Under the pieces are notes generated by a model, which had not been told where the DNA came from, did not search any database, and was given only the letters and a program-made list of their open reading frames with translations. DNA of 45,955 nt from Burkholderiales bacterium (GTDB taxonomy: Bacteria; Pseudomonadota; Gammaproteobacteria; Burkholderiales; Burkholderiaceae_C): positions 1 to 45,955 of the forward strand of contig JANYEE010000072.1 of NCBI GenBank assembly GCA_025363275.1. Reading direction: 5' to 3'. Of this stretch, positions 1-45,955 are shown piece by piece; position 1 is the stretch's first letter; the number at the start of each line of letters is the position of its first letter. The position numbers and the translations under genes were made by a program.

Positions 1-494
1 GCCGTTTCAATCGCGCCGCGTTCTTCCACCGTTTGCAGTGCTGCCAGTAAATCCATGGGGTGAAGATCCGTCATGGGACGATCACCTATCCACGGGAACA
101 GGTCACGCTCCAATTGCCGCAATGAGCGCTCGGAATGGCGTGCGCTCCATTGGGGGGACTGTTTGCCGTACCACTCCAAAGCAATTGCCTTGAACGTGTC
201 GCCGCCGGTTCTAGTGTTTTTGAGCTTTTCCAGCTTTCGGGCTTGCACCGGGTCGGTGCCTTCGGACTTTTGGGCCTTTGCTGCGTCACGGGCTAGGCGT
301 GCCGATTTCAGGGAAACATCGGGGTAGCTGCCTAGGGCTAGCTGCTTTTCCTTGCCGCCTACCCGGTATTTCAGAAACCATCGTTTTGAACCCGCCGGGC
401 TGACTTGCAAGTACATCCCGCCAGAATCGGCAAACCGGGCTTGTTTCTTGTCCGGTGGGCAAACTGCGCTTTTGCATTCTGTGTCGGTCAGCAT
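1..494 (-). CDS. int: Tyrosine integrase of an ssrA-integrated element, N-terminal part (cut by window edge)
   Basis: The frame opens at ATG 494-492 and is still open at base 1, so 164 residues are visible. Near residues 17-60 there is the arm-DNA-binding fold of P4-type integrases (DUF4102 family), with motifs such as MYLQVSP, WFLKYRVGGK and LGSYPDVSLKSAR. A linker follows, then the start of the SAM-like core-binding domain (EWYGKQ, HSERSLRQLE). The catalytic R-H-R-Y domain lies outside the window. An AGGAG-like site sits about 11 bases before the ATG. The gene reads away from the 3' end of ssrA in the same direction, the classic arrangement of an integrase beside its attachment site. It should catalyse site-specific integration and excision of the element to the left. 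Identity as a tyrosine integrase is well supported; completeness and activity cannot be judged. Confidence 0.88.
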   Translation of the reverse strand, partial: MLTDTECKSAVCPPDKKQARFADSGGMYLQVSPAGSKRWFLKYRVGGKEKQLALGSYPDVSLKSARLARDAAKAQKSEGTDPVQARKLEKLKNTRTGGDTFKAIALEWYGKQSPQWSARHSERSLRQLERDLFPWIGDRPMTDLHPMDLLAALQTVEERGAIET

Positions 495-590
495 GGGGAT
501 ACGGCTCCTAGTGGGGGTACGGCTTTTGGGGGTACAACGTTAAATTTGCCCCGTTTTCGCCAGTTCTCCCCCCGTTTGTACCCCCGCTTG
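495..590. repeat. Iterated GGGG(G/A)TAC motifs upstream of the integrase
   Basis: GGGGATACGGCT begins at 495, TGGGGGTAC lies at 512-520 and again at 527-535, and the inverted form GTACCCCC lies at 578-585. All sit between the integrase start codon and the ssrA end. Short iterated sites here are expected to be integrase arm-binding sites or an autoregulatory operator. The repeats are visible in the sequence; the role is inferred. Confidence 0.5.
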
Positions 591-654
591 CGTTTAGCTG
601 TCAATAGCGGTTGCTAGTGGCTATTGCTATGTAAGTGGTTGATTTTCCAAAGAA

Positions 655-688
655 AAAGGCCGCTAGGTGGTCATTCCTAGCGGCCTTT
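655..688 (-). terminator. Intrinsic terminator downstream of ssrA
   Basis: A 13-base perfect inverted repeat (655-667 with 676-688, 8-base loop) contains GGCCGCTAGG and its complement. Read on the minus strand it is followed by a T-rich run, so it should end the tmRNA transcript. It lies past the expected attachment site and so would belong to the integrated element or be part of the crossover region. Confidence 0.7.
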
Positions 689-699
689 AAACAGGGGTA

Positions 700-745
700 T
701 GGTGGAGCTGGCGGGAATTGAACCCGCGTCCGCAAGCCTTCTTCG
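700..745 (-). other. Presumed attachment site (attL/attR) in the 3' end of ssrA
   Basis: The 3' end of tmRNA (T-arm and acceptor stem, ending CCA at 702-700) is a common integration target, and an integrase gene lies 200 bases beyond it in the usual orientation. The exact crossover cannot be fixed because the second copy of the direct repeat lies outside the window. Position is inferred. Confidence 0.4.
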
Positions 746-1088
746 AACAGTTCTACATGTGTAGCCGTCTGATTTAAGTCTCGCCTTTTACATCGCGCAG
801 TGGCACGCTATGCAAAACGCCAGTAACCTATTTTCTTGATCCACCCTAAGTCACCCAAGGCAGGTCCAGCCGAATGAAATTACCCCACAGCCTGGACAAT
901 CAGACCTTGCGATCGGACTACCCTTGCCCAGCCTATCGGCTTGCTGTTGTGAGGCTCACGTGCAATTAAGCAGCGAGTGCGAAACGTTCGTCGTTTGCAG
1001 TTAGTTTTTTTCTGCTGTTTTACGAGGTGACAGAACCTCGACATGCCCTGCTGCGCGTCCGAACCCACGTCGAAACCAGTGCAGCCCC
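700..1088 (-). ncRNA. ssrA: Transfer-messenger RNA (tmRNA), one-piece
   Basis: tmRNA rescues stalled ribosomes by acting first as an alanyl-tRNA and then as a short mRNA that tags the incomplete protein for proteolysis. On the minus strand the 5' end GGGGCTG (1088-1082) pairs with CAGCTCC next to the terminal ACCA. The T-arm GGTTCAATTCC is visible about 15 bases before the 3' end. The tag reading frame is at 998-966 and encodes ANDERFALAA followed by TAA, a typical betaproteobacterial tag ending in the degradation signal LAA. Length is about 389 nt, within the usual range. It is intact despite integration at its 3' end, as expected when the element restores the RNA sequence. Confidence 0.97.
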
Positions 1089-1097
1089 AAGTCGGTT

Positions 1098-1124
1098 ATT
1101 TTAGGGGTATCCCAGCGATTACAA
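1098..1124 (-). promoter_or_regulatory. Likely sigma-70 promoter of ssrA
   Basis: On the minus strand, TTGTAA (1124-1119) and TAAAAT (1103-1098) are separated by 15 bases, with the -10 box ending about 9 bases before the tmRNA 5' G at 1088. The -10 is good; the -35 and the spacing are suboptimal. Inferred from position. Confidence 0.45.
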
Positions 1125-1155
1125 GACCTGGATTCAGAATAAATGCGGCGAGGGC

Positions 1156-1848
1156 TTACAAACCGCCCGTGCGGCTGTCCAGCGGCGTCACAAATGAATT
1201 TTGTTCCCAGCCAGACGTAAGGCGGCTTTCAGGAAATTCAGTGGTGTTAGCAAGCTCCGCATCCAGCCTAGCGAAATTACTGTTTTTGTTTTCGCGCTGG
1301 CGCAAGACGGCAGCCTGCAAATGCTCGCGTACGTGGTTGAACTGGTGATCTAAGTGATTGCGTTGTCCATTTTTGACAGCCTCTTCGCCCAAGAAAGCAG
1401 TCCGAATGGCTGTTAAGTGGGGCAAGTTAGCAGGGTCCACCACCCAGTAATGCAGTCCACATTGCGACAGCAAGGTGTGTTTGAGGGTCTGGTTACTTAG
1501 CGATATTCCCTTGGGGCCAGGAACATCCACGCAGCCCAATACTTTGCCTTCCATATTGCAGATTGTGAAGGAACAGTAGACGCCGTTGAGTAGCTTGTAC
1601 CAATGGGACGCCTCCCCCTGGTTGGCCGGTGACGTGAAGCGGGTGACCGGGAGTTTGACCAAAATTTGGTGATCGAACATGACCTTAGCCAGCCAGACCC
1701 AGACGCGCTTCTCGCGGTTATTAACGAAGGGACGCAGTTTCAGGGGCCATTGTTTGGGTATGCGCCGGGTTTGGCGGACGACCAGCTTGTTACGCCAGTA
1801 CAGAAGCGCCGCCCCTGCAAACAGACCTAACAAAAAAGATATGACCAT
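1156..1848 (-). CDS. Membrane-anchored DUF2726-like protein
   Basis: A 230-residue protein with one N-terminal membrane segment (about residues 2-18, VISFLLGLFAGAALLYW) and a soluble domain after it. The section with FDHQILVKLPVTRF, followed by FTICNMEGKVLGCVDVPG and then HYWVVDPANLP, resembles the DUF2726 fold, a group thought to be related to restriction-endonuclease-like domains. However, the acidic residues of an active nuclease are not obvious. I chose ATG 1848 with GGGGTGG upstream; a GTG three codons earlier (1857) is possible. It stands alone between ssrA and the HD-GYP regulator, with about 70 bases to the tmRNA start. Function is unknown; the family assignment is moderate. Confidence 0.65.
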   Translation of the reverse strand: MVISFLLGLFAGAALLYWRNKLVVRQTRRIPKQWPLKLRPFVNNREKRVWVWLAKVMFDHQILVKLPVTRFTSPANQGEASHWYKLLNGVYCSFTICNMEGKVLGCVDVPGPKGISLSNQTLKHTLLSQCGLHYWVVDPANLPHLTAIRTAFLGEEAVKNGQRNHLDHQFNHVREHLQAAVLRQRENKNSNFARLDAELANTTEFPESRLTSGWEQNSFVTPLDSRTGGL

Positions 1849-1951
1849 GGTGTCCACCCCGAGAACAGGACCATCTAACGTGGCTTATTGAATAATTTTC
1901 CAGTCTAGTACGATTTGCAGGTCTTGGAAATAGGACGAACGGACTACACCG

Positions 1952-3481
1952 CTAGGGTGTGTAGATAGCATCCACCGCAGCGCGGTGGGTCATCACCGTG
2001 GCCACCAATGCAGGGTCAAATTGCGTGCCCGAGTGCTCAGCGACGTAACTGCAAGCTTTCTCTAACGGCCAAGCATCGCGGTAGCTACAGGCATTTAACA
2101 GCGAGTCCATCACATCCGCAATGGCGGCTATTCTTCCGGCCAGGCTAATTGCGTCAGCCCGCAAGCGCATTGGGTGGCCCGTGCCGTCCCAGCGTTCGTG
2201 GTGTTCTAACGCCATGATGGCCGCCACTTCATGGACGTGGGATTTGGATCGCGCCAGCATAGCGTGCCCGGCGCGCGAGTGCGTATTCACGATCTCCCAT
2301 TCTTCTGGGGACAGTGGAGCAGGCTTGGTCAGAATGTGCTCAGGGACAGCGGCTTTGCCCACATCGTGCAAGAAAACCGCCAGTCGCATGAGTTCTGATT
2401 CACGCTCACTGCAGCCCGCGTGGTGCGCCAGCAGGGCGGCCAATTTTCCGATGCGGTGCACATGGGGGAATGTAATCACGCTGCGGCGCTCAATGGCCCC
2501 GCCCAGCACGGCAATGGTTTCCAGTTGGGCCTGCTCTAGGTCGTCACGCAGCAGCAGTCCGTCATAGGTAATCGCAACGTTGCGGCTGAACAGTTCTAAC
2601 AGTTCCCGTGCGTGCTGATTGATGGGATCTGGGAAAGCCATGTAGATAATGCTTTCGCTACCCGCCTGGGTTTTGAAATAGCCAGCGTAAAAGCTGTCAG
2701 CATGGAGGCTAATTTTGTCGTGCAGCGCCTGGCGGATGACGGCCTGCACTTGCGCGGGCAGGTTGTGCACCTCTTCATCCACCAGCAGGCCCGAAAACGC
2801 CTGGGTGGCCGCCAGTACCTTGATATGGCCGTTGGCAGAATTGGCGGTGTAAGCGGACAAACGCGATGCGCATAGGCCTTCTGCATTCAGATCCAGTAGG
2901 AAATTAACCTGCTCCAGCACCGCAGACGCAAAGCTGCGCAGGTTTTGCGAGTCATAGACCTGGCTGATAGCTTCAATCGAGCGGCGCAGGCCCTGGCGGG
3001 CGTGCTCAATGCGCATCAGATCGCGGTAGGCGCGCAGGCCCGCATAGAAAATCGTGATCAGCTTGCGCCGGGTCAGGTCTGTTTTCTCCTTATAGTCATT
3101 GATGTCATAGTCTTTGATGACCTGCTCTTCGGGCGCTTGCCCAGGCTGGCCGGTGCGCAAAACGATTCGCACATTCAGGTTGTGAATGTCTTCCCGGATT
3201 TGGCGCGCCAGATCCAGGCCTGCATGCTCGGATTCCATCACCACGTCCAGCAAAATCAGCGCAATATCGTTGGGGGCTAATAGCACTGCATGTGCTTCTT
3301 TGGCGCTGTAGCAGTGGATGAATTTCAGGCCACGCCCATCCATCTCGAACCCTGCCATGACTAGCTCGGTGACCTCGTGCACGGCGGGCTCATCGTCCAC
3401 CACCAGCACCTGCCAAGGATGCAAACTCAGGTGTTTTGTATCGTCGTTTTGTTCGTCACTAAACACCAGGTAATCGGTCAT
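1952..3481 (-). CDS. Response regulator with DUF3369 and HD-GYP domain (cyclic-di-GMP phosphodiesterase type)
   Basis: A 509-residue three-part regulator. The receiver domain occupies about residues 22-145 (VLVVDDEP acidic pocket, LILLDVVM phospho-acceptor Asp, Lys in the EKTDL segment). A DUF3369 sensory domain follows at about 155-320 (AISQVYDSQNLRSFASAVLEQ). The C-terminal HD-GYP domain has FLHDVGKAAVPEHIL and HHERWDGTGHP. HD-GYP proteins usually hydrolyse cyclic-di-GMP and so affect motility and biofilm. Here the GYP triplet reads GHP, with His for Tyr, while the HD metal ligands and the HHE triad remain. No partner histidine kinase lies beside it, and it is transcribed alone, divergent from the pseudouridine synthase. 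Family is certain; catalytic activity is inferred. Confidence 0.9.
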   Translation of the reverse strand: MTDYLVFSDEQNDDTKHLSLHPWQVLVVDDEPAVHEVTELVMAGFEMDGRGLKFIHCYSAKEAHAVLLAPNDIALILLDVVMESEHAGLDLARQIREDIHNLNVRIVLRTGQPGQAPEEQVIKDYDINDYKEKTDLTRRKLITIFYAGLRAYRDLMRIEHARQGLRRSIEAISQVYDSQNLRSFASAVLEQVNFLLDLNAEGLCASRLSAYTANSANGHIKVLAATQAFSGLLVDEEVHNLPAQVQAVIRQALHDKISLHADSFYAGYFKTQAGSESIIYMAFPDPINQHARELLELFSRNVAITYDGLLLRDDLEQAQLETIAVLGGAIERRSVITFPHVHRIGKLAALLAHHAGCSERESELMRLAVFLHDVGKAAVPEHILTKPAPLSPEEWEIVNTHSRAGHAMLARSKSHVHEVAAIMALEHHERWDGTGHPMRLRADAISLAGRIAAIADVMDSLLNACSYRDAWPLEKACSYVAEHSGTQFDPALVATVMTHRAAVDAIYTP

Positions 3482-3569
3482 AGGAGGATCTCAGGGTGGG
3501 CGCATACAGGAAATGACTGAATAGTTTAATGGTTAGATTCGAACTTGCGGCGCTGCGATACTACAGCCC

Positions 3570-4313
3570 ATGCAATTGCAAGACATTCTTTACTCTCAGG
3601 GCTTCGGAACCCGCCGTGTTTGTGCTGGCCTGGTGCAGCAGGGCCTGGTACAGGTTTATATGGAAAAAGATGCTGTGGCCCCCGTATCTTTTGTGCAAGC
3701 CGCTACAGATTTTGTAGCAGAGGGCTTGCGCTTTCGGGTGCAGGGTGTGGACTGGCCTTTCTATGAAAAAGCCTATGTGCTGCTGCACAAACCTGCAGGC
3801 ACCGAGTGCTCGCAAAAGCCATCCACCTATCCCAGCATTTACACATTGTTGCCTTCGCCGCTGCGTTTGCGTCCGCAAAAGGCGGCGGTGCAGGGCGTGC
3901 AAGCTGTTGGACGGTTGGACCAGGATACGACCGGGCTGCTGCTGCTGACGGACGACGGCAAATTCATCCACCGCATGAGTTCGCCCAAGCACCATGTGCC
4001 CAAGGTGTATGAAGTCACCGTCAAGCACTCGCTGGATGACAAGCAGGTGCAAAAGCTGCTGGGTGGCGTGGTGCTAGATGATGATCCCAAACCGGTACGC
4101 GCTGCCGCCTGTGAGGCGGTGAGCGAATTCCACTTGCGCCTGACCCTCACCGAGGGCAAATACCACCAAGTCAAACGGATGGTGGCAGCCGTGAGTAACC
4201 GGGTGGAAGGCTTGCACCGATCCCAGATAGGCGGCCTGCGCTTGCCAGACGATCTGGCTCCCGGGCAGTGGAAGTGGCTGACGGCTGCGGACTTGGCCTC
4301 CATTGCGGGCTGA
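3570..4313 (+). CDS. Pseudouridine synthase, RsuA/RluE family
   Basis: A 247-residue enzyme that isomerises a uridine in ribosomal RNA. It shows the short N-terminal S4-like RNA-binding segment (about 1-45) and then the synthase domain. The catalytic motif GRLDQDTTGLLLLTDDG contains the essential Asp, KPAGTECS is the usual upstream segment, and EGKYHQVKRM is the family C-terminal motif. Spacing and length fit RsuA, which modifies U516 of 16S rRNA, but RluE/RluF-type activity on 23S rRNA cannot be excluded. No clear ribosome-binding site precedes the ATG. It is divergent from the HD-GYP gene, with 88 bases between them. Confidence 0.88.
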   Translation: MQLQDILYSQGFGTRRVCAGLVQQGLVQVYMEKDAVAPVSFVQAATDFVAEGLRFRVQGVDWPFYEKAYVLLHKPAGTECSQKPSTYPSIYTLLPSPLRLRPQKAAVQGVQAVGRLDQDTTGLLLLTDDGKFIHRMSSPKHHVPKVYEVTVKHSLDDKQVQKLLGGVVLDDDPKPVRAAACEAVSEFHLRLTLTEGKYHQVKRMVAAVSNRVEGLHRSQIGGLRLPDDLAPGQWKWLTAADLASIAG

Positions 4314-4396
4314 CGCGTTTAAAACTAGTAACACCTCACTTTTCTACTTTAGCGGCCGCCAGTTACACTTGAAGGCTGTTTAGAAGTAGGGTTTTT

Positions 4397-5380
4397 GTGA
4401 AAAAGTTAGGCAAATTGTTGGCGTCGGGTTGGGCTTGGCTGGTGCTGGCGGCTCCCTTGAGCGCGGTGGCCCAAATCGCTCCCATTTTTGTGTTGAATTC
4501 TTTAGATGCCAGCGTCAGCTTGGTCGATCCAGTGGCCTGGAAAGAGCTGCGCCGCTTTCCCACGGGCAAAGAGCCGCACCACCTCTACCTCACGCCTGAC
4601 GAGAAATCGCTGATCATTGCCAACGCATTGGGTGACAGCTTGCTGTTTGTAGATCCCCGGACCGGCGCCACACAAAAGACGGTTCGCGGCATCATCGATC
4701 CTTACCACTTGCGGTTTTCGCCAGACATGAAATGGTTTGTGACCGCCGCAAATCGACTGAACCATGTGGATATTTACCACTGGAATGGGACCGATATGAC
4801 GTTGGCCAAACGCATCCTGACGGGCAAAACTCCGAGCCACCTGTGGATCAACAGCACCAGTACGACGGTGTATTCCACTATGCAAGAGAGTGATGAACTG
4901 GTGGCCATTGACCTGCCTACCCAGACCCTGAAGTGGCGTGGCAAGACGGGCTCGTTGCCCGCTGATCTCTTCGGCACGCCAGACGACAAGTTTTTGCTAG
5001 TCGCACTGACAGGCGGAACTGGGGTGGAGGTGTATGACATCACGGGTCCTGCGCCCAAACTGGTCAAAACCCTGCCCACCGGAGCAGGTGCCCACGCCTT
5101 TCGCTCGGCGGGTGATAAGCGCCACGTGTATGTCAGTAACCGGGTCGCCAACACCGTCAGCAAAATTGACTTTTTGACGCAGGAGGTCGTTGATAATTAC
5201 CCGGCACCTGGAGGGCCTGACTGCATGGACATTTCCCCTGATGGTAAATTGATTTACGTGGCGTCCCGTTGGGCGCGCAAGCTCACGGTAATCGACACCA
5301 CCACCCGCAAGGTGATTCGGTCGGTCAACGTAGGGAATTCCCCGCACGGGGTCTGGACGCTGGACCATGCGCCGCGTTAA
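4397..5380 (+). CDS. Exported YncE-like beta-propeller protein
   Basis: A 327-residue protein starting at GTG 4397, with AGTAGGG a few bases upstream. The signal peptide covers about residues 1-25 (cleavage near AVA-QIA). The rest consists of repeated blades typical of the YVTN/YncE family: FVLNSLDASVSLVDP, LYLTPDEKSLIIANA, LRFSPDMKWFVTAAN, VYVSNRVANTVSKID, MDISPDGKLIYVAS. Such seven-bladed propellers act in the periplasm, often as binding proteins; the exact ligand is unknown here. Its 3' end overlaps the deacetylase start by 14 bases, which argues for cotranscription. Fold is confident, function is not. Confidence 0.85.
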   Translation: MKKLGKLLASGWAWLVLAAPLSAVAQIAPIFVLNSLDASVSLVDPVAWKELRRFPTGKEPHHLYLTPDEKSLIIANALGDSLLFVDPRTGATQKTVRGIIDPYHLRFSPDMKWFVTAANRLNHVDIYHWNGTDMTLAKRILTGKTPSHLWINSTSTTVYSTMQESDELVAIDLPTQTLKWRGKTGSLPADLFGTPDDKFLLVALTGGTGVEVYDITGPAPKLVKTLPTGAGAHAFRSAGDKRHVYVSNRVANTVSKIDFLTQEVVDNYPAPGGPDCMDISPDGKLIYVASRWARKLTVIDTTTRKVIRSVNVGNSPHGVWTLDHAPR

Positions 5381-6182
5381 CAGGTGGCAAGTGTGGCGCA
5401 GTCTTGCTGCGTTTTTGATAGCAGCTTGTGCAGTATCCACCTGGGCTACCGCCCAAAATACTTGTAAAAACCCGGTTTATCTGACGCTGGACACTGGCCA
5501 CATGGATGTAGCTCCGATGATGGCAGATGTGCTGCGCCGCCAGCAGGTCAAGGTCACGTTTTTTGTTGCCAACGAGCGTACTAAGACGGGTGACGGTAGC
5601 CTGGGCAATGCCTGGGGCGCTTGGTGGAAATCGGTGGCAGTGCAGGGTCACGAGTTTGCATCGCACACCTACGACCACGTTTACTGGCGGGGTGACTTGC
5701 CCGGCGTACAACCCCGGTTCCGCATGCGGCCCAGTGCCGGAGCTTTTGAAGGACGCGAATTCACCTGGGAGCCAGCCAAATACTGCGAACAGATCAACCA
5801 TGCAGCTGAGCGCATTGCGGACTACACGGGTAAGAAGCCGCTGCCGCTATTTCGCGCGCCCGGAGGTTTCACGTCGCCCAAATTGCTGGCTGCGGCGCAG
5901 TCCTGCGGCTATGCCCATGTGGGCTGGGCGCCCGCCGGGTTTTTGGGTGACGAACTGCCCAGTGAAAAGTTCAGTAACGACGTTCTGCTGAAAAAGGCCT
6001 TGAAAGATATTCGTACTGGCGACATCCTGATGGCCCACCTGGGTATCTGGTCCCGCAATGACCCTTGGGCACCGGCCAATTTTGAGCCGCTGATTGTAGG
6101 CTTGAAAGAACGCGGATTTTGTTTTGAGACCCTGCGCAACCACCCGGCTTACCGGGACTGGATTGCCAGCCATGGCGGCTAG
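5367..6182 (+). CDS. Secreted polysaccharide deacetylase-family protein with altered metal motif
   Basis: A 271-residue protein with a signal peptide (about 1-29, ending TWATA-QN) and a NodB-type domain. Motif 1 reads LTLDTG rather than the classic TFDDG, so the second Asp, normally a metal ligand, is Thr. Motif 2, SHTYDH, keeps both His residues. RAPGG and TGDILMAHLG correspond to later motifs. The family removes acetyl or formyl groups from sugars or other amides at the cell surface. The altered first motif may define a subgroup with different chemistry. The signal-peptide coding segment (about 5411-5446) matches the dispersed 55-base repeat seen elsewhere in the window. It overlaps the propeller gene and is followed 8 bases later by the hydroxylase-family gene. 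Confidence 0.83.
   Translation: MRRVNRWQVWRSLAAFLIAACAVSTWATAQNTCKNPVYLTLDTGHMDVAPMMADVLRRQQVKVTFFVANERTKTGDGSLGNAWGAWWKSVAVQGHEFASHTYDHVYWRGDLPGVQPRFRMRPSAGAFEGREFTWEPAKYCEQINHAAERIADYTGKKPLPLFRAPGGFTSPKLLAAAQSCGYAHVGWAPAGFLGDELPSEKFSNDVLLKKALKDIRTGDILMAHLGIWSRNDPWAPANFEPLIVGLKERGFCFETLRNHPAYRDWIASHGG
5411..5458 (-). repeat. Copy of the 55-base dispersed repeat inside a coding signal peptide
   Basis: In reverse orientation this segment carries GCCCAGGT, then TACTGC, then GCTGCTAT, lining up with GCCCAGGT / ACTGC / AGCTAT of the intergenic copy at 14902-14956. The second hairpin arm is not recognisable. It encodes about residues 15-30 of the deacetylase. Homology is likely but more diverged than the intergenic copies. 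Confidence 0.55.
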
Positions 6183-6190
6183 GCGGCGCG

Positions 6191-7189
6191 ATGGACTGGT
6201 TTACTGATCTGTTTGCGACCGTACAGCAGTGGCTGTTTGAGTCTGCAGTGCAACCCGTGATGTATGCGATCGGTGAGGGCGCTCGTTTGGAAGAAGGTTT
6301 TGCCGGTACGGGTTGGCTACTGGTAGGCTTTTTGCAACTGGCGGTGATGCTGCTACTGATCGCCCCGTTGCAATGGTGGCGTCCAGTGGAAAAGATGACC
6401 GACCGCGCCGCGGTTCGGGTCGATATTTTGTACACCGTGATCCACCGGCTGGGCCTTTTCCGCCTGGTGATGTTTTTTACGCTGGACCCTGTTTTTGATG
6501 CGCTGGTAGTGGCGCTGCGGGACGCGGGTGTGTCCACGTTTCACCTTGACGACCTTTGGCCCGGTGTTACTGACCTAGCCTGGATCAGTTTGATTATTTA
6601 TTTGATCGTTTTTGACGCACTGAACTACGCCATCCACCGCGGGCAGCACCAGTTTGAATGGTGGTGGCGTCTACACGCGCTGCACCATTCGCAACGCCAG
6701 ATGACAATGTGGAACGACAGCCGCAACCATTTATTAGACGACCTGCTACGCGATCTCATCTGGGTACTTGTGGCACAACTAATTGGCATAGCGCCTGGGC
6801 AATTTGTTGCAGTGGTAGCTCTCACCCAGTTAAGTGAAAACCTGCAGCACGCCAATGTGCGCCTGTGGTTTGGCAGGGTGGGGGAGCGACTTTGGGTTAG
6901 CCCGCGGTTTCATCGTCTGCACCACAGTATCGGTATCGGGCATGAATCGCATGGCAAATCGACGTTGGGCGGACATAACTTTGGGGTGTTGCTACCCTGG
7001 TGGGACATGCTGTTTGGCACCGCAGATTTCAGCCTCAAGTACGAGCCCACTGGCGTGCGCGATCAGGTGGAGCAAGGCGTGGATTACGGCCAGAGTTTTT
7101 GGTCTCAGCAGTGGCTGGGGTTCAAACGATTGGGCGCGCTTTTCTCAAAGTCTTCCACAGTATCCTTGCCACATGAATCCACTGATTGA
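6191..7189 (+). CDS. Sterol desaturase / fatty acid hydroxylase family membrane protein
   Basis: A 332-residue integral membrane protein with hydrophobic segments near residues 40-62, 85-105 and 130-150. It has the histidine clusters of the non-haem di-iron hydroxylase superfamily: HRGQH, LHALHH and later HRLHH. These enzymes insert oxygen or a double bond into lipids or sterol-like substrates at the membrane; the substrate here is unknown. It begins 8 bases after the deacetylase stop and overlaps the next gene by 17 bases, so it is probably translated from the same mRNA. Family assignment is strong. Confidence 0.88.
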   Translation: MDWFTDLFATVQQWLFESAVQPVMYAIGEGARLEEGFAGTGWLLVGFLQLAVMLLLIAPLQWWRPVEKMTDRAAVRVDILYTVIHRLGLFRLVMFFTLDPVFDALVVALRDAGVSTFHLDDLWPGVTDLAWISLIIYLIVFDALNYAIHRGQHQFEWWWRLHALHHSQRQMTMWNDSRNHLLDDLLRDLIWVLVAQLIGIAPGQFVAVVALTQLSENLQHANVRLWFGRVGERLWVSPRFHRLHHSIGIGHESHGKSTLGGHNFGVLLPWWDMLFGTADFSLKYEPTGVRDQVEQGVDYGQSFWSQQWLGFKRLGALFSKSSTVSLPHESTD

Positions 7190-8021
7190 TTCGTTCTGGC
7201 GCGCCGCGGCTTACTGCCTGCGGCCCGGCGTTATCGTGCTGTCTCTTCTGCCACTGCTGCTGATTTGCGTGGCATCACTCGCGCTGGGCTATTTGTTCTG
7301 GGACAACGCACTGGACCAAGTGCGTTTGGTGCTGGAGTCTTCTGATTTTGTAAACCACGGCTGGGCCTGGTTGGATAGCATGGGCCTGGGGCGCATCAAG
7401 ACGGTGTTGGCGCCTCTGGTCGTTATCTTCACTGTCACACCCTTGATCGTGATGGTTTGCCTGCTGGTTGTTGCACTGATGATGACGCCGTGGCTCGTGC
7501 GGTTGGTGGCACGGCGCCGTTTCCCGCACTTGCAGGCGCTTGGCACCGGTTCTTTTATGCGCAGCGTTGTGTGGTCGTTGGCATCTGCGGCACTGGCCAT
7601 GGTTGCCACCATCATCTCTATTCCCTTGTGGTTTGTGCCACCGTTGGTGTTGATATTGCCGCCGTTAATTTGGGGCTGGCTCACCTACCGCGTAATGGCG
7701 TTTGATGCCTTGGCGGAGCATGCCACGGATGACGAGCGCAACATCTTGCTGCGCCGCCACCGCAGCGTGTTGTTGGGCATGGGCGTGATAGCAGGTTTTC
7801 TGGGCGCCGCGCCCAGTTTGCTGTGGGCGTCCGTTGCATTGTTCGCAGCCATGTTTGTGATTCTTTTGCCGCTGGCTCTGTGGATTTACACCTTGGTGTT
7901 TGCGTTTTCGTCTTTGTGGTTTGCCCACTACTGCCTGGCCGCACTCAGTGCCCTGAGGGCTGAGGCCGCTGCGGCAGCGTCCCCGAGAGACCTGCGTTCA
8001 CTACCAACGAGCACGCTATGA
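7173..8021 (+). CDS. EI24-domain (CysZ-like) membrane protein
   Basis: A 282-residue protein starting at ATG 7173, within the end of the preceding gene; an earlier in-frame start would lie deep in the hydroxylase gene and is unlikely. Hydrophobic segments lie near residues 20-42, 82-105, 128-155, 205-225 and 230-255. The pattern of an N-terminal FWRAAAYCLRPGVIVLSLLP and a central TYRVMAFDAL fits the EI24/CysZ group. CysZ transports sulfate in other bacteria, but many betaproteobacterial relatives are uncharacterised. The stop overlaps the next start in an ATGA junction. Transport function is only an inference. Confidence 0.72.
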   Translation: MNPLIDSFWRAAAYCLRPGVIVLSLLPLLLICVASLALGYLFWDNALDQVRLVLESSDFVNHGWAWLDSMGLGRIKTVLAPLVVIFTVTPLIVMVCLLVVALMMTPWLVRLVARRRFPHLQALGTGSFMRSVVWSLASAALAMVATIISIPLWFVPPLVLILPPLIWGWLTYRVMAFDALAEHATDDERNILLRRHRSVLLGMGVIAGFLGAAPSLLWASVALFAAMFVILLPLALWIYTLVFAFSSLWFAHYCLAALSALRAEAAAAASPRDLRSLPTSTL

Positions 8022-8824
8022 ACTTTGGCTTGATCATCATCGGCGATGAAATTTTGTCGGGTAAGCGCGCTGACAAACATTTAACCAGGGCCATTGACAT
8101 CTTGGGCCAGCGCGGTCTGCAAGTTGCCTATGCCGACTATGTTGGAGATGACCCCAACCGCATCACCGAAACCTTACGGCGCGCCTTTGCATCAGGCGAC
8201 GTCGTGTTCTCGTTTGGCGGTATTGGGGCCACGCCCGATGACCATACCCGTCAATGCGCAGCCAGAGCCTTGGGTGTCGATCTGGCCTTGCACCCTGAGG
8301 CGCGTGATCTGATTTTGGAGCGGATGCAGGATGTGGCCGCAGAGCAGGGCACGGTGTTTGAGCCCGATCGGCAGGACAATCAGCACCGCCTGAACATGGG
8401 TATGTTTCCGGTGGGGGCTGAGATCATCCCCAATCCTTTTAACAAGATCGCAGGTTTCTTTTGCAAGAAGGAGCGTGGGGGGATTTATTTTGTGCCCGGC
8501 TTCCCCATCATGGCTTGGCCGATGGTCGAGTGGGTGCTAGATACACATTTCAGCGCCCTCTTTCGCCAAGGCGCGTGGCAAGAACAGTCCGTCATCGTTT
8601 TTGGCGCTATGGAGGCTACCTTAACCCCCTTGATGGAATCTATTGAGCAAGCGTTTGCGGTCAAAGTATTCAGTCTGCCCAGCGTGGATCACCCGACCTA
8701 TGGCCGCCATATCGAACTGGGCGTGAAAGGTAGCCCTCAGGTGGTTGCACCAGCTTATGCGACCCTGCTTGAGGGCCTTCACCGGTTTGGCGTATCACTT
8801 GGCCCTGAATTGGTGCGTACTTAG
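8018..8824 (+). CDS. CinA-like molybdopterin-binding domain protein (COG1058)
   Basis: A 268-residue protein that matches the N-terminal half of CinA: GLIIIGDEILSGKRADKH at the start, FSFGGIGATPDDHTRQ as the MoaB/MogA-type nucleotide- or pterin-binding loop, and FVPGFPIMAWPM. The C-terminal nicotinamide-mononucleotide deamidase domain of full CinA is absent, as in many betaproteobacterial stand-alone versions. It closes the tightly packed run that begins at the propeller gene. The role is unclear; COG1058 domains have been linked to ADP-ribose pyrophosphatase activity in full-length CinA. Confidence 0.82.
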   Translation: MNFGLIIIGDEILSGKRADKHLTRAIDILGQRGLQVAYADYVGDDPNRITETLRRAFASGDVVFSFGGIGATPDDHTRQCAARALGVDLALHPEARDLILERMQDVAAEQGTVFEPDRQDNQHRLNMGMFPVGAEIIPNPFNKIAGFFCKKERGGIYFVPGFPIMAWPMVEWVLDTHFSALFRQGAWQEQSVIVFGAMEATLTPLMESIEQAFAVKVFSLPSVDHPTYGRHIELGVKGSPQVVAPAYATLLEGLHRFGVSLGPELVRT

Positions 8825-8897
8825 AGATGCACCAAAATAGATCTAGTTGCTATTCCCGTAATTGGTGCGCTTACGGTCTGTTCACCGGGCTTGCACC
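8811..8897. promoter_or_regulatory. Possible NtrC enhancer region upstream of glnA
   Basis: Half-sites GGTGC (8812-8816 and 8864-8868) and GCACC (8829-8833 and 8893-8897) alternate in the 180 bases before the sigma-54 promoter. TGCACCAAAAT at 8828-8838 matches the left half of enterobacterial NtrC sites well, but no full dyad with standard spacing is seen. The first pair could instead form a hairpin behind the CinA-like gene. Suggestive only. Confidence 0.35.
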
Positions 8898-8992
8898 CTG
8901 AACGAGCCACAGTAATGGGCCTATCGAGGGTTCTTTGCCCATTATGGGGGCACAATAAGCACAGCAACGTCCTGGGTTAGTGGGCCATGGTT

Positions 8993-9008
8993 TGGCACAA
9001 AAACTGCA
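8993..9008 (+). promoter_or_regulatory. Sigma-54 promoter of glnA
   Basis: TGGCAC, five A bases, then CTGCA reproduces the -24/-12 consensus (TGGCAC-N5-TTGCA) with one mismatch and exact spacing. It lies 46 bases before the glnA ATG. The ntrB and ntrC genes directly downstream supply the expected activator system. Confidence 0.75.
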
Positions 9009-9054
9009 TTGATCTGGGAGAATACTTTTAACAACCGTGCAACAGGAGAATTTG

Positions 9055-10470
9055 ATGGCCAAGACCGTCGCAGACGTGATGAAGATGGTGAAAGAAAACG
9101 AAGTCAAGTTTGTTGACTTCCGTTTCACCGATACCCGCGGCAAAGAACAGCACGTGACTGTGCCCGTGTCGCATTTCGACGAGGACAAATTCGTTTCGGG
9201 CCACGCTTTTGACGGATCGTCCGTTGCCGGCTGGAAGGGCATTGAAGCCTCCGACATGCAACTGATGCCTGACCCCAATACGGCCAACATCGACCCCTTC
9301 TTTGAAGAAACCACGCTGTTCCTGAGCTGCGACGTGGTCGAGCCAAGCGATGGCAAGGCCTACGACCGTGACCCGCGTTCGATCGCCAAGCGCGCTGAAG
9401 CCTTTTTGAAAGCCTCCGGCATTGGTGACACAGCCTACTTTGGTCCAGAGCCAGAATTTTTTATCTTTGACGGCGTGCGTTGGGCCAACGAACCCGGCAA
9501 AGTCTTCTTTGAAATCGACGAATACGAAGCACCGTGGAACTCGGGCTCCAAGCTCGAAGGCGGCAACCGCGGTCACCGCCCCACTGTCAAGGGCGGCTAC
9601 TTCCCGGTACCCCCAGTCGACAGCACGCAAGACATGCGCGCTGAAATGTCCCTGATCCTCGAATCTCTGGGTATTCCGGTTGAAGTGTTCCACCACGAAG
9701 TGGCGGGCGCTGGCCAAAACGAAATCGGTACCCGTTTTAGCACGTTGGTGCAGCGTGCGGACTGGACCCAGGTTCTGAAATACGTGGTTCAAAACGTAGC
9801 AAATGCCTACGGTAAAACCGCCACGTTTATGCCCAAGCCTTACGCAGGTGACAACGGTTCCGGCATGCATGTGCACCAGTCCATCTGGAAAGACGGCAAG
9901 AACCTGTTCGCTGGCGACGGCTACGCCGGCCTGAGCGATTTCGCCCTGTACTACATCGGCGGCATTATCAAGCATGCACGTGCCCTGAACGCCATCACCA
10001 ACCCCGGCACCAACAGCTACAAGCGCTTAGTTCCTGGTTTTGAGGCACCAGTGAAGTTGGCTTACAGCTCGCGCAACCGTTCCGCTTCCATCCGTATTCC
10101 ATTCGTGGCTAACCCCAAGGGTCGCCGCATTGAAGCGCGTTTCCCCGATCCATCGGCCAACCCTTACCTGTGCTTCTCAGCACTGATGATGGCTGGGTTG
10201 GACGGCGTGGAAAACAAGATCCATCCGGGCGAAGCTGCCACCAAGGACCTGTACCACCTGCCTCCTGAAGAAGACGCCAAAGTGCCAACCGTGTGCCACA
10301 GCCTGGACCAGGCGCTGGACTGCCTGAACGCAGACCGTGGCTTCCTGACCAAGGGCGGCGTGTTCACCGACAGCATGCTAGATGCTTATATTGAGCTGAA
10401 GATGGGCGAAGTCACGCGCTTGCGTATGGCGCCTCACCCCGTCGAATACGACATGTACTACTCTCTGTAA
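9055..10470 (+). CDS. glnA: Glutamine synthetase type I
   Basis: A 471-residue enzyme that makes glutamine from glutamate, ammonia and ATP and is the main entry of ammonium into metabolism. Family hallmarks include [31 protein letters not shown] (ATP-binding region), NRSASIRIP and the C-terminal LYHLPPEE, whose Tyr is the adenylylation site of bacterial GSI. I start at ATG 9055, preceded by CAGGAG at the right distance; an in-frame GTG at 9037 overlaps that site and is rejected. It has a sigma-54 promoter upstream and a strong terminator downstream. GSI adenylylation by GlnE is expected from the conserved Tyr but that gene is not in the window. Confidence 0.98.
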
Positions 10471-10512
10471 AGAGTGTAAAAAACTGCGTCCTGCCTCGGA
10501 CGGACGTGGAAT

Positions 10513-10546
10513 AAAAAAGACGGCTTAGGTCGTCTTTTTGTTTTTT
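10513..10546 (+). terminator. Intrinsic terminator after glnA
   Basis: AAAAAGACG and CGTCTTTTT form a stem with an 8-base loop (10514-10539), followed by further T bases. It lies about 45 bases after the glnA stop and should separate glnA from the ntrB/ntrC transcript. Confidence 0.8.
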
Positions 10547-10596
10547 GAGCTGTTTTGGCGCATACTGAAGAACTTCTCGTTTCCCCAACTACCAGA

Positions 10597-11103
10597 ATGA
10601 AATTTGGATTCCCGATCTTGACCACAGCTTTGGTGCTTGCCGTTCCCACGTGGGCGCAGGACCGCATCTACCGGTGCGGTAACGAGTACACCAATACCGT
10701 GACCGAGGCCCAAGCCAAAAGCTGTAAACTCGTGTCCGGTGGCAACGTCACAGTGGTGCAATCTACGCGGCCCAACCCGAATGCAGGCGTTAAAGTCGCC
10801 TCGCTGTCCCCCGGCCAGCCGGGCCAGCGCGTGGATGCCAATGAACAGCGAGCCAAAGACTCTGATGCACGTTTGATCCTGGAGTCGGAGCTGAAGAAGG
10901 CCGAGGCCCGCCAGTTGGAATTGCAGAGAGAATACAACAATGGTGAGCCTGAAAAACTAGGTCCCGAGACGCGTAACAACCAAAAATATTTGGATCGGGT
11001 GGCCGAAATTAAAGCTAACATGGCGCGCAATGAAAGCGACATCGCCGGCATACGCCGCGAACTGGGGCGCGTGCCTTCCGCTTCTAGTTCCTCTGCACGA
11101 TAA
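10597..11103 (+). CDS. Small exported protein, DUF4124-like, between glnA and ntrB
   Basis: A 168-residue protein with a clear signal peptide (MKFGFPILTTALVLAVPTWA, cleavage near WA-QD). Next comes IYRCGNEYTNTVTEAQAKSC, a short two-Cys motif like the N-terminal part of DUF4124 proteins. A low-complexity linker and a charged helical region follow (about residues 85-150, ELKKAEARQLELQREY), possibly a coiled coil. ATG 10597 is chosen because the signal peptide begins there; the ribosome-binding site is weak. It ends 5 bases before ntrB, so the two are probably cotranscribed. No function is known; its steady position in the nitrogen-regulation locus is notable. Confidence 0.75.
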   Translation: MKFGFPILTTALVLAVPTWAQDRIYRCGNEYTNTVTEAQAKSCKLVSGGNVTVVQSTRPNPNAGVKVASLSPGQPGQRVDANEQRAKDSDARLILESELKKAEARQLELQREYNNGEPEKLGPETRNNQKYLDRVAEIKANMARNESDIAGIRRELGRVPSASSSSAR

Positions 11104-11108
11104 AGTCT

Positions 11109-12167
11109 TTGAACGCGCTCGTTCGGTTTCAGTCATTCGACTTGCTGGCCACCCTGGTTGCAGTGCTCGATACGAACGCTGCCGTATTGTTTTCCAACTC
11201 TGCGTTGGAAGATGTGCTCGGAACTTCACGCCGCATGATTGATGGTTCGAACTTCCCCGAAGTGTTTACCGAGCCGTCTCAATTACAAAGTGCCTTGGAT
11301 GGCCTGCGCGAAAATGAATTCTCCACGCTGCGCTATGACGCCTGGCTAAAACGCCCGGGTCAAGACTCCCTGCCCGTTCACGTGATAGTGACGCGCACGG
11401 AGACTGCCGATGCGGTAATTGTGGAGATGGTGCCGCTGGAGCAGCAGACGCGCCAGGACCGCGAAGAGCGTTTGGCTGAGCAGGCACAAACCAACAAAGA
11501 GCTGATTCGCAACCTGGCCCACGAAATCAAGAACCCGCTGGGCGGTATCCGGGGTGCGGCGCAATTGCTGGAAATGGAGATGGACTCGCCCGAGATGACC
11601 GAGTACACCCAGGTCATCATCCATGAGGCTGATCGCTTACAAAGCTTGGTGGACCGCCTGCTGGCACCGCACCGCCGTCCGCACATGGTGGGCGATGTGA
11701 ATATCCACGAAGTGTGTGAGCGGGTGCGATCGCTCATCATGGCGGAGTTTCCGCGCGGTCTTAAAGTCATGCGTGATTACGATATTTCCATCCCAGAGTT
11801 TCGCGGTGACCGTGAGCAACTCATCCAGACGGTGCTGAACATCGCGCACAACGCCTGCCAGGCGCTTGCCGAGCGTATTGCGAGTGCCGATGCAGAGCTC
11901 ACATTTCGCACTCGTGTCACCCGGCAAGTGACATTTGGTAAGCAGCGTTATCGGTTGGCACTGGAATTGCATGTCATCGATAACGGACCTGGCGTGCCAG
12001 ACTCCATCAGAGACAGAATCTTCTATCCGCTCGTGTCGGGGCGAGAAGGGGGTTCTGGACTGGGGCTGACATTGGCGCAAACCTTTGTTCAGCAACACCA
12101 TGGGCTGATCGAGGTAGACAGCGTGCCAGGCCGGACTGATTTCAAAATATTGATACCACTGCCGTAG
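11109..12167 (+). CDS. ntrB: Nitrogen regulation sensor histidine kinase NtrB
   Basis: A 352-residue soluble kinase/phosphatase that sets the phosphorylation of NtrC in response to nitrogen status through PII. A PAS domain occupies about residues 10-115. The dimerisation helix has NLAHEIKNPLGGIRGAAQLLE with the phospho-accepting His, and the ATPase domain has N (IAHNACQAL), G1 (VIDNGPGVP) and G2 (GGSGLGLTLAQTF) boxes. The start is a TTG at 11109; no ATG fits the PAS domain start. It is followed by ntrC after 41 bases. Also called glnL. Confidence 0.95.
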   Translation: MNALVRFQSFDLLATLVAVLDTNAAVLFSNSALEDVLGTSRRMIDGSNFPEVFTEPSQLQSALDGLRENEFSTLRYDAWLKRPGQDSLPVHVIVTRTETADAVIVEMVPLEQQTRQDREERLAEQAQTNKELIRNLAHEIKNPLGGIRGAAQLLEMEMDSPEMTEYTQVIIHEADRLQSLVDRLLAPHRRPHMVGDVNIHEVCERVRSLIMAEFPRGLKVMRDYDISIPEFRGDREQLIQTVLNIAHNACQALAERIASADAELTFRTRVTRQVTFGKQRYRLALELHVIDNGPGVPDSIRDRIFYPLVSGREGGSGLGLTLAQTFVQQHHGLIEVDSVPGRTDFKILIPLP

Positions 12168-12208
12168 GAATCGGTGGTGGTCAGCCAGAACTTGGGGACG
12201 CCAAAATA

Positions 12209-13687
12209 ATGAAGCCGATTTGGATCGTAGATGATGACCAGTCCATCCGCTTCGTGCTGGAGAAAGCCTTGCTGCGTGAGCATCTCCCCACGCGCAGTTT
12301 CTCCAATCCACGGGATGTATTGGCTGCGCTCAGCACCGCCAGCGACGATGAGGGTCCGCAGATTCTGGTAAGCGACATTCGCATGCCGGGTGGCTCAGGG
12401 CTGGATTTGCTGGAGCAGGTTAAAGCCCGCCACCCAGGTTTACCCGTCATCATCATGACGGCCTTCTCGGACCTGGACAGCGCGGTGAGTTCCTTCCAGG
12501 GCGGCGCCTTTGAGTACCTGCCCAAGCCCTTTGATTTGCCCAAGGCGGTGGAGCTGATTCGCCGTGCAGTGGAAGAAAGCCAGCGCGAAGAGGTGAGCGA
12601 AGAGCGCATGGCCGAGACGCCCGAAATGTTGGGCCAGGCGTCTGCGATGCAGGATGTGTTTCGTGCGATTGGTCGTTTGAGCCAAAGCAATGTGACCGTG
12701 ATGGTGACCGGTGAATCGGGCTCGGGCAAAGAGCTGGTGGCGCGTGCGCTGCACAAGCATTCGCCGCGTGCCAATGGTCCCTTCGTGGCTATCAACACGG
12801 CCGCCATACCCAAAGATCTGCTGGAGAGTGAACTGTTTGGCCATGAACGCGGCGCCTTCACCGGCGCACAGACCATGCGCCGTGGCCGCTTTGAACAGGC
12901 TGATGGCGGTACGCTGTTTCTGGACGAAATTGGCGATATGCCGTTTGAGCTGCAGACGCGATTACTGCGCGTCCTGAGCGATGGCCATTTTTATCGCGTG
13001 GGTGGCCACAGTGCTGTCAAAACCAATGTGCGCGTGATCGCAGCCACCCACCAGGACCTGGAGCAGCGCGTCAAAGACGGCGGCTTTCGTGAAGACTTAT
13101 TCCACCGCTTGAACGTGATTCGCCTGCGCTTGCCGGCCCTGCGCGAGCGCAAGGAAGACATTGGCATGCTCACGCGCCATTTCTTGCAGCAGAGCGCCAA
13201 ACAACTGGGTGTGGAGGCCAAGCGTATTTCTGACGGTGCATTGGGCCGGCTGGAAGTGTTTGCCTTCCCAGGCAATGTGCGCCAACTTGAAAATATTTGC
13301 CACTGGCTCACCGTGATGGCACCCGCCCAGGTGATTGAAGCCAAAGACTTGCCGCCTGAGGTGGGTGTGGGACGCGATTTGAATGCGCCCGCGGTGTTTG
13401 CGAGCTCGCCCGTTGCGGGCGCTGAGGGCTTGCCCCATGTGGCTGGCGCTGGTGTGTCCGCTGGTGGCTCCAGCGGCAACTGGGAAACCGATTTGGAAAC
13501 CGAGGCCGTGGCGCTACTCGGTGGCGGCACCAGCGATGTATGGGATGTGCTGACCCGCAGGTTTGAATCGCGTTTGATCCTCGCGGCTTTGGCCAATACC
13601 AAAGGCCGACGCATCGAAGCCGCGCAAAAGCTCGGCATTGGCCGCAATACCATCACCCGCAAGATCCAGGAGCTGGGTTTAGAGTGA
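12209..13687 (+). CDS. ntrC: Nitrogen regulation response regulator NtrC (sigma-54 activator)
   Basis: A 492-residue enhancer-binding protein. The receiver domain (about 1-120) has IWIVDDDQ and the acceptor Asp in LVSDIRMPGG. The AAA+ domain (about 140-380) has Walker A GESGSGKE, the sigma-54 contact loop GAFTGA and Walker B GGTLFLDEIGDM. A linker rich in Gly/Ala/Val (about 390-430) leads to a Fis-type helix-turn-helix (LANTKGRRIEAAQKLGIGRNTITRKI). It should activate glnA from the sigma-54 promoter at 8993-9008. A copy of the dispersed 55-base repeat begins right after its stop codon. Also called glnG. Confidence 0.96.
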   Translation: MKPIWIVDDDQSIRFVLEKALLREHLPTRSFSNPRDVLAALSTASDDEGPQILVSDIRMPGGSGLDLLEQVKARHPGLPVIIMTAFSDLDSAVSSFQGGAFEYLPKPFDLPKAVELIRRAVEESQREEVSEERMAETPEMLGQASAMQDVFRAIGRLSQSNVTVMVTGESGSGKELVARALHKHSPRANGPFVAINTAAIPKDLLESELFGHERGAFTGAQTMRRGRFEQADGGTLFLDEIGDMPFELQTRLLRVLSDGHFYRVGGHSAVKTNVRVIAATHQDLEQRVKDGGFREDLFHRLNVIRLRLPALRERKEDIGMLTRHFLQQSAKQLGVEAKRISDGALGRLEVFAFPGNVRQLENICHWLTVMAPAQVIEAKDLPPEVGVGRDLNAPAVFASSPVAGAEGLPHVAGAGVSAGGSSGNWETDLETEAVALLGGGTSDVWDVLTRRFESRLILAALANTKGRRIEAAQKLGIGRNTITRKIQELGLE

Positions 13688-13740
13688 AAAGTGGCTAGGG
13701 CCCCAGTAAAGTCTGCCTGATGTGCTATAAAAATAAGAGC
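13688..13740 (+). repeat. 55-base dispersed repeat, copy behind ntrC
   Basis: Carries AAAAGTGGCT, GGCCCC, AGTAAAG, CTGCCTG and the hairpin GCTATAAAAATAAGAGC. It starts on the base after the ntrC TGA. It is the same element as at 14902, 33856, 39777 and (inside gcvT) 45625. Confidence 0.8.
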
Positions 13741-13787
13741 AGATCGCTTAACTAAGATCGTCCAGCTTGCCGGGAGACAATGCGGGC

Positions 13788-14300
13788 ATGGAAGCCAATT
13801 ACCACGTCAGAGACGCCCAGCCCGAAGACGCACCGCGTCTCGCGGTGCTGGCTGTGCAGGTGTGGATGCACACCTATGCGACCCAGGGTGTGTCCTCGGT
13901 CATTGCCGACTATGTGCTGGCAGAGCTGACGCCGCAGGCCTTCGCGGCCAAGCTGGGCAATCCTGCAATATCGATTCTGGTGGCCGAGCGCGAGGGACAT
14001 CTGCTGGGCTTGGCGGTGATTCAGTCGGGCGCTGTCGGTGTGAATGTGCTGGCGGCCACGGTAGAGTTGACGACTTTGTATGTGCAGGCGCATTGCAAGG
14101 GGCAGGGCATAGGCAGTCGCCTTCTGAATGAAGCCAGGACCTTGGCTGCGGCACACGCAGGTAGTGGGTTGTGGCTCACTGTAAATGCGCAGAATACCGC
14201 GGCGATAGATTTCTACAACCACCACAATTTCCAGCGGGTAGGCACCGTAGACTTTATTTTGGGCGGTGTGGCGCACCCGAACCTGGTAATGCTGGGTTAG
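13788..14300 (+). CDS. GNAT-family N-acetyltransferase
   Basis: A 170-residue acyltransferase. After YHVRDAQPEDAPRLAVLA, the acetyl-CoA loop is seen as YVQAHCKGQGIGSRLL (Q/R-x-x-G-x-G/A pattern), followed by the NTAAIDFYNHHNF segment typical of motif B. It transfers an acetyl group from acetyl-CoA to an unknown amine. ATG 13788 is preferred, with GGGAGA about 11 bases before it; a TTG at 13767 is in frame but has no ribosome-binding site. It converges with and overlaps the next gene by 4 bases. Confidence 0.85.
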   Translation: MEANYHVRDAQPEDAPRLAVLAVQVWMHTYATQGVSSVIADYVLAELTPQAFAAKLGNPAISILVAEREGHLLGLAVIQSGAVGVNVLAATVELTTLYVQAHCKGQGIGSRLLNEARTLAAAHAGSGLWLTVNAQNTAAIDFYNHHNFQRVGTVDFILGGVAHPNLVMLG

Positions 14301-14863
14301 CACTTGCCCATCGCGTCGGACCATTTCTCCAGCGACGTCACCACCGAAGAAACACGCAGCGCGTTGTTAACGACATCGGCCCACGCCCCCGATTCCACCT
14401 GCACGCCGTAGTGGAACATGGGGTGCTCCAGCTTGCGGCGGGCCACCATGTCGGCGATCTGGCTGTCTTGCAGGGGCATGCCCATGGAGGCCAGAATTTT
14501 GCGCTTCTCCTCGACCAGTCCAGAGGTGCGGATCAGCTTGATGAGGCGCAGGTGTAGCGCCGGGTTATTGGCAATTTCCTTGGTGCGCTCGTAAATCAGC
14601 TCATTGACGATGGCGGACAGCAGGACCACCTCACTGGTGATTTGCGAACGCCAAATCACAGTGCCATCAAAGTGCGTTAAACCCCGTTTGAGCTCCAGTG
14701 TGTGTTGCGCAAGTTCGTCCGCATGGTAGAAATTGAAGCCCGCTGCGTTCCAGCCCAGGGCTTCGATGTGCTCCCACTTGTCGGGGGTACGGTACTGCAG
14801 GCGGATGCCAATATGGCTGTGCCGGTCATCCGTCCTGGCGATTGCGGGGGTATCTTCAGCCAT
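14297..14863 (-). CDS. Conserved-looking protein of unknown function
   Basis: A 188-residue protein starting at ATG 14863, with AGGAG six bases before it; an upstream in-frame ATG (14893) has no such site. The middle contains IGIRLQYRTPDKWEHIEALGWNAAGFNFY and GLTHFDGTVIWRS, which faintly recall the barrel of PilZ-type cyclic-di-GMP receptors. However, the RxxxR and D/NxSxxG motifs are not intact. The C-terminal half is helical (NELIYERTKEIANNPALHLRL). No signal peptide or membrane segment. The gene lies between exonuclease III and an acetyltransferase; context gives no role. I do not recognise the family. Confidence 0.7.
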   Translation of the reverse strand: MAEDTPAIARTDDRHSHIGIRLQYRTPDKWEHIEALGWNAAGFNFYHADELAQHTLELKRGLTHFDGTVIWRSQITSEVVLLSAIVNELIYERTKEIANNPALHLRLIKLIRTSGLVEEKRKILASMGMPLQDSQIADMVARRKLEHPMFHYGVQVESGAWADVVNNALRVSSVVTSLEKWSDAMGKC

Positions 14864-14901
14864 GGTGTGCTCCTGGTCGCAGTTTCCATTCATTTTTATA
14901 C

Positions 14902-14956
14902 CAAAAGTGCCTGAGGCCCAGGTAAAAACTGCCTGGGTAGCTATTATTTTTATAGC
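14902..14956 (+). repeat. 55-base dispersed repeat, copy at the 3' end of exonuclease III
   Basis: CAAAAGTGCC, GGCCC, AGGTAAAAA, CTGCCTG, GGTAGCTAT and the closing ATAGC arm are all clear. This and the copy at 33856-33910 are the best preserved. The xth stop codon (TAA at 14952-14950) lies inside its hairpin. Confidence 0.85.
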
Positions 14957-15735
14957 GTACTGGTTTCCAACAGCACCGGCGCGTGGTCACTTGGGCGCTC
15001 GTTTTTGCGCGGTGTCTTGTCAATAGTGCAGCCCACCGCTGCGGCTTTGACCGCTGGGCTGACCAGGATGTGGTCGATACGCAGGCCGCGGTTGCGCCTG
15101 AAACCCCCATCGCGGTAATCCCACCACGAAAAATTCTTGGGCGGCTGCGCAAACAGACGCACGCCGTCGTGCAGGCCCAGGGCAATCAGCGCACGCAGGT
15201 GGTAGCGCTCTTCTTCGGTGCAGTGGATGCTGCCCTCCAGCCCCACCGGGTCCCAGACGTCGTCATCGTCGAAGGTGATGTTGTAGTCGCCCATCAACAC
15301 CAGTTGGGGGTGGGCCGCCAGTTCCTCGCGCACCCAGGTGCGCAGGCCCTTGAGCCACTCCATCTTGTATTCAAACTTGTCGCTGCCAGGCTCCTGGCCG
15401 TTGGGGAAATAGGCGCCAATCACCCGCACGCCGTCCACCGTGCCTGTAATCACGCGGGCCATATCGTCGTCAAAGCCCGGGATGTTTTTGACGACGTCGG
15501 TGGCGGGCGTGCGCGATAGCAGGGCCACGCCGTTGTAGGTTTTCTGGCCAAACCACTGCGCCTGATAGCCCGCGTCCAGAAAGGCCTGGGCTGGGAACTT
15601 GTCGTCGGTCATCTTCAGCTCTTGCAGCACCAGCACGTCTACCGGCGAAGCTGTTGCATCCTGCGCGGCCAGCCAGTCCAGTACTTGCGGCAATCGCACG
15701 CTCAAAGAGTTCACATTCCAGGTGGCTAATTTCAT
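14950..15735 (-). CDS. xth: Exodeoxyribonuclease III (AP endonuclease family)
   Basis: A 261-residue DNA repair enzyme that cuts at abasic sites and degrades one strand of duplex DNA from the 3' end. It shows KLATWNVNSLSVRLPQVLDW (N-terminal metal-site Asn), VLVLQELK (metal-binding Glu), MGDYNI, RIDHILVS and the catalytic ending SDHAPVLLE. Length matches the ExoA/Xth family. The stop codon and last codon come from the dispersed repeat that abuts the gene. Confidence 0.95.
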   Translation of the reverse strand: MKLATWNVNSLSVRLPQVLDWLAAQDATASPVDVLVLQELKMTDDKFPAQAFLDAGYQAQWFGQKTYNGVALLSRTPATDVVKNIPGFDDDMARVITGTVDGVRVIGAYFPNGQEPGSDKFEYKMEWLKGLRTWVREELAAHPQLVLMGDYNITFDDDDVWDPVGLEGSIHCTEEERYHLRALIALGLHDGVRLFAQPPKNFSWWDYRDGGFRRNRGLRIDHILVSPAVKAAAVGCTIDKTPRKNERPSDHAPVLLETSTL

Positions 15736-15779
15736 GGCTTTTATGGGGGGGGCATCAAAGGGGATTGCGAGGTCTGTTG

Positions 15780-16232
15780 TCAGGGTACGGTGTATTCGTC
15801 CAGCCCGACCACGCCGATTTTTGGCAGGCCCAGGCGCTGCGCTGCACTCATCACCGCGGCTACGGTGTCGTATTTGCTGGTGGCCGCAGCGTGGATGTGA
15901 ATCTCAGGCGGGCTGGGTATTTGCGCAGCGCCGCGCAGGCGGGCTTCCAGCTCCCGGCGGCTGGTCAGCAGTTCTCCATTCCACAGCACTTGCTGGGTGG
16001 CGGACACTTCAATGCGCACTGCCGGCGGTGGCGCACTGTCCGGGGCCGGGCCACCGTTGGGCAGCTCCATGCTGACGGCATGGAAGTGCACGGGGATGGT
16101 GATGATCAGCATCACCAGCAGGACTAACAGCACGTCAATCAGTGGCGTGATGTTGATACCGCTGGCAGCCTCCACCTCGGCCAGTTCGGGGTGCTCTCCA
16201 TTTTCGGTTTGGGCGTCAAAGTCAATGGCCAT
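15780..16232 (-). CDS. exbD: ExbD/TolR-family biopolymer transport protein (second copy)
   Basis: A 150-residue protein with a cytoplasmic N-terminus, one membrane helix (about residues 28-50) containing the proton-carrying Asp in ITPLIDVLLVLLVMLI, and a periplasmic domain. With ExbB it converts the proton gradient into mechanical work on a TonB-type partner. It is the last gene of the tonB-like/exbB/exbD/exbD operon, 16 bases after the first exbD. It is clearly a different sequence from the first copy, so the pair is an old duplication; the two may form a mixed dimer in the ExbB ring. Confidence 0.92.
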   Translation of the reverse strand: MAIDFDAQTENGEHPELAEVEAASGINITPLIDVLLVLLVMLIITIPVHFHAVSMELPNGGPAPDSAPPPAVRIEVSATQQVLWNGELLTSRRELEARLRGAAQIPSPPEIHIHAAATSKYDTVAAVMSAAQRLGLPKIGVVGLDEYTVP

Positions 16233-16248
16233 AGTGCGCGTCCATACT

Positions 16249-16677
16249 TCAGCGTTGGCCGGGTGGCTCGGTCAAAAAACCGATGCGCACAATGCCAGCC
16301 TGCTGCGCGGCCAGCACCACTTTGGCCACGGCTGCATAGTCCGCGCGGGCATCGGCGCGGATGTGCACCTCGGGCTGAGGCTGCTGGGCACCCAGCACTT
16401 TCAAGCGGGCTTGCAACTCAGCGCGCTCGGGCAGCGGCAGGTCGTACCAGAAGGTGTCGTTGCTGGCGGTGATCGAGATGATGACGTTGTCTGGGCGCAC
16501 CTGGTTGAGTTGGTTGAACTCGCGCGGTAATGACACGCCCACCGATGCGCTGACCACGGGAATAGTGATCAGAAAAATGATCAGCAGCACCAGCATCACG
16601 TCCACCAGGGGTGTAGTGTTGATCTCGGACAGCATGACGTCGTCGTCACCCGCGTCAACTGGGTAATTGACTGCCAT
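16249..16677 (-). CDS. exbD: ExbD/TolR-family biopolymer transport protein (first copy)
   Basis: A 142-residue protein with the family start MLSEINTTPLVDVMLVLLIIF, placing the essential Asp in the single membrane helix (about 22-42). The periplasmic domain ends in VLAAQQAGIVRIGFLTEP. It starts two bases after the exbB stop, which implies coupled translation. Same role as the copy downstream. Confidence 0.93.
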   Translation of the reverse strand: MAVNYPVDAGDDDVMLSEINTTPLVDVMLVLLIIFLITIPVVSASVGVSLPREFNQLNQVRPDNVIISITASNDTFWYDLPLPERAELQARLKVLGAQQPQPEVHIRADARADYAAVAKVVLAAQQAGIVRIGFLTEPPGQR

Positions 16678-16679
16678 GC

Positions 16680-17576
16680 TCAGCCTTCAGCATGCCGGGA
16701 CTTGCCAGCGCGCTGGTTTTTCTCCACATTCACCAGCAGCAGGGTGTGCAGATCGGAGCCAAAGGACTTGACGGTGTGCATGGCGACACGGTTGCGGCGC
16801 ACCAGCCAGTTGTAGCCCAGCACTGCGGGTACGGCCACGGCCAAGCCCAGCGCGGTCATGATCAGCGACTCGCCTACTGGGCCAGCCACCTTGTCAATAG
16901 AAGCCTGGCCGGTCAGGCCAATGCCGATCAGCGCGTTGTAAATGCCCCAGACCGTGCCGAACAAGCCGACAAAGGGTGCGGTGGAGCCCACGGTGGCCAG
17001 AGCCGACATACCGGACTGCATGCGCACTGCCAAGTTACCCACACTGCGCACAATATCCTGGCTCAGCCAGTCGGCCATGAGCACCTGGCCCGACAGTTGT
17101 TCGTGTTGGCGTACACCGTCCATCGCCGAATCGACAATGCCGCGGAATGGGCCGCCCTTGGCCAAAGAGTCTGCCGCGCTGCGCAGCGAAGCATTGCCCG
17201 AAAACGCGCTGCGTGCCTGCTGCGCCATGTGCATCAGGCGGCGCTGCTCCAAGGCCTTGGCCACGATCACGTACCAACTTCCTATCGACATGAACGCCAG
17301 AATGATCAGCGTAGAACGTGCGACCCAATCGCCCTGGGCCCAGGTGACGCGCAGGCCGTAGGGGCTGGCTGCGCCTTCGGTAGCCGAAGCGGGTGCTGCC
17401 TTGGTCGCCGCGGGGTCCAGGTTGCGAATAGGCGCTGCTGCAGTCGTTGCAGCTTCGGTCGTGGCCTGGGCCAGCGCTGGAGCCGCGCACACCAGCGCAA
17501 TGACCAGAGCCATGGTGTGGGCGAGCGCCCGCACAGGGCGGGGAAGAGAATCAGAGGACAAAGCAAATAGGGGCAT
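16680..17576 (-). CDS. exbB: ExbB/TolQ/MotA-family proton channel protein
   Basis: A 298-residue protein longer than E. coli ExbB because it starts with a signal-like hydrophobic stretch (about 15-37) and an Ala/Thr-rich periplasmic segment. The family core follows: a membrane helix near 85-105, a cytoplasmic loop (RRLMHMAQQARSAFSGN), the conserved TVGSTAPFVGLFGTVWGIYNA, and a last helix with GESLIMTALGLAVAVPAVLGYN. It forms the pentameric motor channel with ExbD. The upstream neighbour is the TonB-like gene 80 bases away. Confidence 0.93.
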   Translation of the reverse strand: MPLFALSSDSLPRPVRALAHTMALVIALVCAAPALAQATTEAATTAAAPIRNLDPAATKAAPASATEGAASPYGLRVTWAQGDWVARSTLIILAFMSIGSWYVIVAKALEQRRLMHMAQQARSAFSGNASLRSAADSLAKGGPFRGIVDSAMDGVRQHEQLSGQVLMADWLSQDIVRSVGNLAVRMQSGMSALATVGSTAPFVGLFGTVWGIYNALIGIGLTGQASIDKVAGPVGESLIMTALGLAVAVPAVLGYNWLVRRNRVAMHTVKSFGSDLHTLLLVNVEKNQRAGKSRHAEG

Positions 17577-17655
17577 GGTGGGTGTTTCGTGAAATAGGGT
17601 TTGCCGGGATATTACGAAGCGGGTGTGAGTTACTTGCGGGTGGTGCTGGCATCTC

Positions 17656-18666
17656 TTACTTGCATTTGTCGCGTACGGCTTGCACTACGCCGACGATGGG
17701 GGCCAATAGGCCCAGGGCGGCACCTGCATCTTTGCCAAAACAGTCGGGCTTGGTGGCAGCCTCTACGGCTTCGCCCAGGCGGTTGCGGGTGCCGGTGCCA
17801 TTGAGTTGTTCATTGGCCAGCTCGGCGGCGCTTTTCTGGCGCGGTGGGCTGCGCAGCATGCTGGACGGGTAATTGAGATTCAGGCCAGCACCACTGGGTG
17901 CTGGTGCGCTGGGTGCGGCGGCGGCAGGAGTGCCGCCCGCCGGTGCTGCTGTCGTGCTGCCGCCTGCTGGCTTTTCCGTGGCGGTAATGGCTGCTGGGCG
18001 TGGGGGCAAGGCTACGGGTGGTGCCACTGCAGCGGGCAAAGCAGCAGGTGCGGGTGCGGCTGCCTTGGGTGCGGCCACTACTTCGGGTGCGAAGGTGGGG
18101 GCTGGTGCAGGGGCGGGTGTGGGGGCTGGAGGAGTTACGGGCGGCGGCGCTTGTACCTGCACGTTCACTGTGGGAGTGACCACATCGATTTTGGTGTCCA
18201 GCACCGGCATCGGTACCGGCAAGGGCACGGGTTCACGCCGCACGCGAGAGGGCTCTGGCAAGGGCTGGACCGGCTCTGCCACCGGCGCTGGTTCTGCAGC
18301 CGGTGGAGGCGGTATCACAGGCGCTGGCACAGGCACCGACACAGGCTTCGGCTCGGGCGGTGGAGGCTCGGCGCGTTCGGTGATGGCGGCGCGCAAAGGT
18401 GGTGCCGGAGCCACGATAGGCTGCAGCGCCGGCGGCGCTGTGGTTTTAGGCACCACAGTCACGGGCAACGTGATCGGCCCCGGCGCCTCGCGCGGCGGCG
18501 TAATCGGCGCGACCCACTGGTACACCACCTGCTCGGCGCTGCGCACCAGCGGTGCAGAGTTCATGGCCACCCACAGCAGTCCCAGATGTAATGCTACCGC
18601 CGTCGCCAGCGCTGGCTTGGACAGCCAAGACGTGTTCAGGGCAGGGCGGGCAAAGGGGTCCAGCAT
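17656..18666 (-). CDS. TonB-like proline-rich energy transducer lacking a recognisable TonB C-terminal domain
   Basis: A 336-residue protein with an N-terminal membrane helix (about 16-36) that includes the His of TonB (ALATAVALHLGLLW). A very long Pro/Ala/Val-rich linker (about 55-260) should span the periplasm. The C-terminal 75 residues (LNLNYPSSMLRSPPRQKSA at their start, CFGKDAGAALGLLAP near the end, two Cys) do not show the beta-alpha-beta TonB domain that meets outer-membrane receptors. Its place before exbB-exbD-exbD supports a TonB role. No TonB-dependent receptor is in the window. A specialised TonB variant is the best guess. Confidence 0.75.
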   Translation of the reverse strand: MLDPFARPALNTSWLSKPALATAVALHLGLLWVAMNSAPLVRSAEQVVYQWVAPITPPREAPGPITLPVTVVPKTTAPPALQPIVAPAPPLRAAITERAEPPPPEPKPVSVPVPAPVIPPPPAAEPAPVAEPVQPLPEPSRVRREPVPLPVPMPVLDTKIDVVTPTVNVQVQAPPPVTPPAPTPAPAPAPTFAPEVVAAPKAAAPAPAALPAAVAPPVALPPRPAAITATEKPAGGSTTAAPAGGTPAAAAPSAPAPSGAGLNLNYPSSMLRSPPRQKSAAELANEQLNGTGTRNRLGEAVEAATKPDCFGKDAGAALGLLAPIVGVVQAVRDKCK

Positions 18667-18696
18667 GGGGGCGTGGGCGGCCAGGTAGGGGACGGT

Positions 18697-19290
18697 TTAA
18701 AGGTGCAAAAACGCGAGCACACCTACGATGGCGCCCAGACCGCCCACAATAAACATGCCGTACTCCAACCATTTCTTGCGGGATAACAAAGCAATCGCAG
18801 CCAACGCAATGGCGACCTGCAATGCCGTAGTGGCTTGAGCCCAGCGGTGGTGCTGGTGCATCTGCTCGTCCGAGCGGTGGTCCCAATCTGTAGCTTCGGC
18901 CTCCAGTTTTTCAGCCGCTAATTTGATCTCACCCTTTTCCTTGTCATAGCGCTCTACTTTGGCCTTGAAGCCATCCCGCTTATCGGCGGGGGCCAGTTCC
19001 AGCGCCAGCTCTGCCAGGGCTTGCTTGGTACTCTTGGCTTGGTAGAAATTCCACTGGTTGGACGCCTCGGTCTTGCGGATAGCTGCGTTGTTTTTGAATA
19101 AGCCGGCGTTAGCCTGCGTGGCGCCGCCCATATAGCCAAAAATCGCGCCCACGGTGGCGATGATGGCGGTGAACATGGCGATCTGGTTGGTCATGCTGCC
19201 CTGAGAATCCCCATGACCACCGCCTCCATGGGTGGCGTGTTCCAGCGCATGATCGTGGGGGCCGTGTACGTGAAATCCGTGTCCAGACAT
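18697..19290 (-). CDS. DUF4337 membrane protein with a His-rich N-terminus
   Basis: A 197-residue protein. Residues 1-33 are His/Gly-rich (HGFHVHGPHDHALEHATHGG), which could bind metal. A membrane segment follows (about 38-56, AMFTAIIATVGAIFGYMG), then a charged helical middle with KAKVERYDKEKGEIKLAAE and two hydrophobic segments at the C-terminus (about 150-168 and 176-195). This layout fits DUF4337. Start ATG 19290 has AAGGAAGA before it. It begins 2 bases after the folA stop, so it belongs to the thyA-folA transcript. Function is unknown. Confidence 0.75.
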   Translation of the reverse strand: MSGHGFHVHGPHDHALEHATHGGGGHGDSQGSMTNQIAMFTAIIATVGAIFGYMGGATQANAGLFKNNAAIRKTEASNQWNFYQAKSTKQALAELALELAPADKRDGFKAKVERYDKEKGEIKLAAEKLEAEATDWDHRSDEQMHQHHRWAQATTALQVAIALAAIALLSRKKWLEYGMFIVGGLGAIVGVLAFLHL

Positions 19291-19292
19291 AT

Positions 19293-19790
19293 TCAATCTT
19301 CCTTCAAAGTGTTTTGGTAAGTGACAAAGCTTAAGGGCAGGCCCTGGGCCGATATGAGGTTGGTGCGAGCCACTTCCCGCCACTCGGGTCCCAGTTCGGG
19401 CGCGGAGGCATCGCCTTCAAAGACCGCGCCAATCTCCGTGACGACTACGCTGTGCGCCAGCGGCAGTGCCTGCCCGTACATTTGCGCACCGCCAATGACC
19501 CACACATGCTCGCTTTGCTCACAAATTTGTAGCGCCTCAGGCAGGTTTTGTGCGGGCCTCGCACCGTTTTCATTCCAATCCTGCTGCCGGGTGACGACTA
19601 CATTGGTGCGCCCCGGCAAGGGGCGGAATTTGGTGGGAATGGAATCCCAGGTCTTGCGTCCCATGATCACCGGGCAACCCAGCGTAGTGCGTTTGAAGTG
19701 CGCCAGGTCCTCTGGCAGGTGCCAAGGCATGGTGCCCTTGAAGCCAATGACGCCATTGGCAGCGCGGGCATAGATGAGGTGCAGTTGCAT
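19293..19790 (-). CDS. folA: Dihydrofolate reductase
   Basis: A 165-residue enzyme that reduces dihydrofolate to tetrahydrofolate with NADPH. Seen are LIYARAANGVIGFKGTMPWHLPEDLAHFK in overlapping segments (substrate pocket with the Trp-His-Leu-Pro-Glu-Asp stretch), MGRKTWDSI, LPGRTNVVVTR and VIGGAQMYGQALP (NADPH-binding). The start MQLHLIY at 19790 fits the family; a longer frame to 19874 only adds an unconserved tail. It lies 19 bases after thyA, whose reaction makes its substrate. Confidence 0.96.
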   Translation of the reverse strand: MQLHLIYARAANGVIGFKGTMPWHLPEDLAHFKRTTLGCPVIMGRKTWDSIPTKFRPLPGRTNVVVTRQQDWNENGARPAQNLPEALQICEQSEHVWVIGGAQMYGQALPLAHSVVVTEIGAVFEGDASAPELGPEWREVARTNLISAQGLPLSFVTYQNTLKED

Positions 19791-19809
19791 GGCGATGTAC
19801 GACCGACTT

Positions 19810-20643
19810 CTAAACCGCGACGGGTGCTTTGATGGCTGCGTGACATTCATAGCCCAGCACCTCAAAGTCTTCAAACTGGTAGTCCAGAATCGAATCGGGT
19901 CTGCGCTTGATGTGCAGCGTGGGGTAGGCCAACGGCGTGCGGCTCAGTTGCAGCTCCACTTGCGCGTGGTGGTTGCTGTAAATATGGCAATCGCCCCCGG
20001 TCCAGATGAAGTCGCCCACGTCCAAATCACATTGTTGCGCCACCATGTGCGTCAGCAGTGCGTAGCTGGCAATGTTGAACGGCACGCCCAAAAAGACATC
20101 GGCGCTGCGCTGGTACAACTGGCAGCTCAATTTGCCCTTCCCGCCGGGCGTTTCACTAGGTGCCACATAGAACTGAAAGAAGGCGTGGCAGGGCATGAGC
20201 GCCATTTTGTTCAGCTCGGCCACGTTCCAGGCACTCACGATGATGCGGCGGCTGTCGGGGTTGGTCTTCAAAGTTTTGATGACGTCGGCAATCTGGTCGA
20301 TGTGGCCACCGTCGGGCGTGGGCCAACTGCGCCACTGCATGCCGTAAACCGGGCCCAAATCGCCGGTCTCAGGATTCGCCCACTCATCCCAGATACTGAC
20401 GCCGCGCTCTTTGAGCCAGTTGTTGTTGGACGAGCCGGTCAGGAACCACAGCAGCTCTTGAATGATGGATCGAAGGTGCACCTTCTTGGTGGTCACCAGC
20501 GGAAAGCCTTCGTTCAAATCGAAGCGCATCTGGTAGCCAAACACGCTCTTGGTGCCGGTGCCGGTGCGGTCGTCCTTGAACACGCCGGTGGTGTAGACGT
20601 GGCGCATGAAGTCTTCGTATTGGGAACGCGCGGCGAGAGGCAT
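19810..20643 (-). CDS. thyA: Thymidylate synthase
   Basis: A 277-residue enzyme that methylates dUMP to dTMP using methylene-tetrahydrofolate, releasing dihydrofolate. Clear features are [12 protein letters not shown], the catalytic Cys in [35 protein letters not shown], and [12 protein letters not shown]. First gene of thyA-folA-DUF4337; its 88-base upstream space is shared with the divergent GST gene and must hold both promoters. Confidence 0.97.
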
Positions 20644-20731
20644 GTTGAACTTTGCAAAATGGTGCTTGCAACAACTATTGGCTGCAAGTGAAGCGCGATT
20701 TTAGAATGTTAATTTTGTAGAAGGGTTTTCC

Positions 20732-21358
20732 ATGGCCGAACTTGAATTTTTTACCAACCCGCAATCGCGAGGGCGGATTGCCCATTGGATGCTGGAAGAG
20801 CTAGGTGTGCCGTACACCACCCGCTGGGTGCAATATGGCCCTGACATGAAGGGGGAGGCGTACCGTGCTGTGAACCCCATGGGTAAAGTGCCCGCTTTGC
20901 GCCATGGCGATGTGGTGGTCACGGAATGCGCCGCCATCTGCGCGTATTTGGCCGATGCCTTTGCAGACAAAGGACTGGCGCCTTCGCTGGGGCATCCTAG
21001 CCGCGCTGCCTACTTGCGCTGGTTGTTCTTTGCGGCAGGTCCATTGGACAGCGCTGTGGTGGCTAAATCTTTAGGCTGGCAAATCCCCGAGGGGCGCAGC
21101 AGTGTGGTGGGCTTTGGCAGCTACGCCGACACGATTAACACGCTGGAAACGGCGTTGCAACCCGGGCCGTATATTTGCGCAGACCAATTCACCGCCGCGG
21201 ATGTGTATGTGGGCTCCAGCCTGGGCTGGGGTTTAATGTTTGGCACGATCGAAAAACGGCCCACGTTTGAAGCGTATGTGGCGCGCATCAACGCCAGACC
21301 CGCTGCGCTGCGTGCCAATCAGATGAATGAGGCGCAGATTCAAGCCACAAAGGCGTGA
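20732..21358 (+). CDS. Glutathione S-transferase family protein
   Basis: A 208-residue protein with a thioredoxin-like N-terminal domain (FFTNPQSRGRIAHWMLEELGVPY; the cis-Pro segment is GKVPALRHG and the glutathione gamma-glutamyl site is TECAAI) and an all-helical C-terminal domain with FTAADVYVG at the N-capping box. It should bind glutathione and conjugate or reduce an unknown electrophile. AGAAGGG precedes the ATG. It converges with the FAD-oxidase gene 8 bases away. Confidence 0.9.
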   Translation: MAELEFFTNPQSRGRIAHWMLEELGVPYTTRWVQYGPDMKGEAYRAVNPMGKVPALRHGDVVVTECAAICAYLADAFADKGLAPSLGHPSRAAYLRWLFFAAGPLDSAVVAKSLGWQIPEGRSSVVGFGSYADTINTLETALQPGPYICADQFTAADVYVGSSLGWGLMFGTIEKRPTFEAYVARINARPAALRANQMNEAQIQATKA

Positions 21359-21366
21359 AACCCGTA

Positions 21367-22788
21367 TTACTCTCGGCGCAGCACCCGGCCCGGATTGAGG
21401 GTGTTGTGTGGGTCCAGCGCCGTTTTGATCGCGCGCATGGCACCCAGCGCCACGGGCGATTTGTGGTGGGCCAGCTTGTCGCGCTTGAGGCTGCCAATGC
21501 CGTGCTCGGCTGAAATGGAGCCGCGGTACTGGTCCACTAGCGCGTAGACCAGGGTGTTGATGGGGCCTTCCAGTGTGGTCAAAAACACTTCGGCGTCGGC
21601 ATCCACCGGGGCCTGCACGTTGTAGTGCAAATTGCCATCGCCCAAGTGGCCGTAGTTGACCAGGCGCACCCCCGGAAAAGCCACCTGCAAAGCCGCGTCG
21701 GCTTCCTGTACGAAGGAAGGAATGCGCGAAACCGCAATGCTGATGTCATGCTTTATGTTGAGACCTTCCTGGGCTTGCGCCAGAGGGATGCTCTCGCGGA
21801 TATGCCACAGCGCGCGGGCCTGGGCCAGGTTCTCGGCCACCACGGCATCCAGTACGCAACCCTGCTCTAGGGCGGCTTCCAGCAGGCGCTCCAATTGTTG
21901 GCGCGCATGGTCCTCGGATTCTTGGTCGGAGTTTTCTAAAACCACGCAGTACGACGACATGCCTTCAAACGGTACTTTTTGTTGCGGGAAGTGCTTGCGT
22001 ACTAGGCCCAGCGCAAAGTCGCCCATCACTTCAAAGCCCGTGAGCCCGGCGTTCAGGTGCTTATGCGCCAGGCCCAGCAATTGCACAGCGGCGTCTAGCG
22101 AGGGCACGGCGGCAAACGCGGTGAGCTGCGTAACGGGCAGCGGATACAGTTTCATCGTGGCTGCGGTGATGATGCCCAGCGTGCCTTCGGAACCAACAAA
22201 AAGGTGGCGCAGGTCGTAACCGGTATTGTCTTTGCGCAGGCCAGTCAAGCCGTCCCAAATCTCGCCTTGCGCGGTCACCACTTCCAGGCCCAGGCACAGC
22301 TCGCGGGTATTGCCATAGCGCACCACCTGCGTGCCGCCAGCATTGGTGGCCAGGTTGCCGCCAATGGTGCAACTGCCCTCGGCCGCCAGGCTTAATGGGA
22401 ATAGGAAGCCTTGCGCCTCACAGGCCTCTTGCAGGGTTTGCAAAATGCAGCCGGCCTCGACCGTTACGGTCAGATTCGCGCCGTCGACTACCCGCACACG
22501 GTTAAGGCGCTGCAGGCTCAGCACCACTTGGGTGCCACTGGCGTCTGGCGTTGAGCCCACCACCATGCCGGTGTTGCCACCCTGAGGCACGATGCTCACA
22601 CCCGCCGCCGCGCAGCACTTCACTACCTCGGCCACCTCCCGGGTGTTAGCCGGGCGCACTACGGCCAGCGCGTGGCCGCGCTCGCGTTTGCGCCAGTCTT
22701 GCTCATAGGCGGTTAGGTCGCCCTCGGTCAGCACATGGGGGCCTCCCACGATGGCGCGTAAGGCACGCACTACCCCAGCTTTTTCCAT
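21367..22788 (-). CDS. FAD-linked oxidase, GlcD / D-2-hydroxyacid dehydrogenase family
   Basis: A 473-residue flavoenzyme starting at MEKAGVV (ATG 22788), directly coupled to the stop of the DUF2069 gene. The PCMH-type FAD-binding domain spans about residues 35-215 (VVRPANTREVAEVVK, VPQGGNTGMV, AEGSCTIGGNLATNAGGTQVVRYG). The C-terminal cap domain ends with NYGHLGDGNLHYNV and ISAEHGIGSLKRDKL, the signature of the glycolate/D-lactate/D-2-hydroxyglutarate dehydrogenase group. It oxidises a D-2-hydroxy acid, passing electrons to a quinone or cytochrome; the substrate cannot be told from sequence. Confidence 0.9.
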   Translation of the reverse strand: MEKAGVVRALRAIVGGPHVLTEGDLTAYEQDWRKRERGHALAVVRPANTREVAEVVKCCAAAGVSIVPQGGNTGMVVGSTPDASGTQVVLSLQRLNRVRVVDGANLTVTVEAGCILQTLQEACEAQGFLFPLSLAAEGSCTIGGNLATNAGGTQVVRYGNTRELCLGLEVVTAQGEIWDGLTGLRKDNTGYDLRHLFVGSEGTLGIITAATMKLYPLPVTQLTAFAAVPSLDAAVQLLGLAHKHLNAGLTGFEVMGDFALGLVRKHFPQQKVPFEGMSSYCVVLENSDQESEDHARQQLERLLEAALEQGCVLDAVVAENLAQARALWHIRESIPLAQAQEGLNIKHDISIAVSRIPSFVQEADAALQVAFPGVRLVNYGHLGDGNLHYNVQAPVDADAEVFLTTLEGPINTLVYALVDQYRGSISAEHGIGSLKRDKLAHHKSPVALGAMRAIKTALDPHNTLNPGRVLRRE

Positions 22789-23222
22789 CAAGCAGCTACC
22801 TGCGCCGTAGTGTCCACGGGGGCAGCCGCTTTGACGTAGTGCTGGCGCAGGCGCACGTGCAATACGCAGGCCACAAACAACACTGCACACAGCACCACTT
22901 CGGCCATCGCCAGGTAGTTACCGGGCGCTTTGTCGCTGTAGGCGCGCACAACGCCCTCGGTAAAGTAAATCCACACCAGCAGGCTCAGCCAGCGGTAGGT
23001 GTACATGCGGTTTTTTAACAGTCCCGCCAATGGAATACACAAGGGAAATACCTTCAGCGCCAGCGTAGAGCCGCCAGGGCGTACGGGCGCCCACAGCAAC
23101 TCCCAGCCTAGGCCCAACACAATGAGGCTGATGGTGGTGGCAACGGCTAACCAGCGTACAAGATTGATATTGCGCGCTGCTGCGAAGGATGGGGTGGGTA
23201 GGTTGGGAGTGGGCGGGTTCAT
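22788..23222 (-). CDS. DUF2069 membrane protein
   Basis: A 144-residue protein with four hydrophobic segments (about 20-40, 54-70, 74-90 and 105-125) and family motifs such as LAGLLKNRMYTYRW and WIYFTEGVVRAYSD. DUF2069 proteins are small inner-membrane proteins of unknown function, common in betaproteobacteria. The start is uncertain: ATG 23222 avoids running into the divergent YihY-family gene; in-frame ATGs at 23231-23252 exist. Its stop overlaps the oxidase start (TGATG). Confidence 0.8.
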   Translation of the reverse strand: MNPPTPNLPTPSFAAARNINLVRWLAVATTISLIVLGLGWELLWAPVRPGGSTLALKVFPLCIPLAGLLKNRMYTYRWLSLLVWIYFTEGVVRAYSDKAPGNYLAMAEVVLCAVLFVACVLHVRLRQHYVKAAAPVDTTAQVAA

Positions 23223-23243
23223 AGTCGGTGGCATCATAGCGGC

Positions 23244-24458
23244 ATGCCCCATTTACAACGACTACGCGCCTGGATAGCCGATGTGGCCAAAGTGCCATGG
23301 CCGGACGCGCTTTTGACCCTGCGCGAGCGCTTTCGCGAGGACCGCCTGGGCTTGACCGCCAGCAGTCTGACTTTCACGACCATCATCGCCCTGGTGCCCT
23401 TCATTACGGTGGCACTGGCTCTGTTTACAGCCTTCCCAATGTTTGCCAAATTTCAGGATGTGCTGCAAAAGTGGCTAGTCGATAGCTTGGTGCCTGACAA
23501 TATTGCCCGCCAAGTGCTGGGTTACTTGAACCAATTTGCAGGCAAGGCGAGCAAATTAGGTGCCGTGGGTCTGGCTTTTTTGCTGGGCACGGCGTTAGCG
23601 CTGATTTTTACGATCGACCGTACGCTCAATAGCATCTGGCGGGTACGTACCCCGCGGCCGGTGGGCCAACGGGTGTTGATTTACTGGGGCGCGCTTACCC
23701 TAGGGCCCCTAGTCCTGGGGGCCAGCTTGAGCATGACTTCGTATGCTTTGTCGGCCTCGCAAGGCTTGGCGGGGGTGCTGCCAGGTGGAGTCAGCGTGTT
23801 GCTGGAAGTGCTGCAATTGGGGCTGGTGGGAGGGGGAATGGCCACTATGTTCCATTACGTACCCAATACCCACGTGCGCTGGGGCCACGCCTGGATGGGC
23901 GGCATATTTGTAGCTGCTGGGCTGGAGATCGCCAAGCGCGTACTGGCCTGGTACCTCGGTATGGTGCCCACCTACTCGGTGGTCTACGGAGCCTTTGCCA
24001 CGGTGCCCATTTTGCTGATCTGGATCTATACCGCGTGGGTGATTGTGCTGCTGGGGGCCGCGCTCACCGCCTATGTGCCCAGCCTGATTGCTGGCACACA
24101 GCGGCGCCGTGTGGGACAGGGCTGGCAGTTTCAGTTGGCGCTAGAGGTGCTGCAGCAACTGGCTTTGGCGCGGCCCCTGTATGCCAAAGGCCTGACGGCA
24201 AGCCAACTGGGTGTGGCCCTGCAAACCGACGCGCTGCGCCTGGAGCCCGTGTTAGAGACTTTGTCTGCATTGGACTGGACTGGGCAACTGGTCGAAGGTA
24301 GCGGTACTGAGGAGGCGCGCTTTGTATTGCTGGTTGACCCAGAAAAAACCGCCCTGACACCGCTGATGGCGGCTTTGCTACTGCCGCATACGCCAATCAC
24401 TGAAAAATTATGGAGTAATGGCCAATGGCCCGCTGTTTCATTGCATGAGGTGCTATGA
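23244..24458 (+). CDS. YihY/BrkB-family inner membrane protein
   Basis: A 404-residue protein. The membrane part (about residues 30-280) has six hydrophobic segments and the family motif ASSLTFTTIIALVPFITV. It also has TIDRTLNSIWRV and YGAFATVPILLIWIYTAWVIVLLGA. A cytoplasmic C-terminal region of about 120 residues follows. Once annotated as ribonuclease BN in error, the family is of unclear function. The stop codon TGA (24456-24458) falls within a hairpin that matches the dispersed repeat. Confidence 0.9.
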   Translation: MPHLQRLRAWIADVAKVPWPDALLTLRERFREDRLGLTASSLTFTTIIALVPFITVALALFTAFPMFAKFQDVLQKWLVDSLVPDNIARQVLGYLNQFAGKASKLGAVGLAFLLGTALALIFTIDRTLNSIWRVRTPRPVGQRVLIYWGALTLGPLVLGASLSMTSYALSASQGLAGVLPGGVSVLLEVLQLGLVGGGMATMFHYVPNTHVRWGHAWMGGIFVAAGLEIAKRVLAWYLGMVPTYSVVYGAFATVPILLIWIYTAWVIVLLGAALTAYVPSLIAGTQRRRVGQGWQFQLALEVLQQLALARPLYAKGLTASQLGVALQTDALRLEPVLETLSALDWTGQLVEGSGTEEARFVLLVDPEKTALTPLMAALLLPHTPITEKLWSNGQWPAVSLHEVL

Positions 24459-24470
24459 AAATAATAGCTG
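24446..24470 (-). repeat. Partial copy of the dispersed repeat (hairpin part)
   Basis: GCTATGAAAATAATAGC at 24452-24468 is the hairpin section of the 55-base element. The GGCCC/GTAAA/CTGCCTG section is not evident, so this is a fragment or a chance match. It contains the stop codon of the YihY-family gene. Confidence 0.45.
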
Positions 24471-24481
24471 CGATAGTTATA

Positions 24482-24510
24482 AAAAAACCGGCTGAACTAG
24501 CCGGTTTTTA
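24482..24510. terminator. Bidirectional intrinsic terminator
   Basis: AAAACCGGCT (24484-24493) pairs with AGCCGGTTTT (24499-24508), with A/T runs on both sides. It can end both the YihY-family gene on the plus strand and the RNA-binding-protein gene on the minus strand. Confidence 0.85.
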
Positions 24511-24518
24511 TGTATCGC

Positions 24519-24815
24519 TTAGTAGCTACTGCGTCCGCCGCGGTACCCGTCCGAGCTGCCGCGGTCTTCACGGGGGCGGGCAAGGTTCACCACAATAGAG
24601 CGTCCATCCACGGATTGGCCGTTCAACCCGGTGATAGCTGCTTGTGCAAATTCGGGCGTCGTCATTTCAACGAAGGCAAAGCCTTTGGAGCGGCCCGTGT
24701 CGCGGTCCATCATCACCTTGGCAGATGTCACATCACCGAATTCTGCAAAGTTGCTTTGCAGGCTGGCGTCGGTGACGGAGTAGGGCAGGTTGCCCACGTA
24801 AATTTTGCTGCTCAT
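24519..24815 (-). CDS. RRM-type RNA-binding protein (cold-inducible class)
   Basis: A 98-residue protein with one RNA recognition motif. RNP2 is KIYVGNLPY and RNP1 is KGFAFVEM, followed by a short Arg/Gly/Ser-rich tail (EDRGSSDGYRGGRSSY). It binds single-stranded RNA; related small RRM proteins in bacteria are often cold-induced. The start at 24815 gives the exact RRM beginning MSSKIYVGN; a longer frame to 24965 is unconserved leader. A 110-base upstream stretch may serve as its 5' untranslated region. Confidence 0.93.
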   Translation of the reverse strand: MSSKIYVGNLPYSVTDASLQSNFAEFGDVTSAKVMMDRDTGRSKGFAFVEMTTPEFAQAAITGLNGQSVDGRSIVVNLARPREDRGSSDGYRGGRSSY

Positions 24816-24925
24816 GGTTGAGCCTTTCAGTAAAAGCGCGCAGGGATAAATTTCCGTTGCCGCGCGGGGGAGAGCGGTCCACGAAGGAACCGCGGGAATG
24901 GTGAGAGCAATCAGAGCTAAAGCTC

Positions 24926-25165
24926 TCAGCAGGGCTGCGCTGTGACCATGCAGGTCTCCAGCCAACCTTGGGTGACTGCATAAAGGCGCGCAGCTTCACG
25001 GGATACGAACTCGCAATCGAAATTGAAAATTCGGCAGTAGCCACCCTTACTTTGGGTGCGCTGAATCGAAAAAGAGGCACGGAAGAGGCCGTTGGCCGTC
25101 TCGTGGGTCGCGGGCGAAACGACGAACTTGCCCATGGGGATAAAAGACTCGGAAATCAAATTCAT
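24926..25165 (-). CDS. Small protein of unknown function
   Basis: A 79-residue open frame with a protein-like composition: FIPMGKFVVSPATHETANGLFRASFSIQRTQ, in two parts, then FDCEFVSREAARLYAVTQGWLET. The pattern (a short beta-rich N-terminus and a helix at the end) resembles small proteins I have seen near cold-shock genes in Comamonadaceae, but I cannot name the family. It lies 110 bases upstream of the RRM protein on the same strand. Existence is likely rather than certain. Confidence 0.5.
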   Translation of the reverse strand: MNLISESFIPMGKFVVSPATHETANGLFRASFSIQRTQSKGGYCRIFNFDCEFVSREAARLYAVTQGWLETCMVTAQPC

Positions 25166-25393
25166 GGAATGTTGCAGGCCTGAAGGAAAGGTCCCGCGTG
25201 AGCAATGAGAATTCGGCTAGCTGCAGCTCGGCAGATTAGCGCGGTCGACAGGTGTCGAATAAAAACAGAGACAAGGTTCAAGTCAAAAATCTGAGCCATC
25301 TCTTTGGACTGCGGTGTGTTGGTGTTTACAACCGAAAGTAACAGGCATCATAACAAAATTTAATATCAATTAATTATTTAACTACTAAAAATA

Positions 25394-25412
25394 ATAAAAA
25401 CGGGGTTTTTAT
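25394..25412. repeat. Perfect AT-rich inverted repeat
   Basis: Eight-base arms ATAAAAAC and GTTTTTAT flank a GGG loop within an A/T-rich region. It could be a weak terminator in either direction or part of a regulatory region; no adjacent gene requires it. Confidence 0.4.
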
Positions 25413-25506
25413 GTTCCACCGTTACGCCGACGTTGGGTGCAAGCTGTGCTGTTGGCTTCGCTGAACGCGCTGGTAATCCACCGTGTGCTGGCGCACATTA
25501 TCAATA

Positions 25507-25520
25507 TAGGGTAAACCCTA
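25507..25520. promoter_or_regulatory. Operator-like palindrome
   Basis: TAGGGTAAACCCTA is a perfect palindrome with a 2-base centre, of the size expected for a dimeric repressor site. It lies 31 bases before the start of a short open frame. No regulator is tied to it here; function inferred from shape only. Confidence 0.35.
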
Positions 25521-25550
25521 GAATTACATGCATTGTCCACGGGTGCCGCA

Positions 25551-25736
25551 ATGATGACCAACAAAAACCTTTTTCAAACAGTCCTATGCCTGCCTTTTGA
25601 CTTGGCACGTATGCACTACGCTGCGGCAGTTAGAGTGGGAGCCATTGAAACATCCCTGCTGGCATCTGCGCGTTTTGGCAGATTACTCAACAGTATCGAA
25701 GTTGTAGCCCTGGGTCCATTGGCCCGTAGGCGATAG
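25551..25736 (+). CDS. Possible small protein, low confidence
   Basis: A 61-residue frame from ATG 25551 (MMTNKNLFQTVLCLPFDLARM at its start) with a basic end (LGPLARRR). It follows the palindrome at 25507-25520 and has no clear ribosome-binding site. No family recognised; it may be non-coding. Confidence 0.25.
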   Translation: MMTNKNLFQTVLCLPFDLARMHYAAAVRVGAIETSLLASARFGRLLNSIEVVALGPLARRR

Positions 25737-25954
25737 AGCTGTTGTCTTATGGGAAGGGGTAAGCGCTGCGTCCAGTGTTGCATCGATCTCTGCGGAACGA
25801 AGAAATAGATTGCGTTGGTATGTTGTAGACACGCTTGGATTCGATCGGGTGTAGGGCGTGAGCAAAGGCGTCACGCTTTTATGGCATGGGTTTGGAAAGC
25901 GCGCCTTGATTCGTCGCTATCCACCTTCAAAATAAAGTGTCGATGCCGTGGAGT

Positions 25955-26515
25955 TTAGTCGCGGGCAGCTAAGGGAGTGCTCTGGTTGTCGTCCAGCGCT
26001 TCAAGCACTTTGGATGGATTCATGGCTTGCTGCAGCGATTCGACACTGGGGTCATGCCGGTCTTTGACGTTGGGAAGATCGCGTCGCAGTTCTTCTATCA
26101 GATCAATCAGCTTCGCTACCTTTTGTTCAGTCAGCAAAATAACCTTTAGATCAAGATTGGAGCGCTGCTCGGCCAGTTTTGCCAAACGATTTTGCCGGCT
26201 GAGTACACCCGTTGCTGTCAGCCACGCGAACAGTCCCACAAAGCCTTGTAACCAAAAGAAAGGCGCTGGGTCAAACTCGACCCAGCCCAGTGCATGGCAT
26301 AGCATGTTGAGCCCCGCCCAGGTGCCGACGAAAAGCAAGATAAAGACAAAAAAGAGGGGCTGGCCAGCCAATTCGCTCAGACGCTCAAGCAAACGTTGCG
26401 ACTGACTGAGCTTGTCCGATTCCCTTGCATAGAACTTTTGTACTGCGGCAACATTGAGGCCGATCTGATCGCGCTCATCATCGATGGCACTTGTTTTGTG
26501 TTTGGACTTAGCCAT
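25955..26515 (-). CDS. DUF1003 membrane protein
   Basis: A 186-residue protein with two central membrane helices (about residues 51-72 and 84-104) in the family pattern GQPLFFVFILLFVGTWAGLN and DPAPFFWLQGFVGLFAWLTA. After these comes a helical segment with RQNRLAKLAEQRSNLDLKV and LLTEQKVAKLIDLIEELR, characteristic of DUF1003. Function unknown. It is followed upstream on the same strand by the DUF962 gene, 54 bases apart; joint transcription is possible. Confidence 0.88.
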   Translation of the reverse strand: MAKSKHKTSAIDDERDQIGLNVAAVQKFYARESDKLSQSQRLLERLSELAGQPLFFVFILLFVGTWAGLNMLCHALGWVEFDPAPFFWLQGFVGLFAWLTATGVLSRQNRLAKLAEQRSNLDLKVILLTEQKVAKLIDLIEELRRDLPNVKDRHDPSVESLQQAMNPSKVLEALDDNQSTPLAARD

Positions 26516-26569
26516 AGGGGCCTCAGTGACACCTTGACGCTGGTGCAGCGTTCGGGGATTTGAAGAAAT

Positions 26570-26911
26570 CTACAGTTTTACCTTGCCCACAAGGATGTCT
26601 TTGTACATGACCCAGTCACCCATAAAGCTATACAGAGGGCGCTTGAAAGACGCGGGTTTGTTTTTCTCAAACCCAAAGTGTCCAACCCAGGCGCATCCAT
26701 AGCCGCACAGCAGGCCAAGCAAAATAAAAATCCATTGACCGGTGACCAACATCAGTGCCACGCATGACAACGCCAGACTAGAGCCTAAGAAATGCAGGCG
26801 CCTGCATGTCACATTGGAATGCTCCGTCAGATAGAACGGATAGAACTCGCTAAAGCTCTGAAAGCTGCGCGGGTCAACGGCTGCGGTGGGGGTAGATACG
26901 GTGGTGTTCAT
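26570..26911 (-). CDS. DUF962 / Mpo1-like membrane protein
   Basis: A 113-residue protein with FQSFSEFYPFYLTEHSNVTCRRLHF in two parts at the front (Tyr-x-x-x-His type motif), two hydrophobic segments (about 42-62 and 64-82), then GHFGFEKNKPASFKRPLYSF. This is the DUF962 family; the yeast member Mpo1 is an iron-dependent dioxygenase acting on 2-hydroxy fatty acids. The key His residues (EHSN, RRLHF, GHFGFE) are present. Activity in bacteria is inferred by homology. Confidence 0.87.
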   Translation of the reverse strand: MNTTVSTPTAAVDPRSFQSFSEFYPFYLTEHSNVTCRRLHFLGSSLALSCVALMLVTGQWIFILLGLLCGYGCAWVGHFGFEKNKPASFKRPLYSFMGDWVMYKDILVGKVKL

Positions 26912-26960
26912 GCGGTCTCCTCTGGAGTTTTACCAGTTTACGCCGCGCAGGCTGGTTCGC

Positions 26961-27776
26961 CTAGCGTAGAAACCCCTTGATGGCAGCCAGAGTTTCCTCG
27001 GGGGCTTCGGTCATCTGATGGTGGCCTACTGGCACCTGTACAACTTGGTGTTGCACGCCAGCGGCGCGGGCAACAGCCACCAGATCGCTCGCTGCTTTAG
27101 GCGTTGTCATCTGGTCGTGTTGACCCAACACAAACAGCACCGGGCACATCACTTGCGCCATGGCTTCTGCGCCATGGGCATAGGCATCGCAGGCCGCAAA
27201 GCCGCGGTGAAATACGTTGACACTGGGGTTGCTGGCCAGCACACGGCGGCCCAGCGCCAGGCTGCTGCCAAATACCCAAGTACCCGGCCCCAGGGCCGAT
27301 GGCGGTGCGGCCAGCGTACTGCGTGAAAGCACATTGATCATGTGCAGCGCTTTTTCTGGCGCGTTCAAAGAGGCTTCCATTAGTACGGGTGACACCTTCA
27401 TCGGGTAGGCCGTGCCCACTAGCACTAAGTGGCTGATGCGGTTACCCATGCGGCTTGCAGCCTCCAGTGCAATCAGCGAGCCCCAACTGTGGCCAACCAG
27501 CGCCGCCTTCTGAATGCCCGCGGCATCCAGCAAACCGGCGATGAAGTCGGCAGCTTCTTCCACGGTGTATGGCGCATTGCCTGCGCTGCGGCAATGGCCG
27601 GGCAGGTCTACGGCCAGCACGTTGTAGCCGTGGTGGGCCAGATAGCGGCTTTGCAAAATCCACACGCTGTGGTCATTGAGCACGCCGTGGATAAAGACAA
27701 CCGTGGGCTTGGTAGCATCAAAAGACTTGCCGCCGGTGTAGCAGTAGGCGGTGGCACCGCGAACGAGGAGTTCCAT
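26961..27776 (-). CDS. Alpha/beta hydrolase
   Basis: A 271-residue hydrolase. The oxyanion-hole region is VFIHGVLNDHSVW, the nucleophile elbow is GHSWGS (Ser near residue 96), the acid is in GQHDQMT and the catalytic His in VGHHQMTEAPE. The substrate is unknown; sequence style is that of the lipase/esterase-like group. It starts 2 bases after the stop of the homocysteine synthase gene, so they share a transcript. It is too short to be MetX-type homoserine acetyltransferase. Confidence 0.88.
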   Translation of the reverse strand: MELLVRGATAYCYTGGKSFDATKPTVVFIHGVLNDHSVWILQSRYLAHHGYNVLAVDLPGHCRSAGNAPYTVEEAADFIAGLLDAAGIQKAALVGHSWGSLIALEAASRMGNRISHLVLVGTAYPMKVSPVLMEASLNAPEKALHMINVLSRSTLAAPPSALGPGTWVFGSSLALGRRVLASNPSVNVFHRGFAACDAYAHGAEAMAQVMCPVLFVLGQHDQMTTPKAASDLVAVARAAGVQHQVVQVPVGHHQMTEAPEETLAAIKGFLR

Positions 27777-27778
27777 GC

Positions 27779-29089
27779 TCAGGCCACCGCTTTCTCGGCC
27801 GCCTTCAGCGCGCGCTTCAGGTCATCGATCAGATCATCCGGATCTTCCAGGCCAATGGACAAGCGAATCGTGCCCTGCGTGATGCCACCTGCGGCCAGCG
27901 CCTCATCTGTCATGCGGAAGTGTGTGGTGCTGGCCGGGTGGATCACCAGGCTGCGGCAATCGCCCACATTGGCCAAGTGGCTGAAGACCTTGAGCGTCTC
28001 AATGAACTTCTTGCCCTGCTCGCGCTTGCCTTTTAAATCGAAACTGAACACGGAACCAGCGCCCTTGGGCAAGAGCTTTTGCGCCAGCGCGTGGCTGGGG
28101 TGACTCTCCAGCAGCGGATGGCCCACGCGGCCCACGAAGGCGTGGCCGGCCAGAAACTGCACCACCTTTTCGGTATTGCTTATGTGCCGAGCCATACGCA
28201 GCCCCAGGGTCTCAATACCCTGCAAGATCAGCCAGGCGGTGTGCGGGCTCATGCAAGCGCCAAAGTCGCGCAGGCCCTCACGCCGGGCGCGCAGCAGGAA
28301 GGCGCCTACGGTGCTTTCTTCGCTGAAATTCATACCATGAAAACCGTCGTAGGGCGCGGCCAGCTCGGCAAATTTGCCGCTACTGGCATGGGCACGTGCC
28401 CAGTCAAAGCTGCCGCCATCCACCACTACGCCACCAATCACGGTGCCGTGACCGCTGAGGAACTTGGTGGCCGAGTGGTAGACCAGATCAGCTCCCAGGC
28501 CCAGGGGTTGCATCAGCCAGGGGGAGGTGAGGGTGGAGTCCACCAAGAGCGGCAGCCCGGCTTCGTGGGCTATTGTTGAAACAGTAGGGATATCCAGCAC
28601 ATCGAGGCCTGGGTTTCCCACGGTTTCGCCAAACAGCAGCTTGGTGTTGGGGCGAATGGCGGCGCGCCAACCATCGATGTCGCCGGGTTTCACGAAGGTG
28701 GTCTCAATACCGAAGCGGCGTAGGGTGTAGTGCAGCAGGTTTTGCGAGCCGCCATACAGCGCCGTGCTGGCAACGATATGCGAGCCCGCACCCATCAGCG
28801 TGGCAACGCTCAAGTGCAATGCCGCTTGGCCGCTCGCCACCGCAATGGCGCCGATGCCGCCTTCCAATGCGGCCATGCGCTGCTCGAACACGGCGTTGGT
28901 CGGGTTGCTGATGCGGCTGTACACATGGCCTGCACGCTCCAGGTTGAACAGCGATTGCGCATGCTCGCTGGACTCAAACACGAACGAGGTGGTCAGGTGG
29001 ATGGGTACGGCCCGCGCGCCTGTGGCATCAGTGGTGGCGCCTGCGTGCAGGGCCAGGGTGTCAAAACCGGGGTCGGCGTAGCCGGGCAT
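27779..29089 (-). CDS. metY: O-acetylhomoserine sulfhydrylase / homocysteine synthase
   Basis: A 436-residue PLP enzyme of the Cys/Met metabolism family that joins sulfide to activated homoserine, giving homocysteine. Seen are TLALHAGATTDATGARAVPIH (in part), YSRISNPTNAVFEQRMAALEGG, ASGQAALHL, the PLP-binding Lys in YHSATKFLSGHGTVIGG, and SLVIHPASTTH. Length and the C-terminal GLEDPDDLIDDL favour the MetY type (O-acetyl donor) over MetZ. Start MPGYADPGFDT at 29089; a longer frame to 29197 is unconserved. Divergent from the CBS-domain gene with 119 bases between. I see no SAM riboswitch in that gap. Confidence 0.92.
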   Translation of the reverse strand: MPGYADPGFDTLALHAGATTDATGARAVPIHLTTSFVFESSEHAQSLFNLERAGHVYSRISNPTNAVFEQRMAALEGGIGAIAVASGQAALHLSVATLMGAGSHIVASTALYGGSQNLLHYTLRRFGIETTFVKPGDIDGWRAAIRPNTKLLFGETVGNPGLDVLDIPTVSTIAHEAGLPLLVDSTLTSPWLMQPLGLGADLVYHSATKFLSGHGTVIGGVVVDGGSFDWARAHASSGKFAELAAPYDGFHGMNFSEESTVGAFLLRARREGLRDFGACMSPHTAWLILQGIETLGLRMARHISNTEKVVQFLAGHAFVGRVGHPLLESHPSHALAQKLLPKGAGSVFSFDLKGKREQGKKFIETLKVFSHLANVGDCRSLVIHPASTTHFRMTDEALAAGGITQGTIRLSIGLEDPDDLIDDLKRALKAAEKAVA

Positions 29090-29208
29090 AGGTGTCTCCA
29101 AGGGGGGCTTAATTGCGGTAGCGCACAGGCTATTAGCCGGATTGTGGGCTATATTTGTATGAATTGGCCCCTGCGGCGGGCCGCACTCCAGAGTCACGAG
29201 GAAGCACC

Positions 29209-29670
29209 ATGAAAGTCAGCGACATCCTGCGCGTCAAGGGCGGCACGCTCTACACAGCCAAACCCGAAGACAGCCTGGCCGAAGCGGCCCAACTGATGGC
29301 AGAAAAAGACATCGGTTCGCTGGTGGTGATTGCACACGGCTTGGTGGTGGGCATGCTGACCTTTCGGGAAGTCATTCAAGCCACAGTCAAAAACGGCGGT
29401 GTGTTTGGTACCACCTCGGTGTACCGTGCCATGGACCCTGGCCCGTTGACCTGCACCATGGAAACCGAGATGGACGAAGTGCGCCGCATGATGCTGGACC
29501 GACATGCCCGCTACATGCCCGTGATCGAGAGCCGCATGCTGATGGGTGTGATCAGCTTTTACGATGTGGCCCGCGCGGTGGTCGATAGCCAAAATTTTGA
29601 GAATAAGATGCTTAAGGCTTACATTCGCGACTGGCCTCAGGAAGCTGGTTCGGATACCAACAGCCCCTGA
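29209..29670 (+). CDS. CBS-domain pair protein
   Basis: A 153-residue protein made of two CBS motifs (about residues 8-60 and 77-133) that fold as a Bateman module binding adenine nucleotides: SLAEAAQLMAEKDIGSLVVI, then EVRRMMLDRHARYMPVIES and MGVISFYDVARAVVD. It is a stand-alone sensor with no effector domain. Start ATG 29209 has CGAGGAAG before it. It lies divergent to metY; whether it regulates an enzyme nearby is unknown. Confidence 0.9.
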   Translation: MKVSDILRVKGGTLYTAKPEDSLAEAAQLMAEKDIGSLVVIAHGLVVGMLTFREVIQATVKNGGVFGTTSVYRAMDPGPLTCTMETEMDEVRRMMLDRHARYMPVIESRMLMGVISFYDVARAVVDSQNFENKMLKAYIRDWPQEAGSDTNSP

Positions 29671-29704
29671 GCTCACCGTGTAGGGCTTGCCGCATTGCGG
29701 CAGC

Positions 29705-29741
29705 AAAAAGGCCGCGAAGCGTAATACTTCGCGGCCTTTTC
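29705..29741. terminator. Bidirectional intrinsic terminator
   Basis: AAAAGGCCGCGAAG (29706-29719) and CTTCGCGGCCTTTT (29727-29740) form a 14-base stem with a 7-base loop and T/A runs at each side. It lies between the converging CBS gene and first YceI gene and can serve both. Confidence 0.88.
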
Positions 29742-29769
29742 ATTGGGACTAAGTCCGGCAGCGGTTGGC

Positions 29770-30345
29770 TTACTGCTTGATGGCTTCCAGCGAGATGGTG
29801 ATGGTGACATCGTCGCCCACAGCCGGTGCGTATTTGCCCGCGTTGAATTCAGTGCGCTTGATCACGGTAGTGGCGTCTGCACCCAGTGCAGGCTTCTTCA
29901 TCATGGGGTGGTCTTTAGCCACAAAGTTGGAGACCTTCAAGGTCACCGGCTTGGTCACGCCCTTGATCGTCAGGTTGCCTTCAATGGCAGCGGGCTTATC
30001 ACCTTCAAACACCACTTTGGTGGACTTGAACGTGGCAGTGGGGAACTTCGCGGTGTCCAAGAAGCCATCGCCTTGAATGTGGCCGTTAAACACGGGTACG
30101 CCGGTTTCCACGGATGTCATGTCAATGGTCACGTCCACTGAGCCGGTTTTGGCCGCTGCGTCCAACACGATGGTGCCAGATGTTTTGGTGAACTTGCTGA
30201 TCTGCGTTGACAAGCCCATGTGGGTGTATGAGAACGATGGGAAGGTGTGAGTGCTTTCAACAGCGTACGTCTCTGGGGCCGCCAGAGAAGCCGAAGCGGC
30301 TGCGATAAGGGCCAAAGTGGCCGAAATTTTTGCGAATTTATGCAT
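29770..30345 (-). CDS. YceI-family periplasmic protein (first of two)
   Basis: A 191-residue protein with a signal peptide (about 1-22, AAASASLA-AP) and a YceI lipocalin-like barrel: YAVESTHTFPSFSYTHMG, VPVFNGHIQGDGFLDTAKFP, NLTIKGVTKPVTLKV and RTEFNAGKYAP. YceI barrels bind long isoprenoid or amide lipids such as polyprenyl compounds. It is 127 bases downstream of the second YceI gene on the same strand, making a b561-yceI-yceI cluster. Confidence 0.92.
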   Translation of the reverse strand: MHKFAKISATLALIAAASASLAAPETYAVESTHTFPSFSYTHMGLSTQISKFTKTSGTIVLDAAAKTGSVDVTIDMTSVETGVPVFNGHIQGDGFLDTAKFPTATFKSTKVVFEGDKPAAIEGNLTIKGVTKPVTLKVSNFVAKDHPMMKKPALGADATTVIKRTEFNAGKYAPAVGDDVTITISLEAIKQ

Positions 30346-30472
30346 GGTATTGAACTCTGAAATAGGGGTTGAAGGAAACTAAAGGTTGATGGCCTTTACC
30401 GGAGGTTCGCACCTCGGGTAAAGAGCCTCATGCCACCGCTGGCAATACGAGGCCATTTCAACTCGCCACAAA

Positions 30473-31042
30473 TCACATCTTATTCACGCCAGTCAATGCA
30501 ATTTTGAATTTGACTTGCACATCATCGGCCACCATCGAGGTATCGGCCCATTCGTTCTCGCCAATTTTGAAAGCCAGGCGTTTGATGGGGAACACGCCGG
30601 TGGCCGTGGTGGTGGTGCCCGACTGCGTCATCGTCAAGGGCACAACCGCATCGCGTTGGCTGCCCTTGATGCCCAGCTTGCCGGTCACCTCAAACTTGCC
30701 GCCGCCCAGCGCCTTGATGCTGCTGGACTGGAAGGTAGCCTGCGGGAACTTGGCGGTGTTGAACCAAGTGGCTTTGGGCACCTCCGCGTCAGACTCCGGC
30801 GCGCCCAGGCTGATGCTGGCAATGTCGACTGTGAATGCGACCTTGCCGGTTTCAGGCTTGGCAGGGTCAAACGTGATTTGCGCGTCAAATTTTTTGAAGC
30901 GGCCTTCTACGGGCACGCCCATTTGTTTGAAAACGAAACTGATATCGCTTTGGGCGGGCACCAGTTTTTGGTCGGCATGGGCGGCTGGGGCCAGAACCGC
31001 TAACGCCAGCGTAAGCGCAACGATACGTGTGAAATTCAACAT
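30473..31042 (-). CDS. YceI-family periplasmic protein (second of two)
   Basis: A 189-residue paralogue of the neighbour. Signal peptide about 1-23 (VLAPAAHA-DQ), then LVPAQSDISFVFKQMGVPVEG, KATWFNTAKFPQATF and GKLGIKGSQRDAVVPLTM. Sequence divergence between the two suggests an old duplication and distinct ligands. AAAGGAG is placed well before ATG 31042. The cytochrome b561 gene ends 34 bases upstream, so the genes are likely cotranscribed. Confidence 0.93.
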   Translation of the reverse strand: MLNFTRIVALTLALAVLAPAAHADQKLVPAQSDISFVFKQMGVPVEGRFKKFDAQITFDPAKPETGKVAFTVDIASISLGAPESDAEVPKATWFNTAKFPQATFQSSSIKALGGGKFEVTGKLGIKGSQRDAVVPLTMTQSGTTTTATGVFPIKRLAFKIGENEWADTSMVADDVQVKFKIALTGVNKM

Positions 31043-31076
31043 GGCTAACTCCTTTGAATGGGGGATTGGCTGCAAC

Positions 31077-31634
31077 TCAATGACTGCCGGGCAACATGCG
31101 ATTGATCAGGCGGTCTTTGTCGATAACTTGGTGTTTTGCGGCTGCAGCTACATGCATCAGTACCAGGCCAGCCAGCGTGAATGCCGTAATTTCGTGCCAG
31201 GGTTTGATCAGTGCGGCCAGTTCTTTGCTTACTGGTACGAAGTCGGGCAGACGCAACACGCCAAACACCACGATGGGAAAACCAGCCGCCGAGCTGTAGG
31301 CCCAGCCCACCAGCGGCACAATGAAAAACAAAGCATACATGCCGAAATGGGTGGCATGAAAAGCCAGCAATTGCCACTTGGGCATGGCCCATTCAATGGA
31401 CTGGGGCAATGCGGGCGGGCGGTGGCTAAGGCGCCAAACCAAGCGCACCACCGACAAGGCCAGAATTGTGATACCTGCCCATTTATGCCAGTTGTACAGC
31501 TTCAGGCGCTGGGGCGAAAACGGCAAGTCGGCCATATACAGACCCATGGCGAACATGCCCACCAAGCCCAAAGCCAAAAGCCAGTGCAGAACCATAGCCA
31601 ATGCGGAATAGCGGGTGTTTTGTTGCGTGTTCAT
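31077..31634 (-). CDS. Cytochrome b561
   Basis: A 185-residue four-helix membrane cytochrome (helices near 15-36, 50-68, 90-112 and 145-165). The haem-binding His residues are in MVLHWLLALG, YNWHKWAGI, FHATHFGMYAL and KPWHEITAF/LVLMHVAAAAKH. It would pass electrons between quinol and periplasmic acceptors. Start MNTQQNTRYS at 31634; a longer frame to 31772 is unconserved. Association of b561 with YceI genes is common in proteobacteria, hinting at a shared quinone- or isoprenoid-linked role. Confidence 0.92.
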   Translation of the reverse strand: MNTQQNTRYSALAMVLHWLLALGLVGMFAMGLYMADLPFSPQRLKLYNWHKWAGITILALSVVRLVWRLSHRPPALPQSIEWAMPKWQLLAFHATHFGMYALFFIVPLVGWAYSSAAGFPIVVFGVLRLPDFVPVSKELAALIKPWHEITAFTLAGLVLMHVAAAAKHQVIDKDRLINRMLPGSH

Positions 31635-31752
31635 AGGTCTGGAGTTTAGGGACGGGGCTCGTGTCAGGGTTTCAAATTTGTTGTCGCAACAATTCAGTTT
31701 ATTTGCACTTAAAGGCAATCTTCGTTCAGAAACGCTGATCTGATGCAAAGAG

Positions 31753-32670
31753 CTAGGCGTGGCCATCGGCATGCAATAGCAATGCGCGGTAGACCATGGA
31801 GTGGCCCGGCGTGGAGACCCCGTACTGCAAGCCTAAATGGTGCACGCGGCCCGATAGCCACTGCAACTCAAGCGGCTTGCCGCGCTCCAAGTCTTCAGAC
31901 ATGGACGAGCGAAACGCAGTGGGCATAGCGGCTAGCTTGGTCATAATCTCGTCGGCCAGATCGGGGCGTGTGACCTTACCCGCCGCATGGCCCAGGGCTA
32001 CCGACTCATCGACGAGTTGGCGCTGGAAAGCGCAGGTCTCGGGGTGGCCCAGGATGCGGCCCATGCTGGCACGCAGCAAAGAGGTGGAGCCTGATAGCGC
32101 CGTGAGCGCAATGAATTTCTCCCACAGCACCACCTCGATGGCATCAGTCGGTTTGGCATCCAGTGCGGTGGCGCGGCCGCAGGCGGCAAACAAAGTGGCC
32201 ATCACCGGGTCGCCCTGGGCGGCATCAGCCACGATGACATGCAAGCCACCCGGACTGCGGATGACGCCGGGCCGGTCGATCACGGCCGACACGTAAATCA
32301 CCCCACCGCGTACCTGCGCGCCTGGTAACTGCTGGGCAATCATGGCGCTGCTGTCGATGCCGTTTTGCAAAGTCAGAATACGGGTGTTGGGCCCTACCAT
32401 GGGCGCCATTTGCTGCGCGGCAGTGGCCGTGTCCCACAGCTTCACGGCAAACACAATCAAGTCCACCGGGCCGACCTGGGCTGGGTCATCGGTAGCTTGC
32501 ACAGCGGGCAGGTGTAGTGGGGCTATCGGGCTTTCCAGGTGCAGACCCTGGGCTCGCAGGGCTTGCAAGTGGGGCCCACGGGCAATGAAATGAACTTCTT
32601 CGCCCGCCGCCTGCAAACGGCTGCCCACATAGGCACCTACTCCACCCGAACCCATGATGGCAATCCGCAT
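31753..32670 (-). CDS. panE: 2-dehydropantoate 2-reductase
   Basis: A 305-residue NADPH enzyme (ketopantoate reductase) in coenzyme A synthesis. Rossmann start MRIAIMGSGGVGAYVGSRL, cofactor-phosphate site FIARGPHLQAL, NGIDSSAMI, WEKFIALTALSGSTSLLRAS with the catalytic Lys, and the C-terminal SSMSEDLERGKPLELQWLSG. ATG 32670 has AGGAG eight bases before it. Divergent from aroC. Related broader-specificity ketopantoate-like reductases exist, so substrate is probable, not proven. Confidence 0.88.
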   Translation of the reverse strand: MRIAIMGSGGVGAYVGSRLQAAGEEVHFIARGPHLQALRAQGLHLESPIAPLHLPAVQATDDPAQVGPVDLIVFAVKLWDTATAAQQMAPMVGPNTRILTLQNGIDSSAMIAQQLPGAQVRGGVIYVSAVIDRPGVIRSPGGLHVIVADAAQGDPVMATLFAACGRATALDAKPTDAIEVVLWEKFIALTALSGSTSLLRASMGRILGHPETCAFQRQLVDESVALGHAAGKVTRPDLADEIMTKLAAMPTAFRSSMSEDLERGKPLELQWLSGRVHHLGLQYGVSTPGHSMVYRALLLHADGHA

Positions 32671-32746
32671 ACTGGCACTCCTGTTAATGGCTGTGGGGCA
32701 GTATGCCCGCAGTTGCGAGGCATTGCGTCGGGGATAATTGACCACT

Positions 32747-33841
32747 ATGAGCGGAAACACCTTTGGACATCTATTCACCGTCACCAACTTTGGTGAATCC
32801 CACGGCCCAGCCATTGGCTGCGTGATTGACGGCTGCCCGCCTGGCATGGACCTCTGCGAGGCGGACATCCAGTTCGATCTGGACCGCCGCCGCCCCGGCA
32901 CCAGCCGCCACGTGACGCAGCGCAACGAACCCGACGCGGTGCAGATCCTCAGCGGTGTATACCAGGGCAAGACCACGGGTACCCCCATTGCGCTACTGAT
33001 CCTGAATACCGATCAGCGGAGCAAGGATTACGGCAACATCCTGGAAAGCTTTCGCCCCGGTCACGCCGACTACACCTACTTTCAGAAATACGGCATTCGC
33101 GATCCGCGCGGCGGTGGCCGTTCCAGCGCGCGCCTGACGGCACCCATGGTGGCTGCCGGTGCCGTGGCCAAGAAATGGCTCAAGGAAAAGTTTGGCACCG
33201 AGTTCCGCGGTTGTATGACCCAGGTGGGAGCACTGCCCATCGCCTTTGAGAGCTGGGACCATGTGTCCCACAACCCCTTCTTCGCTCCCGTGGCCGATGT
33301 GCGGGCGCTAGAGGACTATATGGACGCTCTGCGCAAGGCGGGTGATTCCTGCGGCGCGCGTGTTCGCGTCAGCGCATCTAACGTGCCTGTGGGCCTAGGT
33401 GAGCCGCTGTTTGACAAGATGGACTCTGACATTGCTTACGCGATGATGGGTATCAACGCGGTCAAGGGGGTGGAAATTGGTGCTGGCTTCGCCAGCGTAG
33501 CCCAACGCGGCACCACCCATGGGGATTCGCTGACACCGAATGGTTTTGCGACCAATAATGCGGGCGGTGTGCTGGGTGGTGTCACCACCGGGCAAGACCT
33601 GGAGGTCAGTATTGCCATCAAGCCTACCAGCTCGATCATTACGCCGCGCGACTCGATTGATGTGCAGGGCAACCCGACTGAGGTGATTACCAAAGGCCGG
33701 CACGACCCCTGTGTGGGCATACGCGCCACACCGATTGCCGAGGCCATGCTGGCTCTGGTGGTAATAGACCATGTGCTGCGCCACCGCGCACAATGCGGCG
33801 ATGTGGTGCCGGGCCTGACGCCCATCCCAGCCCACTTGTAA
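32747..33841 (+). CDS. aroC: Chorismate synthase
   Basis: A 364-residue FMN-dependent enzyme that converts 5-enolpyruvylshikimate-3-phosphate to chorismate, last step of the shikimate pathway. Motifs: [20 protein letters not shown] in overlapping segments, [37 protein letters not shown] and [18 protein letters not shown]. Start MSGNTFGHL at ATG 32747 matches the family; the TTG at 32738 is rejected. Followed by a repeat copy and aroQ. Confidence 0.97.
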
Positions 33842-33855
33842 GCCTATTTTTATGT

Positions 33856-33910
33856 CAAAACGGCCGCTGGCCCTAGTAAAACCTGCCTGAGTAGCTATCA
33901 ATATAATAGC
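33856..33910 (+). repeat. 55-base dispersed repeat, copy between aroC and aroQ
   Basis: CAAAACGGCC, GGCCC, TAGTAAAAC, CTGCCTG, AGTAGCTAT and ATAGC, with exactly the length of the copy at 14902-14956. It occupies half of the 114-base space between the two shikimate-pathway genes. Confidence 0.85.
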
Positions 33911-33955
33911 GACTATGCAGGGTGGCGAGTTGCCTGCGTTCACTGAAAGCCATGT

Positions 33956-34411
33956 ATGAAAACCGTTTTTGTTCTGAATGGTCCCAACCTGAATCTGTTG
34001 GGAAGCCGCGAGCCCCAGATATATGGCGCGCAAACCCTGGCTGACGTGCAGGCCCTGTGCGAGCGCGCCAGCGCAGCCAACGGCTTTGCGCTGGAGTTCC
34101 GCCAAAGCAACCATGAAGGCGAATTGGTGGACTGGTTACACGAGGCTGGTCAACTGCACGCCGAGGGCCGACTGGCCGGTGTCATCCTCAACGCGGGGGC
34201 GTATACCCACACCAGTGTGGCGCTGCTTGACGCCATCAAGGGCACGGGGGTGATGCTGATCGAGTTGCACATCAGCAATGTGCATGCGCGCGAGGCTTTT
34301 CGCCACCACTCTTATATCTCGCCTGTGGCCAAAGCCGTGATGGCGGGCTTTGGTGTGAATGGCTACGCGCTAGCGATTGCTGGGCTGGCCGGTATGGCCG
34401 TGGCGGCCTGA
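33956..34411 (+). CDS. aroQ: 3-dehydroquinate dehydratase, type II
   Basis: A 151-residue enzyme for the third step of the shikimate pathway. Signature VLNGPNLNLLGSREPQIYG (with the catalytic Tyr), FRQSNHEGELVDWLHEA, ILNAGAYTHTSVAL and ELHISNVHAREAFRHHSY (catalytic His). Lies behind aroC on the same strand. A hairpin 100 bases downstream may end its transcript. Confidence 0.97.
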   Translation: MKTVFVLNGPNLNLLGSREPQIYGAQTLADVQALCERASAANGFALEFRQSNHEGELVDWLHEAGQLHAEGRLAGVILNAGAYTHTSVALLDAIKGTGVMLIELHISNVHAREAFRHHSYISPVAKAVMAGFGVNGYALAIAGLAGMAVAA

Positions 34412-34513
34412 CAGATTGCTGCCCATCGGGCCTGCGAAACGGGTTATTCCTATACCCAAGCAGGTATCGCTGGGCTACACTGCGGATACACAAGTTGCAG
34501 GTGCTGACTTGAC

Positions 34514-34540
34514 AGCGAAGCTCCTTCGCTTGTGTTGTTA
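34514..34540 (+). terminator. Small hairpin, possible terminator of aroQ
   Basis: AGCGAAG (34514-34520) and CTTCGCT (34524-34530) form a 7-base stem with a 3-base loop, followed by a T-rich but interrupted run. It lies 38 bases before the first Cache gene, so it could also act in that gene's leader. Confidence 0.4.
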
Positions 34541-34568
34541 GACATCTACAACCGTCGGAGTACACGCC

Positions 34569-35039
34569 ATGAAAGTTATTTCCCTTCTTAAAGTGTTGAT
34601 CAGCGCGTCCGCGCTTAGTTGGATGATGGCGGGTACCGCCCAAGCGGCAGAACAAGGCACTGCCGCCGAGGCCGAGGCCATGGTGAAAAAGGCAGTGGCC
34701 TACATCAAGGCCAATGGCCCCGAAAAAGCCTATGAAGAGTTCACCAACGGCAAGTCTTTCAAAGACCGCGACCTGTACATCATCGTGTACGACCTGAACG
34801 GCAAGAATCTGGCGCAAGGCGCAAACCCCAAGCTGGTGGGCAAAGACTTGATAGGTCTGAAAGACCCGGACGGCAAGCTCCTGATCCAGATGTTTGTGGA
34901 TCTGGCCAAAACCAAAGGTAAGGGCTGGGTGGAGGGTTACAAATTCTTGAATCCCGTGTCACAGAAGATTGAAGGTAAAGCCATGTACCTGGAGCGGGTG
35001 GGCGAAACGCTGGTGGGCTGTGGCATTTACAAGAGCTAA
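34569..35039 (+). CDS. Periplasmic single-Cache-domain protein (first of a tandem pair)
   Basis: A 156-residue protein with a signal peptide (about 1-26, GTAQA-AEQ) and otherwise one sCache-type sensor domain. DLYIIVYDLNGKNLAQGANP, LVGKDLIGLKDPDGKLL, GKGWVEGYKFLNPVSQKIEG and a terminal VGCGIY form the usual Cache core. Such domains bind small molecules such as organic or amino acids, and are normally part of a receptor. Here the domain is a free exported protein with no membrane anchor. It is followed by a near-identical paralogue and a chemoreceptor, which suggests a binding-protein role in the same signalling route. Confidence 0.9.
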   Translation: MKVISLLKVLISASALSWMMAGTAQAAEQGTAAEAEAMVKKAVAYIKANGPEKAYEEFTNGKSFKDRDLYIIVYDLNGKNLAQGANPKLVGKDLIGLKDPDGKLLIQMFVDLAKTKGKGWVEGYKFLNPVSQKIEGKAMYLERVGETLVGCGIYKS

Positions 35040-35136
35040 TTGTGATACCCGGACCTAGGTGTTTGGTACGCCCAGGTCTGCTCGCAGCAGGCGGTGATAG
35101 GCAGTATCGGTATCAATAACTTCAACGGATGGAACT

Positions 35137-35607
35137 ATGCGCACACACAAAGGTGTCCTGTGGTTTTTGGCATGGCTGGCGGCTTTTTTTGTGGCTCTGG
35201 GCTCGGCCCAGGCCGCTGACCAAGGTACTGCGGCTGAGGCGGAGGCCCTTGTCAAGAAAGCGGCTGCGTTTATCAAGGCCAACGGCAACGACAAGGCCTA
35301 TGAAGAATTTACCAACGGCAAACAGTTCAAGGACCGCGACCTTTACTTATTTGCCTACGACATGACCGGTAAGAACCTGGCGCACGGTGCCAACCCTAAG
35401 CTGGTTGGCAAGGACCTGAGTGGCCTAAAAGACCCGGATGGCAAGATGATCCTGCCGCCCTTGGTAGAGATTGCCAAGACCAAGGGCAAAGGCTGGTCCG
35501 AGTCTTTCAAGTTTAGAAACCCGGTGACTGAAAAGATGGAGCCCAAAGTCGTTTACGTGGAGCGCGTGGGCGATATATTCTTGGGCTGCGGTATTTACAA
35601 AAATTAG
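35137..35607 (+). CDS. Periplasmic single-Cache-domain protein (second of a tandem pair)
   Basis: Also 156 residues and alignable without gaps to the preceding protein over the mature part, roughly 70% identical by eye. Signal peptide about 1-26 (ending SAQA-AD). Shared motifs: EEFTNGKQFKDRDLYLFAYD, GKNLAHGANPKLVGKDLSGL, GKGWSESFKF and FLGCGIYKN. Differences cluster in the probable ligand-facing parts (YLFAYDMT against YIIVYDLN; ILPPLVEIA against LIQMFVDLA), consistent with changed ligand preference. The following chemoreceptor starts 81 bases later. Confidence 0.9.
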   Translation: MRTHKGVLWFLAWLAAFFVALGSAQAADQGTAAEAEALVKKAAAFIKANGNDKAYEEFTNGKQFKDRDLYLFAYDMTGKNLAHGANPKLVGKDLSGLKDPDGKMILPPLVEIAKTKGKGWSESFKFRNPVTEKMEPKVVYVERVGDIFLGCGIYKN

Positions 35608-35688
35608 TGATTTGAGATAGCGCTGGTCTGCGGGCTGATGCTTGCAGCCCAGCCCATTGAGTTAATCGACCGTGTATTGGGGCTGTCA

Positions 35689-37455
35689 ATGAATTTGCGT
35701 GATTTAAAAATTGGACTCCGCCTAGGGCTGGGGTTCGGGGTGATATTGCTGGCGGCCGCCCTGATGTTGATGGGCGCGTTGGTGAGCAACAGCATTAGTC
35801 GGGCCGCTTTGTTGGAGACGCTGCAAAAAGCGGCTGTACAACAAGACCTAGCCGAGAGCATGCGCCAGGCGCTGCTCAGCAGTGCGGTGTCGGTGCGCAA
35901 TATGGGCTTGCAAACCAAGGTAGAAGAAGTTCAGAAGGACGAAGCGGAAGCCAAAAAGCAGCGTGGCCTGTACTTAGCTGCCAAAAGCAAGCTTGAAGCT
36001 GCCGGATTGGAAGCGAAAGAGCGGGCCATGTTTGCCCGCTTGGCAGACATTGACACTAAGACTGACGCATTTTTCAAAGAGGCGGTTGACCTTGCCGCCC
36101 AGTTCAACACCGAGCAAGCAGCCGGCGTCATTACCGGCAAGATCGATCCCTTGCTGGTGCAAGCGTCTACGGAGTTGGCTGCTTTCGTTGCCTTGCAAAA
36201 GCAGCATACCGAGGAAGCCACTTTGCAGGCCAACAGTCGCAATCAGCAGGCCGTGGGTGTCATCGCCATTGCAGGCGTGCTGGTGCTCATTGTTGCGGGC
36301 CTGATGGCTTGGCGTTTGACCTTGAGTATTACCCAGCCACTGCGTACCGCCCTGGACGCTACGGCCCGTGTGGCGGATGGTGATTTGGTGAGCCACATTG
36401 AAGTGAGTGGGCGCGACGAAGCGGGCCAGCTCTTGCGTGGCCTGATGCACATGCGCGATAAGCTGTCTGAGCTGGTGAGCCAGGTGCGTTTGGGCGCTGA
36501 CAATATTTCGACCGGTGCGAGCGAGATTGCGGCGGGCAATACAGATCTGTCGCAGCGCACTGAAACCCAAGCCAGCAACCTGGAAGAAACTGCAGCCTCG
36601 ATGGAAGAACTGAGCGCTACGGTGAAAAACAACGCCGAGACCGCGCGCCAGGCCAACCAGATGGCCAGCTCGGCCAGCAGCGCTGCCTCCAATGGCGGCG
36701 TTGTAGTGGGTGAAGTAGTGGCCACAATGGAAGGCATCACCATCGCATCGCGCAAGATTTCCGACATCATCAGCGTGATTGATGGCATTGCCTTCCAGAC
36801 CAACATCTTGGCGCTGAACGCCGCCGTAGAAGCCGCCCGCGCGGGCGAACAGGGCCGTGGCTTCGCTGTGGTGGCCAGCGAGGTGCGTAGCCTGGCGGGC
36901 CGCTCAGCTGAAGCGGCTAAAGAGATCAAATCCCTGATTGGCGCCAGTGTTGAGAAGATTGAAACCGGGAGTCGCCTGGTGGGTGCTGCGGGTGAGTCGA
37001 TGAATGACATCGTGGCCCAAGTCAAGCGCGTGGCCGATTTGATTGGTGAGATCAGCTCATCGGCCCAGGAGCAGACATTGGGCATTGAGCAAATCAACCA
37101 GGCCATTGTTCAATTAGACAATGTGACGCAACAAAATGCCGCATTGGTCGAAGAGGCCGCCGCTGCAGCCGACAGCCTGAACCAGCAAGCCGACAAGATG
37201 GTGCAGGTGGTCAGCAGCTTCAAACTGGCAGACAGTGGTGGCAGCCGCATGCGCGCCGCGCCGCGCCGTGCTGCACCAGCTCCGCAGCGGCCTGCTATGG
37301 CAGCACCGCGTCCTGTACAGTCCCTGGCCAATCGGTCAGCGCCTCCCAAAGTAACTACGTTCAAAGCCACCAAATCATTGGCGGCACCCACCAAAAGCAA
37401 GCCGGTCGTAGCCGCCAAAGCTCAGGGCGGTGACGCGGATTGGGCGAGCTTTTAA
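35689..37455 (+). CDS. Methyl-accepting chemotaxis protein with four-helix-bundle sensor and C-terminal CheR-type pentapeptide
   Basis: A 588-residue chemoreceptor starting at [12 protein letters not shown] (35689). Transmembrane helices lie near residues 10-32 and 188-210, enclosing a 4HB_MCP sensor. A HAMP domain (about 211-265) and the signalling hairpin follow, with the tip [33 protein letters not shown] in consecutive parts and adaptation segments rich in Glu/Gln. After a Pro/Ala-rich tether (about 530-580) it ends in DWASF, matching the xWxxF pentapeptide that tethers methyltransferase CheR. It steers flagellar movement through CheW/CheA. The two Cache proteins upstream may present ligand to it. 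Confidence 0.95.
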
Positions 37456-37487
37456 TTACCAGGGCTTTTTCTATGGCGGTGGGGTGC

Positions 37488-39635
37488 TTACCAAATGCGC
37501 ACGCGCTCTGTTGGCGGCACAAACAGCTTGTCGCCGGGCTTCACATCAAAAGCCTGGTACCACGCATCCATATTGCGCACGATGCCATTGACCCGGTAGA
37601 ACGGGGGTGAGTGCGGATCGCTGACCAACTGCTGGCGTACCGCTTCATCGCGGTATTTGGCACGCCATACCTGCGCCCAGCCCAGAAACACGCGTTGCGT
37701 GCCGGTAGTTCCTTCAATCACCGCGGCAGGCTTGCCTTGCAATGACAGGCCATAGGCTTCCAGTGCCACCGACAAGCCGCCCAGGTCACCAATGTTTTCA
37801 CCCATTGTGAGCTTGCCGTTGACCTTGGCGCCCGGCAGCGGCTCGTAGCCGTCGTACTGCATGCCCAGACGGTCTGCTTGGGCTTGGAACTTGGCGGCGT
37901 CTTGGGTAGTCCACCAGTCGCGCAGCAGGCCATCACCGTCGGACTTGCGGCCCTGGTCATCAAAGCCGTGGCTGAACTCGTGCCCGATCACGCCACCAAT
38001 GCCACCGTAGTTGACCGCAGGGTCGGCCTTGGGATCAAAGAAAGGCGGCATCAAAATGGCCGCAGGGAAGACGATCTCGTTCTTCACCGGGCTGTAGTAA
38101 GCGTTCACCGTTTGCGGTGTCATACCCCACTCGGTCTTGTCCACGGGTTGGTTAAGGCGAGCTACCTGGCGGTTCCACTCAAGAGCACCGGCACGTTCGC
38201 TGTTGCCCACCAGGTCGTCTTCCTTGACGATCAAGGCGCTGTAGTCGCGCCAGGCATCGGTGTAGCCAATCTTGACACCAAACTTGGCCAGCTTTTCCAT
38301 GGCCTGCAGCTTGGTCTCGGGGCTCATCCAGTCCAGCTTTTCAATGCGCAGCTTCATGGCCTTGCGGATGTTACCCACCAGGTCGGCCATCTTGGCTTTG
38401 GACTCGGCCGGAAAGTAGCGCTCTACATACAAGCGGCCTACGGATTCCCCCAACACACCGTTCACAAAATCGACCGAACGCTTCCAGCGCGGCTTTTCTT
38501 CGGGCTGCCCAGCCAGCGTGGCAGAGCGGAAGTCGAAGCGAGCTTTCACAAAGCGCTTGGAGAGTAGGTTAGCCTTGCTGTCAATCACCGAGAAAGCCTG
38601 CCAGGCTTGCAGCGTGCTCAGAGCGGTGCCCTGGTAAATGGCGGCCACTTTGGGCACGGCGGTGTTGGTGGTCAACACCACGCGCTTGGCGTCTTTCAGT
38701 TGCGCTTCGGTCAGCAGGGTTTGCCAAGGTAGAGCGGGAGCGTAGGCTTGCAGCTCGGCTATTGTCATGGGGTTGTAGGTGCGGTCGCGGTCGCGGCGCT
38801 CGGTGCGCGTCCAGCTGACCTCAGCAATGCGAGTTTCCAGCGCCAACACCTCTTTGGCGGCGTTGGCCGCGTCGGGCCAATTCGCCATGCTCAGCAGGCT
38901 GCTGATATAGGCCTCGTAAGCCGCTTTCTTGCTGGCGAACTTGGCATCCAGGTAGTAGTCGCGGTCGGGCAGGCCCAGGCCGCCGGTGCCGAGGTAGACG
39001 GTGTAGCGATCCGGCTTCTTGGCATCGTCGCCGATGTACAGGCCAAACACCGAGCGTAACGCACTGCCATTGGCCTGGCCCATCAGGCGGGTCATGTCGT
39101 CATGGGTTTTGACTGCGCGAATGGCAGCCAACGCAGGTTCCAGCGGTTGGGCGTCCAATTTTTCAATGCGGTCTTCGTCCATGAAACTGCGCGAGGCCGC
39201 ACCGATCTTGACCGCGTCGCGGTCTTTACTTTTGCCCAAAAATTCAGGGCTCAGAATTTCGCGTACACGGTCTTCAGACAGTGCTTGCAGCGCGTCAAAG
39301 TTACCGTAGCGGGTGCGGTCTGACGGAATGTCGGTACGCGCACTCCAAGCGCCATTGGCCCATTGAAAAAAGTTATCCCCCGGCTTGGTGGCCAGGTCAC
39401 GCCCCGTCATATCAAAACCCCAGGGGCCCATACGCTGGCCTTTGGCCGCTGGGTCGGCAGTCGCATCCGATCCCGCGGAAGCACTTACGGTGGTTGCGGT
39501 GAACAGCTGTTCGATCGCATCGTTGTCGCCGATCAGCGCGTCGTGGGCCTCATGGGCCGCGTGCTGCTGGGCCTGTGCTGCAGTGAGAGCGCAGGCCGTG
39601 GCGATGAGTGTCAGGGTATGTTTGAAACTTTTCAT
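37488..39635 (-). CDS. M13-family (neprilysin/PepO-like) metallopeptidase, exported
   Basis: A 715-residue zinc endopeptidase with signal peptide about 1-23 (CALTAAQA-QQ). The N-terminal domain has TKPGDNFFQWANGAW. The catalytic part shows NAYYSPVKNEIVFPAAI, the zinc motif HEFSHGFDDQG (HExxH) and GENIGDLGGLSVA (third zinc ligand Glu), and ends RVRIW, the typical M13 ending. It should cleave short peptides in the periplasm or outside the cell. Converges with the chemoreceptor gene. Start ATG 39635 begins the signal peptide; the frame extends to 39686 without support. Confidence 0.95.
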   Translation of the reverse strand: MKSFKHTLTLIATACALTAAQAQQHAAHEAHDALIGDNDAIEQLFTATTVSASAGSDATADPAAKGQRMGPWGFDMTGRDLATKPGDNFFQWANGAWSARTDIPSDRTRYGNFDALQALSEDRVREILSPEFLGKSKDRDAVKIGAASRSFMDEDRIEKLDAQPLEPALAAIRAVKTHDDMTRLMGQANGSALRSVFGLYIGDDAKKPDRYTVYLGTGGLGLPDRDYYLDAKFASKKAAYEAYISSLLSMANWPDAANAAKEVLALETRIAEVSWTRTERRDRDRTYNPMTIAELQAYAPALPWQTLLTEAQLKDAKRVVLTTNTAVPKVAAIYQGTALSTLQAWQAFSVIDSKANLLSKRFVKARFDFRSATLAGQPEEKPRWKRSVDFVNGVLGESVGRLYVERYFPAESKAKMADLVGNIRKAMKLRIEKLDWMSPETKLQAMEKLAKFGVKIGYTDAWRDYSALIVKEDDLVGNSERAGALEWNRQVARLNQPVDKTEWGMTPQTVNAYYSPVKNEIVFPAAILMPPFFDPKADPAVNYGGIGGVIGHEFSHGFDDQGRKSDGDGLLRDWWTTQDAAKFQAQADRLGMQYDGYEPLPGAKVNGKLTMGENIGDLGGLSVALEAYGLSLQGKPAAVIEGTTGTQRVFLGWAQVWRAKYRDEAVRQQLVSDPHSPPFYRVNGIVRNMDAWYQAFDVKPGDKLFVPPTERVRIW

Positions 39636-39776
39636 GGGTATAGGGGTTGCCCTGTGGGTTAAGAGTAAAAATAGTTTAGCGTGCAAGGCCCCAGGGTTTC
39701 TACGCAGGGGTATTCAGACCTAATGCTCGCGTCGCAGTTAAAACAGATTTATAGCGGTTCAAGACCGATTTATTAA

Positions 39777-39831
39777 TAAAAAGGATCGCAGGCCCGCATG
39801 TAATATGCCTAGACAGCTATCAATTTAGGAG
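39777..39831 (+). repeat. 55-base dispersed repeat, degenerate copy at the 3' end of an acetyltransferase gene
   Basis: AAAAAGGATCGCA, GGCCCGC, ATGTAATA, TGCCTAG and AGCTATCAATTTAGGAG follow the same order and spacing as the other copies, though the closing hairpin arm is eroded. The acetyltransferase stop (TAA at 39827-39825) lies within it. Confidence 0.65.
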
Positions 39832-40358
39832 TGACTGCTAGACGGAGGGAGTGTGCGAAGCATCAAAAATTCGTCGTGCTCCACCTCTAGCTCTGCATGC
39901 TGGCGCGCACAGGCGAGCGTGAATCCCAGGCGCTGTAGAAGCCGCATGGAGCGATGATTCTCTTTTTTCAGCACAGCAGACAGACAGCGGATTTTGTAGT
40001 GGCCCACCAGATGGGCGATCACTGCGCGCACCGCTTGGCTAGCCAAACCACGGCCCCAGTAAGCGCTATTCAGCTCGTAGGCCACAGCGGTGCGCCCATC
40101 CAAGTACACAGTGGCCTGCACGTACCCGATCAGATCCATTGTGGGTAGACGAATAACCCAGTTGAGCCACTTTTGACTACCGTCGCGCGACTGGCGTGAT
40201 TCGAGTGCTAAGAATCGCTCCTGCAGACCCGCAACCGACTGGGGTGGCTCGTTCTCGTATTCATAGATAGCTGGATCGCTGAGGACGATAAACATCTCTG
40301 GGGCATGTGCCGCCACTTGGGGCTCGAGGGTCAGGTAGCCAGTGTTAATGGTTTGCAT
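39825..40358 (-). CDS. GNAT-family N-acetyltransferase (RimJ/RimL-like)
   Basis: A 177-residue acyltransferase. Seen are LTLEPQVAAHAPEMFIVLSD at the front, WVIRLPTMDLIGYVQATV, the acetyl-CoA loop NSAYWGRGLASQAV and the motif-B section LKKENHRSMRLLQRLGFTLA. This order is typical of the RimJ/RimL branch that modifies protein N-termini or small amines; substrate unknown. The stop codon and last two residues come from the adjoining dispersed repeat. Confidence 0.87.
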   Translation of the reverse strand: MQTINTGYLTLEPQVAAHAPEMFIVLSDPAIYEYENEPPQSVAGLQERFLALESRQSRDGSQKWLNWVIRLPTMDLIGYVQATVYLDGRTAVAYELNSAYWGRGLASQAVRAVIAHLVGHYKIRCLSAVLKKENHRSMRLLQRLGFTLACARQHAELEVEHDEFLMLRTLPPSSSHS

Positions 40359-40450
40359 ACCCTGAACGCCTCAATGTCGGCCCAACGCCACCCATGGCGT
40401 TTGACCCGGAACCTCTATGGTTGGTGCCAGTCATGGAGGGGCGCAACAAG

Positions 40451-41839
40451 TCAGCACTCCACAATGTTCACAGCTAGGCCACCCCTGGCAGTCTCTTTGT
40501 ATTTGGTCTTCATGTCGGCGCCAGTTTCGCGCATGGTTTTGATGACCTTGTCCAGGCTCACAAAGTGAGAGCCGTCGCCGCGTAGCGCCATGCGGGCCGC
40601 GTTGATGGCTTTGACCGATGCAATCGCGTTGCGCTCAATGCAGGGAATTTGCACCAGGCCGCCCACGGGGTCGCAGGTCAGGCCCAGGTGGTGTTCCATG
40701 CCAATCTCAGCAGCGTTTTCCACCTGCTCGGGCGTGCCGCCCATGACGGCACATAGAGCACCCGCAGCCATGGAGCAGGCCACGCCCACCTCGCCTTGAC
40801 AGCCCACTTCGGCACCACTGATGGAAGCGTTCTCTTTGTACAGAATACCGATGGCCGCCGCGGTCAGTAGGAAGTCGATCACACCCGCATCGGTGGCAGA
40901 CGGCACAAAGCGGGTGTAGTAGTGCAGCACGGCAGGGATGATGCCCGCCGCGCCATTGGTAGGGGCAGTGACCACACGGCCGCCAGCGGCGTTTTCTTCG
41001 TTGACGGCTAGTGCATACAAGTTGACCCAATCCAGCACCTGCAGCGGGTCGCGCAGGGCGGCCTCGGGGTTCTCGCTGAGGGCGCGAAACAGCGGTGCCG
41101 CACGACGCTTGACCTTGAAGCCACCGGGTAGCACGCCATCGGTGCGGCAGCCGCGCTTCACGCAGTCCTGCATCACCTGCCATATGCGCAGCAGGCCGGT
41201 ATCAATCTCGGCATCACTGCGCCAATGCTGCTCATTGCGCCGCATGATTTGCGCGATGCTTAAGGAATGCTCTTGCGCCAGCACCAGCAGCGCATCGCCA
41301 CTGAGGAAGGGCAGGGGCAGAGTCGTGGCATCGGGCGCAATCACCTTTTGGCGGCTGCCATCTGCGGCCACTTCGTCGCTGACGATAAAGCCGCCGCCCA
41401 CCGAGTAGTACACGCGGTTGGCCAATTCATTGCCCGCTGCGTCCAGTGCCACGAAGCGCATGCCATTGGCATGAAAAGGTAGCGGTGCGCGCATGAAGAG
41501 CAGGTCGTCTTTTTCATTAAAGGCAATGGGATGCACACCACCCAGGCGCACCCGCTGGTTGTTGCGCACCTCGGCCAGCAGATCGGGGATGTGATCCACA
41601 TCCACCGTGTCAGGCTCGTGGCCGCACAGGCCCAGGAGCACCGCCACATCACTGGCATGACCTTTGCCAGTAGCCCCCAGCGAGCCATGCAGCCAGCAGC
41701 GCACGGTGGTGGTTTGCGCCAGCAAATCGCTGTGCTGCAGCCGCGCCACAAACTGGCGTGCCGCCCGCATCGGCCCCACGGTGTGGGAGCTGCTGGGCCC
41801 CATGCCGATCTTGAACAGATCAAATACCGACACGGCCAT
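40451..41839 (-). CDS. sdaA: L-serine ammonia-lyase (iron-sulfur type)
   Basis: A 462-residue enzyme that deaminates L-serine to pyruvate and ammonia. The N-terminal regulatory part has [20 protein letters not shown]. The catalytic part has [16 protein letters not shown] and [20 protein letters not shown] with the [4Fe-4S] Cys residues, and it ends [15 protein letters not shown], where the C-terminal Cys is the fourth cluster ligand or tail-in-site residue known from this family. AGGAG precedes ATG. It is the last gene of gcvT-gcvH-gcvP-sdaA, 25 bases after gcvP. Confidence 0.96.
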
Positions 41840-41864
41840 GCTTTGCTCCTAGAAGATCGTGCGT

Positions 41865-44813
41865 TTAAGCCGTAATGGGCTCAGCGCTGCTTTCGCTAGG
41901 TGTGGTTTCTGCATACGCGGCCAAGGGCAAGCAGCTGCAGAACAAGTTGCGGTCGCCATAGACGTTGTCCACGCGGCCCACGCTGGGCCAGTACTTCACG
42001 GCCTTGAGCGTGGCCACTGGGAAGGCGCCTACTTCGCGGCTGTACGGACGGTCCCATTTGGCACCCAGCAAGCTGGCTGCCGTGTGGGGGGCGTGCTTGA
42101 GCGGGTTGTTGTCTTGCGGCCATTCGCCTTTTTCAACGCGGGCAATCTCGCCACGGATGGCGATCATGGCGTTGATGAAACGGTCCAGTTCTGCCAGGGT
42201 TTCGCTCTCGGTGGGCTCCACCATCAGCGTATTGGGCACGGGGAAAGACAGCGTGGGCGCGTGAAAGCCGTAGTCCATCAAGCGCTTGGCCACGTCTTCG
42301 GCCATTACGCCGCAGGTGTCCTTGAAGTGGCGCAGGTCTAAGATGCATTCGTGGGCTACGTGGCCGTTGCTGGAGGCGTAGAGCGTAGGGTAGTGGTCGG
42401 CCAGGCGTGCGCTGATGTAGTTGGCGCTCAAAATGGCGATTTCAGTGGCGTGTAACAAGCCTTCTGATCCCATCATGCGGCAGTACATCCAGCTGATGGG
42501 TAACACCGCGGCGTTACCTAACGGGGCGGCGCTGATGGCACCGACGCCATTGGTTTTGATACCACCGGTGGCATGACCGGGCAGGAAAGGCACTAGGTCG
42601 GCTACCACACACACGGGGCCAACACCCGGGCCGCCACCGCCGTGGGGGATACAGAAGGTCTTGTGCAGGTTCAGGTGGCTCACATCGCCGCCAAATTCGC
42701 CGGGGGCCGCGGTGCCCACCAGCGCATTCATGTTGGCGCCGTCCACGTAGACGCGGCCACCGTGTTGGTGCACCAGCGCGCACAGCTCTTTCACACTGGT
42801 TTCAAACACACCGTGCGTGCTGGGGTACGTGATCATGATGGCGCCCAGGTTGGCGCTGTATTGCTCGCATTTCGTCTTCAAGTCAACCATGTCCACGTTG
42901 CCGTTGTCATCGCATTTGGTGACGACGACCGTCATTCCCACCATCATCGCGCTGGCGGGGTTGGTGCCGTGCGCGCTGCTGGGGATCAGGCAAATATTGC
43001 GATGGCCTTCGCCGCGGCTCTCGTGGTAGGCCTTGATGACCAACAGTCCTGCGTATTCGCCCTGGCTGCCCGCGTTGGGCTGCAAGCTGATGCCCGCGTA
43101 GCCCGTGGCCGCGCACAACCATGCCCGCAGTTGTTCGTCCAGCTCGGCATAACCTTGTCGCTGATCAGCGGGGCAGAAGGGATGGATATTTGCAAACTCG
43201 GGCCAGGTGATGGGGATCATCTCGCTGGTGGCGTTGAGCTTCATGGTGCAACTGCCCAGCGGAATCATGCTGCGGTCTAGCGCCAGGTCCTTATCAGACA
43301 GCATACGGATGTAGCGCAGCATGCCGGTCTCGGAGTGGTGCGTATTGAACACCGGGTGCGTCATGAATGTGGACGTACGGCGCAGCGCGGCCGGGATCAG
43401 TGAATCCACGGTGGTGCCTTCCAGCGCCTCAACGCTCGGTAGGGGCATTCCTGGTTGCGCGAACAGGCTCCATAGTAGAGTGATGTCCTCGCGCGTGGTG
43501 GTTTCGTCCAGCGAGATACACAGGTAGTTTTCGAAGTAAGTCCGCAAGTTGACGCCCAGTGTCACCGCGCGGTTTGCTATCGAAGTGGTAGCGCCATCGG
43601 TCTTGAGGCTGACCGTGTCAAAGGTGGCTTGCGCGCGTACGGGTGCGCCCAGTTGCTCCAGACCCTTGACCAAAATGGCAGTGAACTTGGCCACGCGCTG
43701 GGCAATGCGGGTCAGTCCCTCAGGGCCGTGGTACACGGCGTACATGCTGGCCACTACGGCAGGCAGGACTTGCGCCGTACAGATGTTGGACGTGGCCTTT
43801 TCACGGCGAATGTGCTGCTCACGCGTTTGCAGCGCCAGGCGGTAGGCGGGGTTGCCGTGCGTGTCGATGCTCACGCCCACAATACGACCAGGCATGGAAC
43901 GTTTGTATTCATCACGGCAGGCCATGTAGGCGGCGTGTGGGCCGCCGTTGCACAGTGGCATACCAAAGCGCTGGGTGGTACCCACCACAATGTCTGCGTC
44001 AAATTCGCCGGGAGGCGTGAGCAGCGTCAGCGCCAGCAGGTCGGCGGCCACGATGAAAGCGGCCTGTTTGCTGTGCACCAGGGTCACGTCGGCGCGCAGG
44101 TCGCTTACATCGTTGGGAAGGCGGCCGCTGGTGGCCGGGTACTGGGCTAGCACGCCAAAGTAGTCACCGGCCAGCGCAGCTTCCCACTCGGGGGCGGAGT
44201 TGGCCAGCGTGACGGTGATGCCCAGCGGAGCGGCACGCGTCTGGATCACTTCGATGGTTTGTGGGTGGCAGTCGCCGGCCACCACGAAGGTGTTGCTCTT
44301 GCTTTTGACGCTACGCTTGGCCAGCGTCATGGCTTCGGCAGCAGCAGTGGCTTCGTCCAGCATGGACGCATTGGCCATGGGCATGCCGGTCAGGTCACCC
44401 ACCATAGTCTGAAAGTTGATCAGCGCTTCCATGCGGCCCTGCGAAATCTCGGCCTGGTAGGGCGTGTAGGCGGTGTACCAGGCAGGGTTCTCCAGAATGT
44501 TGCGCAGGATCACGCCCGGAGTGTGGGTGTTGTAGTAGCCCTGGCCAATGAAGCTCTTGAGCACCTTGTTCTTGCCTGCCAACACCTTGATCTCGGCCAG
44601 CGCAGCCGCCTCAGAAATCGCAGCGGGGATATCCATTTTTGTAGAGCGCGCAATCGAGCGCGGCACGATGCTGTCGATGAGTTCTTTGCGAGACTTCTCG
44701 CCAATAGCTTTCAGCATCAGTGATTCGTCTGCGGCATCAATGCCGATATGGCGGGCGTGAAATTCGCTAGCGTTTTCTAGCTGGGCGAGAGTGGGGGCAG
44801 AGGTCGTTGGCAT
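41865..44813 (-). CDS. gcvP: Glycine dehydrogenase (decarboxylating), P-protein
   Basis: A 982-residue PLP enzyme of the glycine cleavage system that decarboxylates glycine and passes the aminomethyl group to lipoyl-GcvH. The two halves typical of the homodimeric form are present: [20 protein letters not shown] and [20 protein letters not shown] in the first half, and [20 protein letters not shown] in the second. [20 protein letters not shown] carries the PLP-binding Lys. Start [13 protein letters not shown] at 44813; an extension to 44861 is unconserved. Confidence 0.98.
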
Positions 44814-44881
44814 GGCGTTCGTGCTTTTGGTTGGGGCAGGGCACGTGCTGGTTCGAGGCACGGCCCGCGGGTCTAACGCAA

Positions 44882-45253
44882 TCAGGCGTTGGCGGAGAAA
44901 GCGGTGTAGCTGGTTTCGTCCATCAGGCCATCGAGTTCAGCGGCATTGGACAGCTTAACCTTGAAGAACCAGCCCGCGCCCAGTGGGTCAGTATTGGCCA
45001 AGGCGGGGTCAGCGCGCAGCGCTTCGTTGACTTCGGTGATTTCACCCGTAACCGGCATGTACACATCGGCAGCGGCCTTGACGGACTCAACTACCCCTGC
45101 GATGTCTTTGGCGACAAAGCTTGCGCCCACCGCCGGCAGATCAACAAACACCACATCCCCCAGCGCGTCTTGTGCGTGGGTGGTGATTCCCACGGTGGCG
45201 ATGTCGCCGTCAATCTTGAGCCACTCGTGGTCGGGGGTGTACTTGATGGTCAT
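44882..45253 (-). CDS. gcvH: Glycine cleavage system H protein
   Basis: A 123-residue lipoyl carrier. The lipoylated Lys is in [20 protein letters not shown], with the family beginning [20 protein letters not shown]. It shuttles the aminomethyl group between GcvP, GcvT and the lipoamide dehydrogenase. AGGAG lies before ATG 45253. It sits between gcvT and gcvP in the operon. Confidence 0.98.
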
Positions 45254-45346
45254 GGAGAACTCCTAAAACGTAAATTTGATATTGAATTGAATAAAACCAA
45301 AATTTGAACCTGCCAAGACAGACTTTAGCCGCCCCGGCGCTCGGCA

Positions 45347-45955
45347 TTAGCCGCGGAAATAATTGGTGGGCACAAACGGCATAGCGCTCACCAGCATCGG
45401 CACCGGTTTGCCCCGCACAATGGCAATCACCTGCGTGCCCAGCGGGCTAAAGGCGCTGTCTACATAGCCCATGGCCACACACTTGTCGATGGTGGGGCCG
45501 AGCAGGCCGCTGGTCACTTCGCCTATTCGGTTGCCCGCGCCGTCTTGCAGTTCGGTGTGGTCGCGCACGGGAATACGCTCCTGGGCAATCAAGCCGACCC
45601 GCTTTCGGTTTTTTAGGGTATTTTCAGAAGCATTTATGCCTGGGGCCCGCGTAGAGTCTGCCAGTGCCGCTAGTATTTTTGTAGCACCCGGAAAGCCACC
45701 TTCGCGCGCACCCCCCGTCCGGCGTACCCTTTGCATGGCCCACAGTAGACCGGCTTCGACCGGTGTGGTGGTGGTGTCAATGTCGTTGCCATACAGGCAC
45801 AGGCCCGCTTCCAGACGCAGCGAGTTGCGCGCGCCCAGTCCAATCGGCTTCACTTCAGGCTGGGCCAGTAAAGCGCGGGCCAGGGCGTCAGCGTGGTCGT
45901 TATGGACGGAGATCTCGAAACCGTCCTCGCCGGTGTAGCCGCTACGGGTCAGGAA
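45347..45955 (-). CDS. gcvT: Glycine cleavage system T protein (aminomethyltransferase), C-terminal part, with an in-frame repeat insertion
   Basis: The last 202 codons or so are visible; the 5' end is outside the window. RSGYTGEDGFEISVHN and KPIGLGARNSLRLEAGLCLYG are conserved folate/methylene-transfer regions, and the C-terminus GYVDSAFSPLGTQVIAIVRGK to FVPTNYFRG fits betaproteobacterial GcvT. Between FPGATKILA and KRVGLIAQE lies ALADSTRAPGINASENTLKN, longer than the short loop I expect in relatives. The DNA of that loop (45625-45687) is a copy of the dispersed 55-base repeat. The frame stays open, so the enzyme is probably made with extra loop residues. First gene of the operon with gcvH, gcvP and sdaA. 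Confidence 0.93.
   Translation of the reverse strand, partial: FLTRSGYTGEDGFEISVHNDHADALARALLAQPEVKPIGLGARNSLRLEAGLCLYGNDIDTTTTPVEAGLLWAMQRVRRTGGAREGGFPGATKILAALADSTRAPGINASENTLKNRKRVGLIAQERIPVRDHTELQDGAGNRIGEVTSGLLGPTIDKCVAMGYVDSAFSPLGTQVIAIVRGKPVPMLVSAMPFVPTNYFRG
45625..45687 (+). repeat. 55-base dispersed repeat, copy inside the gcvT coding sequence
   Basis: CAGAAGCATTTATGCCTGG, GGCCCGCGTAGAGTCTGCC and GCTAGTATTTTTGTAGC follow the order of the intergenic copies. Against the copy behind ntrC, the 20 bases ending in GGCCC on the coding strand (GGCAGACT, C or T, TAC, two variable bases, GGGCCC) differ at three positions. It is translated in frame on the opposite strand. Confidence 0.72.

Follow-up and report, generated by a model that had tools for sequence, protein, structure and literature searches.

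A loop of the glycine cleavage enzyme GcvT was found to be encoded by one copy of a family of dispersed elements, some of whose members lie in frame within this and other genes, leave protein length constant at several of them, lean there towards the version of the element that is proper to the home genome and show block-wise association of their variable letters. Templated copying between the dispersed copies, i.e. ectopic gene conversion, is considered the most likely mechanism, with a probability somewhat below one half (about 0.45). The analysis started from contig JANYEE010000072.1, positions 1 to 45,955 (the whole stretch of 45,955 nucleotides is referred to as the window), of a genome designated G000; other G numbers denote genomes compared with it.

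A copy of a dispersed repeat in gcvT

The open reading frame at 45347..45955 on the minus strand encodes the C-terminal half of GcvT, aminomethyltransferase (TIGR00528, PF01571, PF08669), its 5' end lying beyond the window edge. The loop DNA at 45627..45686 (minus strand) matched positions 2-61 of profile R1 free of gaps, with 43.8 bits and an E-value of 8.6e-13. R1 was built from 21 copies elsewhere in G000, with the gcvT copy excluded from the model; its seed loci were taken from a BLAST of the gcvT loop against its own genome (30 rows including self), so the R1 score for gcvT is flattered. With a wider profile made from 52 copies in 400 kb of G000, the gcvT copy scored 28.8 bits. As controls, R1 reached at most 8.6 bits on 446 kb of reversed G000 sequence, at most 7.5 bits on Markov sequence and at most 7.4 bits on 200 kb from a genome of another family, while the same 446 kb in its natural order gave 56 matches above 12 bits. 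The gcvT copy also outscored every one of 1000 synonymous recodings of the peptide it encodes when scored with a matrix made from 38 copies outside genes. Consequently, the original prediction that a dispersed repeat supplies the DNA of this loop and is read in frame in a core enzyme was borne out (43.8 and 28.8 bits, controls below 9 bits). The comparison with relatives lacking the family pointed the same way, as G018, G023 and G031 had no copy in 60, 20 and 200 kb respectively and their gcvT was element-free, as far as these genomes were sampled.

The reading frame of gcvT is kept through the element (GCT ACA AAA ATA CTA ...), the codons starting at element column 3. Both ATA and CTA are rare in G000 (3.5 and 5.9 per 1000 codons respectively). 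The pair ATA CTA is kept in the gcvT loop of G000, G001, G003, G015, G022 and G012, the pair being ATA ATA in G009 and ATC CTA in G020, G007 and G013. The 5' part of the copy (45659..45685, minus strand) provides the codons for ATKILAALA, residues 91-99, which form a helix in the predicted structure of the truncated protein (mean pLDDT 69, a prediction of moderate quality); in several element-free relatives the place of ATKILAAL is taken by ADKILAxI/L or something similar. Residues 102-112 (codons at 45620..45652, minus strand) come mostly from the 3' half of the element, in the G000 version GGGCCCCAGGC, together with the first codons beyond it, and in the same predicted structure they have a pLDDT below 50 and lie between the folate-binding and C-terminal barrel domains. 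The in-frame reading predicts the tryptic peptides ILAALADSTR and APGINASENTLK.

Abundance, form and distribution of the element

The element is about 62 bp long with a GC content of 48%. In 815 kb of G000 (22% of the genome), 115 copies were found, i.e. about 14 per 100 kb or one per 7 kb, which by extrapolation gives roughly 500 copies per genome; a search of the whole genome returned at least 150 matches, all those listed having an E-value below 1e-9. DNA stretches of six relatives each gave a consensus of their own at 11-16 copies per 100 kb, while G013 and G012 yielded 2 and 1 copies, too few for a consensus. When one genome from each of 60 genera of the GTDB family was searched with a general model made of 42 copies from seven genomes, 27 gave a match, with at least 22 copies in 18 of the 27 and 1-8 copies in the other 9, counted among at most the best 89 matches per genome under stricter filters. 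The two nearest named GcvT relatives of the window genome are Rhodoferax assemblies. In a gcvT tree of 40 rows, the 13 carriers fell inside one clade of 20 rows and required at least five changes, for example one gain and four losses. In one relative, five similar copies stand on one strand within about 6 kb (G015:C91:120001-140000), an apparent local burst.

Information is spread over most of columns 2-56, the conserved 5' half reading GCTAY...AGC, and peaks at columns 5, 17, 29, 42 and 54, a spacing of about 12 bp which is odd for B-DNA. Indels are few, 58 matches needing one extra column, a result which is favoured by the cutting of copies for the later analyses as ungapped windows. RNAalifold found 0 pairs and no consensus secondary structure in the 42 copies of seven genomes, 6 pairs devoid of covariation were found in 21 copies within G000, and the DNA fold of a typed consensus had a z of -0.56; RNA structure was therefore rejected as a conserved feature for lack of support in RNAalifold. 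Replichore polarity was likewise absent among the matches listed, 491 (G007, 89 copies) and 674 (G001, 60 copies) of 1000 random draws being as polar.

Within the window, the top-scoring copy (14900..14957, minus strand, 55.1 bits) and the copy at 33853..33911 (minus strand, 44.6 bits) were not judged to be in genes. On the plus strand, a copy at 19515..19572 (R1 match 19515-19560) overlies codons of folA, the gene of dihydrofolate reductase (DHFR), antisense to that gene. Further minus-strand copies lie at 13682..13741 (35.1 bits), at 39791..39831 (a partial copy of 27 bits) and at 3672..3719 (a weak copy of 18.8 bits); an open frame runs across this last one, yet it is outside the in-gene set described below, and a copy with similar flanks is present in the relative G022. 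Weaker R1 matches are at 5415-5457, 24451-24471 and 13723-13744. The Rfam search of the window at gathering thresholds identified the tmRNA gene (RF00023; 700-1088, minus strand) and no other family.

Copies within genes

A copy was counted as in-gene when it had coding flanks on both sides and no stop over 30 codons on either side, a rule which gave 27 of the 115 in the G000 sample (two other rules, the first of them strict, gave 7 of 55 and 14 of 55); of the others, 3 contain an internal stop, 84 lie outside genes and 1 is at an edge. Random 58-nt stretches passed the rule in 858 of 1500 cases. Genes are therefore avoided by the element but are not closed to it. The in-gene copies use mainly two reading frames (21/27), which are also the commonest open frames of the copies outside genes (55/84 and 44/84). 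Named hosts include GcvT, DHFR, MetG, MurD, RmlD, TldD, AroA, ThiL, RarA, glutathione reductase, SucB, XdhB, PbpC and L-2-hydroxyglutarate oxidase; MnmE, UvrD, RlmKL and RlmB are also carriers. For each of the 27 in-gene copies, 1000 synonymous recodings of the encoded peptide all scored lower, which is support rather than independent proof because the copies had been chosen by score and the test is partly circular. The coding effect of the element is best regarded as a by-product. In uvrD of G008, the DNA is GC-rich and native-looking, yet the peptide which it encodes, AIKSGAAYAYSTG, is close to that coded by the element in the relatives and is possibly the protein fossil of a lost copy.

Lengths of the host proteins

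The span from GGAR to RVGL in GcvT is 42 residues in G000 and 32-39 in nine element-bearing relatives, compared with 31-37 in three listed element-free relatives and less in others; the G000 loop is thus the longest among those listed for its genus. The suggestion that the loop is longer than expected was half right: it holds for G000 within this comparison, but the span is about 40-41 residues in two element-free Variovorax, and the ranges overlap, with 32 residues both in the carrier G022 and in the non-carrier G008. Given the Variovorax spans and the overlapping lengths within the genus, loop length was rejected as a marker of insertion.

At two other genes, carriers and non-carriers could be compared directly. 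Protein alignments ran gap-free through the element in 21 complete rows of the genus for mnmE and 23 for rlmKL, with only some rows carrying the element in each; non-carriers have GC-rich codons at the element site, and the native peptides are rich in alanine and resemble the translation of the element. RmlD, glutathione reductase (gor) and DHFR (folA, including the copy in the window) are gap-free through the element against solved homologues. AroA is 5 residues longer, and metG linkers are often longer in carriers, some non-carriers being long too. The claim of new protein sequence in a core enzyme must therefore be divided, since G000 gcvT, aroA and several metG linkers are longer, whereas in mnmE and rlmKL the element overlies native codons and none are added. 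The further parallel with palindromic mobile insertions of the Rickettsia type was not supported, in view of the constant length of mnmE and rlmKL with or without the element and of the absence of a consensus fold in the 42 copies of seven genomes. In the genes tested, the aligned sequences suggest that the element is mostly not an insertion.

Species versions at shared sites

The families of different genomes differ in columns 21-50, where identity is 0.55-0.70 within genomes and 0.39-0.58 between them, and hardly differ in columns 3-20 (0.62-0.73 within, 0.60-0.70 between). Synteny placed a copy at the same place of gcvT in all five relatives compared. In a first mapping by synteny, 9 of 61 G000 copies could be placed in the DNA of relatives; clean same-place copies were those of gcvT, an allantoate amidohydrolase-like gene, puuD and folA (in G022, with none over threshold in G007). 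The same-place match of locus L189:1184 (in G003) was fair, L185:2718 and L185:15054 were ambiguous, with differing gaps and, for the latter, no copy in G022, and L188:7499 and L188:9808 were placed only in G013 and G023, genomes outside the copy scoring. As the filter for such pairs passed 35, many of them false, the comparison of G000 with G009 was restricted to gcvT, the amidohydrolase-like gene and puuD. The two flanks, columns 3-20 and columns 21-50 had identities of 0.92/0.91, 0.89 and 0.47 in gcvT, of 0.79/0.76, 1.00 and 0.43 in the amidohydrolase-like gene, and of 0.65/0.81, 0.89 and 0.33 in puuD.

When orthologous in-gene copies from seven genomes and six genes were scored against the profiles of all families, the profile of their own genome was the best in 18 of 34, and in 18 of 29 (4.8 expected) once the close relative G001 was set aside. 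Permutation of labels on the 34 gave a maximum of 160.2 against an observed statistic of 259.5 (0/20,000), in line with an earlier three-gene version (own profile best in 11/20, permutation 0/5000). The 34 leave out folA of G015, G001, G007 and G003, where the extraction window missed the site (the extracted folA DNA of G001, G003 and G007 still matched at 17.1, 24.6 and 11.9 bits), rlmKL of G015, G003 and G022, which had a place score of 10 or less, and all genes of G020, G012 and G013, which lacked a profile of their own family; a full mnmE match is absent from G022.

Of 20 in-gene copies, 18 resembled their own family more, by mean identity, than the other families. Only two of the 20 (gcvT of G009 and uvrD of G000) had a higher mean identity to their own family than to the orthologous copies, with one level, and 16 of the 34 copies fit the profile of another family better than their own. 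The mnmE, folA and rlmKL copies of G009 do not have the G009 version, their own profile ranking 7, 4 and 7 of 7. The small number of copies closer to their family, together with these exceptions in G009, indicates that homogenisation in genes is partial. The lagging copies of G009 are at sites of constant length, where selection may be slowing their change; alternatively, the change in G009 may be young.

Block association

Mutual information among columns 21-50 was above that of all 200 shuffles in G000, G007, G009, G015 and G022; the shuffles were not exceeded in G003, and in G015 columns 3-20 did not exceed them either. Pairs of copies with identical 8-mers in columns 30-37 numbered 85 in G000 (shuffle mean 6.8), 237 in G009 (77), 7 in G015 (0.1), 5 in G007 (0.5) and 4 in G003 (0.2), beyond all 300 shuffles in each of the five; in G022 such pairs did not outnumber those of the shuffles, and chance level was found for several other column windows. 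Letters that change block-wise favour copying over independent point mutation, and block association would also be expected where old versions are mixed with new ones. The rlmKL sites form a graded series in nhmmer, with 4.2, 6.5, 14.3, 24.6, 26.7 and 29.6 bits, which fits stepwise mutation as well.

Mechanism and rival explanations

The preferred reading may be put as follows. A non-palindromic dispersed element of 62 bp, present in part of the GTDB family, occupies common sites in several species wherever these were compared, and its 3' half (columns 21-50) has shifted towards the version of each species, in genes as elsewhere, with the frame unchanged and the length often so. We infer that this happened by ectopic gene conversion, which would be only partial and might use the conserved 5' half GCTAY...AGC as its anchor, and the copying may extend onto native DNA which already resembles the element. 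Coding copies would be passengers, kept where the open frames, mainly one per strand, yield a tolerable peptide. Gene conversion is said to have been proposed for REPs by Higgins in 1988. Several observations count against simple copying, namely the graded rlmKL series, the low identity between copies and the 12-bp blocks with few indels, and paralogues closer than orthologues, the hallmark of concerted evolution, occurred in just 2 of 20 in-gene copies. In addition, 60 bp at 60-70% identity is a poor RecA substrate, and we know of no recombinase or donor for such a conversion.

The main rival, a possible though less probable explanation, is a drive similar to that of uptake sequences, whereby the element would serve for recognition, either in DNA uptake or by a DNA-binding protein, with species dialects arising by point mutation and biased recombination as in DUS/USS. 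It accounts for the conserved blocks about 12 bp apart (columns 5, 17, 29, 42 and 54), for the scarcity of indels (one extra column for 58 matches, with the ungapped cutting in its favour), for species versions at common places, for the absence of replichore polarity, for the presence within coding DNA with no insertion, for the graded rlmKL series and for the patchy occurrence in the family (matches in 27/60 genera and at least 22 in 18 of these, among the matches listed). Against it, 62 bp is far longer than the 10-12 bases of DUS, there is about one copy per 7 kb, the letters of variable columns move as blocks in most genomes, and neither an uptake bias nor a receptor is known here.

In-frame insertion of a mobile element of the Rickettsia palindromic type, trimmed afterwards, would explain the many unrelated genes entered in frame, mostly in two frames (21/27), the 5 residues added to AroA, the G000 gcvT loop being the longest among those listed for its genus, and the longer metG linkers of many carriers, some non-carriers also being long; it is nevertheless improbable given the gap-free alignments of carriers with non-carriers in mnmE and rlmKL and of rmlD, gor and folA with solved homologues, the lack of a palindrome, and places common to several species. 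Species versions at shared sites could also come from independent repeated insertion there or from imported gene alleles of other species, but the register is identical in several genes and the spacer letters of the 5' half are conserved between species, while the fit of copies to the home version argues against import, which makes this explanation very unlikely. Least credible, with hardly any probability left to it, is a chance or protein-driven likeness in which some peptides happen to yield element-like DNA: the Ala-rich native peptides of mnmE and rlmKL do resemble the translation of the element, but all 27 in-gene copies scored above their 1000 recodings (in the score-chosen, partly circular test), the reversed, Markov and outgroup controls stayed below 9 bits, and gcvT is element-free in the three sampled genomes that lack the family.

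Meaning for protein evolution

In the usual picture, short dispersed repeats reach proteins by insertion and stay out of conserved segments. The present element covers segments of conserved enzymes whose length stays constant, and where it lies in genes it tends towards the version carried by the home genome. A broader proposal, doubtful at present and put forward tentatively, is that a template-directed process would keep changing several hundred sites per genome, among them codons in conserved enzymes (AroA, DHFR, RlmKL, RmlD, glutathione reductase, MnmE, GcvT), towards a 62-bp signature proper to each species, mostly with no DNA inserted and possibly through dedicated machinery with a function at the DNA level for which the proteins make room. 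Since the lean to the home version occurs at constant length, it is testable whether ectopic copying or motif drive opposes purifying selection on protein sequence. Repeat copying may thus rewrite pieces of working proteins, and a DNA repeat may determine some of the variation seen in core proteins of these bacteria.

Comparison with known systems

None of the four systems compared here, the Rickettsia palindromic element (RPE), DUS, REP and the beta-proteobacterial repeat element BRE, fits all the features tested. No earlier description of the element family was recognised among the open-licence papers listed; in excerpts of the R. ferrireducens genome paper, palindromic repeats are named for CRISPR only (PMC2755013), and the six terms sought are absent from PMC12306157.

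RPEs are described as insertions of about 150 bp that add a peptide in frame (Ogata 2000, 2002, as cited in PMC10969869). Like them, the present element is a dispersed repeat found in frame in unrelated genes as well as elsewhere; unlike them, it has 62 bp, no palindrome was found in it, several host genes carry it with no added length, and it has species-specific versions. REP and REPIN sequences are presented as hundreds of short palindromic repeats per genome, mostly extragenic, with 14 of the over-represented 16-mers overlapping genes in SBW25 (PMC3116915). The element shares with REP the hundreds of short repeats per genome and differs from it in that 27 of 115 copies are in genes and there is no consensus hairpin. 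Two RAYT-type genes (PF01797) are present in G000, one of which, flanked by another repeat, has a copy of the element beside it: at G000:C6:733-1062 (minus strand), a RAYT-like Y1 transposase gene is flanked by an inverted repeat, AAAGGGGCCAGGCTCG, with the element copy adjoining and a neighbouring gene which resembles upp (by eye only). A RAYT was not adopted as the cognate transposase, the examined one of the two genes being flanked by that other repeat.

BRE is reported as a repeat which in Bordetella has 75-91 bp and 69% GC, partly tandem, with some copies in coding sequences and 4 copies counted in R. ferrireducens at the cut-off of its authors (PMC3110155). Both are dispersed repeats of Comamonadaceae including Rhodoferax with some copies in coding sequences, whereas the present element, at 62 bp and 48% GC with 115 copies in 815 kb, differs from BRE in length, GC content and number, and a link between the two is possible. 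Unlike the polar motifs Chi and KOPS, the element has no orientation bias along the replichores of G007 and G001 among the matches listed. DUS dialects of Neisseriaceae have 10-12 bases and differ between related species, and intragenic sites are described as common (PMC3630211). Compared with that short core, the element is longer at 62 bp, carries information over most of columns 2-56 and shows block-wise association; like DUS, it occupies many dispersed sites, coding and intergenic, in the dialect of each species.
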